A DNA stretch of 64,000 bases, taken from assembly GCA_002389675.1 (NCBI GenBank), contig DGQF01000009.1, positions 202,845 through 266,844 on the forward strand. The letters are read 5' to 3'. Positions 1 through 64,000 of the stretch are shown piece after piece. The notes under the pieces were generated by a model. The model saw only the letters and a list, made by a program, of their open reading frames with translations, had not been told where the DNA came from and made no database searches. Origin of the DNA: Gammaproteobacteria bacterium UBA4421 (lineage in GTDB: Bacteria; Pseudomonadota; Gammaproteobacteria; Pseudomonadales; Azotimanducaceae). How positions within the stretch are numbered: position 1 is the stretch's first letter; each line of letters begins with the position of its first letter. The position numbers were made by a program, and so were the translations under genes.

Positions 1-72
1 ATTATTTTTATATTTGGTATTTTCTGAATATATTATTTATTTTTTTGGTTATTGCGACATATGAACATCTCT
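1..72. other. AT-rich left-edge region after the gamma-glutamyltransferase stop
   Basis: A 72-base stretch, mostly A and T, that holds no gene. I see no clear terminator hairpin in it. Its composition is much more AT-rich than the neighbouring coding DNA. Confidence 0.4.
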
Positions 73-1638
73 TCAATAACCCCCCACATAACCCTCTTTA
101 CGATGATCCGAACCACCCACATAGCCTTGCGACATCCGCTGTATCAGCTGAGCCCCCCCATAGGTACTTTCATGTGTATCGGGAACAAGAACGTGTCCCA
201 TCGCCGCCAGAGACTCCGCCACCGCCGGATCAAAGCCGGGCTCCAGACTTAGCTTTAGATCAGGATGAATAAACCAACGCGGCGCATCACTGGCCGCTTG
301 CGGATTCTGCAGGTGGTCGAATATACGAGTCACCATCTGCACATGGCCTTGATGCTGCATATGCCCCCCCATGACACCAAAGCTCAAAATCGGCGCGCCG
401 CCCGAGGTTACAAAACCAGGTATTATGGTGTGAAACGGGCGCTTACGCGGCCCTACGCAATTGGGATGAGCAGGATCTAAGACAAATCCGGACCCTCGAT
501 TTTGCATGCTGATCCCTGTCTCGGGAATCACCACACCCGAACCAAAGGCAAAATAGTTCGATTGTATGAAAGACACCATCATACCCGAAGCGTCTGCAGC
601 ACTCAGACATACAGTGTCTGGGCTCGTTGGCAGCTCAGCCACCGGGTAATTTTCCGCTCGTGGCCCTATACGCTGCGCTGCATCCGCCAATGCAGCGGGC
701 TCAAGCAGCGCCTCAATACTCACGGTCATCGCCCGCGGATCCGCAAAATGTTTCTGCGCTGCCACGATCGCAATCTTCATCGCCTCAACCTGCTGATGGA
801 CCCAGCGCGCAGAATCTACAATTTCAGGGTCAAGATGTCGCAATATCCCCAGTGCGATTTGGGCTGCCAGCCCTTGCCCATTAGGCGGAATTTCATGCAC
901 CGTAACCTTTCGATAATCTATTGCCGTGGGCTGAACCCAAAGAGCCTCGTGGCTTTCCAGATCCGCCCGATTCATGACACCACCCGACCGAGTCGATGCC
1001 GCAACGATCGCATCCGCAATCTTGCCTCGATAAAAGCTCTCACCATGAGAATGGGCAATCTGCTCTAAAGTTCTCGCCAATTCGGGGCGATAGAACTTTT
1101 CGCCGGCAGCAGGTGCAGGCAAAAAGTGGGCTGCGAAGTCATCATACTGCCGGTATCGAGAAGCCAGCAACTGCCAGTAATGTGCCGACTTTGGTCCCAC
1201 ATAAAATCCATCTTGCGCATACCGAATCGCGGGCTCGAATAAATCAGCAAAAGGCAGGCAACCATAGCGATTGGAGAGGCTAACCCACGCGCTCACCGCC
1301 CCGGGCACAGTAACCGCATCCCAACCCAAATCAGGCATTTTCTCGCGCCCCGCGAATCGGGACAAATGCCAACCTGCAGGCGCACAGCCCGAGGCATTTA
1401 AACCCACCACCTTCTGCCCATCCCAGAGCATGCAAAATGCATCGCTGCCAACACCGTTGTTATTCGGTTCAACAACCGTGAGGGTAATCGCACTTGCCAA
1501 TGCAGCATCTACCGCATTACCACCCCGGGCCAACATAGTCAGACCCGCCTGAGTCGCCAGCGGTTGCGAGGTCGCCACCATGTTATCCGCACTCACCGGT
1601 GCCCGCTGAGCCGGATAAGGTTGACTCACGTCATACAT
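73..1638 (-). CDS. gamma-glutamyltransferase family protein
   Basis: A 521-residue N-terminal-nucleophile hydrolase of the gamma-glutamyltransferase family, which cleaves or transfers gamma-glutamyl groups from glutathione and related amides. The N-terminal part carries the family stretch with ARGGNAVDAA near residues 37-46. The expected autocatalytic threonine lies at about residue 342 in the motif DTVCLSAAD, aligning with TTHYSVVD of E. coli Ggt. The downstream FGSG and QNRGSGF segments also fit. Length is close to normal for the family. I see no strong signal peptide, so a cytoplasmic place is likely. The start is chosen at the ATG at 1638; an in-frame TTG at 1656 is possible, and neither has a convincing ribosome site. 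It is last in a minus-strand group behind two CMD-like genes, 29 bases after the selenoprotein stop. The substrate is not known and need not be glutathione. Confidence 0.85.
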   Translation of the reverse strand: MYDVSQPYPAQRAPVSADNMVATSQPLATQAGLTMLARGGNAVDAALASAITLTVVEPNNNGVGSDAFCMLWDGQKVVGLNASGCAPAGWHLSRFAGREKMPDLGWDAVTVPGAVSAWVSLSNRYGCLPFADLFEPAIRYAQDGFYVGPKSAHYWQLLASRYRQYDDFAAHFLPAPAAGEKFYRPELARTLEQIAHSHGESFYRGKIADAIVAASTRSGGVMNRADLESHEALWVQPTAIDYRKVTVHEIPPNGQGLAAQIALGILRHLDPEIVDSARWVHQQVEAMKIAIVAAQKHFADPRAMTVSIEALLEPAALADAAQRIGPRAENYPVAELPTSPDTVCLSAADASGMMVSFIQSNYFAFGSGVVIPETGISMQNRGSGFVLDPAHPNCVGPRKRPFHTIIPGFVTSGGAPILSFGVMGGHMQHQGHVQMVTRIFDHLQNPQAASDAPRWFIHPDLKLSLEPGFDPAVAESLAAMGHVLVPDTHESTYGGAQLIQRMSQGYVGGSDHRKEGYVGGY

Positions 1639-1667
1639 CGAGTTGAGCCAAGGCAAACATCATCTAT

Positions 1668-2186
1668 TTAGGCTTTACTGCCCGGCGTAGGGACCACAGT
1701 CACCGGCATTTCTTCAGGCTCACATCCAAGCGCAATAAGCACTTTAGACATCCCCAAGAACAAACCAACCCCTAAACCCAGCTCGACCCGCTGGGCCTGC
1801 GTATAGTGGAGCGAAAGCTGCGCCTTCAGCTCGTCATTTAAGGCCTGGGGAATACCCACCAGCGCGTCTGTTAAGGCCAAAGCCGCAATCTCATGAGGTG
1901 CCAGCGTCTGCGCATAATTGTCCGCTACCAAAGCCGCCCTCGTCTCGTCCAGCCCTGCCGCACGGGCAGAGTCAAATCTCACGTTTTTTCAGTATCCACA
2001 ATCCGTCATGCGCGCATTACGCAACCGAGTCATTTCTTTTACTTCGGCAGCCACCACGCCGTTCTGCCAAAATTCGGCATATACACCGAAGAAATCTCGC
2101 ATCATCTTCGGCGCGTGAGCAGTCACTCCCGCGAACGTGGCAGGTTCTGCTGAGTCGACAGCGGGTAATCGAGGCGTTGTTGACAT
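1668..2186 (-). CDS. CMD/AhpD-like selenoprotein (CxxU), TGA recoded at 1989-1991
   Basis: Two open frames in the same phase (2186-1992 and 1988-1668) are separated by a single TGA. Read through as selenocysteine they make one 172-residue carboxymuconolactone-decarboxylase/AhpD-like protein. The TGA is codon 66 in the context TDCGY-U-KNVRFDSA. That is the CxxC redox motif of this family with the second cysteine replaced: C63-G-Y-U66. The reading frame continues without further stops and with family-like sequence to SKA at the end. A hairpin fitting a bacterial SECIS starts 17 bases after the TGA (1953-1971). The ATG at 2186 follows a GGTGA ribosome site. AhpD-like CxxC proteins act as thiol peroxidases or reductants; the role here is inference. 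The neighbour 2232-2720 is a paralogue without the CxxC. A nonsense mutation is the alternative, but its exact placement and the hairpin argue against it. Confidence 0.85.
1953..1971 (-). promoter_or_regulatory. candidate bacterial SECIS element of the CMD-like selenoprotein
   Basis: On the mRNA (minus) strand this is a 7-bp stem, CUCUGCC paired with GGCAGGG with one U-G wobble, closed by the five-base loop CGUGC. The loop begins 25 bases after the UGA and has G as its second base followed by U. These are the features expected for SelB recognition: an apical loop 16-37 bases downstream with a G in the first two positions. It lies inside the coding sequence, as bacterial SECIS elements do. Confidence 0.75.
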
Positions 2187-2231
2187 TATTTCACCATTGT
2201 TTCGTTATTGCTGACCAGCTCACCGTTATTC

Positions 2232-2720
2232 TCACAATTGCGATTCGCATTCTGGACTCGTTTCCGACTCAAGAGCTGGAATCTCGTAGACCAGCTTGAG
2301 CCGACAGTTAACATCAAAAAAAGCCAGCGCCGTTAATAACGCAACACAGCCCGGATGACCAAAATGCTGTGCTGCCGCTTGGACCTGATCATCGGTAATT
2401 TGATGAACACTATGCGGCATCTGTTCGGCGAGCTTCAGCGCAGATTGTTCACTTTCACTGAACCCGGCAATATGACCCCGGCTAAGCTGATCGTGCTCAT
2501 TAGCGGAAACACTTGCCTGTGCATCAACAATTTGAAGCTCGGCGACACAGCTGTGAATATATGCAATACGCAAACGCGTTAGCGCAAGCACGCGCCGCGG
2601 CACCAATCCATCGCGCCAGAAAGATTCATAAAACACCCGGTACTGAGCTGACAGTTGTGGCCGATGATTTAACAAACCCTCCATCGCTGAGGCGCCTGGC
2701 AAACTATCTACTATGCTCAT
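2232..2720 (-). CDS. carboxymuconolactone decarboxylase-like protein (CMD/AhpD superfamily)
   Basis: A 162-residue all-helical CMD/AhpD-superfamily protein, recognised by the LTRLRIAYIHSC segment, the SEQSALKLAEQ helix and the C-terminal LLTALAFFDVNCRLKLV. At the position of the redox motif it has HSCVAE, so only one cysteine of the CxxC pair is kept. A disulfide-cycling peroxidase reaction is therefore unlikely. It lies 45 bases upstream of the selenocysteine paralogue and is probably cotranscribed with it, and the two could form a mixed or paired enzyme. The ATG at 2720 follows a purine-rich GAGACGAGATG stretch. The true substrate is unknown. Members of this superfamily include decarboxylases, thiol reductases and proteins with no known reaction. 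Confidence 0.8.
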   Translation of the reverse strand: MSIVDSLPGASAMEGLLNHRPQLSAQYRVFYESFWRDGLVPRRVLALTRLRIAYIHSCVAELQIVDAQASVSANEHDQLSRGHIAGFSESEQSALKLAEQMPHSVHQITDDQVQAAAQHFGHPGCVALLTALAFFDVNCRLKLVYEIPALESETSPECESQL

Positions 2721-2836
2721 CGGCTCATCTCGTCTCTAGTGAATTGATCAACGCCAGCCACATTGTGGCGCTACCGGGTTGCCCAATCCTAAAAAAATAT
2801 CAGTCACATTAACACTACCCTAGCGCTCATTTGCGT

Positions 2837-4048
2837 CTATATGAAGAGGCTGGCGAGCGTCGCGGTCATTAGCGTCACCACGGACCCCCCCAGCATGCAG
2901 ATGAAAGCCGTTCGTGCAATATCATCACGCCGCTCGGGCACCAACGCGCCGAGCCCGCCGACTTGCACACCAATGGAAATAAAATTACTGAAGCCGCAAA
3001 GTGCAAAAGTTGCCACCGCTCGGGACTGATCAGAAATTTCCGAGCCTAATGCCTGAAGTTCGGCATATGCGAGGAATTCCGTCAGAAATATTTTCATCCC
3101 TAACAAATTACCTACCTGCGCAGCATCTTCAAAATCAGCGCCAATTAATAAAGCAAACGGGAAAAACAGCCACCCCAATAATCGTTGCAAAGTCAGAGCC
3201 TCACCCGCAACGTCAGGCGCAAAGCCCATCAACCAGTTCAACAACGCAATCATCGATACAAAGGCGATGAGCATGGCAATTACATTGGCAGCCAACATCA
3301 AACCGTCGGAGGCGCCTTTGGTCATCGCTTGAAACGCGTTCACCGAGTCCGAGGGCATATCCTCAACCATGCCGCCCATGGTCACCGGCGTCTCTTTCTC
3401 CGGCACTAAAATTTTGGCCACCACAAGCGCACCCGGGGCAGCCATCAATGAGCCCGTAATCAGATAACCGGCATCCGCGCCCAGCCCCACGTATACCGCC
3501 AACATACCGCCACTGATGGTCGCCATGCCAGCGGTCATCATCGCCATCAGTTCCGACCGCGTCATGGTTGGGATATACGGCTTGATCAACAGGGGCGCCT
3601 CGGTGTTCCCGATGAATACATTTGCGCAAGCGGCTAATGCTTCCGCCCCAGAGACCGGCAGTACTCGCCGCACAAGGTTGGCCATGCCACGAACCACAAG
3701 CTGCACAACGCCAAAGTGATACATCAGCGACATTAGCATCGAGAAGAAGATGATCGTCGCGGGAATCGTAAAGGCAATAAAGTGTTCCTCGTAATCACTT
3801 CCAAAGACAAACTCAGCACCCACCGCCGAGGCTTGTACAATTTGAGTAATCCCATCACTCATGCCCTGCAAAAACAATTGACCAGGCGTTGACCACAACA
3901 CAGCAACGCCAATTCCCAATTGAAGCGCCAACCCGACAAAAACGGTACGCCAAGGAATCAACCCTCTGTCGGCGGACAACAGCCAACAGATAAACAGCAA
4001 TACACCAATGGCCAACGGCACACGGAGCAAATCCAACAAATCAATCAT
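2837..4048 (-). CDS. NupC/CNT-family nucleoside transporter
   Basis: A 403-residue inner-membrane protein of the concentrative nucleoside transporter family, which moves nucleosides inward with Na+ or H+. It has the expected N-terminal helices, the signature region NVFIGNTEAPLLIKPY (GNTE at residues 147-150), the next motif MTRSELMAMMTAGMATI, and the C-terminal substrate region ALCGFSNFISIG. In characterised members the first motif is GQTE, where Gln and Glu contact the base and ribose; here Gln is Asn. The second transporter in this window keeps GQTE, so substrate preference may differ. Its start overlaps the cupin gene upstream by 8 bases, and 116 bases separate its end from the CMD-like gene. 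The exact substrate cannot be read from sequence. Confidence 0.9.
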   Translation of the reverse strand: MIDLLDLLRVPLAIGVLLFICWLLSADRGLIPWRTVFVGLALQLGIGVAVLWSTPGQLFLQGMSDGITQIVQASAVGAEFVFGSDYEEHFIAFTIPATIIFFSMLMSLMYHFGVVQLVVRGMANLVRRVLPVSGAEALAACANVFIGNTEAPLLIKPYIPTMTRSELMAMMTAGMATISGGMLAVYVGLGADAGYLITGSLMAAPGALVVAKILVPEKETPVTMGGMVEDMPSDSVNAFQAMTKGASDGLMLAANVIAMLIAFVSMIALLNWLMGFAPDVAGEALTLQRLLGWLFFPFALLIGADFEDAAQVGNLLGMKIFLTEFLAYAELQALGSEISDQSRAVATFALCGFSNFISIGVQVGGLGALVPERRDDIARTAFICMLGGSVVTLMTATLASLFI

Positions 4049-4442
4049 GGCGCTGCAAACCCCTTGTGTGAACGTCTTCTAACGACACGTAATGCTCGGG
4101 CAAAAACCGAGGTGTGCACACACATAAAAATAATAAATCCCCTTTCCCAATATTTTTGATGCGTTGCGGACAATATGCCGGGATCAGCACACAGTCACCC
4201 GGCTCTACGATGAACGGCACTCCGCCATTCAACTCCATCAATCCCTTTCCCTGCTGCACCAGATAACGCTCCGCAACACTCAACTGATGCAGCTGTGTTG
4301 TTTCACCCGGCGCAACGCGACATTCGGCCAACGACACATCCGCGCACAGCGGAGTATTCATACGCTCTGAAATTTCACAACGTTCCTGAGTATAAAATGG
4401 CGTCAGCACCTCAGGTCGGTAACGCCCGGCAAAGTCAACCAT
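4041..4442 (-). CDS. cupin-domain protein
   Basis: A 133-residue single-domain cupin. The first cupin motif is PGETTQLHQLSVAERY (residues 45-60) and the second PGDCVLIPAYCPQRI (residues 81-95), giving a small beta-barrel that usually binds one metal ion. The usual HxH pair is only partly kept: one His at 52 followed by Q-L. An upstream ATG at 4484 is in frame, but the ATG at 4442 follows a GAGG ribosome site and begins at the first conserved part, so I chose it. Its end overlaps the start of the nucleoside transporter by 8 bases, indicating translational coupling. The reaction is unknown; it might be an isomerase, a small oxygenase or a binding protein. Confidence 0.8.
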   Translation of the reverse strand: MVDFAGRYRPEVLTPFYTQERCEISERMNTPLCADVSLAECRVAPGETTQLHQLSVAERYLVQQGKGLMELNGGVPFIVEPGDCVLIPAYCPQRIKNIGKGDLLFLCVCTPRFLPEHYVSLEDVHTRGLQRHD

Positions 4443-4558
4443 AGTTGGACGCCTCTTCTGTCGTTTTATCATTTTAAATGCCACGCCAACCTGCTCAAGC
4501 CTAAACTTTCGCAGTAGTATGCCGGCGCACAGGGTACAATTTTAAACTGGACATCACC

Positions 4559-5320
4559 ATGCAGAGCATCGACGAACTATTTAACCTCAATGACGAGCGG
4601 GTGCTCGTTACGGGCGCTTCGGGCAATATTGGCCGCGCCATTGCGCGTCGCCTAAATCAGGCCGGCGCGCAAGTGGCGTTGCATTGCCACACAGGCGAGA
4701 GCCACGCATTAGCCCTGCAAGCTGAACTGGGACCAGGGGCCATTGTTGTTAAAGGCAACTTGGCAACCGAAACGGGCGTTCAAACCGTCTTTGAACAACT
4801 CACCAACGCCGGTTGTAAACTTACAGGCATCGTCAATAACGCCGCAGATCAGAGCATCGGCCGACTAGCGGAGTTGTCCTATGCGCAATGGCGCGAGACA
4901 CTCAGCACCAATCTCGACAGCATCTTTTTGACCTGCACAGCTGCTGCCAAACATATGACAGACGGTGGCTGTATCGTCAACATTTCTTCTATCGAAAGCC
5001 TCGACCCTGCGACAGGGCATGGGCACTACGCCACCAGCAAAGCCGGCTTAAATATGTTAACCCGCGCGTTGGCCTCTGAATGGGGGGCATCAAACATTCG
5101 CGTCAATAGTATTTCACCCGGACTGATTCACCGCGAGGGCATCGAAACCGCCTGGCCCGAAGGTGTTTCCCGATGGCGCGATCATGCACCGCTAAACAGA
5201 TTGGGTGAACCTGAGGATATCGCAAACGCTGCGCTATTTTTGCTGAGCAAGGCAGCTCGATGGATCACAGGCGAAAACCTGGTCGTTGACGGCGGCATGA
5301 GCACACAGAGCAAATGGTAA
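4559..5320 (+). CDS. short-chain dehydrogenase/reductase (SDR)
   Basis: A 253-residue classical SDR that should oxidise an alcohol or reduce a carbonyl with NAD(P). The cofactor motif TGASGNIG is at 18-25, the NNAA motif at 93-96, the catalytic serine in NISS near 143-144, and the YxxxK pair at Y157 and K161 (YATSK). The C-terminus carries the usual ITGENLVVDGG. It stands alone on the plus strand, divergent from the cupin gene and convergent with the GST gene that ends 16 bases away. The 116-base gap before it must hold the promoters for both directions, but I cannot pick a clear one. The substrate is unknown. Confidence 0.9.
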   Translation: MQSIDELFNLNDERVLVTGASGNIGRAIARRLNQAGAQVALHCHTGESHALALQAELGPGAIVVKGNLATETGVQTVFEQLTNAGCKLTGIVNNAADQSIGRLAELSYAQWRETLSTNLDSIFLTCTAAAKHMTDGGCIVNISSIESLDPATGHGHYATSKAGLNMLTRALASEWGASNIRVNSISPGLIHREGIETAWPEGVSRWRDHAPLNRLGEPEDIANAALFLLSKAARWITGENLVVDGGMSTQSKW

Positions 5321-5336
5321 GCAAAACCCGCTTCTT

Positions 5337-6023
5337 TCACCCGACAATGGGAGCATCTTGCGGTTGCCACTGCGGATACTTTTTCATTACCTCGTTAAAT
5401 AAACAGCTGTCTAGCATCATCTGCAGCCACTGCTGTAGCGCCGGATAACCGCATTGATCAAACCAAAGCTTATCGACAAACGCAAACTGCCGGACAAACG
5501 GAAAAATACAGACATCAGCAAGGCTTAATTGATTACCAAACAAATATGCCCGTGGGGCAAAGCTGTTCAGACGCTGCTCTAAACGTCGCAAAAACCACAG
5601 CGCGTCATCCCTCGCCTGCAGATTCAAACCTTGACTTCTTGGCGCGTATTTATAAGCGTCAAGGTGCGGTTTAAACCTGTGCTCGCAGTCTTCAATCATC
5701 TGATCCATCTGCACGCGCACTTCCGGCTCTTCACTACACCATCCTTGCGGGTCATTTTGAGCCAAAGCCCACTTCACTATTGCCATGCTTTCATCCAGCG
5801 TCTGTTCGGGCAAAAGCAAAACTGGCACAGTCCCTTTGGGAGACGCCGCCAGCAAGGCATCGGGCTTATCCTGCAACCGCACTTCTCTCATCACACAGCG
5901 TATCGTTGCATAACGCAAAGCCATGCGTGCCCTCATCGCATAAGGACATCGCCTAAAGGTAAACAAGACTGGATAGTCGCCAGTATTCAACTCAATGGTG
6001 CTCCTGTCCCTCTGCGTGGGCAT
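5337..6023 (-). CDS. glutathione S-transferase family protein with CPYA active site
   Basis: A 228-residue GST-fold protein. The thioredoxin-like N-terminal domain has FTFRRCPYAMRARMAL, with a cysteine at about residue 26 in the place of the catalytic residue. This suggests a glutaredoxin-like or omega-type reaction rather than simple conjugation. A KGTVPVLLL loop with the conserved cis-proline follows, then DESMAIVKWA, which contacts glutathione. The helical C-terminal domain holds LSLADVCIFPFVRQFA. A longer frame starts at 6101, but the ATG at 6023 precedes the first family-like residues; it overlaps the end of the FKBP gene by 32 bases. It is third in the minus-strand run SDR, FKBP, GST. 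It may repair oxidised thiols or deglutathionylate adducts. Confidence 0.85.
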   Translation of the reverse strand: MPTQRDRSTIELNTGDYPVLFTFRRCPYAMRARMALRYATIRCVMREVRLQDKPDALLAASPKGTVPVLLLPEQTLDESMAIVKWALAQNDPQGWCSEEPEVRVQMDQMIEDCEHRFKPHLDAYKYAPRSQGLNLQARDDALWFLRRLEQRLNSFAPRAYLFGNQLSLADVCIFPFVRQFAFVDKLWFDQCGYPALQQWLQMMLDSCLFNEVMKKYPQWQPQDAPIVG

Positions 6024-6474
6024 GCCGATGAGATATTTCAGTATTTGTCGCCTCCCGCACGCCATCAATTTCCACTGTGAAATGCAGGTGCTGTCCAGCA
6101 AGAGGGTGATTCATGTCGACATCAATCACTTTGCTGCCGACCTTTTTTACCGTCACACTGCGCGCGCCGTCTTTTGTGCTCAGCGAAGTTCGCATCCCTG
6201 GCTTCAAGCGATTGGGGTTCTGAAAATATTTTTTCGACAACCGCTGAATATCATTCTCTTTAGGCATTCCGTAGCCCCACTCAGGCGCAACAACAATTTC
6301 AAAACAGTCACCCTGCTCGTGACCAAGCAAACCCCGATCCAATCCTGGGATGACATTGCCAGCTCCCTGCAATATCGCAACCGCCGGTTCACCGAGCGCA
6401 TCCTCCAGTGTATTCCCCTGGCTATCCTGCATACGGTAACGAAAATGCACCACGCTATTCTTCTCTATTTTCAT
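5992..6474 (-). CDS. SlyD-like FKBP-type peptidyl-prolyl cis-trans isomerase
   Basis: A 160-residue FKBP domain protein of the SlyD/SlpA kind, which isomerises proline peptide bonds and acts as a small chaperone. It shows YRMQDSQGNTLEDA at the start, NVIPGLDRGLLGHEQGD near residues 40-56, VAPEWGYG, an insert-in-flap domain in the middle (about 75-125), and MNHPLAGQHLHFTVEI after it. The C-terminal tail HRHAHAEGQEHH is rich in histidine and resembles the metal-binding tail of SlyD. No signal peptide is present, so it is cytoplasmic. It follows the SDR gene by 32 bases and overlaps the GST gene. A role in nickel or other metal handling is possible but not shown. Confidence 0.88.
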   Translation of the reverse strand: MKIEKNSVVHFRYRMQDSQGNTLEDALGEPAVAILQGAGNVIPGLDRGLLGHEQGDCFEIVVAPEWGYGMPKENDIQRLSKKYFQNPNRLKPGMRTSLSTKDGARSVTVKKVGSKVIDVDMNHPLAGQHLHFTVEIDGVREATNTEISHRHAHAEGQEHH

Positions 6475-6506
6475 ACTGAAACGATCAACTCCTCTCTCGC
6501 AGTTAT

Positions 6507-7334
6507 TTAATGCTGAACGACATGTCCACCATCTACGTTATACGCTTGGCCAGTAATCCATGCGCCTTGGTCACTACATAAATAGGCGACCATATTCGCC
6601 ACATCTTCTCCGCTGCCGGGGCGACCCAACGGAATATTTTTGAGCAAATGACGCCACGCGTCACCGCGACCCACATCGTCCATGCGGTAAGTGTCAATAA
6701 CCCCGGGACAAATGGTGTTCACCCGAACATTATAACGACCCATCTCCCTCGCCATGGATGCTGAAAATGCCTGTATGCCTGCCTTACTAGCCGCATAAGC
6801 TGCTGTATTGGGCGGCAGCGCCTTACCCGCAATAGACGAAATATTCACTATCGCCCCCCCGGCTTCACGTTCTTTCAGAACTCGACCAAAAGCCCGACTC
6901 ATGTAAAAAGTACCATTTAAATTAACATTCATGACCTTGTGCCATTCATCCAGGGACAACTCAGTCACGGGCACCCGATCAGCCCCTCGAGCGGCACCAG
7001 CATTATTGATCACAAAATCAACACGCCCAAATCGAGACAAGGTATGCTCAACCAGCCGCTCTACTGAATCTGGGTCAGTCACGTCGCTGACCAACTCCAG
7101 CGCATCAACACCACAGCCCCGCACAGCCTCAGCCACCGACGCAATATCACGCCAATCGGCTTGCTTCTCATCCTCAGGATAGGCCTCAGGCTGCCTACCG
7201 GTGCCGGTCAATACAATATGACAGCCCGCCTGCGCTAGAGTCTGTGCAATCGGGCGGCCGATACTGCGCATCCGTCCTGCGCCCGTCACCACGGCTACCC
7301 GGCCCTCTAAGCCGCTTAATTGAAAATTCGACAT
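6507..7334 (-). CDS. short-chain dehydrogenase/reductase (SDR)
   Basis: A 275-residue classical SDR. The cofactor site is the variant TGAGRMRSIG (residues 17-26) with a slightly long loop. NNAG lies near 110-113, the catalytic serine pair at 166-167, and YAASK at 180-184. The C-terminus ends in the usual GQAYNVDGGHVV. The ATG at 7334 follows the strong ribosome site GGAGGGAG and is preferred over a frame extension to 7388. It is the first gene of the SDR-FKBP-GST run on the minus strand and divergent from the exported methyltransferase-like gene. It should act on a secondary alcohol or ketone; the substrate is unknown. Confidence 0.9.
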   Translation of the reverse strand: MSNFQLSGLEGRVAVVTGAGRMRSIGRPIAQTLAQAGCHIVLTGTGRQPEAYPEDEKQADWRDIASVAEAVRGCGVDALELVSDVTDPDSVERLVEHTLSRFGRVDFVINNAGAARGADRVPVTELSLDEWHKVMNVNLNGTFYMSRAFGRVLKEREAGGAIVNISSIAGKALPPNTAAYAASKAGIQAFSASMAREMGRYNVRVNTICPGVIDTYRMDDVGRGDAWRHLLKNIPLGRPGSGEDVANMVAYLCSDQGAWITGQAYNVDGGHVVQH

Positions 7335-7475
7335 CCCACTCCCTCCGAAAATTAAAACGATACGCCAAGCCTGACGGACAACTTCCAAATCAGTTTATTT
7401 TGCGACGCAGATTGCCATCCTAGAATGAACCTGTAGGATCCTGTTGCGTTGACATCCCCAACTAAGGATAACGCT

Positions 7476-8225
7476 ATGCACCTGCTCATTGCACTCTTGA
7501 CCACTTGTGCGCTTACAGTTTTTGCGCCCTCCAGTCTCGCCGAAACAACAGAAAAACTAAAATCAGCGCTCGCCAGTGATATACGAAGCGATGCCGCAAA
7601 GACACGTGATGCGAACCGAAAACCGATCGAAACCCTGACGTTTTTTGGTCTTGAAGACGACATGCGCGTTTTGGAACTGATCCCAGGCGGCGGTTGGTAC
7701 ACCGAGTTGCTCGCTCCAGTGCTGGCCGAAAAGGGCAAACTTTTTGTCGCCGTCGGGACTCAGGGCATTGAAAGAAAAATCGCTGATGGCCGTTTAAATC
7801 ACGTTGAGGTCATCCGCGTCGACCAAGCATCCTCTGGACAGGCAAAAGACGGCCGCCGCTATGCGATGCAGGGACTCAAGATCAATGCTCAGAACATCGA
7901 TCTTGTTCTGACATTTAGGAATCTCCACAATTTTGATCCCGCCACCCGCGCTGAATTAAATCGCGAGGCCTTTCGAGTATTGAAAAGCGGCGGCCGATAC
8001 GGCGTTGTCGACCACACTCGCCGCCATATGCAAAAAGACAACGATGAAAACTGGCGCCGCATGGATCCTGTTTTGATGATCAAAGAAATCGAGTCTGCAG
8101 GCTTTGAGTGGATAGATTTTTCTGATCTACATTATCGTTATGACGACGAGTTACGCTATGAGGTCGGCCGGAGTTCCGTTCGCGGGAATACCGACCGGTT
8201 CACTTTGTTATTCAAAAAACCTTAA
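7476..8225 (+). CDS. exported SAM-dependent methyltransferase-like protein
   Basis: A 249-residue protein with an N-terminal signal peptide (MHLLIALLTTCALTV, cleaved after about SLA at residue 22) followed by a Rossmann-type methyltransferase fold. The SAM-site-like motif is VLELIPGGGWYTELL and a later motif is GGRYGVVDHTRR, as in the predicted-methyltransferase group COG4798. The ATG at 7476 follows AAGGA; an in-frame TTG at 7449 would only add residues before the signal peptide. Members of this group are usually predicted to be exported. That is odd because SAM is not known to be supplied outside the cytoplasm, so the fold may have another use. It is a single gene ended by a strong hairpin at 8242-8264. 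Confidence 0.8.
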   Translation: MHLLIALLTTCALTVFAPSSLAETTEKLKSALASDIRSDAAKTRDANRKPIETLTFFGLEDDMRVLELIPGGGWYTELLAPVLAEKGKLFVAVGTQGIERKIADGRLNHVEVIRVDQASSGQAKDGRRYAMQGLKINAQNIDLVLTFRNLHNFDPATRAELNREAFRVLKSGGRYGVVDHTRRHMQKDNDENWRRMDPVLMIKEIESAGFEWIDFSDLHYRYDDELRYEVGRSSVRGNTDRFTLLFKKP

Positions 8226-8241
8226 TCAAAAACCAACACTC

Positions 8242-8264
8242 CCCTAAAGCTTACCGCTTTAGGG
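8242..8264. terminator. bidirectional hairpin terminator between convergent genes
   Basis: A perfect 9-bp inverted repeat, CCCTAAAGC and GCTTTAGGG, with a five-base loop sits between the exported methyltransferase-like gene and the OYE gene, and includes the OYE stop codon. On the minus strand a TTTTT run follows about 12 bases later. It fits an intrinsic terminator for the minus strand and possibly both strands. Confidence 0.6.
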
Positions 8265-9359
8265 TGTCGGCTGTTCAGATTCGGCTTGCGCGACAAATCC
8301 TGGCCAGCCCGACATATAATCGATGAAGCGATCGGAGAGCCCCTCAGAGGCTAGGTAAGCTCGAGACACCGGCAGCTGAGTCGGCACAAAATCACTCTGG
8401 TGCCGGTACCGCTCAGGAAAATCATGGTGCAATATCGCAGCCCGACCCAACATAATCCAATCGACACCCGCAGCTAATACTGCCTCTGCTTCATCCGGAT
8501 TGCGGATTTTTCCCGCCACGCCAAGGCGCGTCTGGCCTCGCTCCAACTCGGTGAAATGGCTCATCAAGCTGCGCCCTTTAAAGGCCGCTTCTTCCGGCTC
8601 TTTGAAAACATCCCAAAGCGACATATCAAGAAAATCGATATGCCCTTGGGTACACAAGCGCTGAGCCATCTCCACAACTTCCGGCAAACGCATCCCAAAT
8701 CGCTCGGGCGATAAACGGACACCAAGCATGAAATCGGCCCCGCACTGCAAACGAATACCGTCGATGATCTCGAACAACAGGCGCCAACGGTTTTCTGCGC
8801 AACCTCCGTACTCATCTTCTCGGTGATTAGTCTCTTCACTTAGAAATTGGCAGATGACGTATCCGTGCGCGCCATGCAATTCCACGCCATGGAAACCCGC
8901 AGCCTCAGCGCGCACGGCGGCCGCGATAAAGTCGCTGATCAGCGTTTTTACTTCATCACCGCTGAGTGCGCGCGCACCGGTTTGTTCATCTGCGGAGGCT
9001 GATACCGGATGAGTACCAATTACCGATTCAGGCGAACGCATACCCGCATGATGTAACTGCACGATCGACACGCTGTCTTCGCTATTAATTTTGTCAGCTA
9101 AGCGTGTCAAACCCGGCAAATGGTCGTCTGAGAAAATGCCCAGCTGTCCGGGGAAACCTTTACCCACCGCTTGTACATGGGCTGCGCAGGTCATTGTCAG
9201 ACCAAATCCGCCTTCAGCGCGCATGGTGAGCCAATGAAACTCTTCCTCTGATAATTTACCGTTTTCGTGGCTCTGAGAATTGGTCAGCGGTGCCAACATA
9301 AACCGATTCTTCATGGTGGGTCCGCGCAAAAAAGTCAGGGGTTCGTATAACGTGCTCAA
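8259..9359 (-). CDS. NADH:flavin oxidoreductase, old yellow enzyme family
   Basis: A 366-residue FMN-dependent TIM-barrel enzyme of the old-yellow-enzyme family, reducing activated C=C bonds with NAD(P)H. The N-terminus LYEPLTFLRGPTMKNRFMLAPL is typical (quoted as two adjoining parts: LYEPLTFLRG and PTMKNRFMLAPL). The substrate-anion site is in GVELHGAHGYVICQFLS (about 161-177), followed by NHREDEYGG, and the phosphate-binding end is GVDWIMLGRAAI. The start is a TTG at 9359 behind a GAGG ribosome site, chosen because the conserved N-terminus begins there. It is the last gene of the run CNT transporter, 2OG oxygenase, OYE, with gaps of 28 and 22 bases. No FeS-cluster cysteines of the 2,4-dienoyl-CoA reductase type are seen. 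Confidence 0.9.
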   Translation of the reverse strand: MSTLYEPLTFLRGPTMKNRFMLAPLTNSQSHENGKLSEEEFHWLTMRAEGGFGLTMTCAAHVQAVGKGFPGQLGIFSDDHLPGLTRLADKINSEDSVSIVQLHHAGMRSPESVIGTHPVSASADEQTGARALSGDEVKTLISDFIAAAVRAEAAGFHGVELHGAHGYVICQFLSEETNHREDEYGGCAENRWRLLFEIIDGIRLQCGADFMLGVRLSPERFGMRLPEVVEMAQRLCTQGHIDFLDMSLWDVFKEPEEAAFKGRSLMSHFTELERGQTRLGVAGKIRNPDEAEAVLAAGVDWIMLGRAAILHHDFPERYRHQSDFVPTQLPVSRAYLASEGLSDRFIDYMSGWPGFVAQAESEQPTP

Positions 9360-9381
9360 TGCAATGCCTCAAAATGGTTGT

Positions 9382-10347
9382 TTATTGTTCGCCGCCATGA
9401 TCAATGGGCTCACGCGCGCCTTCCAAAAGCCCTATTTCGACCAATCGCTCAGTAAGATAGTCGTCAGCAGAAATAGACTGCGGATAGCGGTTAGGGTAAT
9501 CCGGTCGAATGCAGCTGGCCAGGGTTGAAATTTCGAAGTCAGGATTGGGGTGACAAAAAAAAGGAATTGAATAACGACTCTCACCCCGATAGGCCTCTAC
9601 AGAGTTCACTACCTGATGCGTGGTCGAGGGCAGCACGTGGTTCGTGAGCCGCTGCATCATATCGCCAATATTCACCACAATGGTACCAGGGGCGCATTGC
9701 ACTGGAATCCAGTGTCCCGCCCTAGAGCGAACCTCTAAACCGGACTCTTCTGACCCAACCAACAGCGTAATTAGGTTGATATCTTCATGCGGGGCAGCAC
9801 GCAATGACGGCGTTTCACGAGCTTCAATCGGCGGATAGTGCAACGCCCGCAAAATAGAGTTGCCCATATCGATTTTGTCATCGAAATAGTCAGCAGGTAG
9901 CTGCAAATATAAAGCAAGCACCCCCAATATTCGTCGACCAAGGGATTCAAGCGCTTCAAACAAACGATACATACGTGCCTGAAAAAGTTCGACCTCAGAC
10001 GGCCAGACATTATCGAACAAACTTGCATGACGTGCGCAGTCGGCGGGAATTTCCCGTCCAACCTGCCAAAACTCCTTCAGGTCCGGATAGGCGCTGTTCT
10101 TTGCTGTTTCCACCCCAAAGCGCGTATAGCCCCGAGCCCCGCCTGGGCCAATGGTATATTTTTGCTTGACCTGTATAGGCAGCGCAAAAAAAGCCCGCAT
10201 TGCCACATAGGCCTCGTCAATGGTTTGGTTGCTGATGCCGTGACCCACGACCCCGCAAAAACCAAATGCTTCGTAACCTTTACCAAAAGCCTCAACAAAG
10301 TCGGGTTTTCCGGGAAAATCACTGATGTCTAAAGTGGGAATCTGCAT
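9382..10347 (-). CDS. isopenicillin N synthase-like Fe(II)/2-oxoglutarate oxygenase
   Basis: A 321-residue non-haem iron oxygenase of the isopenicillin N synthase/flavonol synthase family. The N-terminal DIOX_N part has GFCGVVGHGIS. The iron site is formed by the HxD of APHEDINLITLL and the distal histidine of STTHQVVNS, and the 2-oxoglutarate carboxylate should bind the arginine of SRYSIPFFCHP. The length is normal. It lies between the nucleoside transporter and the OYE and is surely cotranscribed with them. Bacterial members include 2OG hydroxylases acting on pyrimidines, amino acids and alkaloids. The link to a nucleoside carrier makes a modified nucleoside one conceivable substrate, but that is only inference. 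A related partial gene is at the right end of the window. Confidence 0.87.
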   Translation of the reverse strand: MQIPTLDISDFPGKPDFVEAFGKGYEAFGFCGVVGHGISNQTIDEAYVAMRAFFALPIQVKQKYTIGPGGARGYTRFGVETAKNSAYPDLKEFWQVGREIPADCARHASLFDNVWPSEVELFQARMYRLFEALESLGRRILGVLALYLQLPADYFDDKIDMGNSILRALHYPPIEARETPSLRAAPHEDINLITLLVGSEESGLEVRSRAGHWIPVQCAPGTIVVNIGDMMQRLTNHVLPSTTHQVVNSVEAYRGESRYSIPFFCHPNPDFEISTLASCIRPDYPNRYPQSISADDYLTERLVEIGLLEGAREPIDHGGEQ

Positions 10348-10375
10348 GCCGGCAAGTTTAACTTAAACCGGGGTT

Positions 10376-11608
10376 CTAACCACCCAGCAACAAGAAAAAC
10401 GAGGCAAAAGCGGCGCTCATTAAATTGGCAATTGACGCGGCCAGTAAAGCGCGCACACCCAGAGTTGCAATTTCTGGCCTGCGCTGCGGCGCTATAGAAC
10501 CCAGACCACCTAACAAAATGGCAATCGAGGAGAAATTAGCAAACCCGCACAACGCAAAGGTCACTACCGCGCGGGTATGCTCGCTCAACTCACTCCCGTG
10601 AGCTAATAAATTCACATACGCGACAAACTCATTCAACACCAGTTTTTGCCCAATATAGCTGCCAGCCTGCACCGCTTCATGCATCGGAATTCCAATGAGC
10701 CAAGCTATGGGTGAAAATACATACCCTAAAATCAACTCGAAACTAAGGCCTTCAACACCGATCAAGGACCCCATATACCCGATAACCCCATTAGCAAGGG
10801 CAATCAGCGCGATAAATGCAATCAACATAGCGCCAACGTTGGCAGCCAGCATGAGTCCACTGGTAGCACCTTTTGCAGCGGCGTCAATCAGATTGATAGG
10901 GCGTTCGTCCGCTGCCGATAACTCATCGACGTTATTTACCAAGCGTGCACCGCGTTTTTCTGGGACCACAATTTTTGCAATCGCCAAGCCCCCGGGGGCG
11001 GCCATGAAGCTGGCAGCGATCAGGAATTTCAAGTCCACGCCCAAGGTCACATAACCGGCCATTGTAGAACCTGCCACAGTCGCCAAACCACCCACCATCA
11101 CAGCAAACAACTCAGAACGACTCATCTGGCTGATGAAAGGCCTAATGGCAATCGGAGCTTCAGTTTGTCCAATGAAAATATTAGCTGCAGCAGAAAGTGA
11201 TTCAGGCGCACTGGTTTTCAAAATACTGCGAAACAATCCGCCAATAATGCGCACGACCCATTGCATTAAACCAACATAATAGGTGACGGAAATCAGCGCT
11301 GAGAAAAACACAATGGCGGGTAATACCTGGAAGGCAAAGATAAAACCCAGCTTGCCTGAGCCTACGTCACCAAATACAAATAAAATGCCATCGCGCGCAT
11401 AATTCAAGACGGCGCCCACCGCCTCCGCCAAAGCCGCCAAGGCCAATTGACCCGCGGGCACATAAAGCACCAGCGCACAAAAAAACGCCTGTAATCCCAA
11501 TGCCATCCCAACGGTACGCCAGTTGATGGCCCTGCGATCAACTGAAAAGGCATAGGCAACCGCGATCAATACCAACACGCCCACCAAGCAAATCAAAGCA
11601 TTCAACAT
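10376..11608 (-). CDS. NupC/CNT-family nucleoside transporter
   Basis: A 410-residue concentrative nucleoside transporter of the inner membrane. It keeps the canonical signature [16 protein letters not shown] (GQTE at 147-150), where Gln and Glu bind the nucleoside, the [17 protein letters not shown] motif, and [13 protein letters not shown] near the C-terminus. Its overall plan matches the CNT gene at 2837-4048, so the window carries two paralogues about 6.3 kb apart in separate operons. It starts a three-gene run with a 2OG oxygenase and an OYE. The 183 bases before it are shared with the divergent amidohydrolase operon. Substrate specificity, purine or pyrimidine, cannot be told. Confidence 0.9.
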
Positions 11609-11791
11609 CTTCTATCATCCGTCAGTCTGGCTGAGAAAGCCGCAATTGGGCACCTGTCGTTGGGGCTTCATCTTACACAGTTGGCCGCCGCGATAAACCA
11701 TTAACCCCACCTCTGTGCTGCGCCACCTGATCTTGTCTTCGGTTATAAATAAAGCCACTATGGTCACGCACCAAAGACCAGACCAAAAACC

Positions 11792-13471
11792 ATGTATGAC
11801 CTCTTATTTAAGAACGCCATCGTCATCGACGGCACCAATCAGCCTGCATTTGCGGCAGATGTCGCTATCGAGTCCGGTCTGATTCAGGTGGTCGATCGAT
11901 CTTGCTCGCTACAACCGGATCATGCGCATCAAGTCGTGGATGCACAGGACCGATTATTGACACCGGGCTTTGTTGATATCCACACTCACTACGACGGACA
12001 GGTCTGTTGGGACAAACAGGTCACGCCAAGTGCCTGGCATGGTGTCACGACCGTCATCATGGGTAACTGCGGCGTCGGTTTTGCCCCTGTGCGCCCCGGC
12101 ACCGAAGGAGACCTGGTTGCCCTTATGGAAAGTGTTGAAGACATTCCTGGCACAGCTCTGCATGACGGTATTTCATGGGATTGGGAATCGTTTTCCGAGT
12201 ATCTCGATGTCATCGATACCCCCTACACCATCGATATCGGCACCCAAGTTCCTCATGTAGCAGTGCGCCACTATGTTATGGGTGACCGCAGTTACCACAA
12301 GGCCAGCATCCAAGACATCGAACAGATGCAAACAATTACTCGACAAGCGTTAGAAGATGGCGCACTGGGTTTCTCCACGTCACGCTTTTATGGGCATGTT
12401 GATAAATCGGGCAAACTTATCCCCGGCACGAATGCCTCTGCGCAGGAAATGTGTGCAATTGGCGAAGCGTTTAAAGGGCTCGATCATGGCACCATAGAGA
12501 TCATCTCGGATCATCTGAACAGCCAAGAGGAACTGGATTGGATCGAACATATCATCAGAACAACCGGTCGGCCGGTCACCGCATTGGCGACCTCAGGTGA
12601 GGGCATTTTATGGTCGTTGGCAGCGCAACTGGCTGCTGATGGATTCGCTCTACGCCCACAGGTTGGCGCCCGACCCGCGTCTATATTGATGACTCTGGAG
12701 GGCACCATTAACCCGATGCGCCAACATATGGCATATCGAGAAATACAGCATTTACCCGTCGTCGAGCGCCAACGGGCGCTCCTCAATCCTACCTTTCGTC
12801 ATCGTGTTTTAACGGAGGCCCCTATACTGCCGCGAAACAAAGATGCAGTTCGCTTCATGAATGACTTTGAACATATCTACGTCTTGGATGACCAATTATC
12901 TTATGAGCCCACCACCGCAGACTCAATTGCGGCCATCGCCGACTCGCAAAGCCAAACGCCATTAGAGGTGATCATGGACAGCCTCGCTGCGGGAAAAGTG
13001 CTCCTAGTGTTCTTCCGCGGCTATAATCACGACTTAGAACCCCAACGCAAAACCATCGAAGACCCCCTCAGCGTCTTCGGCCTTTCCGATGGTGGCGCAC
13101 ATTGCGGGGTTCTGGTAGACGCCAGCGTACCTACATACATGCTCAGCTACTTCACGCGAGATCGGCAGCGAGGACCACACATTTCTCTGCCGCTGGTCAT
13201 TCACAAAATGACTCAGGATACCGCCCAAATGTACGGCCTGAGCGACCGCGGGGTGATTAGTCCCGGCTTCAAAGCTGATTTAAATTTGATTGACTATGCG
13301 GACCTGAAATTGCTGCCCCCTGAGATGGTCTATGACCTCCCGGCGGGCGGCAAGAGACTGATTCAAAAAGCACAAGGCTATCTGATGACCGTCTGCGCCG
13401 GCGAGATTACTTACCGTGACGGTGAGCATACCGGCGCCATGCCCGGCCGCCTGATCCGTGGCGGCCGATGA
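11792..13471 (+). CDS. N-acyl-D-amino-acid deacylase-like amidohydrolase
   Basis: A 559-residue member of the amidohydrolase superfamily in the D-aminoacylase branch. The N-terminal composite beta-sandwich leads to the zinc motif DIHTHYDGQ (H64, H66, D68). The GNCGVG motif has Cys93, the bridging metal ligand typical of this branch. A late SDGGAHCGV motif supplies the catalytic Asp. The family hydrolyses N-acyl-D-amino acids or related cyclic amides; the real substrate is unknown. A paralogue with the same plan is at 44889-46637 next to a P450. Here it heads the run amidohydrolase, UbiC-like, Rieske oxygenase, with a 33-base gap to the next gene. I see no clear ribosome site at the ATG. Confidence 0.85.
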   Translation: MYDLLFKNAIVIDGTNQPAFAADVAIESGLIQVVDRSCSLQPDHAHQVVDAQDRLLTPGFVDIHTHYDGQVCWDKQVTPSAWHGVTTVIMGNCGVGFAPVRPGTEGDLVALMESVEDIPGTALHDGISWDWESFSEYLDVIDTPYTIDIGTQVPHVAVRHYVMGDRSYHKASIQDIEQMQTITRQALEDGALGFSTSRFYGHVDKSGKLIPGTNASAQEMCAIGEAFKGLDHGTIEIISDHLNSQEELDWIEHIIRTTGRPVTALATSGEGILWSLAAQLAADGFALRPQVGARPASILMTLEGTINPMRQHMAYREIQHLPVVERQRALLNPTFRHRVLTEAPILPRNKDAVRFMNDFEHIYVLDDQLSYEPTTADSIAAIADSQSQTPLEVIMDSLAAGKVLLVFFRGYNHDLEPQRKTIEDPLSVFGLSDGGAHCGVLVDASVPTYMLSYFTRDRQRGPHISLPLVIHKMTQDTAQMYGLSDRGVISPGFKADLNLIDYADLKLLPPEMVYDLPAGGKRLIQKAQGYLMTVCAGEITYRDGEHTGAMPGRLIRGGR

Positions 13472-13504
13472 GTAACCGCTATTGCAAGCGAAGCTGAAAA
13501 ATCG

Positions 13505-14023
13505 ATGAATCAAACTCAAAGCCTGCCAGACTGGTTAACTGATCCGGTCACCAATACCATTGATGTGGTCAACGAGGCGGCCATACCCACCGCGCTTATA
13601 CCGTGGGTTTATCTAGCCAATTCAATGACACAACAAATCACCGACCACTTCGGGCAGCAGCCAGCCGTCGCCGTTCATTTCAGCGGTCTTACCAAAACTC
13701 GCGACTGGGAAACCTCATTATTAAATCTGAGGCAAGACAAACCAACTGGCTATGCTCGACACATCAGCCTCGCCATCAATCACCGTCCGGTTCTGGCAGC
13801 CCGCTCAATTACGCGCAACGGCAACACCATCGAACCGTTGCTTGCAGGCCTGAACACCACACCGCTGGCGCGCTTGCTATTTGAAAACCCACTTTGGTTG
13901 CGCAAGGGACCCACCCTGCCGCTAATCGATAAATGCGGGAACATAGGTAGAGCCTCCACCTGGCACGCCAAAGACAGTTCCGAGTGTTTAATCGTCGAAG
14001 AATTCTTTTTATTCCAGCCTTAA
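13505..14023 (+). CDS. UbiC-like chorismate lyase family protein
   Basis: A 172-residue protein resembling UbiC, which turns chorismate into 4-hydroxybenzoate and pyruvate. The matching parts are IPWVYLANSMTQQI near residues 32-45 (compare LLLEDSMTKRF), the arginine of LAARSITRN at residue 100, and the C-terminal LIVEEFFLF with the catalytic-type glutamate at 165 or 166. A LARLLFENPLW segment matches the PLGRYLF region. The position between an amidohydrolase and a Rieske oxygenase is unusual: ubiC normally sits with ubiA. It could make 4-hydroxybenzoate for ubiquinone, or it may be a family relative that binds another aromatic ring. I consider the fold fairly secure and the reaction less so. 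Confidence 0.7.
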   Translation: MNQTQSLPDWLTDPVTNTIDVVNEAAIPTALIPWVYLANSMTQQITDHFGQQPAVAVHFSGLTKTRDWETSLLNLRQDKPTGYARHISLAINHRPVLAARSITRNGNTIEPLLAGLNTTPLARLLFENPLWLRKGPTLPLIDKCGNIGRASTWHAKDSSECLIVEEFFLFQP

Positions 14024-14064
14024 CTGGCAGGGCAAAAAAGCTACCACCCCACAATTTTAACTTT

Positions 14065-14092
14065 TTGTAACAGGTTTCAAATCTGCTATTAT
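14065..14092 (+). promoter_or_regulatory. candidate sigma-70 promoter of the Rieske oxygenase gene
   Basis: TTGTAA at 14065-14070 and TATTAT at 14087-14092 are separated by 16 bases and lie 38 bases before the chosen ATG. It suggests that the Rieske gene has its own promoter besides any read-through from the amidohydrolase operon. Confidence 0.45.
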
Positions 14093-14129
14093 TTCGGGCA
14101 ATTCTAGCGATTTGAAAATGAGGGATAGC

Positions 14130-15698
14130 ATGGCCGAAACAGTCTCAAAAGGGGTACGCACCATGGACGAGGCCTTTGCGCAATTGCTCGAAGCAGATAC
14201 CCATGGTGATCACATAATCGACGCATGGCGACGCAACAGCCCTATGCCTCCGGGCCCCTCCCTCATTCCTGTGGCACGATATATTGATCGAAAATATCAC
14301 GAACTTGAAAAAGAACATCTTTGGGGCAAATGCTGGCAAGTCGCCGCCCACGAGGATGATTTTGCCAATGTCGGTGATGTAGTGCCCTACGACATCGCTG
14401 ACAAATCTTACCTTATTGTCCGATCGGGTGAAGAGGACTATAAAGCGTTCTACAACGCTTGCCTGCACCGCGGCCGCAAATTGCGCGAGACTCCCAGCAA
14501 ATCCCTTGATGAGCTCCGTTGCCCCTTCCACGGCTGGGCCTGGAATTTAGACGGTAGTCTCAAACAAGTCCCCTGCGCTTATGATTTCGCCGGCATGAAA
14601 CGAGATGAAGAGTCTTTACCAGAAATAAAACTTGCACGCTGGGGCCGTTTCATATTTGTAAACCCAGACCCCGAGGCAGAACCCCTGGAAGATTTCCTTG
14701 GTGATTTCTCAACCAATTTCGAGCTTTTCCCTTATGACAACCGCTTTAAGCAAGCGCACGTTGCGAAGGTCGTTAAAGCGAATTGGAAAGTTGTTCAGGA
14801 AGCCTTCATGGAATCCTACCATGTGCTTATGACTCATCCTCAAATCCTCACGGGAGGGGCGAATGACTTATGCACTAAGTATGACGCCTTCGAGAACTAC
14901 TCGCGAGCCATACGCTGCGGCGCCTTGGAAACCAAAGGTATGCCATCTTGGGAGGCCTACGAAGGCGAAAATGGCGCAACTTGTCTGCGCCATCCTCTGA
15001 ATGGCTGGCTTTACGAAAAAATAGCCGAAGGGGTTGTGCAAGTAACCACACCGAAAGGTAAAAGCGGCACATTTACCGTTGACGCCCAGTATATTGACGG
15101 CGAGCTGACCGACGCTAACCCCCACATGACCCTATGGGCAGGCGGCTGCCAGTTGCCGGAAGACAACACCACCGCCCGCATGAAAGATCGCATACCAAAG
15201 GCTGTGCGAAATGCGGTGGGCAGCGATGCTTCCCCACGCGTCATCGGTGCCGAAATGCAACGTCAAATGCTCAAAGGTGTGGTGCCTTCCGTCGCCGATC
15301 GCATCCCGGATATTGAGTTAAATGCCTCAACATTTTTCACCGTTTTCCCGAACTGGCACCCCTGGGGCTCATTTAATCTGATTAATTACCGATTCCGACC
15401 AAACGGCGACAACCATGACGAATGTATAATGGAGTGTATGTACCTCGCCCCGATTCCCGAAAGCGGTGCATACGAGCCCGCGCGCGAAATCCACTGGCTC
15501 GGCGTTGACGAGGATTGGACAAACGCACCTGAATTGGGAATGCTCACAAAGATATTCAATCAGGACTTGCGTAACCTGCCGTATGTCTATGCCGGCATGA
15601 AAACAACCGCCAGAGAAAATCTCCGCATCGGCGACTACAACGAACTCAAACTACGTCATTGGCACAATCTTTACGCCCAACAAATAGGTGAGACCTAG
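14130..15698 (+). CDS. Rieske-type aromatic ring-hydroxylating oxygenase, alpha subunit
   Basis: A 522-residue oxygenase subunit. The Rieske [2Fe-2S] cluster is held by C111-x-H113 (CLHRG) and C131-x2-H134 (CPFHG). The mononuclear iron site is in the segment from NWKVVQEAF to SYHVLMTH, with H231 and H236 spaced H-x4-H. The C-terminal catalytic domain is longer than in naphthalene-type alpha subunits. Such enzymes hydroxylate or demethylate aromatic, alicyclic or quaternary-amine substrates with electrons from a separate reductase, which is not encoded here. ATGs at 14118 and 14130 and a TTG at 14112 are in frame; 14130 follows GAGGGA. It is convergent with the P450 gene, 16 bases away. The substrate is unknown. 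Confidence 0.88.
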   Translation: MAETVSKGVRTMDEAFAQLLEADTHGDHIIDAWRRNSPMPPGPSLIPVARYIDRKYHELEKEHLWGKCWQVAAHEDDFANVGDVVPYDIADKSYLIVRSGEEDYKAFYNACLHRGRKLRETPSKSLDELRCPFHGWAWNLDGSLKQVPCAYDFAGMKRDEESLPEIKLARWGRFIFVNPDPEAEPLEDFLGDFSTNFELFPYDNRFKQAHVAKVVKANWKVVQEAFMESYHVLMTHPQILTGGANDLCTKYDAFENYSRAIRCGALETKGMPSWEAYEGENGATCLRHPLNGWLYEKIAEGVVQVTTPKGKSGTFTVDAQYIDGELTDANPHMTLWAGGCQLPEDNTTARMKDRIPKAVRNAVGSDASPRVIGAEMQRQMLKGVVPSVADRIPDIELNASTFFTVFPNWHPWGSFNLINYRFRPNGDNHDECIMECMYLAPIPESGAYEPAREIHWLGVDEDWTNAPELGMLTKIFNQDLRNLPYVYAGMKTTARENLRIGDYNELKLRHWHNLYAQQIGET

Positions 15699-15714
15699 GG
15701 TAAATCGCGGCACC

Positions 15715-17007
15715 TCAATTGGGTTGCGGGTGCACATCAAAACAGATGTGCAACTGCGGCAAATTCCGCAAAATGAAACTCGGCTGTGCCTGCGGCTGTG
15801 GGTGCTGGGGTGACAACCTGAAGTTTTGCATCTGCTGAAGTAGCGACGCAAACCCAAGGTTTAATTCCTGTCGTGCTAACGGCGCACCAATACAATGATG
15901 CACCCCGGATCCGAAGGCCAATTGCATTCCCGCTTTTTGCCGCTGCAAGTTGACACGATCCGGATCCTCAAACTGTCGCTCGTCGCGATTGGCAGAACCA
16001 TAACGCAACATCACAAATTCGCCAGCCTTAATAGGATATCCCCCCAGCGACGTATCCGTTGTGGCCACTCGCGGCAGGCCCTGTACTGGTGATTCAATGC
16101 GCAACGCCTCTTCAACAAACGTCTTTACCAAGCCAATGTCGGCCTGGATTTGAGCTTGTAGCTCCGGCCGCTCACACAGCATCAGCATACCCCAACCAAA
16201 CGTGCTGGCGGTGGTCTCATGTCCGGCGACCAGAAATTGATTCAAAATAGAGAGCGCCTCACCGTGCGTAAGCAACCGGTTACTGTCCTCCAAGCGACTA
16301 TTAGCCAAAAGTGTGATCATGTCATCCCGCGGGTCTTGGCGGCGCGCTTCAATGAGATCAACCATCAAATGTTGAAGATCCAGAGCCAACTGTGCTCGAT
16401 GCAACATTTCATCCGGCGTTTGGGGGCTCAAGCGCAAACCCGCCGCCGCCGCAATGGCTGCCTCATCAAAAAGCGTCCGCTCCGAAGAGGGGATGCCTAG
16501 CCGGTCGGCGATAACACGCAGGGGCACCGCAAACGCAAACGCGGACATGAAATCTACCGAGCCGAGCTCGTCGGTTGAGGCCGTTAGTTTGGCGATTTCT
16601 TCTTGAACAATCGACTGTACCTGCGCCTCACTTTGTTTGATCAAGCTACCGGTAAACAACTGACTGACCAACGAGCGGTATTTAGTGTGATCTGGCTCGT
16701 CCAGCGTCAACATCGTCGGTGGAATGGCAACCATTTTCCGCTCGATCATTTTAAGCGCCTGCTGCACATCCGCGGGCATACTGGCCATTGCAGCCTCGCG
16801 CGATAAGTTCAGGAAGCTATCAAACTGACTTGAAAACGTCTTCGTGTCCTTCAACGCCCCTCTGATAAGATCATATCGAGTGACGTAATGAATATTGAGT
16901 TCGGGCACGTAAAAAACCGGCGCCTCATTTCTTAATACTTGATAAGCCTCATAAGGGTTCACCAATGTTTCAAGGTCAAATATGTTCACGTCTTCTATCT
17001 TCGCCAT
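15715..17007 (-). CDS. cytochrome P450
   Basis: A soluble bacterial P450 of 430 residues. The oxygen-activating I-helix motif AGHETTAS is at 261-268, the ExxR at E300-R303, and the haem ligand at Cys372 in AFGSGVHHCIGAPLA. The ATG at 17007 is preferred: it overlaps the upstream TauD-like gene by 13 bases and begins right at the P450 N-terminus. The 52 extra residues of the longer frame look non-family and run antisense-like into the next gene. It would hydroxylate a hydrophobic substrate using a ferredoxin and reductase not found beside it. It forms a likely operon with the TauD-like dioxygenase, so two oxygenases are made together. Confidence 0.93.
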   Translation of the reverse strand: MAKIEDVNIFDLETLVNPYEAYQVLRNEAPVFYVPELNIHYVTRYDLIRGALKDTKTFSSQFDSFLNLSREAAMASMPADVQQALKMIERKMVAIPPTMLTLDEPDHTKYRSLVSQLFTGSLIKQSEAQVQSIVQEEIAKLTASTDELGSVDFMSAFAFAVPLRVIADRLGIPSSERTLFDEAAIAAAAGLRLSPQTPDEMLHRAQLALDLQHLMVDLIEARRQDPRDDMITLLANSRLEDSNRLLTHGEALSILNQFLVAGHETTASTFGWGMLMLCERPELQAQIQADIGLVKTFVEEALRIESPVQGLPRVATTDTSLGGYPIKAGEFVMLRYGSANRDERQFEDPDRVNLQRQKAGMQLAFGSGVHHCIGAPLARQELNLGFASLLQQMQNFRLSPQHPQPQAQPSFILRNLPQLHICFDVHPQPN

Positions 17008-17873
17008 AACTCGCCATCCCCATGATTGTTTATAAAGGCTTTTGGCGGCGCATCGTTTTGAATCGTTACTCGTTCGCCCTGCCGACTTTCCGGATAATAG
17101 TCCCAAATCGCGTGATGATGAACCGCCCGATTGTCCCAGAGCACCAGCGTATTTCGTGCCCACCGCACCCGACAGTGCAATCGCGTATTAATCTGAATGT
17201 GCCGATACAACATTTCGAGCATCGCGGCGCTTTCCTTCGCAGTCAGTTCATTGATTTTTTCAGTGAAGGGCTCGTTCACAAAAAGCACCGGTTTCCCTGA
17301 TTCAGGGTGGGCAATCACCACCGGGTGATTGGCGCAGGGATAGATTTGCTCCAGACTCGGCACCACGCCGTAAGCACGCAGATCTTTATAACCGCTGTGA
17401 TAGGCCGTCAACTTCAATAACATATCGCGCACAGGACGGGACAGCGTCGCATAGGCTTCCTGCATATTGGCAAATAGAGTGTCACCACCCCCAGAGGGTG
17501 GCACCTGAGTGATATACAGCGCAGAGGCTTTCGGCGGGACGGGTTCGCAAGATAAATCAGTATGCCAATCCTCACCATTGGCCACCTGTGTATCAGCGTT
17601 GATTTTAATATCAAAGATTTCAGGGTCACCGGGCATCCCAAGACGCGTCTTTGCTGGGTGTAACTGCAAGGGGCCAAAAAGACGTGCAAAGCGCTTATGC
17701 TCGGCGCGCGTCAGCTCTTGGTCGCGAAATACCAACACCAAATGCCGATGAAAAGCATCTGCCAACTCCGCGAACAGGTCCGCCGAAACCCGCGCCAAAT
17801 CAACGCCGTGCACTTCCGCACCTAGCTTGGGCGTCAAAGACTCCAAGGTGAAGTGTTGATATTTATCAATCAA
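16995..17873 (-). CDS. TauD/TfdA-family 2-oxoglutarate dioxygenase
   Basis: A 292-residue Fe(II)/2-oxoglutarate dioxygenase related to taurine and 2,4-D dioxygenases. The start LTPKLGAEVHGVDLA is typical of the family. The iron triad begins with H104 and D106 in EDWHTDLS. The distal histidine lies in NRAVHHHAIWDYY, and the arginine that binds 2-oxoglutarate follows in QGERVTI. The family cleaves C-S, C-O or C-N bonds by hydroxylating next to the heteroatom. It is upstream of the P450 with a 13-base overlap, and 73 bases downstream of the SDR gene. A sulfonate, an aryloxyacid or an alkyl sulfate are all possible substrates. Confidence 0.88.
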   Translation of the reverse strand: MIDKYQHFTLESLTPKLGAEVHGVDLARVSADLFAELADAFHRHLVLVFRDQELTRAEHKRFARLFGPLQLHPAKTRLGMPGDPEIFDIKINADTQVANGEDWHTDLSCEPVPPKASALYITQVPPSGGGDTLFANMQEAYATLSRPVRDMLLKLTAYHSGYKDLRAYGVVPSLEQIYPCANHPVVIAHPESGKPVLFVNEPFTEKINELTAKESAAMLEMLYRHIQINTRLHCRVRWARNTLVLWDNRAVHHHAIWDYYPESRQGERVTIQNDAPPKAFINNHGDGELWRR

Positions 17874-17946
17874 CGCCGCATGCCTAGGGTCTCGAGACAG
17901 CTGGTGCGATCAAAGGCCGCCAACGCGCCGCTCACTGTTTTTTGCG

Positions 17947-18636
17947 CTACCAGGGGTGTATTTCTCCATTCCATCGATAAAAGTTTCCGGAGTCTTCTTT
18001 GCTCAAACCATCAATCACCTGCCGAATGCCGCTGGCGCTTTCTTCAACTGTAATCTGCGCATGGGGTCCGCCCATATCAGTTTGTACCCAACCCGGATGC
18101 ATCAGACTTACAGTGATCGGATCGTCTTTCCAATCCAGGGCCAATATCTGTCCTACCTTACTCACTGCCGCTTTGGTTGTTGCATAAATAAACATCCCCC
18201 CCATCGGCCAAGTTGATGCCGCGAGCTGGCTGGTAAGAATCATTAAATTGCCCGCACCAGAGGCGGCAAGATTAGCTTTAAAGGCCTTTGCCACTAAAGC
18301 CGGCCCAATGGTGTTGGTATTGAGAGATCGATGCCATTCCTCGAGGTCCAAGTCGTCGAGCGACTGCCGTCCACCACCAACCGCACCCGCGCAGATCACC
18401 AAAATATCAATGGCCTGATCTCCGATTCGCGCCGCTGCTGCCGAAATAGACTCAGCATCGCTGATATCCAAGCCTTCTTTGCGAATACCTTGCGCATCTG
18501 TCATTACCTCATCCAGCAAAGTTGCCGCTTGCGTATCACGGACACACGCAATTACCTCATGTCCTCCAGCTGCGTATTGCTTCACCAACTCCAAGCCGAT
18601 TCCTCGGCTAGCACCTACCAAAAGAACTCTAGACAT
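17947..18636 (-). CDS. short-chain dehydrogenase/reductase (SDR)
   Basis: A 229-residue SDR with the cofactor motif GASRGIG near residues 8-14, ICAG near 81-84, the catalytic serine at 136, and YATTK at 151-155. It lacks the long C-terminal substrate region of classical SDRs and resembles the short C-factor-like or sniffer-like branch. The ATG at 18636 is preferred to a GTG at 18648 because a GGAG ribosome site lies 7 bases before it. It heads the minus-strand run SDR, TauD-like, P450. It faces the plus-strand SDR-ACAD operon across a 216-base intergenic region that must carry both promoters. The substrate is unknown. Confidence 0.87.
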   Translation of the reverse strand: MSRVLLVGASRGIGLELVKQYAAGGHEVIACVRDTQAATLLDEVMTDAQGIRKEGLDISDAESISAAAARIGDQAIDILVICAGAVGGGRQSLDDLDLEEWHRSLNTNTIGPALVAKAFKANLAASGAGNLMILTSQLAASTWPMGGMFIYATTKAAVSKVGQILALDWKDDPITVSLMHPGWVQTDMGGPHAQITVEESASGIRQVIDGLSKEDSGNFYRWNGEIHPW

Positions 18637-18852
18637 CTGCTTCTCCACTTCGTATAAACTCAGCGCTAATTATGGAGTGTGGTTCAATTCGATGGCTACT
18701 GTTTATTCATCCACCTAGCGCCGCGCGTTAAATAATAGACCGGGCCTCACGTAATGGTTTTACCTCACACTCGACCGCGATCAAGACCTCCATTAAAAAC
18801 GATTGCATCACGCAAATTAAAAACACAGCACAGCTAAAGGAACTCAAATCAA

Positions 18853-19716
18853 ATGCAATTTTCCGAGCAGGTGGTCCTAATCACAGGTGCCAGTCGCGGA
18901 CTGGGCTTAGCGTTTGCAAGATGCATCGCCCAAGCAGGTGCAACGGTTGTTTTGAACAGTCGCGGCAACGACAAGGCCGGCCAAAGTGCTGCTGCACAGA
19001 TCGTCGAACAAGGGGGCAAAGCCATCCACATCTCCGGGCCCGCGGAAGCCGCCGCTGACTTGGTCGAGTCTGCAGTAAACCAATGCGGCCGCCTAGACGC
19101 CATCGTCCACAATGCCGGTTTTGTGCAAGATAAAACCTTACGCAAAATGACCAACGCCCAATGGGACGCCGTGCTGACTGTCCACCTGAAAGCCGCATTT
19201 GAATTAAGCCAAGCTGCCTGGCCCCATTTTGAAGACCAAGGCGGTGGCCGGCTTGTATTTATATCATCAGCTTCAGGTCTGTACGGTAATTTCGGCCAGG
19301 CAAACTACGCCGCCGCCAAAGCAGGCTTGCATGGTCTGAGTCAATCCATTGCAATCGAGGGTGAAGCCGCAAACATCAAGTGCAACTGTGTGGCCCCGTT
19401 TGGCGCGACCCAAATGAACAGCCAGAATTTCCCACAGGCACTGAAAATGGCTATCAAGGCCGACTATATTGCCCCACTGGTCGGCTATCTTGCCCACCCT
19501 GAATGTGCAGAAAGCGGCGGACTTTTCGAGGCTTCCGCCGGCGTATTCCGAAAAGTCCGCTGGGAAAGTAGCCAAGGCCTGGAACTAGATCCAGCAAAAG
19601 AATTTTCTATCAGTGACATTGCCCAAGGATGGGATAGACTGTGTGATTTCTCACAGAGCGAGCATCCCACCAGTATGCGCGATTCACTGCGCGGCATGTA
19701 CGAAAGACGACTATGA
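18853..19716 (+). CDS. SDR resembling the 3-hydroxyacyl-CoA dehydrogenase domain of MFE-2
   Basis: A 287-residue SDR. TGASRGLG is at 11-18, HNAG at 87-90, the catalytic serine in ISSASG at 138-139, and Y152-K156 in the active site. The stretch SGLYGNFGQANYAAAK strongly recalls the dehydrogenase domain of peroxisomal multifunctional enzyme type 2, which oxidises (3R)-hydroxyacyl-CoA, including side chains of bile-acid and steroid CoA esters. Its stop overlaps the next gene's start by 4 bases, so it is coupled to an acyl-CoA dehydrogenase. This supports a role in beta-oxidation of a branched or cyclic acyl-CoA. The assignment to a particular substrate is inference. Confidence 0.85.
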   Translation: MQFSEQVVLITGASRGLGLAFARCIAQAGATVVLNSRGNDKAGQSAAAQIVEQGGKAIHISGPAEAAADLVESAVNQCGRLDAIVHNAGFVQDKTLRKMTNAQWDAVLTVHLKAAFELSQAAWPHFEDQGGGRLVFISSASGLYGNFGQANYAAAKAGLHGLSQSIAIEGEAANIKCNCVAPFGATQMNSQNFPQALKMAIKADYIAPLVGYLAHPECAESGGLFEASAGVFRKVRWESSQGLELDPAKEFSISDIAQGWDRLCDFSQSEHPTSMRDSLRGMYERRL

Positions 19717-20900
19717 GCACCTTAGACCACTTCAGATCCGAGACCCGAGCGTGGCTCGAAAATCATTGTCCGCCCGGAGCCCGAGGCCCGGGAACCATTC
19801 CGCTGGGCAGCACCACAATACCATTAGATAATGACACGCGTTTGTGGTTAACCCGCATGGCAGAACGCGGATGGACCGTACCCACGTGGCCAAAAGCCTA
19901 CGGCGGTGCCGAGCTCGATCGTGACCAATACCAAGTTTTAATTGAAGAACTCAAACGTGTAGGCGCTCGTACGCCGCTCACCGGTCGCGGCGTGAACTAT
20001 ATCGGCCCCACCATTTTGGAATATGGCACCGAAGCACAAAAAGCCAAGTGGTTGCCGCGTTGCGCACGCGGCGAAGGCGCGTGGGCCATGGGGTATTCAG
20101 AACCCGGCGCCGGCTCTGATTTAGCCAACTTAAGCTGCCGTGCTGAGCTCGTCGGCGACAACTATCTCATCAACGGCTCCAAAATCTGGACCAGCGACGC
20201 AACCGATTGTGACTACATTTTTGTCCTGGTTAGAACCTCCCCGGAAAAACCAAAACATGAGGGCATTAGCTTAGTTCTTGTCGATATGCATCAACCGGGC
20301 GTTAAGGTATCTCCAATTCGACTAATTTCAGGTGTCTCCCCTTTTTGCGAGACCTATTTTGACAACGCCATCGTTCCCGCCGAGGACTTAATCGGCGGCG
20401 TTGATAATGGTTGGAGCGTCGGCAAACGGCTGCTGCAATTTGAGCGATCGACCCATGCCGGAATTAATATTTCAGGCTCACAAGGCGGGCGAGTTGAGGA
20501 AAGTAAGCTTCCCAAACTCCTGCGCGACTACCTCGGCACTGATGATAAAGGAAGAATCGACGACCCCCATCTAAGGTCATGGCTGACTAACTTTGAGATG
20601 AACACTCATGCGCAGCGCATCACGCAAAAACGAGCAATTGAAGAAATGCAATCACGTGCGCCCGGTTTCACGTCTTCTGCCGTCAAGCTGACAAACGCTT
20701 TAAATATTCAGGACGGCGACGAGCTTTTGATGGCCGCAACAGGCAGCCAGGGTTTGCGCTGGGATGCTGAAACCGCAGATCCAAAACAGCTGGCAATACT
20801 GCGAAATTGGCTTTATCAGAAATCGTTGACCATCGCCGGCGGCACCAAAGAAGTTCAGCTGAACATCATTGCTAAGCGCGTTCTGGGTTTACCTGACTAA
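19713..20900 (+). CDS. acyl-CoA dehydrogenase
   Basis: A 395-residue FAD enzyme that introduces an alpha-beta double bond into an acyl-CoA. It has the N-terminal helical domain with GWTVPTWPKAYGG, the mid-domain FAD motif YSEPGAGSDLA, then IWTSDATDCDYIFVLVRT, and a C-terminal GGTKEVQLNIIAKRVLG. The residue aligned with the common catalytic glutamate of the C-terminal motif is glycine, as in related subfamilies whose base sits elsewhere. It overlaps the MFE-2-like SDR by 4 bases, making a two-gene operon. It is similar in plan to the enzyme at 23232-24443. The acyl substrate is unknown. Confidence 0.9.
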   Translation: MSTLDHFRSETRAWLENHCPPGARGPGTIPLGSTTIPLDNDTRLWLTRMAERGWTVPTWPKAYGGAELDRDQYQVLIEELKRVGARTPLTGRGVNYIGPTILEYGTEAQKAKWLPRCARGEGAWAMGYSEPGAGSDLANLSCRAELVGDNYLINGSKIWTSDATDCDYIFVLVRTSPEKPKHEGISLVLVDMHQPGVKVSPIRLISGVSPFCETYFDNAIVPAEDLIGGVDNGWSVGKRLLQFERSTHAGINISGSQGGRVEESKLPKLLRDYLGTDDKGRIDDPHLRSWLTNFEMNTHAQRITQKRAIEEMQSRAPGFTSSAVKLTNALNIQDGDELLMAATGSQGLRWDAETADPKQLAILRNWLYQKSLTIAGGTKEVQLNIIAKRVLGLPD

Positions 20901-20909
20901 CGTAAAGTC

Positions 20910-21950
20910 TCAACGCGCGGCGTCAGGTGAGCGCCATTCACTCTCCAAGAGTCGAGCCCCTCGTAGTATATTACCCATGGCATAGTTACCTTCATGACAG
21001 GCATATTCGTAGACCTTATCAGCACTGCGAGTCCATGCATATTCGCCCCGCCAAGATGCCGTCCAAGCGGTAGGATCGTCAACAGTAAAGTCGTAGACTA
21101 ACGTCCCGTCATCGCGCATATTAAAACGCTCGGTGACCAGCAAATTTTCATCCGCCCCGGCAAGACCGTTGACCGCACGAAAGTTTTTAGTAGACACAAC
21201 CAACGTATCTCCCTCCCAACGACCCACAGAATCGCCCATCCACTTTCGATTTGCTGTCGGCATATGCGTCGTATCCATGCGAATTATCCGCGCATCATGG
21301 ACCATTTCTTGCAAAATCATCACATAGTCGTCGGTCTGCAAAATACGTTTATAGTTGTTATACAGGCTGGGTAACATGGGTACAGTCGAGCCAAAACTAA
21401 TTAAACAACGCTCTGACGGTGCAAGACTTTCAGGCCCATCAAAGGGACCTGGGCCACTCGAGGCCAACCACGATGCTGTCCCGTCATTGTCATGCGCAAA
21501 GGATTTATACGCTGTGCGCATGTTGGATATAGCTTCTGCGCTCCGCGGCGGTTGCCGGCCATTGGCCGGGTCATAGATAATTGACGTCCGAAATCGACCA
21601 TCGATTTCAAACGCTTGCGTGCCCGGATCGATCCAAAACGCGTTATACCCGCCGACACCGCCAGCACCAGCTGTGTTGTTGCCATCTCCCCCCTTCTGCG
21701 GCGCGCCCCGGTTAGGATCACTTTCACGGTTAGCAAAATCAAAAATCGCTTTGGTGCGCGCGACCACTTTGGCCGCATCGTCCTGCGTCATGAACTTGTT
21801 ATCACCAAATGCCTCTGGGCGATTCAGTGGGGTCAAGGTTCCTATATCATAAACACCCGAGAAATCAGGTTTGCCGCTAGGCGTTCGCTTGATCTCAGCG
21901 TGCGCGGACACCACTAGACAGGCAATCAACAGGCCTAAATACCCTTTCAT
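20910..21950 (-). CDS. exported protein of unknown function
   Basis: A 346-residue protein with a clear Sec signal peptide (MKGYLGLLIACLVVSAHA) followed at once by a KRTPSGKPDFSGVYD segment. Further recognisable blocks are GRQPPRSAEA, the SERCLISFGSTVP region, MGDSVGRWEGDTLVVST near residue 240, and YEYACHEGNYAMGNIL close to the end. These blocks are familiar from a group of exported proteins of unknown function in catabolic loci of proteobacteria and acidobacteria, but I cannot name a reaction. The ATG at 21950 follows GAGGGAGGG. It is a single gene on the minus strand, convergent with the ACAD operon and downstream of another ACAD gene. Location is presumably the periplasm. Confidence 0.8.
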   Translation of the reverse strand: MKGYLGLLIACLVVSAHAEIKRTPSGKPDFSGVYDIGTLTPLNRPEAFGDNKFMTQDDAAKVVARTKAIFDFANRESDPNRGAPQKGGDGNNTAGAGGVGGYNAFWIDPGTQAFEIDGRFRTSIIYDPANGRQPPRSAEAISNMRTAYKSFAHDNDGTASWLASSGPGPFDGPESLAPSERCLISFGSTVPMLPSLYNNYKRILQTDDYVMILQEMVHDARIIRMDTTHMPTANRKWMGDSVGRWEGDTLVVSTKNFRAVNGLAGADENLLVTERFNMRDDGTLVYDFTVDDPTAWTASWRGEYAWTRSADKVYEYACHEGNYAMGNILRGARLLESEWRSPDAAR

Positions 21951-22009
21951 CGCAAAACCCTCCCTCGAATTTCTTTGGCAATGCCATACAACGCAAGCGC
22001 GATCACAAT

Positions 22010-23146
22010 CTAGAAGCCCAAAAGACGCGCATACCGATTTCTGTGGAACGCCTGGTTCCCGAATAACGTCTCCAAACTGCGGGCTCGTTTCAGATAGAAG
22101 CCTGCATCAAAGTCATCTGTCATGCCGATCCCACCATGAATTTGAATCAGCTGATTGGACATATCAAACAAAAATTCACCCACTTTCGCCTGCGCCAAAG
22201 AGGCCATTTCGGATGTATTGCCGTGATCGGCGTCTATGCTTTGCAGCGCAGCCTCACCGCATGAACGAGCCAACTCCATCTGCGAAAACAATACCGCCGC
22301 ACGATGCCCAAGCGCCTGAAAGGACCCTATGAGTCGCCCAAATTGCTCTCGCGTTTTAAGATAAGCTAACGTCATGTCGAATGCTTGAGCTGCGGTTCCC
22401 AACATTTCAGCAGCCAGACCAGCTGCGGCCCGATCCAACAAAGCCTCAAGCAAACCAAAACCGTTATCCACCTCTCCCAGCACAGCCTGCGAGTCAACGC
22501 TAACGCCGTCGAATGAAAGCTGGGCATAACCGCGACTGTCGGCTGTATCCATCGCCGTGCGTTTGAGTCCCGACGATTCTGCAGACACCAAAAACAGCGT
22601 AATCCCAGCCGCTTCCCCGGCCTGGCCAGACGTGCGCGCCGCGACCACAAATGTTGTTGCAGCCATTCCCTCAAGCACAAACGTTTTGCCGCCCTGCAAT
22701 ACAAAATCCGCGCCTTCCCTGTCAGCTTGGAGGGCCAACTGCTGAGGATCATGACGCGGGCTTTCATCGACCGCCAATGTCAATATTTCACTGCCATCAA
22801 CAATTTTAGGCAAAAAATTCTGCTTCTGCTGCGCATTGCCCCCGAGCAAAACTGCCGTTGCACCTACCAGTGCAGATGCAAACAAAGGAGATGCCGTTAG
22901 TTGCCGTCCTAACTCTTCTAAAATCACCCCAAATGTGAGGTAACCCAGGTCTGAACCGCCGTACTCTTCAGGAATAAGAATGCCCGTCCAGCCCATGTCC
23001 ACCATAGCTGACCATGTCGCTGGCATAAATTTCTCAGGAATGCCGCTATCACGCATTTGGCGGAACTCGGCAACGGGTGCCTGCTCACTGGCCCAAGATT
23101 TCGCTTGATCCCTGATTAAGGTTTGTTCTTCTGTCAATGCTGCCAT
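22010..23146 (-). CDS. acyl-CoA dehydrogenase (smaller partner)
   Basis: A 378-residue acyl-CoA dehydrogenase-fold protein. It has TGILIPEEYGGSDLGYLTFG in the N-terminal domain and the C-terminal IHGGIGMTDDFDAGFYLKRA. A weaker mid-domain follows: the usual SEPxAGSD stretch is replaced by AVDESPRHDPQQLA, so the FAD or substrate contacts differ. It follows the other acyl-CoA dehydrogenase (23232-24443) by 85 bases. A degenerate and a more canonical ACAD side by side recall the alpha2-beta2 heterotetrameric ACADs of steroid side-chain degradation (ChsE1-ChsE2 type). That pairing is my inference. Its start ATG at 23146 is the only reasonable choice. Confidence 0.87.
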   Translation of the reverse strand: MAALTEEQTLIRDQAKSWASEQAPVAEFRQMRDSGIPEKFMPATWSAMVDMGWTGILIPEEYGGSDLGYLTFGVILEELGRQLTASPLFASALVGATAVLLGGNAQQKQNFLPKIVDGSEILTLAVDESPRHDPQQLALQADREGADFVLQGGKTFVLEGMAATTFVVAARTSGQAGEAAGITLFLVSAESSGLKRTAMDTADSRGYAQLSFDGVSVDSQAVLGEVDNGFGLLEALLDRAAAGLAAEMLGTAAQAFDMTLAYLKTREQFGRLIGSFQALGHRAAVLFSQMELARSCGEAALQSIDADHGNTSEMASLAQAKVGEFLFDMSNQLIQIHGGIGMTDDFDAGFYLKRARSLETLFGNQAFHRNRYARLLGF

Positions 23147-23231
23147 TGTTCTATGCTGCCTTTGGTTTGGCCGGCCGTATTTTCACTGGCCGGGATTTAA
23201 CGTCAATTTCTACACACGCCCATTTACCGGC

Positions 23232-24443
23232 CTACCCTTTTTGAGTGGTTTCCGGTAAACCCAATATATTTTTGGAAATGATGTTGTTCTGGACCTCATA
23301 AGAGCCGCCGTATATCGAAATTGCTTTACCCCAGAGCCAATCACGCACCGTACTTAGCTCCTCCTCGGCAAATTGCTCACCTTGCCAACCCAGTCCCTGA
23401 CTGCCCATAAACTCCAACGTCAATTCAGACTTAGACTGACTGATGGCCGTTGCAGAATTTTTAAGGATAGAGGCTGCGGCACTGACCTCCACCTTGCCTT
23501 TGGCTTCCGCTGTGATTCGCGAGACTGTCAAACCGTGCGCCTGTTCGGCCATCAAATGGCGCACCATACGTGTTCTCAAATCGGCGTCTGCCAGTTTACC
23601 CTCAGCATCTGTGCCCGCATATCGCATGGCCATCGCCGGCAACGATTCCTTCTCCGCACTGACCGCACTGCGAGCGCTTGTTTGGCTTTGACGTTCATGC
23701 TGTAAAAGACGTTTAACCACGCTCCAACCGTCATTCAAATCGCCTAACAAATCGGTTTTTTCAACCCGTGCATCGTTAAAGAATGTTTCACAAAAAGGCG
23801 ACACACCGGATATAAGCTTAATTGGCCGCGTCTCAACCCCTGCTTGGTTCATAGGCAACATGACAAAAGAGATACCGTCGCGTTTCTTAGCACTTGGGTC
23901 GGTGCGCACCACCGCCCCGCACCACTGAGAAATGTCTGCGCCAGACGTCCAGACTTTTTGACCATTCACCATAAAACAATCGCCTTGGTCCACGGCTTTT
24001 GTAGCAAGCGAAGCCAGATCAGAACCCGCATTGGGCTCTGACAATCCTAGGCACCAGCGGATCGCACCGCTTGCAATCCCGGGCAAATGTCGGGCTTTTT
24101 GATCGTCCGTGCCATATTCTAAAACGGTGGGCCCGACCATAGTGACACCCATACCGGCAAGGATGGGAATAGGGTTAAACGCGCCGATTTTACCCATTTC
24201 TTGGCCCAACGCTTTTGCTTGCGGGTGACTTAATCCAGCGCCACCGTATATGACTGGCCAGGTCGGCGCTCCCCAACCTTTCTCCGCTAGACGCTGCCGC
24301 CATAATTCCAAATCACTCTCGTGAAGAGCATTTGCCGAGCCTTCCATCCCCATGCTAAAGCCAACTAAATTTTCGGGAAAATTGCTCGCCAACCACTCAC
24401 GAACAGAGGTTCTAAATGCTTCTAAATTGTGCGCTTCGCTCAT
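23232..24443 (-). CDS. acyl-CoA dehydrogenase (larger partner)
   Basis: A 403-residue acyl-CoA dehydrogenase. The FAD-binding motif LSEPNAGSDLASL is intact, followed by KVWTSGADISQWCGAVVRTD, RPIKLISGVSPFCETFF, and the C-terminal SIYGGSYEVQNNIISKNILGLP-type end (SIYGGSYEV and NNIISKNILG). The ATG at 24443 follows GAGA and begins at the first family residues; a longer frame to 24506 is not supported. It precedes the smaller ACAD by 85 bases and follows the deazaflavin-type reductase gene by 90 bases. It is probably the flavin-holding partner of a pair. The aligned C-terminal catalytic glutamate is glycine, as in the enzyme at 19713-20900. Confidence 0.9.
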   Translation of the reverse strand: MSEAHNLEAFRTSVREWLASNFPENLVGFSMGMEGSANALHESDLELWRQRLAEKGWGAPTWPVIYGGAGLSHPQAKALGQEMGKIGAFNPIPILAGMGVTMVGPTVLEYGTDDQKARHLPGIASGAIRWCLGLSEPNAGSDLASLATKAVDQGDCFMVNGQKVWTSGADISQWCGAVVRTDPSAKKRDGISFVMLPMNQAGVETRPIKLISGVSPFCETFFNDARVEKTDLLGDLNDGWSVVKRLLQHERQSQTSARSAVSAEKESLPAMAMRYAGTDAEGKLADADLRTRMVRHLMAEQAHGLTVSRITAEAKGKVEVSAAASILKNSATAISQSKSELTLEFMGSQGLGWQGEQFAEEELSTVRDWLWGKAISIYGGSYEVQNNIISKNILGLPETTQKG

Positions 24444-24533
24444 AATATTTTCTCTTTTGCCGTCACTCTCAACATTAAATTGTACCATCGCAGGGGCTAA
24501 AGGCACCCCCCGGCACAGACCACCTGCTGCCCG

Positions 24534-24968
24534 CTACACAGGTTCAGCGATAAAGACCGGGATTTTACGGGTTGTTTTTGCCGCATACTCCGTATACGGC
24601 GGAAATGCTTCCTCACTAGCCGCCCAAAGCGACTCGCGCTCGGCATCATCAAACACCTCGCGCGCGCGCATAGCCGTCACAACCGTTTGATCACGAATTT
24701 CCACCAGCGGGTTATCTCGAAGATTATAAACCCACACCGGGTTTTTAGGCTGCCCCCCCATCGAACCGACCAAGACATACGCCTCACCAACCTTTACACG
24801 CATCAATGGTATCTTGCGAATTGCCCCGGTTTTGTTACCTGTATGCGTGACGATGATGCACGGCATACCGGTATCTAACAAAGTGGACCCTTTGGTGCCA
24901 CCGCTACCTTCATAAAGTTCCACTTGCTCGCGCACCCAGTCAATTGTGGGGGGTATATACTGCGCCAT
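24534..24968 (-). CDS. deazaflavin-dependent nitroreductase-family protein
   Basis: A 144-residue split-barrel protein of the DDN family (nitroreductase, F420-type). The core IIVTHTGNKTGAIRKIPLMRV, read as IIVTHTGNKTGA and IRKIPLMRV, is the family signature, and GGQPKNPVWVYNLRDNPLVEI is the second conserved block (GGQPKNPVWVYNL and DNPLVEI). Mycobacterial members use reduced F420 to reduce quinones or nitro groups. A second family member is at 62872-63363. Whether this organism makes F420 cannot be seen here; some relatives may bind another flavin. The ATG at 24968 follows GAGGATG. It is upstream of the ACAD pair on the same strand. Confidence 0.85.
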   Translation of the reverse strand: MAQYIPPTIDWVREQVELYEGSGGTKGSTLLDTGMPCIIVTHTGNKTGAIRKIPLMRVKVGEAYVLVGSMGGQPKNPVWVYNLRDNPLVEIRDQTVVTAMRAREVFDDAERESLWAASEEAFPPYTEYAAKTTRKIPVFIAEPV

Positions 24969-25014
24969 GTTTCATCCTCGTTTTAGTTAATCTCTGATCG
25001 ATGCGCCGGTTGTC

Positions 25015-25842
25015 TCAATTCAGGCCAACCGCCTCAGCACTGGCTGCCCAAAATTTTTCTCTTAACTCCAAATCTTTTCCGATCGGAGAAACCTCCTGCC
25101 GCTCACCTTGGTTATAATATTCACCGGTAACACCTTCCAGTTCTTCATCACTGGCCAACATTATGGTTGTTTGGGCGCCTTTGGCAGGGGCAATAAAAAA
25201 CCAACCGATGACCTTGCGCACCAGCCACGGCAGGTCGCGAACGATATCTGTTGCAACGGCTCCTGGATGCAGGACGTTAGAAGTCACACCGGATGCGGAC
25301 AAACGTTTCGCCAGCTCAAGACTAAACAGAATATTCCCCAACTTGGACTGATTATAGGCCACTTGGGCGCTGTATTTATCAACACCACAAAAGCTGTCGA
25401 AATCAATTTGACCTTTTGCGTATAACATCGATGAGACGTTGACAATACGGGCCGGCGCGCTGCTTTTCAGGCAGTCCAGTAACAAATGCGTCAGCAGAAA
25501 ATGCGCGAAATGATTAACCCCTATTTGCAGTTCAAACCCTTCTGCCGTTCGTTGCTGACGAGTGGGAAAGGTCCCGGCATTATTAATCAGCACATGCAAC
25601 GCGTCATAACGAGAAAGAAATTCTGCAGCGAGCGCGCGAACGCTGGAAAGCGCGGCGAGATCTACAGGTATATTCACCGCCTGTGTCACTGCAACGGCGT
25701 TAATCTCGGCCAGCGCATTGTCCGTTTTGGGCCCCTCACGACACGCCAGCACCAACTCTGCCCCCTGTCGCGCTAACTCAATGGCGGTCACCAAGCCGAT
25801 ACCGCTGTTACCACCCGTAATCAAAACCCGTTTGCCGTGCAT
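25015..25842 (-). CDS. SDR, retinol dehydrogenase-like
   Basis: A 275-residue SDR resembling the retinol dehydrogenase/WW-domain oxidoreductase branch. The cofactor site is TGGNSGIG (9-16), NNAG lies at 87-90, the catalytic serine pair at 137-138, and YNQSK at 163-167. The C-terminal part has the long substrate loop LPWLVRKVIGWFF, which may touch the membrane. The ATG at 25842 follows a strong AGGGAGGAA ribosome site; the 20 extra residues of the longer frame are not supported. It is 46 bases before the deazaflavin-type reductase gene and probably in one unit with it. Its substrate is likely a hydrophobic alcohol or ketone. Confidence 0.87.
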   Translation of the reverse strand: MHGKRVLITGGNSGIGLVTAIELARQGAELVLACREGPKTDNALAEINAVAVTQAVNIPVDLAALSSVRALAAEFLSRYDALHVLINNAGTFPTRQQRTAEGFELQIGVNHFAHFLLTHLLLDCLKSSAPARIVNVSSMLYAKGQIDFDSFCGVDKYSAQVAYNQSKLGNILFSLELAKRLSASGVTSNVLHPGAVATDIVRDLPWLVRKVIGWFFIAPAKGAQTTIMLASDEELEGVTGEYYNQGERQEVSPIGKDLELREKFWAASAEAVGLN

Positions 25843-25926
25843 ATTTCCTCCCTGTCTTACCTGAACAAGGTACCCTACCCAGCGCACGCATCGCAATGCC
25901 ATGCGACCCTTTGGCAGAATTTCAAT

Positions 25927-26646
25927 CTATCGCCCAAACCGCTTTGACGCGTACCACAGATACAAGCCGGTGAAACTGAGCACTACCAAGGCCAATCCCG
26001 CAAACGACATAAACCAAACCCCAATCTGGCCAAAAAACCGACCGCTGTGCAAATCTTGGAGCAATCGCTCCCAAGACAATTGTGTAGCGGCATAGCGCTG
26101 AGCTTCTTGCCGAGTCGGCGCTCTAAAGCTTGGGATTTGCCAAACGCCAGCGGCGCCAGTGTACTGACGCCAGGTCAATCCGAGGTCAGCAGAAAACTCG
26201 ATGCCTGCAGACGATTCAATCAGTAAATAAGGGTCATCCGTGCGCCCAAAAGCGGTAATTGTCTGCGGCAACGCCAGGCGTTCCACTGGAACCTGTTCTA
26301 TATTTGGGATAATCAGCAGTTCTTCGGAGGTCGCAAAAATGGTCCATTGCGGCATCGAGTATGCCCCGAGCAGACGGCCGGATACGGTCATCTGCCGAGT
26401 CGCAGTCATCAATGTAGCATCCGCTTGCAGGACCTCTGCCTGCTGGACATCTGGCAAAACAGTCACCTGCGCGGGCGCCTCGACACCATATCGGTCCTGC
26501 ACCCAAGCCAATGACACCCCTTGGCTGCCCAGCCGCAATTCAGCAGTAAACTGCAGCGGCAAGCCCGTGGCCACAAAAACCAGCAGAGGTAACGCCACAC
26601 AGATGCCTGTTAACCGATGAAGCGTCCGATGAGACCAGAAACGCAC
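25927..26646 (-). CDS. PepSY-associated membrane protein
   Basis: A 239-residue inner-membrane protein with one transmembrane helix near each end: HRLTGICVALPLLVFVATG at about 10-28 and GVWFMSFAGLALVVLSFTG at about 208-226. Between them lies a periplasmic domain. The N-terminal HRTLHRLTG and the late LHSGRFFGQIG are typical of PepSY-TM proteins, some of which reduce siderophore iron or carry electrons across the membrane using paired histidines. It follows the FMN-binding protein by 10 bases and is third in the run porin, FMN-binding protein, PepSY protein. Together the three look like a periplasmic electron-transfer or metal-reduction set. That is inference from the gene order. Confidence 0.8.
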   Translation of the reverse strand: MRFWSHRTLHRLTGICVALPLLVFVATGLPLQFTAELRLGSQGVSLAWVQDRYGVEAPAQVTVLPDVQQAEVLQADATLMTATRQMTVSGRLLGAYSMPQWTIFATSEELLIIPNIEQVPVERLALPQTITAFGRTDDPYLLIESSAGIEFSADLGLTWRQYTGAAGVWQIPSFRAPTRQEAQRYAATQLSWERLLQDLHSGRFFGQIGVWFMSFAGLALVVLSFTGLYLWYASKRFGR

Positions 26647-26656
26647 GCCAGTACCG

Positions 26657-27232
26657 CTAACGCGCGTCGGCGAGCGTAGTCTGTGCCTGTGGGGTTGCGC
26701 GATGCATCAAAAGCGCTGCCTTCGCCATTCGCTTCATGGCCTTAACGGACAACGTCGCACCAGTAATATTGTCAACTTTACCGCTCAATTGCTGGTCTCG
26801 ATCTAGCCAAAGATTGGCGAACTGAGAAGTGAAAAATTCATATTTCACTTCCCACCCTCGACTTTCACGAAAAACCAAGACCTGCACATCTTCAATTCTG
26901 TTGTCCGTGATGGTAACTCCAGCGGTGATCGGACGATCCTTTCCGATTTCATCAAGAATCCAGACCGTTTTACCCCCTGCCCCCCAATATTTGAAACGCA
27001 AACTTGGCGCGTGCCCTAAAATATTTTTCAATTGAGTCCGCAAGTCACTTGAGGGCCACAGCGTCTCTTGGGCCGGCGGTTCACCCGCAAAGCGTTCGGC
27101 TACGTAAGTCGAAGCATTGATGTATACCTGATCAGCCTGAGCAGGCGCGCCTGCCGCCGCCATCGGTAGACAGAGCAACGCCGCACAAAGCGTAATAAAT
27201 CCGATAATCATTCTCATTTGCATAAACGACAT
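26657..27232 (-). CDS. exported FMN-binding protein (NqrC/RnfG-like domain)
   Basis: A 191-residue protein with a hydrophobic signal segment (about 8-26) and a C-terminal FMN_bind domain. The motif DNITGATLSVKAM near residues 155-167 matches the S/T-G-A-T motif in which the last threonine takes covalent FMN through a phosphoester bond, made by ApbE. The flavin therefore most likely sits on the periplasmic side. It lies 48 bases after the porin gene and 10 before the PepSY membrane protein, and would pass electrons between the membrane protein and an unknown acceptor. Several in-frame ATGs at the start leave the exact N-terminus open. No apbE is seen in the window. Confidence 0.82.
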   Translation of the reverse strand: MSFMQMRMIIGFITLCAALLCLPMAAAGAPAQADQVYINASTYVAERFAGEPPAQETLWPSSDLRTQLKNILGHAPSLRFKYWGAGGKTVWILDEIGKDRPITAGVTITDNRIEDVQVLVFRESRGWEVKYEFFTSQFANLWLDRDQQLSGKVDNITGATLSVKAMKRMAKAALLMHRATPQAQTTLADAR

Positions 27233-27280
27233 TGTGCCAAAAAGATCAAAGATTGATACGATTATTTACGTGATTTTGAC

Positions 27281-28573
27281 TTAAAATTGTAAACCTACGC
27301 CCAAGTCGATCGCTTTAAAATCCCTGCCTTGCGCCGCAGAGACCTGATGCGATCGGTCGCGATAATCGATCTTGAAGACGACATTATCCGTCGGCCACAG
27401 ATTCATACCCACTTCCCATTGCTCAAACTGATCTTGTTCACGATACCCTTGTAGATCTTCGAAACGGCTGTAAACACCCATTGCAGTGAACAAATTACTG
27501 GTAGGCAAAGCAAAGCGGTAAGATGGCTCAACATACCAACCCGATTGATCATCAGCACCGGCCTGACCGATCAAATCACCATCGATTTCCCACTGCGCCC
27601 AAAGTGCACGCAATTGAAACCCGCCCTGATTGTAAATGGCATGGGCCGTCAGCAACCTACCTTCACCCACGCCATCGCCTGCCTCCTGGCTCATGTCCGT
27701 CTGGTGCTGATACGCACCTGACAACTGCAATCCGGGCACACCAGAAAAGCTCAGACGACCGGTAAACGCCAAATCTTCTGCGCTAGCATTTGACGACTTT
27801 TGGCGGCCGCTACGAATTCGGTAACTGCTGCTACCCGATGTTGGCATCTCCAAACCCGAATGAACTGCAAAATCCCATGAAATTCCACTCGCGTATTGAC
27901 CGCTAACTGCCGCTCCGTTTTCCCACCAAGTCGCCGGCAGAATAATGCTTTCTACGTTATTACGTTCAACCCCGTAAAACGTATTGGGTTCATGGGTTTC
28001 ATTGAGAATACCCACGGGTAGCAAAAACAAACCCGCCTTTGCCTGATGATTTCCGTTGAGGTCAACCTCTATAAAGGCTTGTTCAATTTCGACTTCTCCG
28101 GAGTTGCTCCCATCTGCAGTGTCTTTCACCAAACCATGCTCGACCTCAAGTTCAGAAAAGAAGCGAACCCGATCGTTGTACTCATGGTTTACATACAGAA
28201 CATACCGATGTATGTCTGTTTCCTTCTTATTTCTGCTGTCATCTTCAGCATCAATATTATTGTAATGAACCTCAGCGTAACCACCTACTCGAGTACGATC
28301 CCACCAATTCGCCCCATCAGCGTTGCCAGTAGATTGCTGTTCGACAAACTCCACCGTCGAAACCAAGCGTTCTTCGGTAATCTTCACATCAGCATCTGTA
28401 CTGGCCAATTTGGCTTTTGTTGCATCAAGCTCTTGGGTTAGCAATTTTATTTGCTCCCCCTGCGCGGCCACTAATTTGTACAAATCCACAAGACTTGGCT
28501 CTTGTGCATACGCACGGGTTGACCAACCCGCACCAAGGATACCCAAAATCACCAACGCACGAACTAACACCAT
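27281..28573 (-). CDS. outer-membrane porin with N-terminal coiled coil
   Basis: A 430-residue outer-membrane protein. A signal peptide (LVILGILGAGWSTRAYA) is followed by a heptad-like coiled-coil segment (about 28-75, rich in L, K, E and A), then alternating beta-strands such as TRVGGYAEVHYNNID and IHRYVLYVNHEYND. It ends in the terminal phenylalanine LGVGLQF that BAM recognises. It looks like a phosphate-selective-porin or OprO/OprP-type trimeric channel. It is the first gene in the run with the FMN-binding and PepSY proteins. A good sigma-70 promoter and a weak Fur-like inverted repeat lie just upstream, so iron control is possible. The transported solute is unknown. Confidence 0.83.
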   Translation of the reverse strand: MVLVRALVILGILGAGWSTRAYAQEPSLVDLYKLVAAQGEQIKLLTQELDATKAKLASTDADVKITEERLVSTVEFVEQQSTGNADGANWWDRTRVGGYAEVHYNNIDAEDDSRNKKETDIHRYVLYVNHEYNDRVRFFSELEVEHGLVKDTADGSNSGEVEIEQAFIEVDLNGNHQAKAGLFLLPVGILNETHEPNTFYGVERNNVESIILPATWWENGAAVSGQYASGISWDFAVHSGLEMPTSGSSSYRIRSGRQKSSNASAEDLAFTGRLSFSGVPGLQLSGAYQHQTDMSQEAGDGVGEGRLLTAHAIYNQGGFQLRALWAQWEIDGDLIGQAGADDQSGWYVEPSYRFALPTSNLFTAMGVYSRFEDLQGYREQDQFEQWEVGMNLWPTDNVVFKIDYRDRSHQVSAAQGRDFKAIDLGVGLQF

Positions 28574-28602
28574 AACAATCTCTGCAAATGAAAGGAGTGC
28601 GC

Positions 28603-28630
28603 ACTATACCCACTCCAATTCTAAATGCAA
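28603..28630 (-). promoter_or_regulatory. candidate sigma-70 promoter of the porin operon
   Basis: On the minus strand TTGCAT (28630-28625) and TATAGT (28608-28603) are separated by 16 bases. The ATG of the porin follows 30 bases later. The spacing and both hexamers fit a good housekeeping promoter. Confidence 0.55.
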
Positions 28631-28651
28631 ATCTTTCTTATTTAGATTTAC

Positions 28652-28665
28652 GAGAACGACTTCTC
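28652..28665. promoter_or_regulatory. weak Fur-like inverted repeat upstream of the porin promoter
   Basis: GAGAA and TTCTC form a perfect 5-bp inverted repeat around CGAC, about 22 bases upstream of the porin -35 box. The half-sites resemble the outer parts of a Fur box, and the downstream PepSY and FMN-binding genes are of a kind often under iron control. The match to the Fur consensus is poor, so this is a suggestion only. Confidence 0.25.
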
Positions 28666-28683
28666 ATTTGATTGTCATCACGA

Positions 28684-30531
28684 CTACCCAAAAATATAGG
28701 GCGCAAGATTCTCCTGGGCACGCTTACGAAACTTATGCCATTGCCCGCCTCCATAGTAAGCCAGACTACCCGGTTCAGCCTGACCTTCGCCGTTATAATA
28801 GGTAATACAATCACGCAACGCAGCGGTGGCAATGTCTGCATCGCGACAATGCGCCGCGTATTGGTCTTCCGCCTCTTGCGCAACATCCACCACATCATCA
28901 CCGCGCTCGCGCAACGTCTTGAGCATCCAAACAATGTAGTCCGCATGTTGATCAATGGCATCAGTGAAGTTAAAACTACCGCCGCCACCCTGCGGACCGG
29001 ATACAACAAACAGGTTGGGAAATCCATGGTTATGGATACCCAGGAAGGTTTTTGTGCCTTGTTCGCGCCACTTATCCTGCAACGTTATGCCCTCGCGGCC
29101 CGTGATCATGTTAAAGGTCGAAGTGGCCATCCATTGAAAACCCGTAGCATAGATCAATACATCCAGCGGATAGGTAACGCCCTCGTGCACCACACCTTGT
29201 TCGTTAATACAATTGACACCCCGAGGCGCGGCATCCACCAAGGTGACATGGGGAAGATTAAACGTTGGCAAATATTCATCATGAAAAGTTGGGCGCTTAC
29301 ATCCATAAGGATAGTAGGGTTTTAGCGCTGCCGCCGTCTTGGGGTCCTCAACAATTGCATCTACCCGAGCACGGATCTGCTCCATAATCCGAAAGTTTGA
29401 GCCCAACTGTCGCTCGATCATTTCTTGCGCAGACAACGGTTTATCGAAAGTTTTACGCGCTTTAAAATCGGGTACTTTTCCGGCCAGATAATCATCATTT
29501 GCTTTGATCGCACTGCGGCCCGCTGAAATTTTGGCAAATCGAGCACGGCGCGCACGCGCCCATCCAGGCTCCTGCGCCCACTGCTGGCGCTCCTCCTGAG
29601 TGGTCTCGCGCTGGTCTCGGACATCGATTGAAGAGGGTGTGCGTTGGAAAACAAACAATTCTTTGACCGTTTTGGCAATCTCAGGCACCACCTGAACCGC
29701 GGTTGCACCCGTACCGATAATACCAACCCGCTTGTCTTTCAGGTCTACATTGTAGTCCCAGCGGGAGGTGTGAAATGCGCTCCCTTTGAAGGTTTCCATG
29801 CCCTGAATACGCGCCAACTTGGGTGTCGTGAGAATACCATTGGCAAGCACCACATATTTGGCCTGCATGGTGTCTCCGCGATCCGTATAGACCGTCCAAC
29901 GCTGCGTTGATTCATCCCAATTTGTCTTTTCTACCGTGGTATGGAACAGACAGCGGTCATAAAAGCCAAAACGCTGCGCCATGTCTTGGCAATAGGCCAT
30001 AATTTCAAAACCAGAGGCAAATTTTACCGAGGGGACATAACCCATTTCTTCCAACAGTGGCAAATAGCTGTAGGCCTCCACATCGCAGGCAATGCCGGGA
30101 TAACGATTCCAATACCAGGTGCCTCCAACATCCCCTCCTTTCTCACAAAACCGAACATCTTCGTACCCGGCCTCCCGCAACTTGTACCACAAGAGCAAGC
30201 CTGCAAATCCAGCGCCCACGACAAGAATTTCGCAGGTATCATCCAGCTTTTCGCGTGCAACAGGTTCAGCTGAATACACATCCTGCAGGTATTTACTGAA
30301 TTCGCCTTCCATGGGCATATAGTCGGCAGCACCGGCTCGCGCTTGCTTAAACGCGTCGTACTTCGCTTGTTCTGCTGCATCAAACGCCGCGCCAGGAGTC
30401 GAAGCCGGCAGAGTTTTCAACGATTCATCACTGACCAACGAATAACCCTGTCCCGCAATGCGATCCGTCGATTTTGCAGCGCGAGTTTGGAAGGACTTCA
30501 AACCTGTCCGCGGATCTATTTTTATTGACAT
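28684..30531 (-). CDS. flavin-containing Baeyer-Villiger-type monooxygenase
   Basis: A 615-residue FAD/NADPH monooxygenase. The first Rossmann motif is GAGFAG at 106-111, followed by GGTWYWNRYPGIACDV. The Baeyer-Villiger fingerprint F-x-G-x3-H-x3-W appears as FKGSAFHTSRWD at 248-259, and the NADPH Rossmann motif is GTGATA at 273-278. An N-terminal extension of about 95 residues before the FAD domain is typical of the cyclododecanone or phenylacetone monooxygenase branch. It would insert oxygen next to a ketone, turning a cyclic ketone into a lactone. The ATG at 30531 follows GGAG; a TTG at 30546 is the alternative. It stands downstream of the degenerate SDR gene by 134 bases. A second such enzyme lies at 51665-53296. 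Confidence 0.92.
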   Translation of the reverse strand: MSIKIDPRTGLKSFQTRAAKSTDRIAGQGYSLVSDESLKTLPASTPGAAFDAAEQAKYDAFKQARAGAADYMPMEGEFSKYLQDVYSAEPVAREKLDDTCEILVVGAGFAGLLLWYKLREAGYEDVRFCEKGGDVGGTWYWNRYPGIACDVEAYSYLPLLEEMGYVPSVKFASGFEIMAYCQDMAQRFGFYDRCLFHTTVEKTNWDESTQRWTVYTDRGDTMQAKYVVLANGILTTPKLARIQGMETFKGSAFHTSRWDYNVDLKDKRVGIIGTGATAVQVVPEIAKTVKELFVFQRTPSSIDVRDQRETTQEERQQWAQEPGWARARRARFAKISAGRSAIKANDDYLAGKVPDFKARKTFDKPLSAQEMIERQLGSNFRIMEQIRARVDAIVEDPKTAAALKPYYPYGCKRPTFHDEYLPTFNLPHVTLVDAAPRGVNCINEQGVVHEGVTYPLDVLIYATGFQWMATSTFNMITGREGITLQDKWREQGTKTFLGIHNHGFPNLFVVSGPQGGGGSFNFTDAIDQHADYIVWMLKTLRERGDDVVDVAQEAEDQYAAHCRDADIATAALRDCITYYNGEGQAEPGSLAYYGGGQWHKFRKRAQENLAPYIFG

Positions 30532-30665
30532 ATCAATATGCTCCAAGTGTTCTATAAATCATTCATGGGTTGCTGTTTGTTGACCATTGACTCACGCCAC
30601 CTCCGCTTAGGCACGGCGCGTGCAGATCACAGGTGACGCTCGCCAAGGCATGCGGCGCGCAAACC

Positions 30666-31430
30666 TTAACTGTTCCACCAAGGTTTATCCGAGTAAGAAC
30701 GCAAATCAATCTCGTGGGTCCAAACTGAGCGGTGCTGCTGCGCAATATGCCAGTAGGTTTCTGCAATTTTTTCCGGCAACATCAGCCCGTCATGCTCTCC
30801 CCCAAGGCGCTCACGCAGCGCTGCAAATTGCTCTGATCCTAACATTTTACCCAGCGTATCCGGCGCATCGACTGCGCCATCAATCACAATATGCGCAACA
30901 TGTATATTCTGAGACGAGAACTCTGCGTTTAAGCTCTGGCATAACATACGCCTACCGCCCATCGCCGCTGCGTGCGAATGCTGACCGCCGTTGCCTCGCA
31001 CGGCTGCAGTGGACGAAGTCACCAGCAGCGTTCCACCGCCACGCGCCACCATTGACGGGAACGTGGCCTGCGCCACGCGAAACAGACCAAATGTCGCCAT
31101 TCGCCAGCCCAATTCAAAGGCTTTTGGCGTCGTGTCTAGCAACGATCGATTGCCAATTTGAGCGCCCAGATTGTAGATAACCACCTCAATCGGACCGATG
31201 TCCGCCTCAATGGCAGAAACCCGGTCTTCAATCACATATTCGTCAACTGCATTTAACAAATGGCCCGATGCGGCACCGCCCGCGCCCCTGATATTTTCAA
31301 CCAACCGGTCCAGTCCTGCCTGATCACTCCGACGACACAATGCCGCATGATAGCCTTGCGCCGCAAACCGAGCCCCTACGCATCCCCCGATACCCGCACC
31401 AGCACCCAAGACCAAACAAACCGGCTGCAT
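30666..31430 (-). CDS. atypical SDR lacking the YxxxK active site
   Basis: A 254-residue protein with a clear SDR Rossmann fold: LVLGAGAGIGG near 7-16, YNLGA in place of NNAG near 86-90, and VTSSTAAVRGNGG near 137-149. At the place of the catalytic tyrosine and lysine it has H153 and M157 (HSHAAAMGG). The serine is kept but the YxxxK proton relay is not, so it should not work as a normal dehydrogenase. Family members of this sort are found beside catabolic genes and may be structural, regulatory or use another mechanism. It lies upstream of the BVMO on the same strand and divergent from the molybdenum hydroxylase operon. Confidence 0.78.
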   Translation of the reverse strand: MQPVCLVLGAGAGIGGCVGARFAAQGYHAALCRRSDQAGLDRLVENIRGAGGAASGHLLNAVDEYVIEDRVSAIEADIGPIEVVIYNLGAQIGNRSLLDTTPKAFELGWRMATFGLFRVAQATFPSMVARGGGTLLVTSSTAAVRGNGGQHSHAAAMGGRRMLCQSLNAEFSSQNIHVAHIVIDGAVDAPDTLGKMLGSEQFAALRERLGGEHDGLMLPEKIAETYWHIAQQHRSVWTHEIDLRSYSDKPWWNS

Positions 31431-31614
31431 AAACTTTCTCCAAAAATCACTGACTGCGACGACACCCTTTAACTGCTCGATTAGAGCAAATTCATCAGCA
31501 GCCGAGCAACGGTTATAATTGACTCGAACACAAATTTACATGCGTGATGAGCGCAGCTCCATTAAGATCATACCCACCCAAGTTGACATCATTCAATCCA
31601 AGAGAGCATCCATC

Positions 31615-33858
31615 ATGGCTCAAACGCAGGACCACACCTACATCGGCACTCGGCCTATTCGCCCGGACGGCCTAGAGAAAGTCACCGGAAAAGCCAACTT
31701 TGGCGCCGATACCACGCAACCGGGCATGCTGCACGGCGCTGTCCTTCGCAGCCCACATGCACATGCGCAAATCAACGCCATCGACCCTGCCGACGCCTTA
31801 GCTCTCGACGGCGTTTACGCGGTCGTCACCGCGGCAGATTTCCCGGCTCGGACAGATATCAGCGTCGGCAGAAAACGTTTCTTCGAAAATATTCTGGCGA
31901 GTAAAAAAACACTCTACAACGGCCACCCTATAGCGGCTGTTGCCGCACAGACCAAAGCCTTAGCAGAACAAGCCGCGCAGCTCATCCGCGTCGATTACAC
32001 GGTCTTGGAACACGTTTTAGATATGCGCGAGGCCATGCAGCCCGAAGCGCCTTTACTGCATGAGGATATGTTCACTCAGGGCCTGCCAACCCCTCCTGAA
32101 AAACCATCCAACATTTCACAATTCACCACCCTGACCAAAGGGGATGTTGCCGCAGGTTTTGCACAGGCTGATGTCATCATTGAACGAACCTTCACTACCC
32201 CAATGGTACATCAAGGGTATCTTGAGCCACATGCCTGCGTCGCCGATAAACAGGCCGACGGGAACTGTCATTTGTGGTGCTCAAGCCAGGGGCATTTTGG
32301 CATCCGCGATATGGCGGCATTGGCACTGGGGATGGACACCGGCCAAATTTGTGTTCAACCAGCCGAAATTGGCGGCGGCTTTGGCGGCAAGACAGTCGTC
32401 TATCTGGAGCCGCTTGCCATCAAATTATCCGAAAAGACCGGACGACCCGTGAAGATGGTCATGACGCGCGATGAAGTATTCCGCGCAACCGGGCCCGCGC
32501 CTGGCACGATCAACACGGTTAAAATCGGCTGCACGCGAGACGGCAAAATCACTGCTATGGCTGCAGATTTACTGTTCGAATCAGGAGCCTTTCCCGGCAG
32601 CCCACTGGGCGCAGGGGCTATGTGTATCTTTGCGCCCTACGATGTCGCCAACATCCACATCGAGGGTAATGAGGTGGTTGTGAACAAACCTCGCGTTGCC
32701 GCGTACCGCGCGCCCGGCGCACCTCAAGCGATGTTTGCAGGTGAGTCAGTTCTGGATGAGTTAGCCCAGGCGCTGGGCCTGGACCCCATTGATTTGCGGC
32801 TTTTAAATGCCGCAAAAGAAGGGTCACGTGCCACCTATGGCCCAAAATTTAAAAAAATCGGGTTTATTGAATGCCTGCAAGCGGCCAAGTCTCACCCGCA
32901 CTACAGCCAGCCGCTAGGTGCGAATCAAGGCCGCGGTGTCGCCGCTGGGTTTTGGTTCAATGCAGGTAACAATTCCAGCGCCGAAGTTCATGTTGCGGAA
33001 TCTGGCATGATTCAAATTGTTGAAGGCAGCCCGGACATCGGCGGCAGCCGCGCTGCGATGGCAATCATGGCGGCAGAAAAACTGCAGATTCCCTACGAGC
33101 GCATCAAAGTTCGCATTGGTGATACTCAAAGCACCGGTTTTTGTAACACCACCGGCGGCAGCCGAACCACATTCGCGACCGGCATGGCGGTGATTAATGC
33201 CTGCGACGACATCATCAATCAACTCAAGGGGCGAGCGGCTCTGACCTGGGGTATTGAAGCTGATCAGGTCGACTGGCACAACGGATCGGCTCATCCAAAA
33301 CCGGGCATCAACGTCGACGCACCGCCACTGACGCTTGCTAAACTGGCGCGCGCGTTTCCAAAAACTGGCGGGCCGATTTCAGCGCGCGCCTCACTCAACG
33401 CGCAGGGCCCCGGCCCTTCGTTTGCGGTTAATCTCTGTGACGTTGAAATAGACCCGGACACCGGCAAAACACACGTCGTGCGCTATACGGCCATTCAAGA
33501 CGCGGGGCGCGCCATTCATCCCGATTATGTCGAAGGCCAGATGCAGGGGGGTGCCGCCCAAGGGATCGGCTGGGCGCTCAATGAGGCCTATGTTTATAAC
33601 CACCAGGGCGCACAAGATAATCCGGGCTTCTTAGACTACCGAATACCTGTTGCGTCCGATCTGCCGATGATCGACACAAAAATTGTAGAGGTGCACAGTG
33701 ACACCCACCCCTACGGCGTGCGCGGCGTTGGCGAAACCCCTATCGTCGCACCACTGGCGGCTGTCGCCAGCGCAGTAAGTCACGCGATTGGCAAACGCAT
33801 GCCTGACCTGCCGTTAACACCCGAACGTGTACTGGATGCACTCGAGCAAACCCGCTGA
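31615..33858 (+). CDS. xanthine-dehydrogenase-family molybdopterin-binding subunit, cytoplasmic
   Basis: A 747-residue large subunit of a molybdenum hydroxylase. It begins with the family start GTRPIRPDGLEKVTGKANFG, and has IGGGFGGK around residue 260, YRAPGAPQAMFAGES near 365, and the terminal VRGVGETPIVAPLAAVA with the glutamate that acts as general base. No Tat or Sec signal is present, so it is cytoplasmic. The [2Fe-2S] and FAD subunits normally encoded beside it are absent from the neighbourhood, so partners must come from elsewhere. The ATG at 31615 is preferred to 31519, since it begins at the family N-terminus and follows AGAGAG. The next genes (DUF35, thiolase, ACAD) form a single operon with it, suggesting CoA-ester oxidation. 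Confidence 0.87.
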   Translation: MAQTQDHTYIGTRPIRPDGLEKVTGKANFGADTTQPGMLHGAVLRSPHAHAQINAIDPADALALDGVYAVVTAADFPARTDISVGRKRFFENILASKKTLYNGHPIAAVAAQTKALAEQAAQLIRVDYTVLEHVLDMREAMQPEAPLLHEDMFTQGLPTPPEKPSNISQFTTLTKGDVAAGFAQADVIIERTFTTPMVHQGYLEPHACVADKQADGNCHLWCSSQGHFGIRDMAALALGMDTGQICVQPAEIGGGFGGKTVVYLEPLAIKLSEKTGRPVKMVMTRDEVFRATGPAPGTINTVKIGCTRDGKITAMAADLLFESGAFPGSPLGAGAMCIFAPYDVANIHIEGNEVVVNKPRVAAYRAPGAPQAMFAGESVLDELAQALGLDPIDLRLLNAAKEGSRATYGPKFKKIGFIECLQAAKSHPHYSQPLGANQGRGVAAGFWFNAGNNSSAEVHVAESGMIQIVEGSPDIGGSRAAMAIMAAEKLQIPYERIKVRIGDTQSTGFCNTTGGSRTTFATGMAVINACDDIINQLKGRAALTWGIEADQVDWHNGSAHPKPGINVDAPPLTLAKLARAFPKTGGPISARASLNAQGPGPSFAVNLCDVEIDPDTGKTHVVRYTAIQDAGRAIHPDYVEGQMQGGAAQGIGWALNEAYVYNHQGAQDNPGFLDYRIPVASDLPMIDTKIVEVHSDTHPYGVRGVGETPIVAPLAAVASAVSHAIGKRMPDLPLTPERVLDALEQTR

Positions 33859-33894
33859 TGAATAATGGCCTACATGACAAGGAGCTATAAGACC

Positions 33895-34311
33895 GTGAGT
33901 TATAAATTACCTATCCCTGCCAAGGGAACACATACCCAACCCTTTTGGGACGGCACCAAAGCAGGGCAGTTAATGTTACCGCGGTGCACCGACTGTAATC
34001 GCGTGCACTGGTACCCACGTTTTATTTGCCCGTTCTGCCACTCATCTGATCTTGAGTGGATTCAGGCCAGCGGCGAAGGCACCATACACACCTACGCAGT
34101 CCAACATATGGCATTCGGAGCTTGGGCAAAAGAAGCCCCTTACGTAACCGCCTATATCGACCTCAAAGAAGGCGACCGCATGCTGACGGTCCTGCGCGGT
34201 GTGGACCCATTGAGACCCCAAGACATCAAGATAGGCGCCGCGGTCACCGTTGAATTCGAACCCGCGGACGACGACACACATATTCCTTTTTGGCGCTTAG
34301 TAGGAGAATAA
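33895..34311 (+). CDS. Zn-ribbon OB-fold protein (DUF35), thiolase partner
   Basis: A 138-residue DUF35 protein. An N-terminal helix leads to a zinc ribbon with two CxxC pairs, CTDC at about 31-34 and CPFC at about 45-48, followed by an OB-fold. Proteins of this type form complexes with SCP2-like thiolases or with aldolases of steroid side-chain degradation, where they bind the acyl-CoA or complete the active site. The GTG at 33895 lies behind an AAGGAG ribosome site and begins at the conserved SYKLPIPAKG; an ATG at 33865 would add ten residues. The stop is one base before the ATG of the thiolase gene, so the two are translationally coupled. Confidence 0.88.
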   Translation: MSYKLPIPAKGTHTQPFWDGTKAGQLMLPRCTDCNRVHWYPRFICPFCHSSDLEWIQASGEGTIHTYAVQHMAFGAWAKEAPYVTAYIDLKEGDRMLTVLRGVDPLRPQDIKIGAAVTVEFEPADDDTHIPFWRLVGE

Positions 34312-34312
34312 C

Positions 34313-35524
34313 ATGCCCGGAAAACTATCTAGAGCCGCGGCTATCGTCGGCGCAGCAGAAGCCAATGAAATCGGTTTTCTCAAGCAACCCGTAACGTCAC
34401 TACAGTTGCACATAGAGGCGATCAAGAATCTCAGCGAACAAACTGGCGTACCGATCGCAAAAATCGAAGGTGTTTTTTCCACCGGTTGGTCATCAGAGCT
34501 GTGTGAACACCTGGGCATACGACCAAAATATATCGACACCACCGCAGTGGGCGGCTGCTCCTTCGAGATGCATGTCCATCATGCTATGGCAGCCATCCAC
34601 GCCGGCATCATCGACATCGCGGTGGTTTCTCATGGCGAGAACGGCCATTCCGCGCAGAAAATCGGCGGTCGCGGGATTGCCAACTATGGTCTGGGCGGCG
34701 GGGCAACTTCGCCCGGCTTTGAAATGACCGCGGCTTACGGCATCGGGGGCGCATCTTCCAACTACGCCCACGCCATGGTTCGGCATATGCACCGTTACGG
34801 TACCACCACAGAGGATTTTGCACATATTGCCAAAGTCACCAGAGACTGGGCCACGCTGAACCCCCGTGCTGCCATGTATTCCAAAGAAAAACACCCCTTT
34901 GGCGGACCCATTACGGTTGAACAAGTGGAGTCATCACGAATGATCACTTGGCCGATGACCATTTTACATTGCTGTATGGTGGCCGATCACGGCGGCGCGG
35001 TGATGCTTACCAGCCCCAAAATTGCCGCCGGACTAAACACAGCACCCGTATGGGTCGCCGGCGCAGGAGAGAGTATGGGGCATTCCAACATGCTGGAGAT
35101 GCCAGATTTCACCGCAACATCGGCTTGTCATTCTGCGGATGCCGCCTACACCATGGCCGGCATGGGACCAAGCGAGATGGAGCTTGCCTTGATTTATGAT
35201 TCTTTCACCATCACCGCAGCCATTACTGCTGAGATGTTGGGTTTGGCACCAAGAGGGCAAGGCCACCTGCTCTGGAAAGAAGGGCATGCAGCGCCAGGTG
35301 GGCGTCTACCCATCAACACTAACGGAGGTGGCCTATCATTTAACCACAGCGGCATGTACGGTATGCCCCTGCTCATTGAGGCCTATCGCCAATTATCTGG
35401 CACAGCAGAAGACGGTGTCCATGGCGACAAAGGCAAACAGACCAACGCCCGGACCTGCGTGGTCAACGGCACCGGCGGGGCGCTGTCCACAACCGGCACA
35501 CTGGTTTTAGTCTCCGATGAATGA
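34313..35524 (+). CDS. SCP2-type thiolase family protein
   Basis: A 403-residue thiolase-fold protein of the lipid-transfer/SCP2 branch. It has the N-terminal AAIVGAAEANEIGF, the CSFEMHVHHAMAAI segment around residue 80 that carries the acyl-accepting cysteine (AVGGCSFEM), and the C-terminal NGTGGALSTTGTLVL. It could cleave a beta-ketoacyl-CoA or run a retro-aldol reaction on a side-chain CoA ester. The immediate upstream DUF35 gene supports the complex-forming type. It sits 69 bases before the acyl-CoA dehydrogenase. Which substrate it serves, steroid side chain or branched fatty acid, is not settled. Confidence 0.87.
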   Translation: MPGKLSRAAAIVGAAEANEIGFLKQPVTSLQLHIEAIKNLSEQTGVPIAKIEGVFSTGWSSELCEHLGIRPKYIDTTAVGGCSFEMHVHHAMAAIHAGIIDIAVVSHGENGHSAQKIGGRGIANYGLGGGATSPGFEMTAAYGIGGASSNYAHAMVRHMHRYGTTTEDFAHIAKVTRDWATLNPRAAMYSKEKHPFGGPITVEQVESSRMITWPMTILHCCMVADHGGAVMLTSPKIAAGLNTAPVWVAGAGESMGHSNMLEMPDFTATSACHSADAAYTMAGMGPSEMELALIYDSFTITAAITAEMLGLAPRGQGHLLWKEGHAAPGGRLPINTNGGGLSFNHSGMYGMPLLIEAYRQLSGTAEDGVHGDKGKQTNARTCVVNGTGGALSTTGTLVLVSDE

Positions 35525-35593
35525 CACCGCGGACAATGACTGTTCGATCCGCGCAATCCATTTCAAATTTAGAACTTTACAAGGATCATAAAA

Positions 35594-36895
35594 ATGGCAG
35601 AAGTAGCCCTAGAAAACCCTGACCTATTTGAGTTGTCAATGTCCGAACAAGCACGTCCCTTGTTAGATGCCGTCAAACAACATATTCAAGAAAACGTCGC
35701 GCCAATTAGCGAAGAATTTTACGCGCTGGACAAGGAAAAACAGGAACGCTGGGCATGGCACCCTCGTCAAATGGAGCTCTTAGACGGTGCCAAAGCCAAA
35801 GCTAAGGCCTCTGGACTGTGGAACTTTTTCCTCCCCGATGCGGAAACAGGCGAGGGCTTGTCAAACTTGGACTATGCCTACATTGCCAACGAACTGGGGA
35901 AATATCCACTGGCATCAGAAACGCTAAATTGTTCAGCACCTGACACCGGCAATATGGAAGTGCTCGAACGCGTTGGCACTGCGGCACAAAAAAAACAATG
36001 GTTGGAACCATTACTGAATGGAGAAATACGCTCTGCATATGCCATGACCGAGCCCGCGGTTGCCTCCTCAGACGCTAAGAACGTGAGCACGCAAGCGGTG
36101 CTCGACGGCGACGAGTGGGTCATCAATGGAGAGAAATATTATATTTCCGGCGCCGGCGATCCACGCTGCAAGATCATGATCACCATGGTTAAAACCAGCC
36201 CTGACGCTGCGCCGCACAAACAGCAATCCCAGATTTTAGTGCCCATTGAAACCCCCGGCGTGAAGATTCTGGAAGGTATGGAATCGTTCGGCGAGGATGA
36301 CGCGCCACACGGACACATGCATATCGTTTTTGATAACGTGCGGGTACCCAAAGAAAACATGTTACTCGGCGAAGGCCGGGGATTTGAAATTTCTCAGGTA
36401 CGGCTCGGGCCAGGACGAATTCACCACTGCATGCGCTCGATCGGGGCGGGCGAAAAGGCTTTAGAATTAATGGTACGGCGCGGCCTGGGGCGCACTGCAT
36501 TCGGGCGCCCAATTTTACAGCTGGGCAAAAATATTGAGCTAGTCTCTCGCGCACGCATTGAAATCGATGCATGCCGACTCATGGTACTTCAGGCAGCAAA
36601 AGCGATGGATGTTCTGGGCAATAAAGAGGCCCGCATCTACGTCAGCGCCGTCAAAGCTATGGTGCCAGAAAAAATGTGTAAGATTATCGACGAGGCTATA
36701 CAGATCCACGGCGCCACCGGCGTCTCGCAATGGACTCCCCTCGCCCGAATGTATGCCCAACAACGCAATCTGCGGCTGGCAGACGGGCCAGATGAGGTTC
36801 ACCACATGGTCGTCGGGCGACATGAAAGGAGAAAATACGAAGGCGAGCGCTATACCGGTATCGACGATAAATTGGTTTTAAACCACCGCAAGTAA
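35594..36895 (+). CDS. acyl-CoA dehydrogenase, ACAD10/11-like
   Basis: A 433-residue acyl-CoA dehydrogenase of the ACAD10/11-like branch. It opens with an N-terminal helical region, has YAMTEPAVASSDAKN as the FAD motif, and ends with IHGATGVSQWTPLARMYAQ and LADGPDEVHHMVVGRHERRK. In this branch the active-site base lies in the GPDEVH motif, which is intact. The ATG at 35594 follows AAGGATC. It is the last gene of the run molybdenum hydroxylase, DUF35, thiolase, ACAD, and ends near a long hairpin at 36907-36956 that should stop transcription. The acyl chain is unknown. Confidence 0.9.
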   Translation: MAEVALENPDLFELSMSEQARPLLDAVKQHIQENVAPISEEFYALDKEKQERWAWHPRQMELLDGAKAKAKASGLWNFFLPDAETGEGLSNLDYAYIANELGKYPLASETLNCSAPDTGNMEVLERVGTAAQKKQWLEPLLNGEIRSAYAMTEPAVASSDAKNVSTQAVLDGDEWVINGEKYYISGAGDPRCKIMITMVKTSPDAAPHKQQSQILVPIETPGVKILEGMESFGEDDAPHGHMHIVFDNVRVPKENMLLGEGRGFEISQVRLGPGRIHHCMRSIGAGEKALELMVRRGLGRTAFGRPILQLGKNIELVSRARIEIDACRLMVLQAAKAMDVLGNKEARIYVSAVKAMVPEKMCKIIDEAIQIHGATGVSQWTPLARMYAQQRNLRLADGPDEVHHMVVGRHERRKYEGERYTGIDDKLVLNHRK

Positions 36896-36906
36896 TCCAA
36901 CTGCGA

Positions 36907-36956
36907 AAGGGCCTGGGCGCATTTATGCTCTAACGGCAAAGCATGCCAAGGCCCTT
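36907..36956. terminator. bidirectional hairpin terminator between convergent ACAD and CoA ligase genes
   Basis: AAGGGCCT (36907-36914) pairs with AGGCCCTT (36949-36956), and the inner bases add TGG/CCA and GCAT/ATGC pairs. It lies just after the ACAD stop, and on the plus strand is followed by ATTT. The CoA ligase gene comes from the other side, so it may act in both directions. Confidence 0.55.
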
Positions 36957-37018
36957 ATTTGGACAATCGCGGCGATTTAACGGCAAGCCGGGGGCTCGTC
37001 TGCTACACCTTTGATTAA

Positions 37019-38608
37019 TCAGTCAGCCTGTCGCAAATTTACATTAAACAGATATTTGGCCTGGTTATAGTCCATCTTGCCATTTTCCGCGCGAAAAGAG
37101 TCCTGCACACAAACGATCGTTTTAGGCCTTTTATAAGCGGCCAACTGCCCCCTTAAATGATCATACAAATCCGATTCAGACACTTCCGCTGGTGCACGTA
37201 ACTGCACGACAGCGTTCACCGCATGACCCCACCGCTCATCAGCCACACCAAACACAGCGCAATCAAGAACCCGCGCATGACTTTTCAATGCTTCTTCCAC
37301 TTCTTCCGGATAGACCTTTTCTCCACCTGTGTTAATGCAGTGGCTGCCTCGTCCCAAAAGGTTAATAGTCCCGTCAGACTCCAAAGTGCACCAGTCGCCG
37401 GGCATCGAATAACGCACCCCATTGATTATTGGGAAGGTTTCAGCAGTGCGCTTATCGTCTTTGTAATAGCCCAGAGGAATTGGGCCTGACGTCGCAAGCA
37501 GACCTGCCTGACCAGAGCCCGGCTGAACTTCCAGATGATCTTCCGTAAATACTTTCACGTCAGGCCCCAGCTTGAACCGCCCCGTTTGCCCGGATTCTCC
37601 GGCACGCATTTCCGAACCGGCCAATCGCGACCCTTCAGATGAGCCCAATGAATCCCTCGCGATCGCGTTATAAAAATACTTCAGTAATTGAGCTTTCGAT
37701 TTTGCGCTCCACATTGCACCGGCCGATGATAAGGTTGTCACTGAAGACAAATCATAGCGATCCGCAGACTCAACTAATGCTTCAATCATGGGGACGCTAA
37801 ATGCATCTCCCACCAACACAACCGTCGTCACCTTGTGCGCGCCAATCGCAGCCAAGCAGGCATGCGCGTCGAACCTGGACCCGGGCATTAACACCACACA
37901 ACCACCTGCACACAATGCAGACAATACCGTGGTGAACCCAGTTGAATGCATCATCGGGCAGACCGGCAGCGTCACTGGAAAACGCGCCGACCCAGCCACC
38001 GCACGCGCGTGCGCTGCCGCTGTTTCAGCTGCCGCCATACCGATGACAGCTATTCTGCTTTTATGCGGCCACATAACCGCTTTGGGATAACCCGTGGTCC
38101 CCCCCGTATACATAAAGTACAGGTCGTCACCGGACCGCGCCAGGGTCACCGGTGCGCCTTCACCTTGCAAACAGAGCCGCTCAAAGCTCAATGCTCGCAC
38201 TGAATCCTCCGCCGGGCCTACCGCTAAAAACGCTTTTACCTTCGGCAATCGCGGTGCCAACTGATCGATCTGGCCTGCAAATTCTTGATCAAAAACGACC
38301 AACTCAGCATCAGCGTTATCGATAACATAATGCAGTTCCTGATCAACATAGCGATAGTTCACATTGACATGCACCAGGCGCGCCTTAAAACAAGCGGCCA
38401 GCAACACGACGTAAGCTGGGCTATTGCGCAGATAAAAGGCGACTTTACTGTTAGGCATCAGGCCCAGCTCAATCAAGTTTCGCGCCAATCGATTTGCCTG
38501 AGTATCGAATTCTGCCCAGGTATAACGCTTATCCGCATAAATAATCGCCTGTCGCTCAGGCACTACCTGAGCGACAGACTCCAGCAGGTCACCAAAATTA
38601 AGCGTCAA
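37019..38608 (-). CDS. AMP-dependent acyl-CoA synthetase
   Basis: A 529-residue ligase of the adenylate-forming superfamily, which activates a carboxylic acid to acyl-AMP and then the CoA ester. The ATP-binding loop is YMYTGGTTGYPKAVMW, followed by the SAGAMWSAKSK region, the GDWCTLESDGTINLLGRGSHCINTGGEKVYPEEVEEAL block (read as GDWCTLESDGTINLLGRG and INTGGEKVYPEEVEEAL), and a late NGKMDYNQAK with the catalytic lysine. The start is a TTG at 38608 behind TAGGA. It is the last gene of a minus-strand run with the GST, VOC and FAD monooxygenase genes. It may activate steroid, terpenoid or fatty acids. Confidence 0.9.
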   Translation of the reverse strand: MTLNFGDLLESVAQVVPERQAIIYADKRYTWAEFDTQANRLARNLIELGLMPNSKVAFYLRNSPAYVVLLAACFKARLVHVNVNYRYVDQELHYVIDNADAELVVFDQEFAGQIDQLAPRLPKVKAFLAVGPAEDSVRALSFERLCLQGEGAPVTLARSGDDLYFMYTGGTTGYPKAVMWPHKSRIAVIGMAAAETAAAHARAVAGSARFPVTLPVCPMMHSTGFTTVLSALCAGGCVVLMPGSRFDAHACLAAIGAHKVTTVVLVGDAFSVPMIEALVESADRYDLSSVTTLSSAGAMWSAKSKAQLLKYFYNAIARDSLGSSEGSRLAGSEMRAGESGQTGRFKLGPDVKVFTEDHLEVQPGSGQAGLLATSGPIPLGYYKDDKRTAETFPIINGVRYSMPGDWCTLESDGTINLLGRGSHCINTGGEKVYPEEVEEALKSHARVLDCAVFGVADERWGHAVNAVVQLRAPAEVSESDLYDHLRGQLAAYKRPKTIVCVQDSFRAENGKMDYNQAKYLFNVNLRQAD

Positions 38609-38650
38609 AGAACATTCCTATTCGACTTGCCCGAGGATCAGTGGGCTCCG

Positions 38651-39259
38651 CTATGCGTTGATCGCTTTATCAAACGCAGGGCGCTGTGCAATGCGCGCAA
38701 CGTAACTTTTAAGATTAGCCATCTCCTGCGTCACACAACCCAAACGATTAGCCATAAAACAGGCATGCCCCAACATGATGTCTGCCGCAGAAAAATCCCC
38801 AATCAAATATTCTTTACCTTCTAACGCCTCTTCTACCGGCACCAGCGAGCGATTCAGCAATTTTTGTGCTTGCGCCAATGCTGTCTCGTCGCGACGCGCG
38901 GCGGGCAACAGAACAGTCTGCACCACTATTGTATTGACCGGCGGCATCACCATACCCTCGCAATAGTGCAACCACTGCAGATAAGCCGGAAACTCCGGTG
39001 CATCTGTCGACGGCTTCATACCTGCATTTTTATGCCGCTCAAGAACGTACTCAACAATGGCCCCGGATTCATAAATACTGACATCACCATCGTCCAGCAC
39101 GGGCACTCGCCCGAGCGGATGGCGACTACGGTGTTCATCAGATTTCAAATCTTTCGGATGAAAATCCATACGATTCAACTTGTAGGGCAGCTGTAACTCT
39201 TCCAGCAACCATAAAATTCGTCCCGCTCTAGAGTTAGGGGCAAAATGAAGTGTCAGCAT
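38651..39259 (-). CDS. glutathione S-transferase family protein
   Basis: A 202-residue GST-fold protein. The N-terminal thioredoxin-like domain begins LTLHFAPNSRAGRILWLLEE, with a serine where bacterial GSTs hold the catalytic residue. HPLGRVPVL supplies the cis-proline and SIYESGAIVEYVLE the glutathione gamma-glutamyl contacts. The helical domain ends YLIGDFSAADIMLGHAC. Its ATG overlaps the stop of the VOC gene in a TAATG, a sign of coupled translation. It may open epoxides or isomerise unsaturated products of the oxygenases next to it. The substrate is unknown. It differs clearly from the CPYA-type GST at 5337-6023. Confidence 0.9.
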   Translation of the reverse strand: MLTLHFAPNSRAGRILWLLEELQLPYKLNRMDFHPKDLKSDEHRSRHPLGRVPVLDDGDVSIYESGAIVEYVLERHKNAGMKPSTDAPEFPAYLQWLHYCEGMVMPPVNTIVVQTVLLPAARRDETALAQAQKLLNRSLVPVEEALEGKEYLIGDFSAADIMLGHACFMANRLGCVTQEMANLKSYVARIAQRPAFDKAINA

Positions 39260-39966
39260 TAGGGTTCCTCTTTTTTAGGCGGCCGCTTAACCGGCGGCGC
39301 GTTGGGCACCGAGTTGAGAATGAGTTCATCCGGCGCATTCATAATCGCTTCATACATTCCAGCTGGATAGTTCGTCATGTGGGGGCCTGTCGTTTGCCTC
39401 AAGTCAGGCTGACCAACCGCTCCACCCTGATCAGCATAGTCACTGGGATTTTTAAAACGCGCCAGTTCCTGCGGCGTGATTCCCGCCAGCTCGACCACCT
39501 CTGGATCAATCCAAACTTCATTATCTATCGGCTGCATGGAATAACTCAATTCCAAAGAAAGGCTCTCAGGACCTGCAAAATAGATGGAGCAACACATACC
39601 GTGCTCAACAGGACCCATGACCGGAACACCTTTTGCGCGCAGACGGTCTCTCATGGCCAATAGTACCTGATGATTGTCCACTTTCAGCGCCAAATGCTGC
39701 ATCGTGCCACCGGCGCTATTAGCGCCCGGATTGCCCGCGTGTGATGTTCCTAAAACACCCGCAATATCCTTAATCTGCGGATTGGAGACAAACGCAATTG
39801 AACTCTCATCATTTAATCGCAAAAAACCATGCCAGGTATTTTCAGCCCCATGCATCCAATATAGCGCCTGCAATTCCATACCCAGTTTATCGGTAAAAAA
39901 CTCGATTTGTTCTTTCATATTTGACGTGCACACGGCCAGATGATGCAAGCCTTGCACTTTATTCAC
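39259..39966 (-). CDS. VOC-family (glyoxalase/dioxygenase-like) protein
   Basis: A 235-residue vicinal-oxygen-chelate protein. The first beta-alpha-beta unit is GLHHLAVCTSNMKEQIEFF with the first metal histidine, the second has TMQHLALKVDNHQ, and SLELSYS carries the glutamate typical of the last metal ligand. A C-terminal tail of about 80 residues beyond the VOC fold is unusual. The ATG at 39966 is chosen since a TTG at 39987 only adds the ribosome-site region. It overlaps the GST gene by one base. The fold is used by glyoxalases, extradiol dioxygenases, epimerases and resistance proteins; next to oxygenases, an extradiol-type or isomerase role is plausible. Confidence 0.85.
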   Translation of the reverse strand: MNKVQGLHHLAVCTSNMKEQIEFFTDKLGMELQALYWMHGAENTWHGFLRLNDESSIAFVSNPQIKDIAGVLGTSHAGNPGANSAGGTMQHLALKVDNHQVLLAMRDRLRAKGVPVMGPVEHGMCCSIYFAGPESLSLELSYSMQPIDNEVWIDPEVVELAGITPQELARFKNPSDYADQGGAVGQPDLRQTTGPHMTNYPAGMYEAIMNAPDELILNSVPNAPPVKRPPKKEEP

Positions 39967-40059
39967 CATACGCGCTTTCTCCCTCAACAGACCCTATCTC
40001 GCCAAATTCGCGGGACCGCCGTTAGCATAACCCGTAATAAGCGCGTTTCAACACACGCA

Positions 40060-41241
40060 CTAAAATTTCGTCGCCGCACGCGCATCATAGGCAAACAACC
40101 TGCTTGCGGTACGTTCACCCGCTTTAGCCGCAACAAGGTTACGCATCCAAGCACCGACCCCCGACAGGTGGAAGACTCGGGCATGTCGTCTGGAGCCCCT
40201 TTGAACGTAGGCTGTCCTGGGGCGACGCAATTTCTCATAACGCTGCAACGCCTCAGCAACGCCTGCAGCGGATTTCACGCACGCCGTCAGCACCGCAGCA
40301 TCCTCAATGGCCATAGCGGCACCTTGCGCCATAAACGGCAACGTAGGATGACAGGCGTCACCCAACAATGTCACTCGCCCCTTCCCCCATTTGGACATGG
40401 GCGCACGATCATACAACGCCCATTTATAAAGCGATTGGTGATCGGCTTGGTCAATTAAATGCTGAACATCATCATGCCATCCCGCAAAATCCTTTTTCAG
40501 CTCAGCATAATCTCCTTTGCTGCTCCAGGACTCGACCTGCCAATTAGACTTCTCAACAACACATACACAGTTAACCAGCTCTCCGCGCCGCACATAATAA
40601 TGCACAAAATGTTTACCCGGCCCCCACCACACAGAGGCCATGGGTCGGATCCTGTTTTTTGGCAACCGCGCCGCGGGGACCAACGTGCGCCAAGCAACCT
40701 GACCGGTAAAATGCGGCGGTTGCGCACCCCATAACAAATCGCGAATGGTTGAGTGAATGCCATCCGCACCCACCAGCAAATCGCCGCGCTGCACACCCTG
40801 AGAGAATTTAATTTCAACACCGCGGCCGTGCTGCTCAAAATTGTCCACCGATACACCCGCATGGCGCACGATATTCGGCGACAATTTCACAGCCTGCAAA
40901 AGCAAATGATGAAGGTCACCCCGATGGATGTGGTAGTAGGGAGCGCCATAGCGTTCCGCCACCTGAGCGCCCAAAGCAGTTTGCGCAATCAGTCGACCGC
41001 TGCGAAAGTGTCTAAACTGGCCCCCTTGCGGCAAAAACGCACAGCCCTCCAGAGCTGAAGCCAAACCCAAGCTATGCAGCACCCGCGCGCCATTAGGTGA
41101 TAATTGCACACCAGCGCCCGCGTCACTGTCCATCACGGCGCGTTCAAAAATAGATACTTGATGTCCCTGCTGTGCTAGACACAAAGACAGCGTCATGCCG
41201 CCGATGCCACCGCCAACAATCATGACGTTAAGAGGTCTCAT
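40060..41241 (-). CDS. FAD-dependent monooxygenase, salicylate-hydroxylase-like
   Basis: A 393-residue group A flavoprotein monooxygenase. The FAD site is VGGGIGGMTLSL (10-15 for the GGGIGG part), the DG-type motif appears as LLVGADGIHSTIRDL, and the GD motif is VTLLGDACHPTLPFMAQGA. It resembles salicylate hydroxylase and 6-hydroxynicotinate monooxygenase, which hydroxylate activated aromatic rings with NAD(P)H. The ATG at 41241 follows AAAGGAG. It heads the run FAD monooxygenase, VOC, GST, CoA ligase, with 93 bases to the VOC gene. The substrate may be a phenol or an aromatic acid; none can be named. Confidence 0.9.
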   Translation of the reverse strand: MRPLNVMIVGGGIGGMTLSLCLAQQGHQVSIFERAVMDSDAGAGVQLSPNGARVLHSLGLASALEGCAFLPQGGQFRHFRSGRLIAQTALGAQVAERYGAPYYHIHRGDLHHLLLQAVKLSPNIVRHAGVSVDNFEQHGRGVEIKFSQGVQRGDLLVGADGIHSTIRDLLWGAQPPHFTGQVAWRTLVPAARLPKNRIRPMASVWWGPGKHFVHYYVRRGELVNCVCVVEKSNWQVESWSSKGDYAELKKDFAGWHDDVQHLIDQADHQSLYKWALYDRAPMSKWGKGRVTLLGDACHPTLPFMAQGAAMAIEDAAVLTACVKSAAGVAEALQRYEKLRRPRTAYVQRGSRRHARVFHLSGVGAWMRNLVAAKAGERTASRLFAYDARAATKF

Positions 41242-41430
41242 TGTTCGACTCCTTTCGCGTTACTTGATAAGGACATTTTCACCACAGGCCAAAGGTTCGC
41301 TCGGAGCCGCGCTACACTGCAGAGGCACGATAGCGCCTCACTGCTATCATAACCATTACAAGCAAGCGCAGCAGGACGTTATAGGCTAGACTTTGCGCCC
41401 CGCCCGACACATCGCTGTTAACGATAAGCT

Positions 41431-42822
41431 ATGAGCAATTCTGAGTCACAAGATTTTTCCAGCATCAACCTCTCCGCTGCACAATTGGAGAATCTGCAGC
41501 AACTCGGGTACACCAAAATGACACCAGTGCAAGCGATTAGCTTGCCGCCAATACTGCAGGGCAAAGACCTCATAGCACAAGCTAAAACCGGCAGCGGAAA
41601 AACTGCAGCATTTGGTTTGGGACTGCTGCAAAAAATCAACGCCAGCGACCTTCGAATCCAAGCACTCATTTTATGCCCCACTCGTGAGTTGGCCGATCAG
41701 GTGGGTAAAGAATTGCGGCGTCTTGCCAGAGCCACTCCAAACATCAAGCTGGTCTCCCTGTGTGGCGGCAAACCTTTTGGCCCTCAAAAAGGATCACTGA
41801 TTCACGGAGCCCACATCGCAGTCGGCACGCCTGGCAGAGTCCTTGACCACCTGAGCAAAAAAACGCTGCGTCTACATGCGCTAAAAACATTTGTGCTTGA
41901 TGAAGCCGATCGAATGCTTGACATGGGATTTGCAGAGGATATGCAACATATTGTCGAGCATACCCCCAACCATCGGCAGACATTGTTATTCTCAGCAACC
42001 TTTCCCGATTCTATTCAACACATCAGCAGACGCTTCCAAAAAAATCCAACCCAAGTCAAAGTTGAATCACAACACCAAGCCGAAGTTATTGAGCAAATTT
42101 TCTATCACGTCCAAAAACACGAGCGCAACAATACGCTGTTGGCTTTGTTTGAACACTACCAACCGCAATCCACGCTGGTATTTTGTCGCACTAAAATTCA
42201 ATGTGACCAAGTTGCAGCCCACCTTAATTCACACAACATTCAGGCGTTAGCTATTCATGGCGATTTCGACCAACGAGAGCGCGACCGGGTATTGCTCCAG
42301 TTTTCCAACCACAGTTGTCCTGTGCTTGTCGCCACGGATGTTGCTGCGCGCGGCTTGGACATTAAATTATTAGAGGCTGTGATCAATTACGAGCTCCCCC
42401 ACGATCCTGAAATTTACGTCCATCGCATCGGCCGCACGGGTCGCGCAGGCGAACAGGGTCGAGCTTTCAGCCTGTTCACCAGCGCCGAACAGCAGCGTAT
42501 CAACACCATTGAAACCTTCACTAATGCCCCTGCCATTCAAGACGTTTACGCCAGCCTAAACCGGCACAGCAACCTCAAAATCTATGGCGCAATGACCACA
42601 ATCGAAATTAACGCCGGACGTAAAAACAAAATTCGTCCTGGCGATTTGCTGGGTGCCTTAACCGGTGATGGGGGACTCCCGGCGGAGGCCATCGGTAAAA
42701 TAGATATCTTCGATCAAGCCAGTTTTGTGGCGGTTAAAAACAGCTCGGCTAAAGCGGCCGTCGAATATCTGGATCAGGGTCGGGTCAAAGGCAAAATAGT
42801 GCGTGCGCGCCGTCTGGTGTAA
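41431..42822 (+). CDS. dbpA: ATP-dependent RNA helicase DbpA
   Basis: A 463-residue DEAD-box RNA helicase. The Q motif lies near 28-33, motif I is AKTGSGKT at 51-58, motif II DEAD at 157-160, motif III SAT at 188-190, and motif VI HRIGRTGR follows. The C-terminal 75 residues carry the DbpA RNA-binding domain with GRKNKIRPGDLLGALTGD, which docks on hairpin 92 of 23S rRNA during large-subunit assembly. It stands alone on the plus strand, next to no other ribosomal gene. It is a housekeeping gene and helps fix the host as gammaproteobacterial-like. Confidence 0.93.
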   Translation: MSNSESQDFSSINLSAAQLENLQQLGYTKMTPVQAISLPPILQGKDLIAQAKTGSGKTAAFGLGLLQKINASDLRIQALILCPTRELADQVGKELRRLARATPNIKLVSLCGGKPFGPQKGSLIHGAHIAVGTPGRVLDHLSKKTLRLHALKTFVLDEADRMLDMGFAEDMQHIVEHTPNHRQTLLFSATFPDSIQHISRRFQKNPTQVKVESQHQAEVIEQIFYHVQKHERNNTLLALFEHYQPQSTLVFCRTKIQCDQVAAHLNSHNIQALAIHGDFDQRERDRVLLQFSNHSCPVLVATDVAARGLDIKLLEAVINYELPHDPEIYVHRIGRTGRAGEQGRAFSLFTSAEQQRINTIETFTNAPAIQDVYASLNRHSNLKIYGAMTTIEINAGRKNKIRPGDLLGALTGDGGLPAEAIGKIDIFDQASFVAVKNSSAKAAVEYLDQGRVKGKIVRARRLV

Positions 42823-42835
42823 GCATGCTGACGCA

Positions 42836-43309
42836 TCAGACCAACATCGACTGATCTATCGGGTGAAACACATCTGCGGCATCGATTAACGCCTTCGCCG
42901 TTAAAGCCGCCACCCCATAGACCTCAACCTGCGCCCCATAAACGGCACGCACCTTATCAAGCAGCAAATCAAAATCACCGTCCCCCGACAACAGCACCAC
43001 CCGATCCAATTTAGGGGCATGCTCTATGATGTCTAACGTAATGCCTACATCCCAGTCACCCTTGGCCGAGCCATCGCCGCGCTGCACAAACGGCTTTAAT
43101 CTGACGTTGAAGCCAATGTGCCGCAGCGCAGCCTGAAATTTCTGCTGGCCTATATCGCCGCGGGATGTGGCATAGGCCGTGGCTATTACCAAATCTCCCG
43201 TCTTGGACAGACGCTGCCAAAAGGAACGATAATCAAATGTCCTTTGATACGTATCTCGCGTGGTGTAGTAGATATTCTGCACATCCACAAACAATCCAAT
43301 TTTATCCAT
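42836..43309 (-). CDS. NYN-domain (LabA/DUF88-like) protein
   Basis: A 157-residue NYN-domain protein with a PIN-like nuclease fold. The motif KIGLFVDVQNIYY carries the first acidic residue, GDWDVGITLDIIE the second, and VLLSGDGDFDLLL the third, so the metal site looks complete. The ATG at 43309 is chosen because the family start is MDKIGLFVD, and GGAG lies just before it; the longer frame at 43339 is less likely. It is convergent with dbpA across 13 bases. The role is probably RNA cleavage or processing, but no target is known. Confidence 0.87.
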   Translation of the reverse strand: MDKIGLFVDVQNIYYTTRDTYQRTFDYRSFWQRLSKTGDLVIATAYATSRGDIGQQKFQAALRHIGFNVRLKPFVQRGDGSAKGDWDVGITLDIIEHAPKLDRVVLLSGDGDFDLLLDKVRAVYGAQVEVYGVAALTAKALIDAADVFHPIDQSMLV

Positions 43310-43553
43310 GTCTCCACCCGCTCCAGTGATCTGGACCATTATGGGCTGATGACAAATTAATGCTAACCCACCGCACGTTGCAGAGGGTTAACGTTGACCT
43401 GTCTTAAGGTTGCCGCAAAACCTTATAGTGACTGGGAATAGCCCTTGAAAGTATCAATTTTTTAAAAAAAGCGTCAAAATCTAGCTGATAACTATGTTGT
43501 GGCATATCAACAGTCCGCCGCAATTTTTCAATAGACAACGCTGGAGAAACTAC

Positions 43554-44876
43554 ATGAGCGAGGTCGACTCTCGATCTGCAACCCCTACCGATGCGCCCGT
43601 CCAAATGCCTTCTGCTGAAGGCGCGCAAAGCAAAGGGCAGATTCCCTCAGCATACGATCTCCCCTTGGCGGACATCATGCCGATCAGCCCCCGCTTGTTT
43701 CGCGAAAACCGCTGGCAGGAATACTTCGAGCGACTGCGCGCAGAGGACCCCGTTCACTTTAATGAAACCGATATGGCAGGGCGCTTTTGGTCTTTGACCC
43801 GATATGACGACATCAAACGCGTCGATACAGATTGGCAGCACTTCACCTCCTCCAAAGGCATCACTTTGGGCTTTCCAGTGGATGCCGAACTGCCCGAAGG
43901 TATGCTCGAGCTCAGCACGTTCATTGCACAAGACCCACCCATACACGATGTTCAGCGCAAAACAGTAGCCGGCGCCGCGGCACCTGGCAACCTCGCCAAT
44001 ATGGAGGCGCTCATCAGGCAACGCACGGGGCAGGTTCTAGATCAATTGCCTGAGAATGAAACCTTCGACTGGGTGGATACTGTCTCTATTGAGCTCACTA
44101 CCATGATGCTAGCCACCTTGTTTGATTTTCCTTTTGAAGATCGACGCAAACTGACTCGATGGTCGGACGTCACGTTTGCCGTACCTCAACCTGGCGGCAT
44201 TGTTGAGTCCATTGAGCAACGACGCGACGAGCTATTGGAATGCTTGGCCTACTTCAACCAACTACGTGAACAAAGAAAAGGTATTCCCGGCAACGATCTG
44301 GTCTCCATGCTGGCTAACGGCGACGATACAAAAGACATGCCGCCAATGGAGTATCTCGGCAACCTCTTGCTGTTGATTGTGGGTGGCAACGACACGACCC
44401 GCAATACAATGTCTGGCAGCGTGTATGGACTGAACAAATTTCCTGAACAATTTGCTAAGTTGGTCAAAAACCCGGGATTAATTCCACAAATGGTGGCTGA
44501 AATCATTCGTTGGCAAACACCACTGGCCTACATGCGACGCACGGCCAATCAGGACTGTGAAATTCGAGGCAAACAAATCAAGCAAGGTGACCAACTGTTG
44601 ATGTGGTATGTCTCAGGTAACCGTGACCAAGACGTTTTCGACAATGCTGATCAGATCGACATCGAACGTCACAATGCGCGACAGCACTTATCCTTTGGCT
44701 TTGGCATTCATCGCTGCATGGGTAATCGACTTGCCGAGCTTCAGTTAAAAATACTGTGGGAAGAAATTTTACAGCGTTTTCAAACCATCGAAGTGCAGGC
44801 CGAACCCGAGCGCACGCTCTCCTCGTTCGTCAAAGGCTATACACACTTACCCGTGCAAATCACCCGCAAACATTAA
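43554..44876 (+). CDS. cytochrome P450, CYP153-like
   Basis: A 440-residue P450. The I-helix motif is VGGNDTTRN at 276-284, the ExxR is E316-R319, and the haem cysteine is C388 in FGFGIHRCMGNRLAE. The DPPIHDVQRKTV and LNKFPEQF parts match CYP153-type enzymes, which hydroxylate terminal carbons of alkanes, alcohols or terpenes. CYP153 membership is by motif and not by a tree. The ATG at 43554 follows GGAG with 8 bases between. It is followed 12 bases later by a D-aminoacylase-like amidohydrolase, so the pair is an operon. The ferredoxin and reductase are elsewhere. Confidence 0.92.
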   Translation: MSEVDSRSATPTDAPVQMPSAEGAQSKGQIPSAYDLPLADIMPISPRLFRENRWQEYFERLRAEDPVHFNETDMAGRFWSLTRYDDIKRVDTDWQHFTSSKGITLGFPVDAELPEGMLELSTFIAQDPPIHDVQRKTVAGAAAPGNLANMEALIRQRTGQVLDQLPENETFDWVDTVSIELTTMMLATLFDFPFEDRRKLTRWSDVTFAVPQPGGIVESIEQRRDELLECLAYFNQLREQRKGIPGNDLVSMLANGDDTKDMPPMEYLGNLLLLIVGGNDTTRNTMSGSVYGLNKFPEQFAKLVKNPGLIPQMVAEIIRWQTPLAYMRRTANQDCEIRGKQIKQGDQLLMWYVSGNRDQDVFDNADQIDIERHNARQHLSFGFGIHRCMGNRLAELQLKILWEEILQRFQTIEVQAEPERTLSSFVKGYTHLPVQITRKH

Positions 44877-44888
44877 GGCTATACACTC

Positions 44889-46637
44889 ATGAGCTATGAC
44901 TACCTGATTAAGCATGCGACCATCGTAGACGGCACTGGTGCCGCGCCCTTTGAGGGCAATATTGCGATCCAAGACGGGCTAATTGTGGATGTCGGAAACG
45001 CCACCGGCAGCGCCAAAGAGACCATCAACGCGCAAGGGGCAACCGCGGCACCTGGTTGGGTTGACGTTCACACCCATTATGACGGTCAAGTCAGTTGGGA
45101 TGATCAGCTCGATCCGTCGTTCAGCCACGGGGTGACCAGTGTTGTCATGGGCAACTGCGGCGTAGGTTTTGCGCCCTGCCCACCCGGCGGAGAGCGGGGG
45201 ATGATCGAATTAATGGAGGGCGTGGAAGACATTCCCGGCACAGCTCTTTATGAAGGAATTGAGTGGGGCCGCTGGGAGACATTCCCGGAGTATATTGATT
45301 ACCTGGGAACCCGCCAATACACCTTGGATGTCGGCACTCAAATCCCTCATTCGGCATTGCGCAACTACGTAATGGGCGAACGCGCATTAAATCATGAAGA
45401 CGCCACCTCAGCCGACCTAGTTCATATGCAACAAATAGTTGAGGAGGCCCTTCGAGCTGGCGCATTGGGATTCTCGACATCAAGAACCATTGGTCATCGG
45501 TCTATTGTGGGTGAACCGATTCCGGGCACCTTTGCCGAAAAATCAGAGCTATTGGCCATTGGCCTGGCGATGAAAAATGCCGGGCGCGGCGTTTTTCAAG
45601 CGGTTCCAGCTGGTGTTGTGGGAGATATTGCCGGGCCAGAACATTGGACAACCGAACAAGAAGTGGAGCTGTTTGCGGAGATTGCAGAATCTTCCGGACG
45701 CAACTGTACATTTACTCTGGTGCAAAATTCCAACCGGCCTGACCAATGGCGCAATTGCCTAGACATCGTTGAACAAGCCAACGCACGAGGGCTAATGCTG
45801 CGACCACAAATCACAACTCGGCCCATCGGGTTGGTCACCAGTTTACGCACCTATCACATGTTCCAAAGACGGGAAACCTTCCTCAAGCTGGCCCAACTGC
45901 CCTTCGAACGTATGTTGGCCGAAATGCACAAACCAGAGGTAAAAGCCGCCATTCTCAGTGACGCTGACATCCCACCGACACAAACTGGCGCCATGGCCAA
46001 CGTCTTTGGTCTCATGGCAATGGCCGCACCCAATATGTTTCCTATTGACCTGCCCATTAACTACGAGCCGCAGTCTGACAGCAATATCGGCGCCTTGGCC
46101 ATGGCAGCCAACCAAGACGTCGCTGAATTTATGTACGACTTTTTGATTTCCAATCAAGGCAACCGATTTGCCATCCTCCTAGGCGCAAATTTCGTCGATG
46201 GCAGTTTCAGTGTTATGGAGGAGATGATTCAACACCCGGATACAACCATTGGTTTGTCTGACGCCGGCGCCCACGTCAACCTTATCTTTGACGCAGTCAA
46301 TCCTACTTATCAAATCACCCACTGGGTTAGAGACCGCACACGCGGCCCACGCATGCCGATTGAGCTGATGGTTCATAAACAAACGCTGCGCAACGCCCAA
46401 CTGTTTGGCCTGCATGACCGAGGTCAAATCGCGGCTGGAAAACGAGCTGATCTCAACCTCTTTGACTTACAAAAATTAGATCTTGGGGAACTACAGGTGC
46501 ATCACGATCTGCCCGCCGGCGGATCGCGCATTTTACAACCCGCAAGCGGATACCTAAATACCTTTGTCCACGGTGTTAAAACTCGCCAGCATGATCACGA
46601 TACAGGCGCAAGACCGGGACGCGTGATTCGCGGCTAG
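44889..46637 (+). CDS. N-acyl-D-amino-acid deacylase-like amidohydrolase
   Basis: A 582-residue amidohydrolase of the D-aminoacylase branch. The zinc motif VHTHYDGQ has H61, H63 and D65, the GNCGVG cysteine is C90, and the catalytic aspartate lies in [10 protein letters not shown]. The C-terminal barrel residues and the [11 protein letters not shown] end are typical. It belongs to the same branch as the enzyme at 11792-13471 (shared [16 protein letters not shown] and [10 protein letters not shown]), so the two are paralogues in different oxygenase operons: this one with a P450, the other with a Rieske enzyme. The role next to a P450 is unclear. The true substrate may be a lactam, hydantoin-like or acyl amide. 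Confidence 0.87.
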
Positions 46638-46652
46638 GCCTTGAGAGAAAGC

Positions 46653-46676
46653 AGGTACGCCTGAGAACAGGCGTGC
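46653..46676. terminator. hairpin terminator between convergent amidohydrolase and molybdenum hydroxylase genes
   Basis: GGTACGCCTG and CAGGCGTGCC form a 10-bp stem with one wobble pair around an AGAA loop. It lies 16 bases after the amidohydrolase stop and 17 before the stop of the gene coming from the other side. There is no T-run, so strength is uncertain. Confidence 0.45.
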
Positions 46677-46692
46677 CGCCAACCCACCGCAC

Positions 46693-48933
46693 TCAAACCA
46701 ACTGGTAGCCCTGCGCACTCAATGGCATGGATCGAATACGGTCACCGGTCGCCGCAAAAATAGCATTGGTCACCGCCGGAGCCAAAGGCGGAAGCGCAGG
46801 CTCCCCCAAGCCAGTCGAGGGATGGTCGCTCTCAATAAAATGAACCTCGATCTTAGGTGTCTGAGCAATCCGCGTTACCGGATATTGATGAAAATTGTCC
46901 TGCTCAATCACGCCTTTTTCCATCGTAATCTGTTGCCCTGCCATTGTGCTTAACCCGTCGATTATCGACCCCTCTACCTGACTCAGTGCACCGCTACGAT
47001 TGATTATTGGGCCAACGTCTACGGCGACAACCACCTTATCGACGTGATAATTACCGCTACCATCCACCGACACTTCTGCAACTTGTGCAATATGCGCCGC
47101 ATGACAGAAATAAAATGCAAAACCCTGCGCCGAACCTGATGGCATTGGCTTACCCCAAGCGGCTTTTTCAGCAGCCATTTTAATCACATCAATGGCACGT
47201 CCGGTATTGAGGGCATTGACATTACCCTCAGCTGTCCAACGCCGCGCGCCCATCAGCTCAATCAAGAACTCAACATGATCGCGCTGTGCCAAGACGGCAA
47301 GCTCGTGAATGAAACTCTGTTCCACAAACGCATTGGTATTGGCTCCCGGTGCCCGCCAAGCGCCGCACGGCGTATCTAAAGCAATCATCGACTGACGAAC
47401 TCTGGCTCGCTCTAAAACCGTCATCGGCAGCTCGTTACCCCTGAAACCTGAACCAATGACAGGTTTCTGATCATGCGCAAAACCAATGTAATGTTGATCC
47501 CATGCGGCAAGCTTGCCATTGGCATCAATTGCCGCACGCATATTCTCAAACCCACCAACCCTAAAAAAGTCATGGTGAATATCATCCGTGCGCGTCCAAG
47601 TTAGCTTAACCGGGCCGTCTACCCGGTAAGCGATTGCCATCGCTTCGGCAGCAAAGTCATGGATGGCCCTTCTCCCGAATCCACCGCCAAGACGCTTCAG
47701 GTTAACCTTCACGTTTTCCGGTGCGATACCCAACATATTGCTGGCTATTTCTTTAGCCTGTGCTGGAAACTGACTGCCCATCCAAAGTTCCATTGAATCT
47801 GGTTCGCCACCCCGCCCCTTAATGAAATGCGCGGTGCAATTCATCGGCTCCATGCAAACATGTGCTACGAAGGGAAATTCATAAAACGATTCCAAAGCAA
47901 GATGACTTGGATCTGACATCGCAGCCTCTAGTTGATCATCATCGCGCTTGACCTCCCCGTGATCTGAACGTGCCAACGCTTGCGCTTGTTGAACCATCCC
48001 CGACCAGCTGTCATCTGATGACGCGGTTTCATCCCACTGCACTTTTAATTTGTTTTTTGCATCAATGACCGACCAGGTATCGTTGCCGATGATGGCAACG
48101 CCCCCTCTTAAAGAGGCCATGCCTTGTATAAACGACATTGAGGCCTTGCCGGCCCGCGCATCGGGTTGCAAGATAAAAGCGTCCGTCACCCCCGGCAGCT
48201 TTTTGATTTCAACTTCATTAAATGCAACAGCCTTCCCCCCGAGCCGAGGACAACGCGAGTAGGTCGCATATTTCATGCCTGGCAAATCCACATCAATACC
48301 AAATTGGGATTGGCCTGTCGCAATCACCAAGTTGTCCACACCACCCACCGAAGTGCCAATAATGGTGTAAGCACGCGGATCTTTAAAAGACAACATTTCT
48401 GGATCAGGCATTTCTTGCTGCGCGGCCAACGCAGCCAGTTGACCGAACGTTCGACGGTTGCCCGAAGCATGCACCACCTCGCTGTTTCGCGCCTCCAGAT
48501 CTTGCGTATCTACCTCCATTAACAGAGCCGCTGCAGCAATTAACATCTCGCGTGCCGACGCACCCATCTCGCGCATCGCCTGATAATTTCTGGGGATAGA
48601 AGTAGACCCTCCTGCACCTTGAAAACCAAACTGGGCGGTGTCTACCGGTGCCTGCAAAACTTTCACATCTTCCCAATTAGCACCCATTTCCTCGGCAACA
48701 ATCATGGGCAAAGAGGTCATAATGCCTTGCCCCATTTCGGGGTGCGCCGAATAAATGGTGATCTGCCCGTCAGCATCAATCTGTACATATACGTTGAGCG
48801 CTTTCGAGCGCACCAGAGTGTCTTTTTCTGCGGCTAATACCGATATTGGCAGCGCCATCTGCAGTAAAAAACCACCCCCGGCTAAAGCGCTGGCTTTAAA
48901 GAGCTTGCGCCGACTTAATTTAACTTCATTCAT
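46693..48933 (-). CDS. Tat-exported molybdopterin-binding subunit (isoquinoline 1-oxidoreductase-like)
   Basis: A 746-residue molybdenum hydroxylase large subunit of the IorB-like group. A twin-arginine signal ([11 protein letters not shown]) opens the protein, so the folded enzyme with cofactor should be exported to the periplasm. Middle motifs include [19 protein letters not shown] near residue 420, [19 protein letters not shown] near 520, and the terminal [14 protein letters not shown] with the catalytic glutamate. It follows the [2Fe-2S] subunit with a 4-base overlap, so the two are made together, and no FAD subunit is present, as in two-subunit aldehyde or isoquinoline oxidoreductases. 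Electrons would go to a cytochrome. The substrate might be an aldehyde or N-heterocycle. Confidence 0.92.
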
Positions 48934-49424
48934 CCTTTGTCTCCGATTGCACTCGGCGCGCTTGCATCATAGTAGGACGCTGCCGTATGCACCGCTTTGC
49001 GAATTCTGATGTAGGTGCCACAGCGACAATAATTACCCGCCATCGCGGCATCAATGTCCTCATCACTGGGCTGAGGCGTGTTGGACAGTAAAGCCGCTGC
49101 ACTCATGATCTGGCCCGACTGACAATAGCCACACTGCGGCACATCGTGCTCAATCCACGCACTTTGTAACGGGTGCAAATCGCCACCATCAGCAAGGCCC
49201 TCAATGGTCGTTACGGCCGAAGTGACCGCAGCAATAGGCAGCACACAAGAGCGAACGGCAACACCATCCACGTGCACGGTACACGCGCCGCACTGCGAGA
49301 TTCCACAGCCATACTTGGTTCCCTTGAGCTTTAATTTGTCTCGCAACACCCACAGCAGGGGCATTTCAGGACTAACATCCAGTTCATGCGTTTGCCCATT
49401 TACCTCTATTTTAAACTGCGTCAC
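48930..49424 (-). CDS. [2Fe-2S] subunit of the exported molybdenum hydroxylase
   Basis: A 164-residue iron-sulfur protein. The plant-type cluster is held by CGISQCGAC and a later single cysteine (RSCVLP); the second cluster is held by CGYCQSGQ and the CRCGTY motif in the helical C-terminal half. The start is taken at a GTG at 49424 behind GAGG, as the family usually begins at the FKIEVNGQ strand; an ATG at 49466 would add 14 residues. Its ATGA overlap with the large subunit shows translational coupling. It has no signal of its own and probably rides out on the Tat signal of its partner. Confidence 0.93.
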
Positions 49425-49603
49425 TTTTTCATCCTCAAAAACTATTCCCCTAGGATACCCTGTCACGAGCCAGGACCGTACTCGAGTGGCTCAAATGGAT
49501 AGAAATTTTAAGCCCATAAAAAACATATCGTGCGGATACAGCTATTCCCAGCGACCTAGATCAACTAGGATGAAAGTCCAAACAAAAAAAATTGATGAGG
49601 CTT

Positions 49604-50737
49604 ATGGCTAAACCCATGATGGCGTTTCCGCAACTCCGGCACCCATTCACAACTAGCGCCCTTCACCCTCCGGGCAGCACCAGTGTACTTTACCAAGGCA
49701 AAACGCTGACCCTGAGCACTACCGGTGCGGACGACGAACTCCTTATACGGGCAGAGGACCTAACCCGAATCAATGGTTTTGAAGTCAAAGCTGAGGGCGT
49801 ATGCCTTGGAGATCTATGTATTCCGCTGCAAGACACCTTTAACGTAACCCTTGCCGACCAGAACTGGTTCAACCTCAGCGCTTTCGCACGTTTCATCGGC
49901 CAACCGTTCGTTGCAGACACCCAAAATCGAGTCTGGAGCTTTGCCGAAATACCAGCAAAACGCGAATCCACGCTATCAGCAGCAATGGCACCGGAATTTG
50001 AATTGACCGATCGCAAGGGCGCCGTCATTCGAATGTCAGACTTCAAAGGTAAAAAAGCACTGATCGTCACTTGGTCATCTTGGTGAGGATGCTATCTAGA
50101 CGTGCCCGTGTGGCAACGTATATATGAAGAAATCGACAATCCTGATTTTGTCATCATCTGCGCCGCGCAGGACACAGGGGGCGAAGCCGTTGCGGGGCCC
50201 ATTTTTGACGCGGCTGGCGCAACCTACATACAAATTGTGGACGAAAATCACCGCATCAGCAGTCTGTTCAACTTCGTCAACGTTCCCTCCTCCGCTTGGA
50301 TCGACGAAACAGGGCGGATCGTCCGAATTGATGAAGGCACATACTCACAAATCCATGCCATCAGCGACGGCCAAGAAACCATCACATTTGGCAACGACGT
50401 TTATACACCGGCGTTAAAAGACTGGATCGAGAACGGCGAAAACAGTCCTTATATCAACGCACCAGAACAGGTCAGCGAGAACATACGCACTCACAGCAAA
50501 GAGCAATTGAAAGCTGACGCAGCCTTTTGTCTGGGCAACTTTTTTCGAGTTCATGGCCACAACGATCTAGCAGACCATTACTGGGCGCTCGCCCAGACGT
50601 TAAACCCAGAGAGTATTAACTTCTTCCGACAGAATTTAACTCTGACTGAAGAAGGATCTGCGGGAAATACATTCAGACAGAGGATCAGCGAGTATATTAG
50701 CCAAGGCAAAGACTACTACCGACCTTTAGATATATAG
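49604..50737 (+). CDS. thioredoxin-fold redoxin selenoprotein (UxC), TGA recoded at 50084-50086
   Basis: Two open frames in the same phase (ending at 50083 and resuming at 50087) are separated by a single TGA. Read through as selenocysteine they form one 377-residue protein. The TGA lies in TWSSW-U-GCYLDVPVWQ, which is the active-site turn of TlpA/AhpC-like redoxins (W-C-x-x-C), giving a UxC motif with U at about 161. Before it is the strand KKALIVTW, and after it PVWQRIYEEI and the strand FVIICAAQD complete the thioredoxin fold; VNVPSSAWID has the cis-proline. A SECIS-like hairpin begins 13 bases after the TGA. The first 110 residues are a separate beta-rich domain with two cysteines (CLGDLC). 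The start is uncertain: ATGs at 49595, 49604 and 49616 are all possible. Confidence 0.85.
50100..50119 (+). promoter_or_regulatory. candidate bacterial SECIS element of the redoxin selenoprotein
   Basis: ACGUGCC pairs with GGCAACGU with one bulged A, giving 7 bp around the five-base loop CGUGU. The loop starts 20 bases after the UGA and has G at position two followed by U. The closing GCC/GGC pairs and loop are almost the same as in the element at 1953-1971, though the surrounding protein families are unrelated. Confidence 0.72.
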
Positions 50738-50747
50738 CCCGTGAAAA

Positions 50748-50774
50748 GCTTGCTGGAGAACCTCTTCAGCAAGC
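50748..50774. terminator. hairpin terminator between redoxin and crotonase genes
   Basis: GCTTGCTG (50748-50755) and CAGCAAGC (50767-50774) are perfectly complementary over 8 bp. On the minus strand the stem is followed by TTTT, so it should end the crotonase transcript; on the plus strand it lies 10 bases after the redoxin stop. Confidence 0.6.
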
Positions 50775-50797
50775 GATTATGCCTCTACCACCAAATA

Positions 50798-51568
50798 TTA
50801 GCTGCCGGTCCAGTTAGGTGCCCGCTTTTCAGCAAACGCTTTTGGACCTTCTTTTGCGTCATTGGAGCTAAACACTTTCTTCGACAGGGGCTCCTGCATT
50901 TTCCACAAACTTTCCTCGTCATAACCCTGCGCCGCTGCGCGCACCAGCGATTTGGAGGCAGATACCGCCAAAGGCGCGTTTTCAGCAATCCGTTCAGCCC
51001 ATCCAAGCGCAGCATCCAAAGCACCGCCTGCCTCGGTCAGTTCGCTGAGCATCCCATTCTCCAGCGCCACCTCAGCCGTGATGGGTTCTCCAGTGATGGC
51101 CATTTCCATGGCTCGCGTATACCCCACCCTCGCCGGCAAACGAAATACACCGCCGGCAGCAGCAAACAGGCCTACTTTGACCTCGCGAATACCTATTTTA
51201 GACCCTTTCGAGGCAACTAAGAGATCACACGTAAGCGCTATTTCACAACCACCGGCTAATGCAAAACCTTCAATGGCTGCGATCAGAGGCTTTGAACAAC
51301 CTTCCCGAATAAAAGTGGTCAGCGGCCCAATATCCTCACCCCGGGCAAACGCCTTCAAATCCATACCCGCACAAAATGCGCGGCCGTTGCCCGTAATGAT
51401 TCCCGCCGTCAACGAATCATCGTCATCCAACGCCCTAACCGCATCCAGCAAGCCATGAGACAGTTCACCATTAATGGCATTCATCGCTTCAGGTCGATTC
51501 AGCGTGATGATCATCACTCGCCCACGCCGCTCCACCAAAATTGCTTTTTCAGGGGTTTCATTACTCAT
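50798..51568 (-). CDS. enoyl-CoA hydratase/isomerase (crotonase) family protein
   Basis: A 256-residue crotonase-fold protein. The oxyanion-hole motifs are GRAFCAGMDLKAFA near residues 60-73 and IEGFALAGGCEIALTCD near 98-114. IGIREVKVGLFAAAGG marks the catalytic region; the usual glutamate pair is only partly kept, so hydratase or isomerase activity is not certain. The ATG at 51568 follows the strong AAGGAGATC ribosome site. It is the gene after the BVMO on the minus strand, 96 bases downstream, and may be made with it. Substrates of this family are unsaturated acyl-CoA esters. Confidence 0.9.
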   Translation of the reverse strand: MSNETPEKAILVERRGRVMIITLNRPEAMNAINGELSHGLLDAVRALDDDDSLTAGIITGNGRAFCAGMDLKAFARGEDIGPLTTFIREGCSKPLIAAIEGFALAGGCEIALTCDLLVASKGSKIGIREVKVGLFAAAGGVFRLPARVGYTRAMEMAITGEPITAEVALENGMLSELTEAGGALDAALGWAERIAENAPLAVSASKSLVRAAAQGYDEESLWKMQEPLSKKVFSSNDAKEGPKAFAEKRAPNWTGS

Positions 51569-51664
51569 ACTTGATCTCCTTTAAATCTCAGTCTCATCAA
51601 TTTTTGATGCTGCACCAACAACTTTCATCAATCATCGGCAACCCTTCTTACAGAGCTTACAGCG

Positions 51665-53296
51665 CTAGCTCACCTGCTGCTCAAATTGAACTTCAGGAAA
51701 CCCAGCTTCCACTGACTCGCGCATCCTATCGTAGTAAACATTGGCGCCACCAAAATAGATCAGCACTCGCGGTTTTTTGTCTTTCAGGTTTGCACCCATC
51801 ATCCAGGAGTTCACTTTGTCGCCTTGAGCCATCAGTGTTTGTTCATGAATGGCTGCAGTCTCCGCCACCCATGCATCTTCAGCCGATTGCTTTGGTTCGC
51901 AAATTGCCAACCCTTCTCCTTCCATTTTTTTGAGGCAGTCAGCAATGTACATCGCGTTTTGCTCAATCGACGTCGGCAGGTTGGCAAACGGCGCCTGCGG
52001 GCCCGTCACCATAAATAAGTTTGGAAACTCCGCAACAAAGACCCCCATAATCGACGCCGAAACCTCTTCCCATTTATCCTTCAGCAATAGACCGTTGCGA
52101 CCACGAATGGCCAGCGATTCTTGGGCACCGGTATACGCTTGAAAACCTGTTGCCAGAACAATAATGTCAAAGTCATAGTCGTTTTGCGTGGTGCGAATTC
52201 CTGTGGATGTGAACTCAACAATCGGCTCGCGATCTTTGATATCTACAAGATTTACGTTTTCGCGATTAAATGTTTCGTGATACCCGTGGTCCAGAGGCGG
52301 ACGCTTGGCAAAAAAAGGATATCCTTTGGGTGTCAGCATATCTGCCACGTCAGGGTCCCTAACCTTTTCTAGCATTTTACGGATCACAAAGTCCCCTGCA
52401 ATGCGATTTGATTCTGCATTGGTGAGCAGATCGTCAAAAGTCTCAAAAACAAATCTGAAGCTGCCCCGGGACCAATGCTCTTCGAGAATGGCCTGCACTT
52501 CGTCAGCCGGTGTGTCCGCCAGATCACGCCCGACGGGGCTGTCGAAGGGCATACCAAAGACATGATTACGACGTTTACTGATGATCTCGTCATAATTGTC
52601 CTTAATCTCTTTTTCCCAATCGGATGTCATCTCTTTTTGCACAGCAGGCATCACAAAGTTGGCGGTGCGCTGAAAGACCGTCACACTTTCCGCTGTTTGC
52701 GCGACAACTGGCAGCATTTGAACCGTGGTCGCACCCGATCCTATAATCGCTACGCGTTTGCCCGCATAGTCCAGCCCTTCGTGCGGCCAGCGAGAGGAAT
52801 GGAAACAAGGGCCTTGAAACTTATCCATGTTTCTAAAATCAGGGATCACCGGCTGAGAAATCATACCCATCGCGCTGGTAAAGTATTTGCAGGTGAATTC
52901 GTCGCCGTCGGCCGATTTAATCAGCCAAAATCCTGTGTCTTCCTGAAAATCCGCACTTACAATTTCCGTATTAAGCTGGATATGTGGCCACATATCACAC
53001 CTGTCGGCAACAAAATGCATATAACTGAGATTTTCTTCCCAACCGGGGTAGCGAACAGACCAACGCCACTCTTGCAGCAACTCTTTTGAAAAACTCAAAC
53101 AATAGTAATAACACTCACTGTCACTGGCAGCGCCGGGGTATCGATTCCAGGTCCAGGTACCCCCAATATCTGTCGCCTTATCAAATACGCGCACGGATAG
53201 TCCGGCTTCGCGCATATAGTGGATCAATCCCAGTCCTGCAAAACCCGCACCGACTGCGATCACATCATAATCTGGTTGTTTTTGCGCCAATGTCAT
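51665..53296 (-). CDS. flavin-containing Baeyer-Villiger-type monooxygenase
   Basis: A 543-residue monooxygenase. FAD binds GAGFAG at 16-21, followed by GGTWTWNRYPGAASD. The Baeyer-Villiger fingerprint is F160QGPCFHSSRWP171, and NADPH binds GSGATT at 186-191. It lacks the 90-residue N-terminal extension of the enzyme at 28684-30531 and is close to cyclohexanone or steroid monooxygenases in length. It should convert a ketone to an ester or lactone. The ATG at 53296 follows AGGGAG. It lies upstream of the crotonase gene on the same strand, which would be consistent with a ring-opening route. The substrate is unknown. Confidence 0.92.
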   Translation of the reverse strand: MTLAQKQPDYDVIAVGAGFAGLGLIHYMREAGLSVRVFDKATDIGGTWTWNRYPGAASDSECYYYCLSFSKELLQEWRWSVRYPGWEENLSYMHFVADRCDMWPHIQLNTEIVSADFQEDTGFWLIKSADGDEFTCKYFTSAMGMISQPVIPDFRNMDKFQGPCFHSSRWPHEGLDYAGKRVAIIGSGATTVQMLPVVAQTAESVTVFQRTANFVMPAVQKEMTSDWEKEIKDNYDEIISKRRNHVFGMPFDSPVGRDLADTPADEVQAILEEHWSRGSFRFVFETFDDLLTNAESNRIAGDFVIRKMLEKVRDPDVADMLTPKGYPFFAKRPPLDHGYHETFNRENVNLVDIKDREPIVEFTSTGIRTTQNDYDFDIIVLATGFQAYTGAQESLAIRGRNGLLLKDKWEEVSASIMGVFVAEFPNLFMVTGPQAPFANLPTSIEQNAMYIADCLKKMEGEGLAICEPKQSAEDAWVAETAAIHEQTLMAQGDKVNSWMMGANLKDKKPRVLIYFGGANVYYDRMRESVEAGFPEVQFEQQVS

Positions 53297-53394
53297 TCTC
53301 CCTTGTAATTAAACGATCACTCACCCTGCCGTCTAGCCACTAAAGACGTCATTAAACCGTCCCTTGCGACCTTCAATTGACAATAAAACACCTC

Positions 53395-54045
53395 TCAAGG
53401 CGCTATGTTGGTCCATGTTATTCTGGCAATTTCACCTGCTAGCACACCTATTGAACCCGGCTCAAAGGTCGCAGAGCGACCAACCCAAACAGGATCACCC
53501 GATTTCGCATCAAAAATAGTTGTGACTAGAATCAACGTGCTGCGCGTATCACTATATCCTTCCTTCACTAAAGTGACGGTGCTGCCATACAGCTGCCCAT
53601 AGCTTGGATAATAAGGACCGGTGTAATAGGTGACAGCTGAAGGAGGCACATACGTGGTTTCGACGTCCGCTCTTTCGAGCTTGGTCGCGACAACATAATC
53701 GATATTGTGTTTAGCCACGTATGCCTCGACCGCTTCTCTATCGGGCACTTGATCTCCGAGCACATCAACGCTTTTTACGCTCTTCAACCCCCCTTTCGTC
53801 AACCGCTGCTCAAACTCGTTTTCAAAAATTAAACGATAGCCTCGATTGGTCGTCGCGCCGATGATCAACACATGATCAATAGAACTGCGACTGAAGCTTT
53901 CTGCTTGCCAATGGTCGACGGCCTTCGTGGTGCTGCACGCGGCGAGCGCGAACATCACGGCGAGCGTTAAACTCACATGCGTAAACCTGACGTTTGTATC
54001 GTGAGTCCACATCTCCCCCAAACTCTGCAGTCGGCTCCTTGCCAT
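53395..54045 (-). CDS. predicted lipoprotein of unknown function
   Basis: A 216-residue protein with a hydrophobic signal and a lipobox ending at Cys37 (FALAACSTT), so it should be a membrane-anchored lipoprotein. After the anchor it has WQAESFSRSSIDHVLIIGATTNRGYRLIFE, seen as two blocks WQAESFSRSSIDHV and IIGATTNRGYRLIFE, which recall small lipoproteins with an alpha-beta core. A tyrosine/proline-rich stretch (YYTGPYYPSYG) and a beta-rich end follow. The ATG at 54045 follows AAGGTGA; a GTG at 54054 and an ATG at 54012 are alternatives. No function can be assigned. It sits upstream of the BVMO with 98 bases between. Confidence 0.75.
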   Translation of the reverse strand: MARSRLQSLGEMWTHDTNVRFTHVSLTLAVMFALAACSTTKAVDHWQAESFSRSSIDHVLIIGATTNRGYRLIFENEFEQRLTKGGLKSVKSVDVLGDQVPDREAVEAYVAKHNIDYVVATKLERADVETTYVPPSAVTYYTGPYYPSYGQLYGSTVTLVKEGYSDTRSTLILVTTIFDAKSGDPVWVGRSATFEPGSIGVLAGEIARITWTNIAP

Positions 54046-54378
54046 CAAATTCACCTTTTTACCTACTTATAAATCCGCTGAACTACTCGAACACTCGACC
54101 CGGCCGCAAAAAAACCACGTCCTTACGGCGCCTCTAACCCAGCTGGGTGTGGCACAGCCGAGACAGCCACTCGCCATCGCAAGCCCGAAACGAAAAGCAC
54201 ATAGGACACACTCGAACTAGCGCATTCCACTGCTTAAACCTGACTTATTTTTGGCTCAGGTAACTTATCACAAACTAATCATAGCGTCCGCCTGATTCAA
54301 TCAAGCAAAGGTCTAAGCAGACCAACCCAAGGCGATGCTGCGGGTAAAATAAGCCGCACAAAGACCCGTGACAACAAC
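54046..54378. other. 333-base region without a recognised gene
   Basis: Between two lipoprotein genes on the minus strand. It holds the promoter region of the downstream lipoprotein gene. I see no open frame with family-like sequence, no tRNA cloverleaf and no strong hairpin with a T-run. Confidence 0.5.
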
Positions 54379-54822
54379 TCAGTCGAGCGAGGTCAAACGA
54401 AACAAAAAGGTTTGGTCAACTCGCTCATTTTTGGGCGGGGCGCCGTATTTTTCCTCCCAAGCCTGCGAGAAAAGCTTAAAGTGAGCTTCATCCGTGACGC
54501 GCTGCGCCTTGAACGCATATAGCCCAGCCTCAGACTGCAAGCGAACCGCGGGATTATTCTCAATATGCGCAACCCAAGTCGCATAATTATCGCCCGCGAA
54601 AATGTGCAGGTCTCCATCAACTATGACCGTCCATAGGTTAACCGAATACGGCTGCTCTGCCCGCGTTTCAAGCTGTATGATATTATCTGCCGCGACACCT
54701 TCCCAACTGCTCGGCGTAGCACTCAATGGGCCCTCCAGCGCGCCCCCCGACAACGGAAGGTACTCGGCGCAACTCGCTATTAATAACAGGCTTAACGTTC
54801 CCGTGATTCTCGCTAACAACAT
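54379..54822 (-). CDS. predicted lipoprotein with flavin-reductase-like split barrel
   Basis: A 147-residue protein with a lipobox (LLLIASC, Cys18), hence probably exported and lipid-anchored. The mature part has VNLWTVIVDGDLHIFAGDN and NNPAVRLQSEAGLYAFKA, which resemble split-barrel proteins of the pyridoxamine-phosphate-oxidase or DUF2255 type. If so it may bind a flavin or haem, but the cofactor residues cannot be confirmed. It begins at the ATG at 54822 and is divergent from the BaiN-like gene. Its role is unknown. Confidence 0.68.
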   Translation of the reverse strand: MLLARITGTLSLLLIASCAEYLPLSGGALEGPLSATPSSWEGVAADNIIQLETRAEQPYSVNLWTVIVDGDLHIFAGDNYATWVAHIENNPAVRLQSEAGLYAFKAQRVTDEAHFKLFSQAWEEKYGAPPKNERVDQTFLFRLTSLD

Positions 54823-54941
54823 TCAGACAGACCCTTTTTTAAATTTATTAAACCTAATGTTTTTATTGAACCCCATAACCACCTCGACACCTCGGGTGGT
54901 CAGCAAAAATCATCCTCAGCACAACTTCAGCAATTAACTCG

Positions 54942-56144
54942 ATGCACCCCGATGTCATCATCTTAGGCGCTGGTGCAGCAGGATTAATGTGCGCTTTGAC
55001 CGCTGCTCAGCGCGGGCGGAGCGTACTTGTGTTGGAAAAATCCAACAAAGTCGGCAAAAAAATCCTCATGTCTGGGGGAGGCCGCTGCAACTTCACCAAC
55101 TATCACGTGACGGCCGAAAATTTCATCTGTAGTAACCCCCACTTTGTAAAATCCGCACTACATCGCTACACCCCTGAAGACTTCATTGATCTGGTCGAAA
55201 CACACGGTATCGAATACGAAGAACGTCGCCACGGCCAGCTATTTTGCCAAAATTCGGCCAAAGACATTGTGACGATGCTGTTGGCTGAATGCCATTCAGC
55301 TGGCGTCAATATTTTAACCCACTGCAACTCAGTCGACGTCACACCCACCGCGGAAAATTCTGGCTATTGCCTGACTTTTGAGCATGATAATACACGTCAA
55401 ACCCAGCGCTGTGAGTCACTGGTGATTGCAACCGGCGCCTTATCCATTCCAACACTGGGCGGAAGCGACTTTGGCTATGCCATTGCCCGCAAATTTGGCT
55501 TAAAGCTGATCGAGCGGCGCGCCGGGCTTGTACCCTTTATGTTCACAGGCAGCACAAAAAACTTATGCGAGCGCTTGTCCGGGCTCGCGCTGGAGATCGA
55601 AGTGCGCTGCAATGATCAAAGCTTTACGGAAAACATGTTGTTCACCCACCGCGGGTTGAGCGGGCCGGCAATTTTACAAATATCCAACTATTGGCATCCA
55701 GGCGATCTCCTGATTATCAACCTTTTTCCCGAAATCGATGCACACCACTGGTTATTGGACACAAAACGAAGTCAGCCTTCAATTCATCTTAAAACGCTTC
55801 TCAGCCAAGTGTTGGCCAAATCTTTGGTCACCGAGTTGATGCAAGAATTTTGGTCCACATTAGACGGGAGACGCCTGGACAGCATTGCAGATGCCCAACT
55901 ACGTCAGGTGGCTCAACAATTACAGCATTGGGCGCTTAAACCCGCAGCCACTGAAGGTTACCGAACCGCAGAGGTCACGCTCGGTGGCGTCTGCGCCGAC
56001 GGAATCAGTTCCAAAACCATGGAGGCGAAAGATCACACCGGGTTATTTTTTATCGGCGAGGTCCTCGACGTTAGCGGCCATTTAGGCGGCTTCAACTTTC
56101 AATGGGCCTGGTCCTCCGGGCATTGCGCAGGGCAATGTGTCTAG
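54942..56144 (+). CDS. BaiN/HI0933-like NAD(P)/FAD-dependent oxidoreductase
   Basis: A 400-residue flavoprotein of the HI0933/YhiN/BaiN family. FAD binds GAGAAGLMC from residue 9, followed by the family hallmark GKKILMSGGGRCNFTN around 43-58. VIATGALSIPTLGGSDFGY lies near 165-183, and the C-terminal FIGEVLDVSGHLGGFNFQWAWSSG block is characteristic (seen as GEVLDVSGHLGGFNFQWAW). BaiN of gut bacteria was proposed to reduce bile-acid double bonds; most family members are uncharacterised. It is alone on the plus strand and convergent with a PQQ dehydrogenase, with 9 bases between the stops. A reductase role on a steroid-like compound is possible but not shown. Confidence 0.88.
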   Translation: MHPDVIILGAGAAGLMCALTAAQRGRSVLVLEKSNKVGKKILMSGGGRCNFTNYHVTAENFICSNPHFVKSALHRYTPEDFIDLVETHGIEYEERRHGQLFCQNSAKDIVTMLLAECHSAGVNILTHCNSVDVTPTAENSGYCLTFEHDNTRQTQRCESLVIATGALSIPTLGGSDFGYAIARKFGLKLIERRAGLVPFMFTGSTKNLCERLSGLALEIEVRCNDQSFTENMLFTHRGLSGPAILQISNYWHPGDLLIINLFPEIDAHHWLLDTKRSQPSIHLKTLLSQVLAKSLVTELMQEFWSTLDGRRLDSIADAQLRQVAQQLQHWALKPAATEGYRTAEVTLGGVCADGISSKTMEAKDHTGLFFIGEVLDVSGHLGGFNFQWAWSSGHCAGQCV

Positions 56145-56153
56145 GCCCCTCCC

Positions 56154-58073
56154 CTAAGGCAACGCAAATACGATCAGGAAGTCATTAGAGGGCAGCGGTG
56201 AGGTGAAATGACCACCCGCCGCAACAGCAACATACTGCCGACCCTCGTGCATATACGTCACCGGCACAGCGTTGCCTGTCGCTGGTAATTCATGTGCCCA
56301 CAGCACAGCCCCGTCATCCACATCAAATGCCCTGAAATAGCCATCTGAGGTCGCAGCAATGAACACCAAACCCGAGGCCGTAACGGTCGGCCCACCGGCC
56401 TCTAGCCCACCTTTGACAAATAACGTCACCGGCCACGGCGCCAGATGCTTCAACGTGCCTAACGGCACACTCCACAGAATTTCACCTGAGGATAAATCAA
56501 CAGCATCCAACGTTGCCCATGGAGGCTTCGTACAGGGGGCACCCCAGGGAGAGATTAACGGCTTCATTTCTGCACAATAGGGCGAGCCTTTTTGTGGAAA
56601 TGCCTCACCGCCCGCACACTCAGCCTGCGGCACAAGTTTCACTTGAATTGGCGTGCGTTTGGTATTCGTAATCATAATTTGACGCTCAGGATCCACTGCA
56701 GGAGCGCCCCAGTTATTACCGCCGAGATTAGACGGGTACATCACCGTACCTTTTGTCGTCAACGGCGTATATATCGGCCCGGTTGTCGCCTGCGACAAAA
56801 GTGCACGGCATTTTTGCTTATCCCAGAAAGTGAACCCCCACGCGTCATCCGGGGTAATACCCAACGGATGCAGAGGTTTAGGTTTGAGCGGGAAAGGTTG
56901 TGTTGGCGATAAATATTCTCCGGGCACCTGACCGGTTTGCGGAACAGGCCGTTCCTCCACTGGATGCAATGGCTCACCGGTTTCTAGATCAAGTACAAAC
57001 GTCAGCCCCATCTTTGTGACCTGCACAACCGCCGCACGCGTTTGCCCATCGATTGTGACATCGGTCAATGTTGGCTGCGCAGGGACATCAAAGTCCCAAA
57101 TATCATGATGCACCGTTTGGTAAGACCAGACGACTTCACCCGTGGTGCCGTCAAGCGCCACCACCGAACTGGAGTAATAATCCTGATGTCCCTCACGATC
57201 GCCTCCGTAATAATCCGGGGAGGAGTTACCGGTTGGAACAATGACTAAGTTTCGCTCGCGGTCCACCGAGATGGTCGACCAAACGTTTGTTGTTGCTGCG
57301 ACAAATTTCCCCTGCGCATCACGCTGTGGCAGGTCGGGGTGAACGGGATTCCAACCCCAGACAAATTCTCCAGAACGAATATCGTATGCGCGAACCACAC
57401 CTGAGGGTATGTCTTGCCGAATGCTATCGGTCACATACGCGCCAGTCACAATTAAGTCGCCTATAATTGCTGGCGCACTGGTAACGCCATATTCACTGCC
57501 GATATGTGCAGTAAGTCCCTGAGTCAAGTCCACTTCACCACCATCACCAAAAGATTCGCAGGGCAGCCCGGTTTGCCCATCCATAACAATCAACCGTGCA
57601 TCAAGGGTCGCCAGTACAATGCGATGCTCACAGACCAAGCCCTGCGGTGTTACCGCCCCCCAACTGCTGACACCGCGGCAATTGGTCAAATTCTCTTGGG
57701 TCATATCAACTTCGGGGTCAAAAACCCAAAGCTCTTCACCGGTAGCTGGATTCAACGCAAACACTCTATTGTAGGGCGTGCAATAGAACATCTTGCCCTG
57801 CGTGACAATCGGTGTGCCAATGAATGAGGTTGGCCGGCTCGATTGCAGTTCTTCGGAAACCACTTCCGTTAACGACTGCACACCGCCTTTAAAGTCACCG
57901 GAGCGATGGACCCACGCCTGCTGCAGGCGCTTGACATTTTCGCGGTTAATTTGCGTGGCCGGTGAATAGTGCCCGCCACCATCACTGCCCCCGTAAGCCG
58001 GCCAATCAACCTCTTGCGCATGGCTGACTGCACAAAAAATCAAAATCAACCCAAGACTAAAATATCGACGCAT
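56154..58073 (-). CDS. PQQ-dependent dehydrogenase, soluble periplasmic
   Basis: A 639-residue quinoprotein. A signal peptide (YFSLGLILIFCAVSHA) is cleaved before EVDWPAYGG, and no N-terminal membrane helices are present. So, unlike the membrane glucose dehydrogenase it otherwise resembles, this should be periplasmic. Propeller repeats of the form TGEELWVFDPEV and GEVVWSYQTVHHDIWDFDVP occur through the protein; the latter is typical of the glucose/quinate-type PQQ enzymes. The late AAVAAGGHFTSP block also fits. The ATG at 58073 follows AAGGAG; upstream residues to 58175 are not supported. It lies 34 bases after the SnoaL-like gene on the same strand. An alcohol or sugar is the likely substrate. 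Confidence 0.9.
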   Translation of the reverse strand: MRRYFSLGLILIFCAVSHAQEVDWPAYGGSDGGGHYSPATQINRENVKRLQQAWVHRSGDFKGGVQSLTEVVSEELQSSRPTSFIGTPIVTQGKMFYCTPYNRVFALNPATGEELWVFDPEVDMTQENLTNCRGVSSWGAVTPQGLVCEHRIVLATLDARLIVMDGQTGLPCESFGDGGEVDLTQGLTAHIGSEYGVTSAPAIIGDLIVTGAYVTDSIRQDIPSGVVRAYDIRSGEFVWGWNPVHPDLPQRDAQGKFVAATTNVWSTISVDRERNLVIVPTGNSSPDYYGGDREGHQDYYSSSVVALDGTTGEVVWSYQTVHHDIWDFDVPAQPTLTDVTIDGQTRAAVVQVTKMGLTFVLDLETGEPLHPVEERPVPQTGQVPGEYLSPTQPFPLKPKPLHPLGITPDDAWGFTFWDKQKCRALLSQATTGPIYTPLTTKGTVMYPSNLGGNNWGAPAVDPERQIMITNTKRTPIQVKLVPQAECAGGEAFPQKGSPYCAEMKPLISPWGAPCTKPPWATLDAVDLSSGEILWSVPLGTLKHLAPWPVTLFVKGGLEAGGPTVTASGLVFIAATSDGYFRAFDVDDGAVLWAHELPATGNAVPVTYMHEGRQYVAVAAGGHFTSPLPSNDFLIVFALP

Positions 58074-58107
58074 CACCACGCTCCTTCGCAACCCTATACA
58101 GCCATCG

Positions 58108-58599
58108 TTACCAAACCTGCCAGCCATGCCGCCAGACCAGCCATTGACCGGTATCAGTCTTACGCAACACATCAAAATAGCGTGCTGAGGTCTGCGACGC
58201 GGTCAGAGCGCCAGGCTCAGAAACGCCAACAGACGGGTTTTTAAGGTTTAGGCTGATGGTATAGTCATACTGAGCCACGGCAACATCACCCATCACCTCT
58301 ACCTCTGGCGCCTGATCAACTTCTATCGTGTAGGTCGCCATCGCAAAAACAGGACGCAAAAATTCGCTATAGCTATCCGCAGTGTCAATCGCCGGTGCAC
58401 CCGGAGGCAGCATCCGCACTTGCGGGTGCAGCAGACTAACGTAGGCCTGTCTGTCACCTTTCTCCACGGCATCACGCCAAGTGGCATAGAGACCTTCTAT
58501 TTTTGCAACCTCATCATGCGTGCCCGGTTGCTGCTCAGCGCAAACAGAACCGGCACTGACTGAAGCCAGCAGCCAAATGCCCAAAAAACCAATACGCAT
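58108..58599 (-). CDS. exported SnoaL/NTF2-like protein
   Basis: A 163-residue protein with a signal peptide (MRIGFLGIWLLASVSAGSVC) and a cone-shaped NTF2/SnoaL-type fold. The region EGLYATWRDAVEKGDRQAYV and the strand-rich second half, ending in the WLVWRHGWQVW, support it. The ATG at 58599 follows GGAGAGGGG. It is upstream of the PQQ dehydrogenase, and the two are likely one transcript. Such proteins can bind or isomerise small ligands, or help mature a partner in the periplasm. Which applies here is unknown. Confidence 0.8.
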   Translation of the reverse strand: MRIGFLGIWLLASVSAGSVCAEQQPGTHDEVAKIEGLYATWRDAVEKGDRQAYVSLLHPQVRMLPPGAPAIDTADSYSEFLRPVFAMATYTIEVDQAPEVEVMGDVAVAQYDYTISLNLKNPSVGVSEPGALTASQTSARYFDVLRKTDTGQWLVWRHGWQVW

Positions 58600-58766
58600 A
58601 CCCCTCTCCGACGATATTTTTAGTCAGGTTGCTCGAAAGGAAAATGAATTGCAATAAGCGTCAAGCTGACAAACTCGCTTGAGAACCAAAGCCCAACCGC
58701 GTTACCTTTACACCTCGTGTGCCTAATCGTTCCCTTGAAGAGCCACTAACCCGAAGAGCCTACACA

Positions 58767-60614
58767 ATGAAAATTTTTAACCTAACCGCCGTTGCCATCG
58801 CGGCCTTGTGTTCAGTGGCAGACTTGAGCGCTGGACAAAACCCTATTTCATCCGCCAATTCAACAGAAACTCCAGCCGCAACCTTTGATGCGCAAGCAAC
58901 ATTCAACAATCGCTGCGCGCATTGTCACGACGGCAGCGTTGCCAAAGCACCTCACCAAATCAAATTTCAACTCATTGGCGCAAAAGCCATTGAATCTGCC
59001 CTAAACGAGGGCGTCATGGCGACCTATGCATCAGACCTAACCCGCAACGAGATCAAAACTCTGGCTGCTTATTTGGGGGGAGAAAGCATCGCTCGTATAC
59101 CCGTCAAACGCTGTGAGGCGACCGAAATACCCGCAGTCAAGCCGGTCACAGCAGGCTGGAGCCTGTCCAAGCAAGGCACGCGCTTCATACCGGCTGATGT
59201 GGCCCAACTGAGTAAAAATGTTCTGGGTGACCTTCAGCTTAAATGGGTTTTTGCCTACCCAGGTGCCACGCGCGCGCGCAGTCAACCCTCGCCCTTCGGC
59301 AACGCACTGCTGGTTGGCAGCCAAGATGGCACGGTTTATGCCCTCAATTTAGAGGACGGCTGCACACATTGGACTTATAGCGCTGATGCAGAAGTACGCA
59401 GCGCACTTGCTATCAACGAGACAGGCACGCGCGCTTATTTTGGTGACATTCGAGGCACCGTTTACGCGATCGATCCATCAAACGGCACAGAAATCTGGCG
59501 CGCTCGAGCAGACGCTCACCCTGACACAACGTTAACTGGATCACCCACACTTCACCAAGACAAACTCTATGTACCGCTATCTTCCACAGAATGGGGCAGT
59601 GCCGCTGATCCCGGATATAGTTGTTGTACTTTTCGGGGTGGCGTAGTCGCCTTTGACGCCGCCAATGGCGAAAAATTATGGACCACCTATGCCATCCCCC
59701 AAACCCCTGCCGCGACCGGTCGAAATAATGAAGCCGGCAGCCCCCTATTTCATCCCGCAGGCGCTCCAATATGGAATTCCCCAACGATAGACCCCAAACG
59801 CAACCAGCTTTACGTTGGCACCGGCGAGGCGTATACATCCCCAGCTGCCGATACAAGCGATTCAGTTCTGGCCATTGATCTGACCACCGGCAAGATCGTC
59901 TGGCACTACCAGTCGCTCAGCGGAGATGCCTGGAATATGGCCTGTTTCATCGGTGGCGGGGCCAATTGTCCCGAGGAGGACGGTCCTGATCTAGATATTG
60001 GCGCACCCCCAATATTGGTATCGGTCGATGGCCAAGACCGGGTGATCGCTGGTCAAAAATCTGGGCACGTTTTTGCCTTAAATCCAGACAATGGTGAACT
60101 CATCTGGCGCAAAAAAATCGGTCGCGGCGGATTTGCTGGAGGCATTCACTGGGGCCTCGCTGCACAGGGCACCACCATCTTTGCACCCAATGCAGACACC
60201 ACGTTTACAGGGCGCTTTAAGGGACCACGCTCGCCCGGACTATACGCGTTGAGCGCCGTCGACGGAAAAATCATGTGGTATACGCCCGCGCCAGAGGTGT
60301 GTGAGCCGAACGATCGACCCGCCTGTGATCCGGGTTTATCGGCAGCCGCCACGGCGATACCTGGCGTCGTATTTGCCGGTGCCTTTGACGGACACCTGCG
60401 CGCCTATGACAGCAGCAACGGCGAGATTTTATGGGACTTTAATACCAATGCCGAGTTCGCTTCTGTCTCGGGGGAGACCGCCGCAGGCGGCAGCATCGAG
60501 TCCGACGGCCCGGTGATTTACCGAGGGCACGTGCTAATCAACTCCGGCTACTTATTCGGCGACCGAATGGCCGGAAATGCATTACTGGTGTTTGCACCAC
60601 CGACCGATCGTTGA
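58767..60614 (+). CDS. PQQ quinohaemoprotein, PVA-dehydrogenase-like
   Basis: A 615-residue exported enzyme combining an N-terminal cytochrome c domain and a PQQ beta-propeller. A signal peptide is followed by the haem motif C50AHCH54 and a short haem domain; repeats such as GTVYALNLEDGCTHW and GTVYAIDPSNGTEIW follow. The CC pair of YSCCTFRGGVV may form the vicinal disulfide typical of alcohol-dehydrogenase quinoproteins. Polyvinyl-alcohol dehydrogenase has the same haem-then-propeller order, so a secondary-alcohol substrate is likely. The ATG at 58767 is preferred to 58719, which adds no signal-like residues. It is divergent from the SnoaL-like/PQQ pair and ends in a hairpin at 60606-60625. 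Confidence 0.9.
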   Translation: MKIFNLTAVAIAALCSVADLSAGQNPISSANSTETPAATFDAQATFNNRCAHCHDGSVAKAPHQIKFQLIGAKAIESALNEGVMATYASDLTRNEIKTLAAYLGGESIARIPVKRCEATEIPAVKPVTAGWSLSKQGTRFIPADVAQLSKNVLGDLQLKWVFAYPGATRARSQPSPFGNALLVGSQDGTVYALNLEDGCTHWTYSADAEVRSALAINETGTRAYFGDIRGTVYAIDPSNGTEIWRARADAHPDTTLTGSPTLHQDKLYVPLSSTEWGSAADPGYSCCTFRGGVVAFDAANGEKLWTTYAIPQTPAATGRNNEAGSPLFHPAGAPIWNSPTIDPKRNQLYVGTGEAYTSPAADTSDSVLAIDLTTGKIVWHYQSLSGDAWNMACFIGGGANCPEEDGPDLDIGAPPILVSVDGQDRVIAGQKSGHVFALNPDNGELIWRKKIGRGGFAGGIHWGLAAQGTTIFAPNADTTFTGRFKGPRSPGLYALSAVDGKIMWYTPAPEVCEPNDRPACDPGLSAAATAIPGVVFAGAFDGHLRAYDSSNGEILWDFNTNAEFASVSGETAAGGSIESDGPVIYRGHVLINSGYLFGDRMAGNALLVFAPPTDR

Positions 60615-60625
60615 CCACAACGATC
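60606..60625. terminator. hairpin at the end of the quinohaemoprotein gene
   Basis: GATCGTTG and CAACGATC form a perfect 8-bp stem with an ACCA loop that spans the stop codon. No T-run follows on the plus strand, so it may be a weak terminator or an mRNA-stabilising element. Confidence 0.4.
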
Positions 60626-60663
60626 CAGCCACAAACGTCACAACCGCAGCAAAAAAATCATGG

Positions 60664-61848
60664 TTAATTCAGCTCGCTGAGCAATCGAATAAGCTCAAAT
60701 TGATCATATCTCTCAACGGTCTCGGCACCAGGCGGGCAACGGCCACGCCCTGTGCAGGTGTCAGGGAAATTAGTTTCACTCAACACATAACCCTGATTTC
60801 GACTGTGTTGATACTTAGTTAGGATCACCAAAACCAGATCAGCCTCGGGCCAGACATAGATCGCTTGCCCATCGAGACCCAGCGCGGCAGACACGGTCAC
60901 TGGCACGGGTTGACCAAAATATGCGGCATTGAGCTGCCACCACTGGTAGCCATAGAACGGACTCTTTGCCGACAGACTTTGCGCGACAAAGGCGCTGGAG
61001 AGAATCTGTTCATCTTCCCATAAACCACCACGCGCCATCAGTACGCCAAATCGAGCGAAATCTTCAGGGCGCATGTCCAGGCCCATGTAGGTCAAAGGCT
61101 GGGCACCGGTAGGGTCGAGCCACATGCCGATGCGATTGACGTCAATGCCAATTGGGCTAAGTATCTCCTGGCGCAAAAATGCATGCGCATCCAGCCCTGC
61201 CGATCGCTGTAATAGAGGTTCAAACAATTGCGAGGTCGGGTTCGAGTAGACAAACCTTACGCCGGCAGCCGCGGTCTTGTCGGTACCGATCGCAAACGCA
61301 GTTTGATCTCGGGCCAAAAAGAGGCCGGACCGATCGGGAATGCCAGCACGCATCTCCAAGAGTTGCCCCACGGTCACGTCCTCTTTGTTTGACCCACGCC
61401 ATTCGGTGATAAAGTCGCTGACTTTTTGGTCGGCACCGGTGATCCAATTTTGGTCAATCGCGACGCCGATCGCAGCCCCATAGAAACTCTTCGCAACAGA
61501 CCAACTGGTGCCGATGGTGTCCGCCGAGACACCCTCCGCAAAACGCTCGCCAATGATCATGCCATCCTTGACCAAAGTCGCCGACTGGACGGCTGAATCG
61601 GTATAAATGTGAGAAAATAGCTGGTCGATCTGGGCGCTATCCAGACCTACGGTCTCCGGCGTAACACGCTCAAGAGACCAACTCTCATCAGCTCCAGTTT
61701 CGCCCGAGCCCGTTTCGTCCTGATTCTGCCCACCGGCTGCGTCGTTATCCGCACCCGCAAAACTCGTAGGTGTTGATTCGGACTGACCGCCGCCACCGCC
61801 GCATCCAATAAGGCAGAGCAGCAAAACAACAAGCGATGCGTGGGTCAT
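60664..61848 (-). CDS. beta-lactamase-family serine hydrolase, lipoprotein
   Basis: A 394-residue serine hydrolase of the class C beta-lactamase/esterase family. A lipobox ends at Cys16 (LCLIGCGG), then a low-complexity linker of about 40 residues. The catalytic S117-x-x-K120 is in SWSVAKSF and the YxN is in RFVYSNPTSQ, so the active site is intact. The fold is shared by 6-aminohexanoate-dimer hydrolase and by esterases. A C-terminal CTGRGRCPPG motif may form a disulfide. The protein should be anchored on the outer or inner membrane, facing the periplasm. It may cut an ester or amide of the compounds oxidised by the neighbouring enzymes. Confidence 0.88.
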   Translation of the reverse strand: MTHASLVVLLLCLIGCGGGGGQSESTPTSFAGADNDAAGGQNQDETGSGETGADESWSLERVTPETVGLDSAQIDQLFSHIYTDSAVQSATLVKDGMIIGERFAEGVSADTIGTSWSVAKSFYGAAIGVAIDQNWITGADQKVSDFITEWRGSNKEDVTVGQLLEMRAGIPDRSGLFLARDQTAFAIGTDKTAAAGVRFVYSNPTSQLFEPLLQRSAGLDAHAFLRQEILSPIGIDVNRIGMWLDPTGAQPLTYMGLDMRPEDFARFGVLMARGGLWEDEQILSSAFVAQSLSAKSPFYGYQWWQLNAAYFGQPVPVTVSAALGLDGQAIYVWPEADLVLVILTKYQHSRNQGYVLSETNFPDTCTGRGRCPPGAETVERYDQFELIRLLSELN

Positions 61849-61917
61849 AAGCAGGTAACTCTATTTTTGTCTGTGTTTGAAATCATTATTATCATAGCCT
61901 GAGCACCGCAATTTGAG

Positions 61918-62625
61918 CTATGTCCACAAGAAGCCATATCCCGTCGTTACATAAGATCGGACAAACACCCGCGTTCGGGGCACATTGACGAGTTTCTCTT
62001 GCAACTTAACATGCGCCAGATCCACACGGTGCTTTTCAGCCGAGGCATCATCTGCAAAAGCGGCAACAAATAATAAATCCCCCGACTGCACCCCAAGTGC
62101 ACGCTCACTGTCAACACAAGCCTCACCTGCGCTGTATATTAACGTGCCTGACTCTTTTAAATAACAATATCGAGCATGATCGCGCGTCAATCTCAGGTAA
62201 GTTTGGCGCGAATTGTCATCGGCGAATCGCGTGGCAATTAAGGTTACCGCAACACCGGCTGCAAATCTTTTGTCGTGACGTTCTGGCCGCCGCCACCAGC
62301 CATAGTCTGGCAAATCCACAAACCGCAGGCTCCTAACCCGGCTGCGCGTCATATCTGTTTGACCCATCCTTTGCCTCAAAGCCGCATGGTCAGGACGCTC
62401 AGCAAGGGTTTCGCGCGCCGCCGTGCCGTTCTCGAGACGTTCAAAAATAACTACCTGTTCGTCGCAATCCAATGAGCCCATGGCAGCACAGGCCTGCAGG
62501 CCCGGTTCAGCACCCAGCGCATCTTGCGTCCGTTCTGACCAGTTCTGAAGCCACGCCTGTTTGCTTATGGTTTCAGCTGCTATTTCATATTCAAACAACT
62601 GGGTGTGCAGAGGATCACCTTTCAT
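61918..62625 (-). CDS. hypothetical protein with two dimeric alpha-beta-barrel-like halves
   Basis: A 235-residue cytoplasmic protein I do not recognise. The first half (about 1-120) has QLFEYEIAAETISKQAWLQN at the start and the second half repeats a similar plan from VAVTLIATRFADDNSRQTYLR. Each half has alternating strands and helices like the antibiotic-biosynthesis-monooxygenase-type (ABM) fold. A fused pair of such units is common in small uncharacterised oxygenases and heme-degrading relatives. No signal peptide is seen. It is the last gene on the minus strand before the deazaflavin-type reductase gene. No catalytic residue can be assigned. Confidence 0.6.
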   Translation of the reverse strand: MKGDPLHTQLFEYEIAAETISKQAWLQNWSERTQDALGAEPGLQACAAMGSLDCDEQVVIFERLENGTAARETLAERPDHAALRQRMGQTDMTRSRVRSLRFVDLPDYGWWRRPERHDKRFAAGVAVTLIATRFADDNSRQTYLRLTRDHARYCYLKESGTLIYSAGEACVDSERALGVQSGDLLFVAAFADDASAEKHRVDLAHVKLQEKLVNVPRTRVFVRSYVTTGYGFLWT

Positions 62626-62871
62626 TTTATCTGTTAACCGTTAACTCTAAACCTAAATGATTTCACTGATTTTTCAACCGGCAGCCTGCTCTGCAGGTGA
62701 TCCGGACAAGGCGCCAGTGCCGTTTGCGAAAAATACTTCCTATCAAAAACAGCCTGCCTTACCCTGCAGGTCAAGACGCAGCAGCTATGCATTGAACCGG
62801 CTCAACCCGCGCTCATAGCTGCTTGATTACCCCAACCTAGAGATAGGTCGTAAAACGAGACCAGGCCCGCG

Positions 62872-63363
62872 ATGAAACACGCCATTTTCCGATTGCTGCT
62901 GCGCTTTTCGAGCACGCGTGCGGGCGGCCTGTTGTTTGTTTTTTTGCTATCCCCTTTAGATCGCTGGTTGCTCACGAAAAGTTCAGGGCGGATCAGCATC
63001 GCCGGCTTGGGGGCACCGACATTGTTGCTGACCACCATCGGCCGCAAAACTGGAATAAATCGAGCAACCCCGCTGTTGTACCTGAAGGACTCTGCCACAC
63101 CAGTCATTCTTTACGTCATCGGTTCCAGCGGCGGTCAAGCACAACCACCCGCGTGGTTTCTAAACCTGCAGCATAATTCAAACGTCACGGTCACGCGCGA
63201 TGGCATCGCCGCGCCTTACAAAGCGAGCACTGTGCACGGCCCTCAGCAAACCGAGCTCTGGCGACAATTTACCCAATTTAATCCAGGTTTTACGCAGTAC
63301 CAAAACCGCGTAAAGCGGACCATACCCATCATCAAATTGACACCCCTTGACCGCCAACCGTAA
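62872..63363 (+). CDS. deazaflavin-dependent nitroreductase-family protein
   Basis: A 163-residue DDN-family split-barrel protein. The core is LLLTTIGRKTGINRATPLLYL at about 50-70 (as LLLTTIGRKTGINR and ATPLLYL), followed by GSSGGQAQPPAWFLNLQHN, which matches the conserved GGxxxxPAWxxNL. The amino-terminal 30 residues contain a hydrophobic segment (GGLLFVFLLSPLDRWLL) that could bind the membrane. It is a relative of the protein at 24534-24968. In mycobacteria such proteins use F420H2 as reductant for quinones. The presence of two in a proteobacterium-like genome makes an F420 question worth asking. Confidence 0.84.
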   Translation: MKHAIFRLLLRFSSTRAGGLLFVFLLSPLDRWLLTKSSGRISIAGLGAPTLLLTTIGRKTGINRATPLLYLKDSATPVILYVIGSSGGQAQPPAWFLNLQHNSNVTVTRDGIAAPYKASTVHGPQQTELWRQFTQFNPGFTQYQNRVKRTIPIIKLTPLDRQP

Positions 63364-63401
63364 CCCTGTTTCCCGTTGCAAACTAAAAGGTATACGCGCG
63401 G

Positions 63402-64000
63402 CTAACCCATCTTAGGCGTTGAGCGACGCAGACCACGCTCACGAGCCAATTTAAAGGCCGCCGCTGTTTCGGATTCCACCTCTTTGCGCTGCTGCTCGCT
63501 GAGCGCCTTAAACTCGTCAACCCACCAACGACGAGTTACCTGCGGAAATGTGCCCATTCGGTTGACGCAGGCGTTGGCCCCGCGATCACGGCCCGCGTTA
63601 TAGCCCGAACTCACTGGATGCTCTACACCAGGGCCAGCAAAAGGGATTAAATCACCCTCCATTTTGGGGAGCAGAAAATAAGGCATTGAAACGCGGGTCT
63701 GACCAGCAGGAATCAGCGTGGTGTTGACTCGATGAAGCGTCGCGCTATAGCGCCCCTGACTCAAATGCATCAGCGTGCCGCCGGTATTCACAATTACCGA
63801 ACCGGGTATTACCGATACTGGATAATCTCCCGGAGCCGTACGACAGGTCACGGGAGCATTCACCCATTGACCCTCATCCGCGACCACCTGCAATCCAGGT
63901 CGATCGTTAATCAGTAACGCAATAAAAGGCGGCCCATCAATGTGTGTGCCGACATTTGGACTGTCAAATTCATCATATGCTTGGCGCACCTGCTCCTGCG
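63402..64000 (-). CDS. isopenicillin N synthase-like 2OG oxygenase, 5' end outside window
   Basis: The C-terminal part of a non-haem iron oxygenase; the frame stays open to the right edge, so the start lies beyond 64000. The visible part has the iron HxD in GTHIDGPPFIALL, then the distal histidine in YSATLHRVNTT, and the 2-oxoglutarate-binding arginine in TRVSMPYFLLP. It is thus a full catalytic half of the same family as 9382-10347. Substrate unknown. Confidence 0.82.
   Translation of the reverse strand, partial: QEQVRQAYDEFDSPNVGTHIDGPPFIALLINDRPGLQVVADEGQWVNAPVTCRTAPGDYPVSVIPGSVIVNTGGTLMHLSQGRYSATLHRVNTTLIPAGQTRVSMPYFLLPKMEGDLIPFAGPGVEHPVSSGYNAGRDRGANACVNRMGTFPQVTRRWWVDEFKALSEQQRKEVESETAAAFKLARERGLRRSTPKMG

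What the first reader, a model, noticed from the sequence alone, without database searches (positions are those of the whole stretch)
49604..50737. Second selenoprotein: redoxin with a UxC motif
A single TGA at 50084-50086 interrupts a TlpA/AhpC-type redoxin exactly at the active-site turn (TWSSW-U-GCYLDVPVW). The frame resumes at once and encodes the rest of a thioredoxin fold plus a long C-terminal region. The UxC spacing is one residue shorter than the usual CxxC, and the protein carries an unusual N-terminal domain of about 110 residues.
Basis: partly seen in the sequence, partly recalled or inferred. Interest (0 to 1): 0.9.

Follow-up and report, generated by a model that had tools for sequence, protein, structure and literature searches.

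The report
Selenium-containing thioredoxin-like enzyme (UGC motif)
A gammaproteobacterium carries a gene whose internal stop codon very probably encodes selenocysteine in the active site of a thioredoxin-like enzyme; it is a recognised kind of selenoprotein, but of a branch that reference models do not yet name and that gene finders tend to cut in half.

Summary
Confirmed: a genuine selenoprotein gene, of a known kind. Frame 49604-50737 (377 aa) has one internal stop, TGA 50084-50086, at WSSW-U-GC. Of 58 loci at 56% identity or more, all 57 that reach the codon have TGA, none Cys; more distant homologues have WASWCGC. Third bases of V167, P168 and V169 are invariant in 53-54 sequences, the only 3 of 58 conserved four-fold codons, inside a SECIS-like hairpin. 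The genome has selA, selB, selD and tRNA-Sec. The core is ResA/TlpA-like. "UGC-containing" TlpA/Prx-like selenoproteins are in print (PMC2398784, PMC9312934, PMC13188914); this branch scores 235 bits on NCBIfam NF041054, cut-off 300. New here: an unnamed branch, Sec-only in what was seen, without an evident signal peptide, beside exported Cys relatives; an N-terminal domain with an invariant Cys pair and no confident fold match; and listed database proteins that are mostly C-terminal halves. Likely a cytosolic disulfide oxidoreductase; substrate unknown.

The parts
49604..50737 (+). selenoprotein gene, 377 aa with Sec161; ATG start, TAG stop
   Evidence: most orthologues start at the same Met
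50084..50086 (+). TGA read as selenocysteine (residue 161), UGC motif
   Evidence: TGA in 57 of 57 loci reaching the site; Cys at this column in more distant homologues
50100..50119 (+). SECIS-like hairpin: 7 pairs, one bulged A, loop CGUGU at 50107-50111, 20 nt after the TGA
   Evidence: inner five pairs kept in 57 of 57 sequences; frozen third bases of codons 167-169. Local MFE -6.4 kcal/mol, short of the published -7.5 limit
49679..49942 (+). N-terminal alpha/beta domain (residues 26-113), no Pfam family above cut-off and no confident PDB fold match
49802..49819 (+). invariant C67 and C72 (CxxxxC) on a beta hairpin of the N-terminal domain
   Evidence: invariant columns in alignments of 34 and 60 sequences
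49967..50446 (+). ResA/TlpA-like thioredoxin-fold core (residues 122-281) with U161, C163, D166 and the conserved Pro P228
50462..50701 (+). C-terminal helical, TPR-like region (residues 287-366)
   Evidence: helices in the model; mostly sub-threshold TPR matches in homologues and profile matches to TPR chains

Best explanation
The gene encodes a selenoprotein. SelB with tRNA-Sec decodes UGA161, directed by a hairpin just downstream. The product is a three-part protein: an N-terminal alpha/beta domain with an invariant Cys pair, a ResA/TlpA-like thioredoxin fold whose CxxC is shortened to Sec-Gly-Cys, and a TPR-like tail. Shown here by comparison: the Sec codon and its conservation, the SECIS-like constraint, the presence of the Sec machinery, the predicted fold, and the lack of an evident signal peptide in this branch. 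Inferred: Sec161 just before helix 162-177 is the attacking residue, it forms a selenenylsulfide with Cys163, D166 and P228 play the parts of ResA's active-site Glu and cis-Pro (those roles are recalled), and the protein acts in the cytosol as a selenol/thiol-disulfide oxidoreductase (reductase or isomerase), with the tail and N-terminal domain choosing partners. The substrate is not known.
For: Single in-frame TGA; 57 of 57 TGA in the close branch; 18 of 18 places in family genomes with one TGA; Cys homologues at the same column; third-base freeze at codons 167-169, 3 of 58 conserved four-fold codons, the next at 0.75 and the median at 0.48; five inner stem pairs kept in 57 of 57 and a C-G to T-A exchange at the sixth in 9; hairpin spacing, loop and stem within the published bacterial model; selB, selA and selD over their cut-offs and tRNA-Sec; ResA/TlpA match by sequence and fold; residues 1-26 not strongly hydrophobic in 53 clade-A proteins, against hydrophobic N-termini in exported relatives.
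Confidence: 0.7

Rival explanations
1. It is a Sec-dependent peroxidase: Sec161 reduces hydroperoxides, Cys163 or the N-terminal Cys pair resolves the selenenic acid, and the AhpC/Redoxin domain match reflects that.
Confidence: 0.2
2. The TGA is not Sec: nonsense mutation, sequencing error, or UGA read as another residue.
For: The single-sequence RNA fold is not significant.
Against: TGA kept in 57 of 57 loci with coding sequence on both sides; Cys, the usual exchange partner of Sec, in other homologues; full Sec machinery; frozen synonymous sites after the TGA; 11 of 32 large ORFs of the window end in TGA, so TGA is an ordinary stop here and not reassigned.
Confidence: 0.02
3. Sec161 and Cys163 work as an internal relay with the invariant CxxxxC of the N-terminal domain, which would be a second redox centre within one chain rather than a structural disulfide.
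For: C67 and C72 are invariant columns in 60 aligned sequences, Sec and Cys forms alike; they lie on neighbouring strands 65-68 and 71-73 of one hairpin.
Against: Distances between C67/C72 and U161 were not measured, as no coordinates were at hand; a structural disulfide or a metal site explains the invariance as well.
Confidence: 0.2

Closest known systems
NCBIfam NF041054 WAxxUGC_long (ResA-like WAxxUGC motif-containing protein)
   Same: UGC turn; N-terminal part, ResA-like core and helical tail align along residues 47-350 of the window protein (profile 7-322 of 354), E 1.5e-69
   Different: 235 bits against a cut-off of 300; proteins here that pass clearly (L043 469 bits, L044 480 bits) have WAPYUGC and 27% and 32% identity to the window protein
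'UGC-containing TlpA disulfide reductase family protein' (PMC13188914 Table 1) / 'UGC-containing Prx-like protein' (PMC9312934) / 'Prx-like (UGC-containing)' (PMC2398784)
   Same: Sec in a UGC motif in a TlpA/Prx-like domain
   Different: the accessions given there could not be compared; the passages that I read describe neither a signal-less branch, nor the N-terminal domain, nor the Cys pair
ResA / TlpA / DsbE (CcmG) thiol-disulfide oxidoreductases
   Same: thioredoxin fold, W before the first Cys/Sec, second Cys, conserved Pro turn
   Different: CxxC shortened to UxC, Sec for Cys, extra N-terminal domain and TPR-like tail, no evident signal peptide in this branch

Membership tests
bacterial selenoprotein | in-frame TGA at a position held by Cys in homologues | tested here: met
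bacterial selenoprotein | Sec decoding genes in the genome (selA, selB, selC, selD) | tested here: met
   selB (409.7 bits), selA (519.7 bits), selD (268.1 bits), tRNA-Sec
bacterial selenoprotein | SECIS hairpin: loop 3-9 nt, stem 4-16 bp, G in the first two loop positions, 16-37 nt from UGA | tested here: met
   loop CGUGU, 7 bp, 20 nt; model from PMC13188914 section 5
bacterial selenoprotein | SECIS folding energy of -7.5 kcal/mol or lower (same model) | tested here: inconclusive
   local hairpin -6.4; 24 of 57 in clade A reach the limit; the 60-nt fold that contains it is -9.5
bacterial selenoprotein | Sec detected in the protein | not testable with these tools
   needs 75Se labelling or mass spectrometry
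NCBIfam NF041054 equivalog | whole-protein score of 300 bits or more | tested here: not met
   235 bits; two other clade-A members 235.5 and 231.1
NCBIfam NF041054 equivalog | WAxxUGC motif | tested here: not met
   the window has WSSWUGC; two of the 57 clade-A loci (L080, L086) have WASWUGC
UGC-containing TlpA/Prx-like selenoproteins (literature group) | UGC motif in a TlpA/Prx-like domain | tested here: met
   group described
ResA/TlpA-like thiol-disulfide oxidoreductase | thioredoxin fold with ResA/TlpA-type sequence | tested here: met
   (fold predicted, not solved)
ResA/TlpA-like thiol-disulfide oxidoreductase | CxxC active site | tested here: not met
   UxC, one residue shorter
ResA/TlpA-like thiol-disulfide oxidoreductase | exported (signal peptide or anchor) | tested here: inconclusive
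   no hydrophobic stretch at the N-terminus of the window protein, but hydropathy only; no dedicated predictor was at hand
peroxiredoxin | PxxxT/SxxC peroxidatic motif (recalled definition) | tested here: not met
   Ile154 at the Pro position; Ser158 not kept in WASW homologues

The most novel reading that the evidence does not exclude
A branch of the UGC family moved from the cell envelope into the cytosol and thereby fixed selenocysteine: exported sister forms use Cys or Sec, the signal-less branch uses Sec only, and its Sec-Gly-Cys site exchanges electrons with a second invariant Cys pair in a domain of unknown fold, making one chain a two-centre redox relay.
Probability: 0.15. Interest if true: 0.55.

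Novelty: new member of a known kind. Interest (0 to 1): 0.32.

Why it matters
It adds a well-supported branch, found in many genomes titled as gammaproteobacteria, to a thinly described selenoprotein group, and shows that gene finders store it mostly as C-terminal halves without the active site, so that annotation tends to miss the enzyme. The pairing of exported Cys forms with a signal-less branch in which only Sec was seen gives a natural comparison for asking why selenium is kept at a CxC-type redox site.

Tried and rejected

Rows dropped: L038 (extra TAG) left out; L105 does not reach the active site; L083 has TGA plus a TAG and stays in the TGA and hairpin counts but not in the codon test, which also leaves out matches under 1000 nt. 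The tree holds every third clade-A locus of 360 residues or more, not all. One search read minus-strand loci on the wrong strand and was replaced. The listing keeps the best 80 of 110 confirmed loci. overlap in genomes, so their counts are not added.

Full report
What is there. The frame 49604-50737 (+) reads MAKPMMAF... to ...YRPLDI, 377 residues, with one in-frame TGA at 50084-50086 (residue 161) and a TAG stop. The turn is VTWSSW-U-GCYLDVPVWQR. A bare TGA of this sort is not unusual: 22 TGA in the window have 60 or more open codons on both sides, and 51 have a Cys two or three residues away with at least 15 open codons before and 30 after. The case therefore rests on comparison.

Conservation of the TGA. 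A search of 61 genomes of the same family, the window's included, gave 50 places with E of 2.2e-24 or better; 49 hold a TGA within the match (one of them, in G020, a TAG too) and one (G004:C130, L040) holds none. I checked the site itself in 29 of these places: 28 have TGA before Gly-Cys, and L040 has WASWCGC. Eighteen places in 17 genomes, the window included, are 59-100% identical and each has exactly one TGA. A scan of genome contigs kept the best 80 of 110 confirmed loci; 58 of them are 56% or more identical to the window protein in the best segment (clade A). L105 does not reach the site; the other 57 all have TGA at the same position and none has Cys; one (L083) also has a TAG. One of the two search patterns was the Cys form of the turn, so Cys members were not excluded by the search. 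Among the 22 loci under 56% identity, 4 at 47-49% have TGA (titled Vicinamibacterales, Acidobacteria and Hydrogenedentota) and 18 at 29-41% have TGC or TGT in WASWCGC. Six full-length database proteins, 47-51% identical over 93-94% of the query, have WASWCGC.

SECIS. In 54 clade-A genes, 58 codons of the four-fold families V, A, P, T, G are conserved at 95% or more; three have an invariant third base, and these are V167 (54 of 54), P168 (53 of 53 that keep Pro) and V169 (54 of 54), 18, 21 and 24 nt after the TGA. The next best is 0.75 and the median is 0.48. These bases lie in a hairpin at 50100-50119: 7 pairs with a bulged A, loop CGUGU, 20 nt from the TGA. In 57 distinct sequences the five inner pairs are kept in 57 of 57; the sixth (18-35) in 46, with C-G in 37 and T-A in 9, a change on both sides; the outermost (17-36) in 35. 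It meets the loop, stem, G-position and spacing terms of the bacterial model in PMC13188914 (section 5 read). Its local energy, -6.4 kcal/mol, misses the -7.5 limit, which 24 of 57 clade-A sequences reach. The 60-base fold as such is no better than shuffles, and some Cys homologues can form a like hairpin; the frozen synonymous sites are the stronger argument.

Sec machinery. The window's genome (3.07 Mb, 98% complete) has selB at 410 bits, cut-off 242, selA at 520 bits, cut-off 268, selD at 268 bits, cut-off 125, and tRNA-Sec with anticodon TCA (Rfam 48.2 bits, cut-off 47), all on contig C34. In the family, 51 of 61 genomes have selB; all 17 genomes with a clade-A gene do. As selB is common, this is weak support. 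Three genomes with TGA copies of other branches lack a selB hit: G018, G041, G048. Of 32 large ORFs of the window, 11 end in TGA, so TGA is an ordinary stop elsewhere.

Branches. NCBIfam NF041054 (WAxxUGC_long) matches along residues 47-350 but at 235 bits, below 300; two other clade-A proteins score 235.5 and 231.1, while L043 and L044 (WAPYUGC) score 469 and 480 and the Cys form L040 306. So clade A is a sister subfamily, not a member by that test. In a quick tree of 58 sequences (the window, 18 of the clade-A loci, and others) with the active-site residue masked, the 19 clade-A rows form one group (support 100), joined at 98 with the Cys proteins P0003 and P0004; Sec and Cys need 6 changes over the tree, 5 forced by well-supported branches. 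The tree is rooted at its midpoint only. Residues 1-26 of 53 clade-A proteins have a peak hydropathy of -0.2 to 1.1; the stretches compared in relatives are longer (45-70 residues) and give 1.9-3.0 in the six clade-B loci L032-L037 and L101-L104, and 2.3-2.9 in 5 of 6 Cys proteins (P0018, which starts late, 0.9); L039-L044 are low at 0.8-1.2. With up to 40 upstream in-frame residues added, clade A has a median of 0.8, but a few loci rise (L085 2.4, L087 1.9), so export cannot be excluded for those. Tree and hydropathy together suggest that clade A lost an export signal; that is an inference. There is no shared gene neighbourhood: the commonest neighbour cluster is in 6 of 59 loci.

Database blind spot. 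Of the 120 listed database hits (of 568), 114 are 210-220 aa long and cover 55-56% of the query, and 6 are full length or nearly so and carry Cys. P0002 and P0006, which I read, start at MPVWQ just after the TGA. Automatic gene finding thus seems to store the family mostly without its active site.

What is in print. PMC2398784 (passages seen) lists 'Prx-like (UGC-containing)', 46 sequences in the ocean survey. PMC9312934 (passages seen) lists 'UGC-containing Prx-like protein'. PMC13188914 (abstract, section 5, first part of section 7, passages) lists 'UGC-containing TlpA disulfide reductase family protein'. The kind is known. I did not find the clade-A branch, its N-terminal domain or its Cys pair described (searches; open-access library only, and supplements not read).

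Mechanism and verdict. Most likely a cytosolic Sec-dependent disulfide oxidoreductase: Sec161 acts at the helix start, Cys163 resolves it, and the flanking domains choose the partner. The Sec identity is near certain; the reaction type is inferred, about 0.7, with a peroxidase as main rival at about 0.2. It is a sound finding of a known kind, of modest interest.

Noticed in passing
46693-49466 (-): Divergent pair: molybdopterin-binding hydroxylase large subunit (746 aa, MoCoBD domains) and [2Fe-2S] small subunit (178 aa); not a shared neighbour of the selenoprotein gene in other genomes.
   Followed up: partly
43494-46637 (+) and 50798-53296 (-): Cytochrome P450, amidohydrolase, enoyl-CoA hydratase and flavin monooxygenase-like genes flank the selenoprotein gene, which looks like a catabolic region.
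   Followed up: partly
family genomes (L016-L044): Several genomes carry two or three TGA-bearing copies of different branches (G038 has two clade-A copies and one of another branch), and one branch has a Cys form (L040) in a genome, G004, that has selB.
   Followed up: partly
L083, 8001-9122: A clade-A gene with the Sec TGA and a further in-frame TAG at residue 189: a decayed copy or an assembly error.
   Followed up: no
L032-L037, codons after the TGA: The Sec branch with hydrophobic N-termini has another hairpin, with loop GGU in 5 of 6 and GTC in 1 by the energy rule used, and 7 or more pairs, so the SECIS-like element changed form between branches while staying about 20 nt from the TGA.
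   Followed up: partly
G000:C34:162685-172772: selD, tRNA-Sec, selB and selA lie within about 10 kb on one contig of the window's genome.
   Followed up: yes
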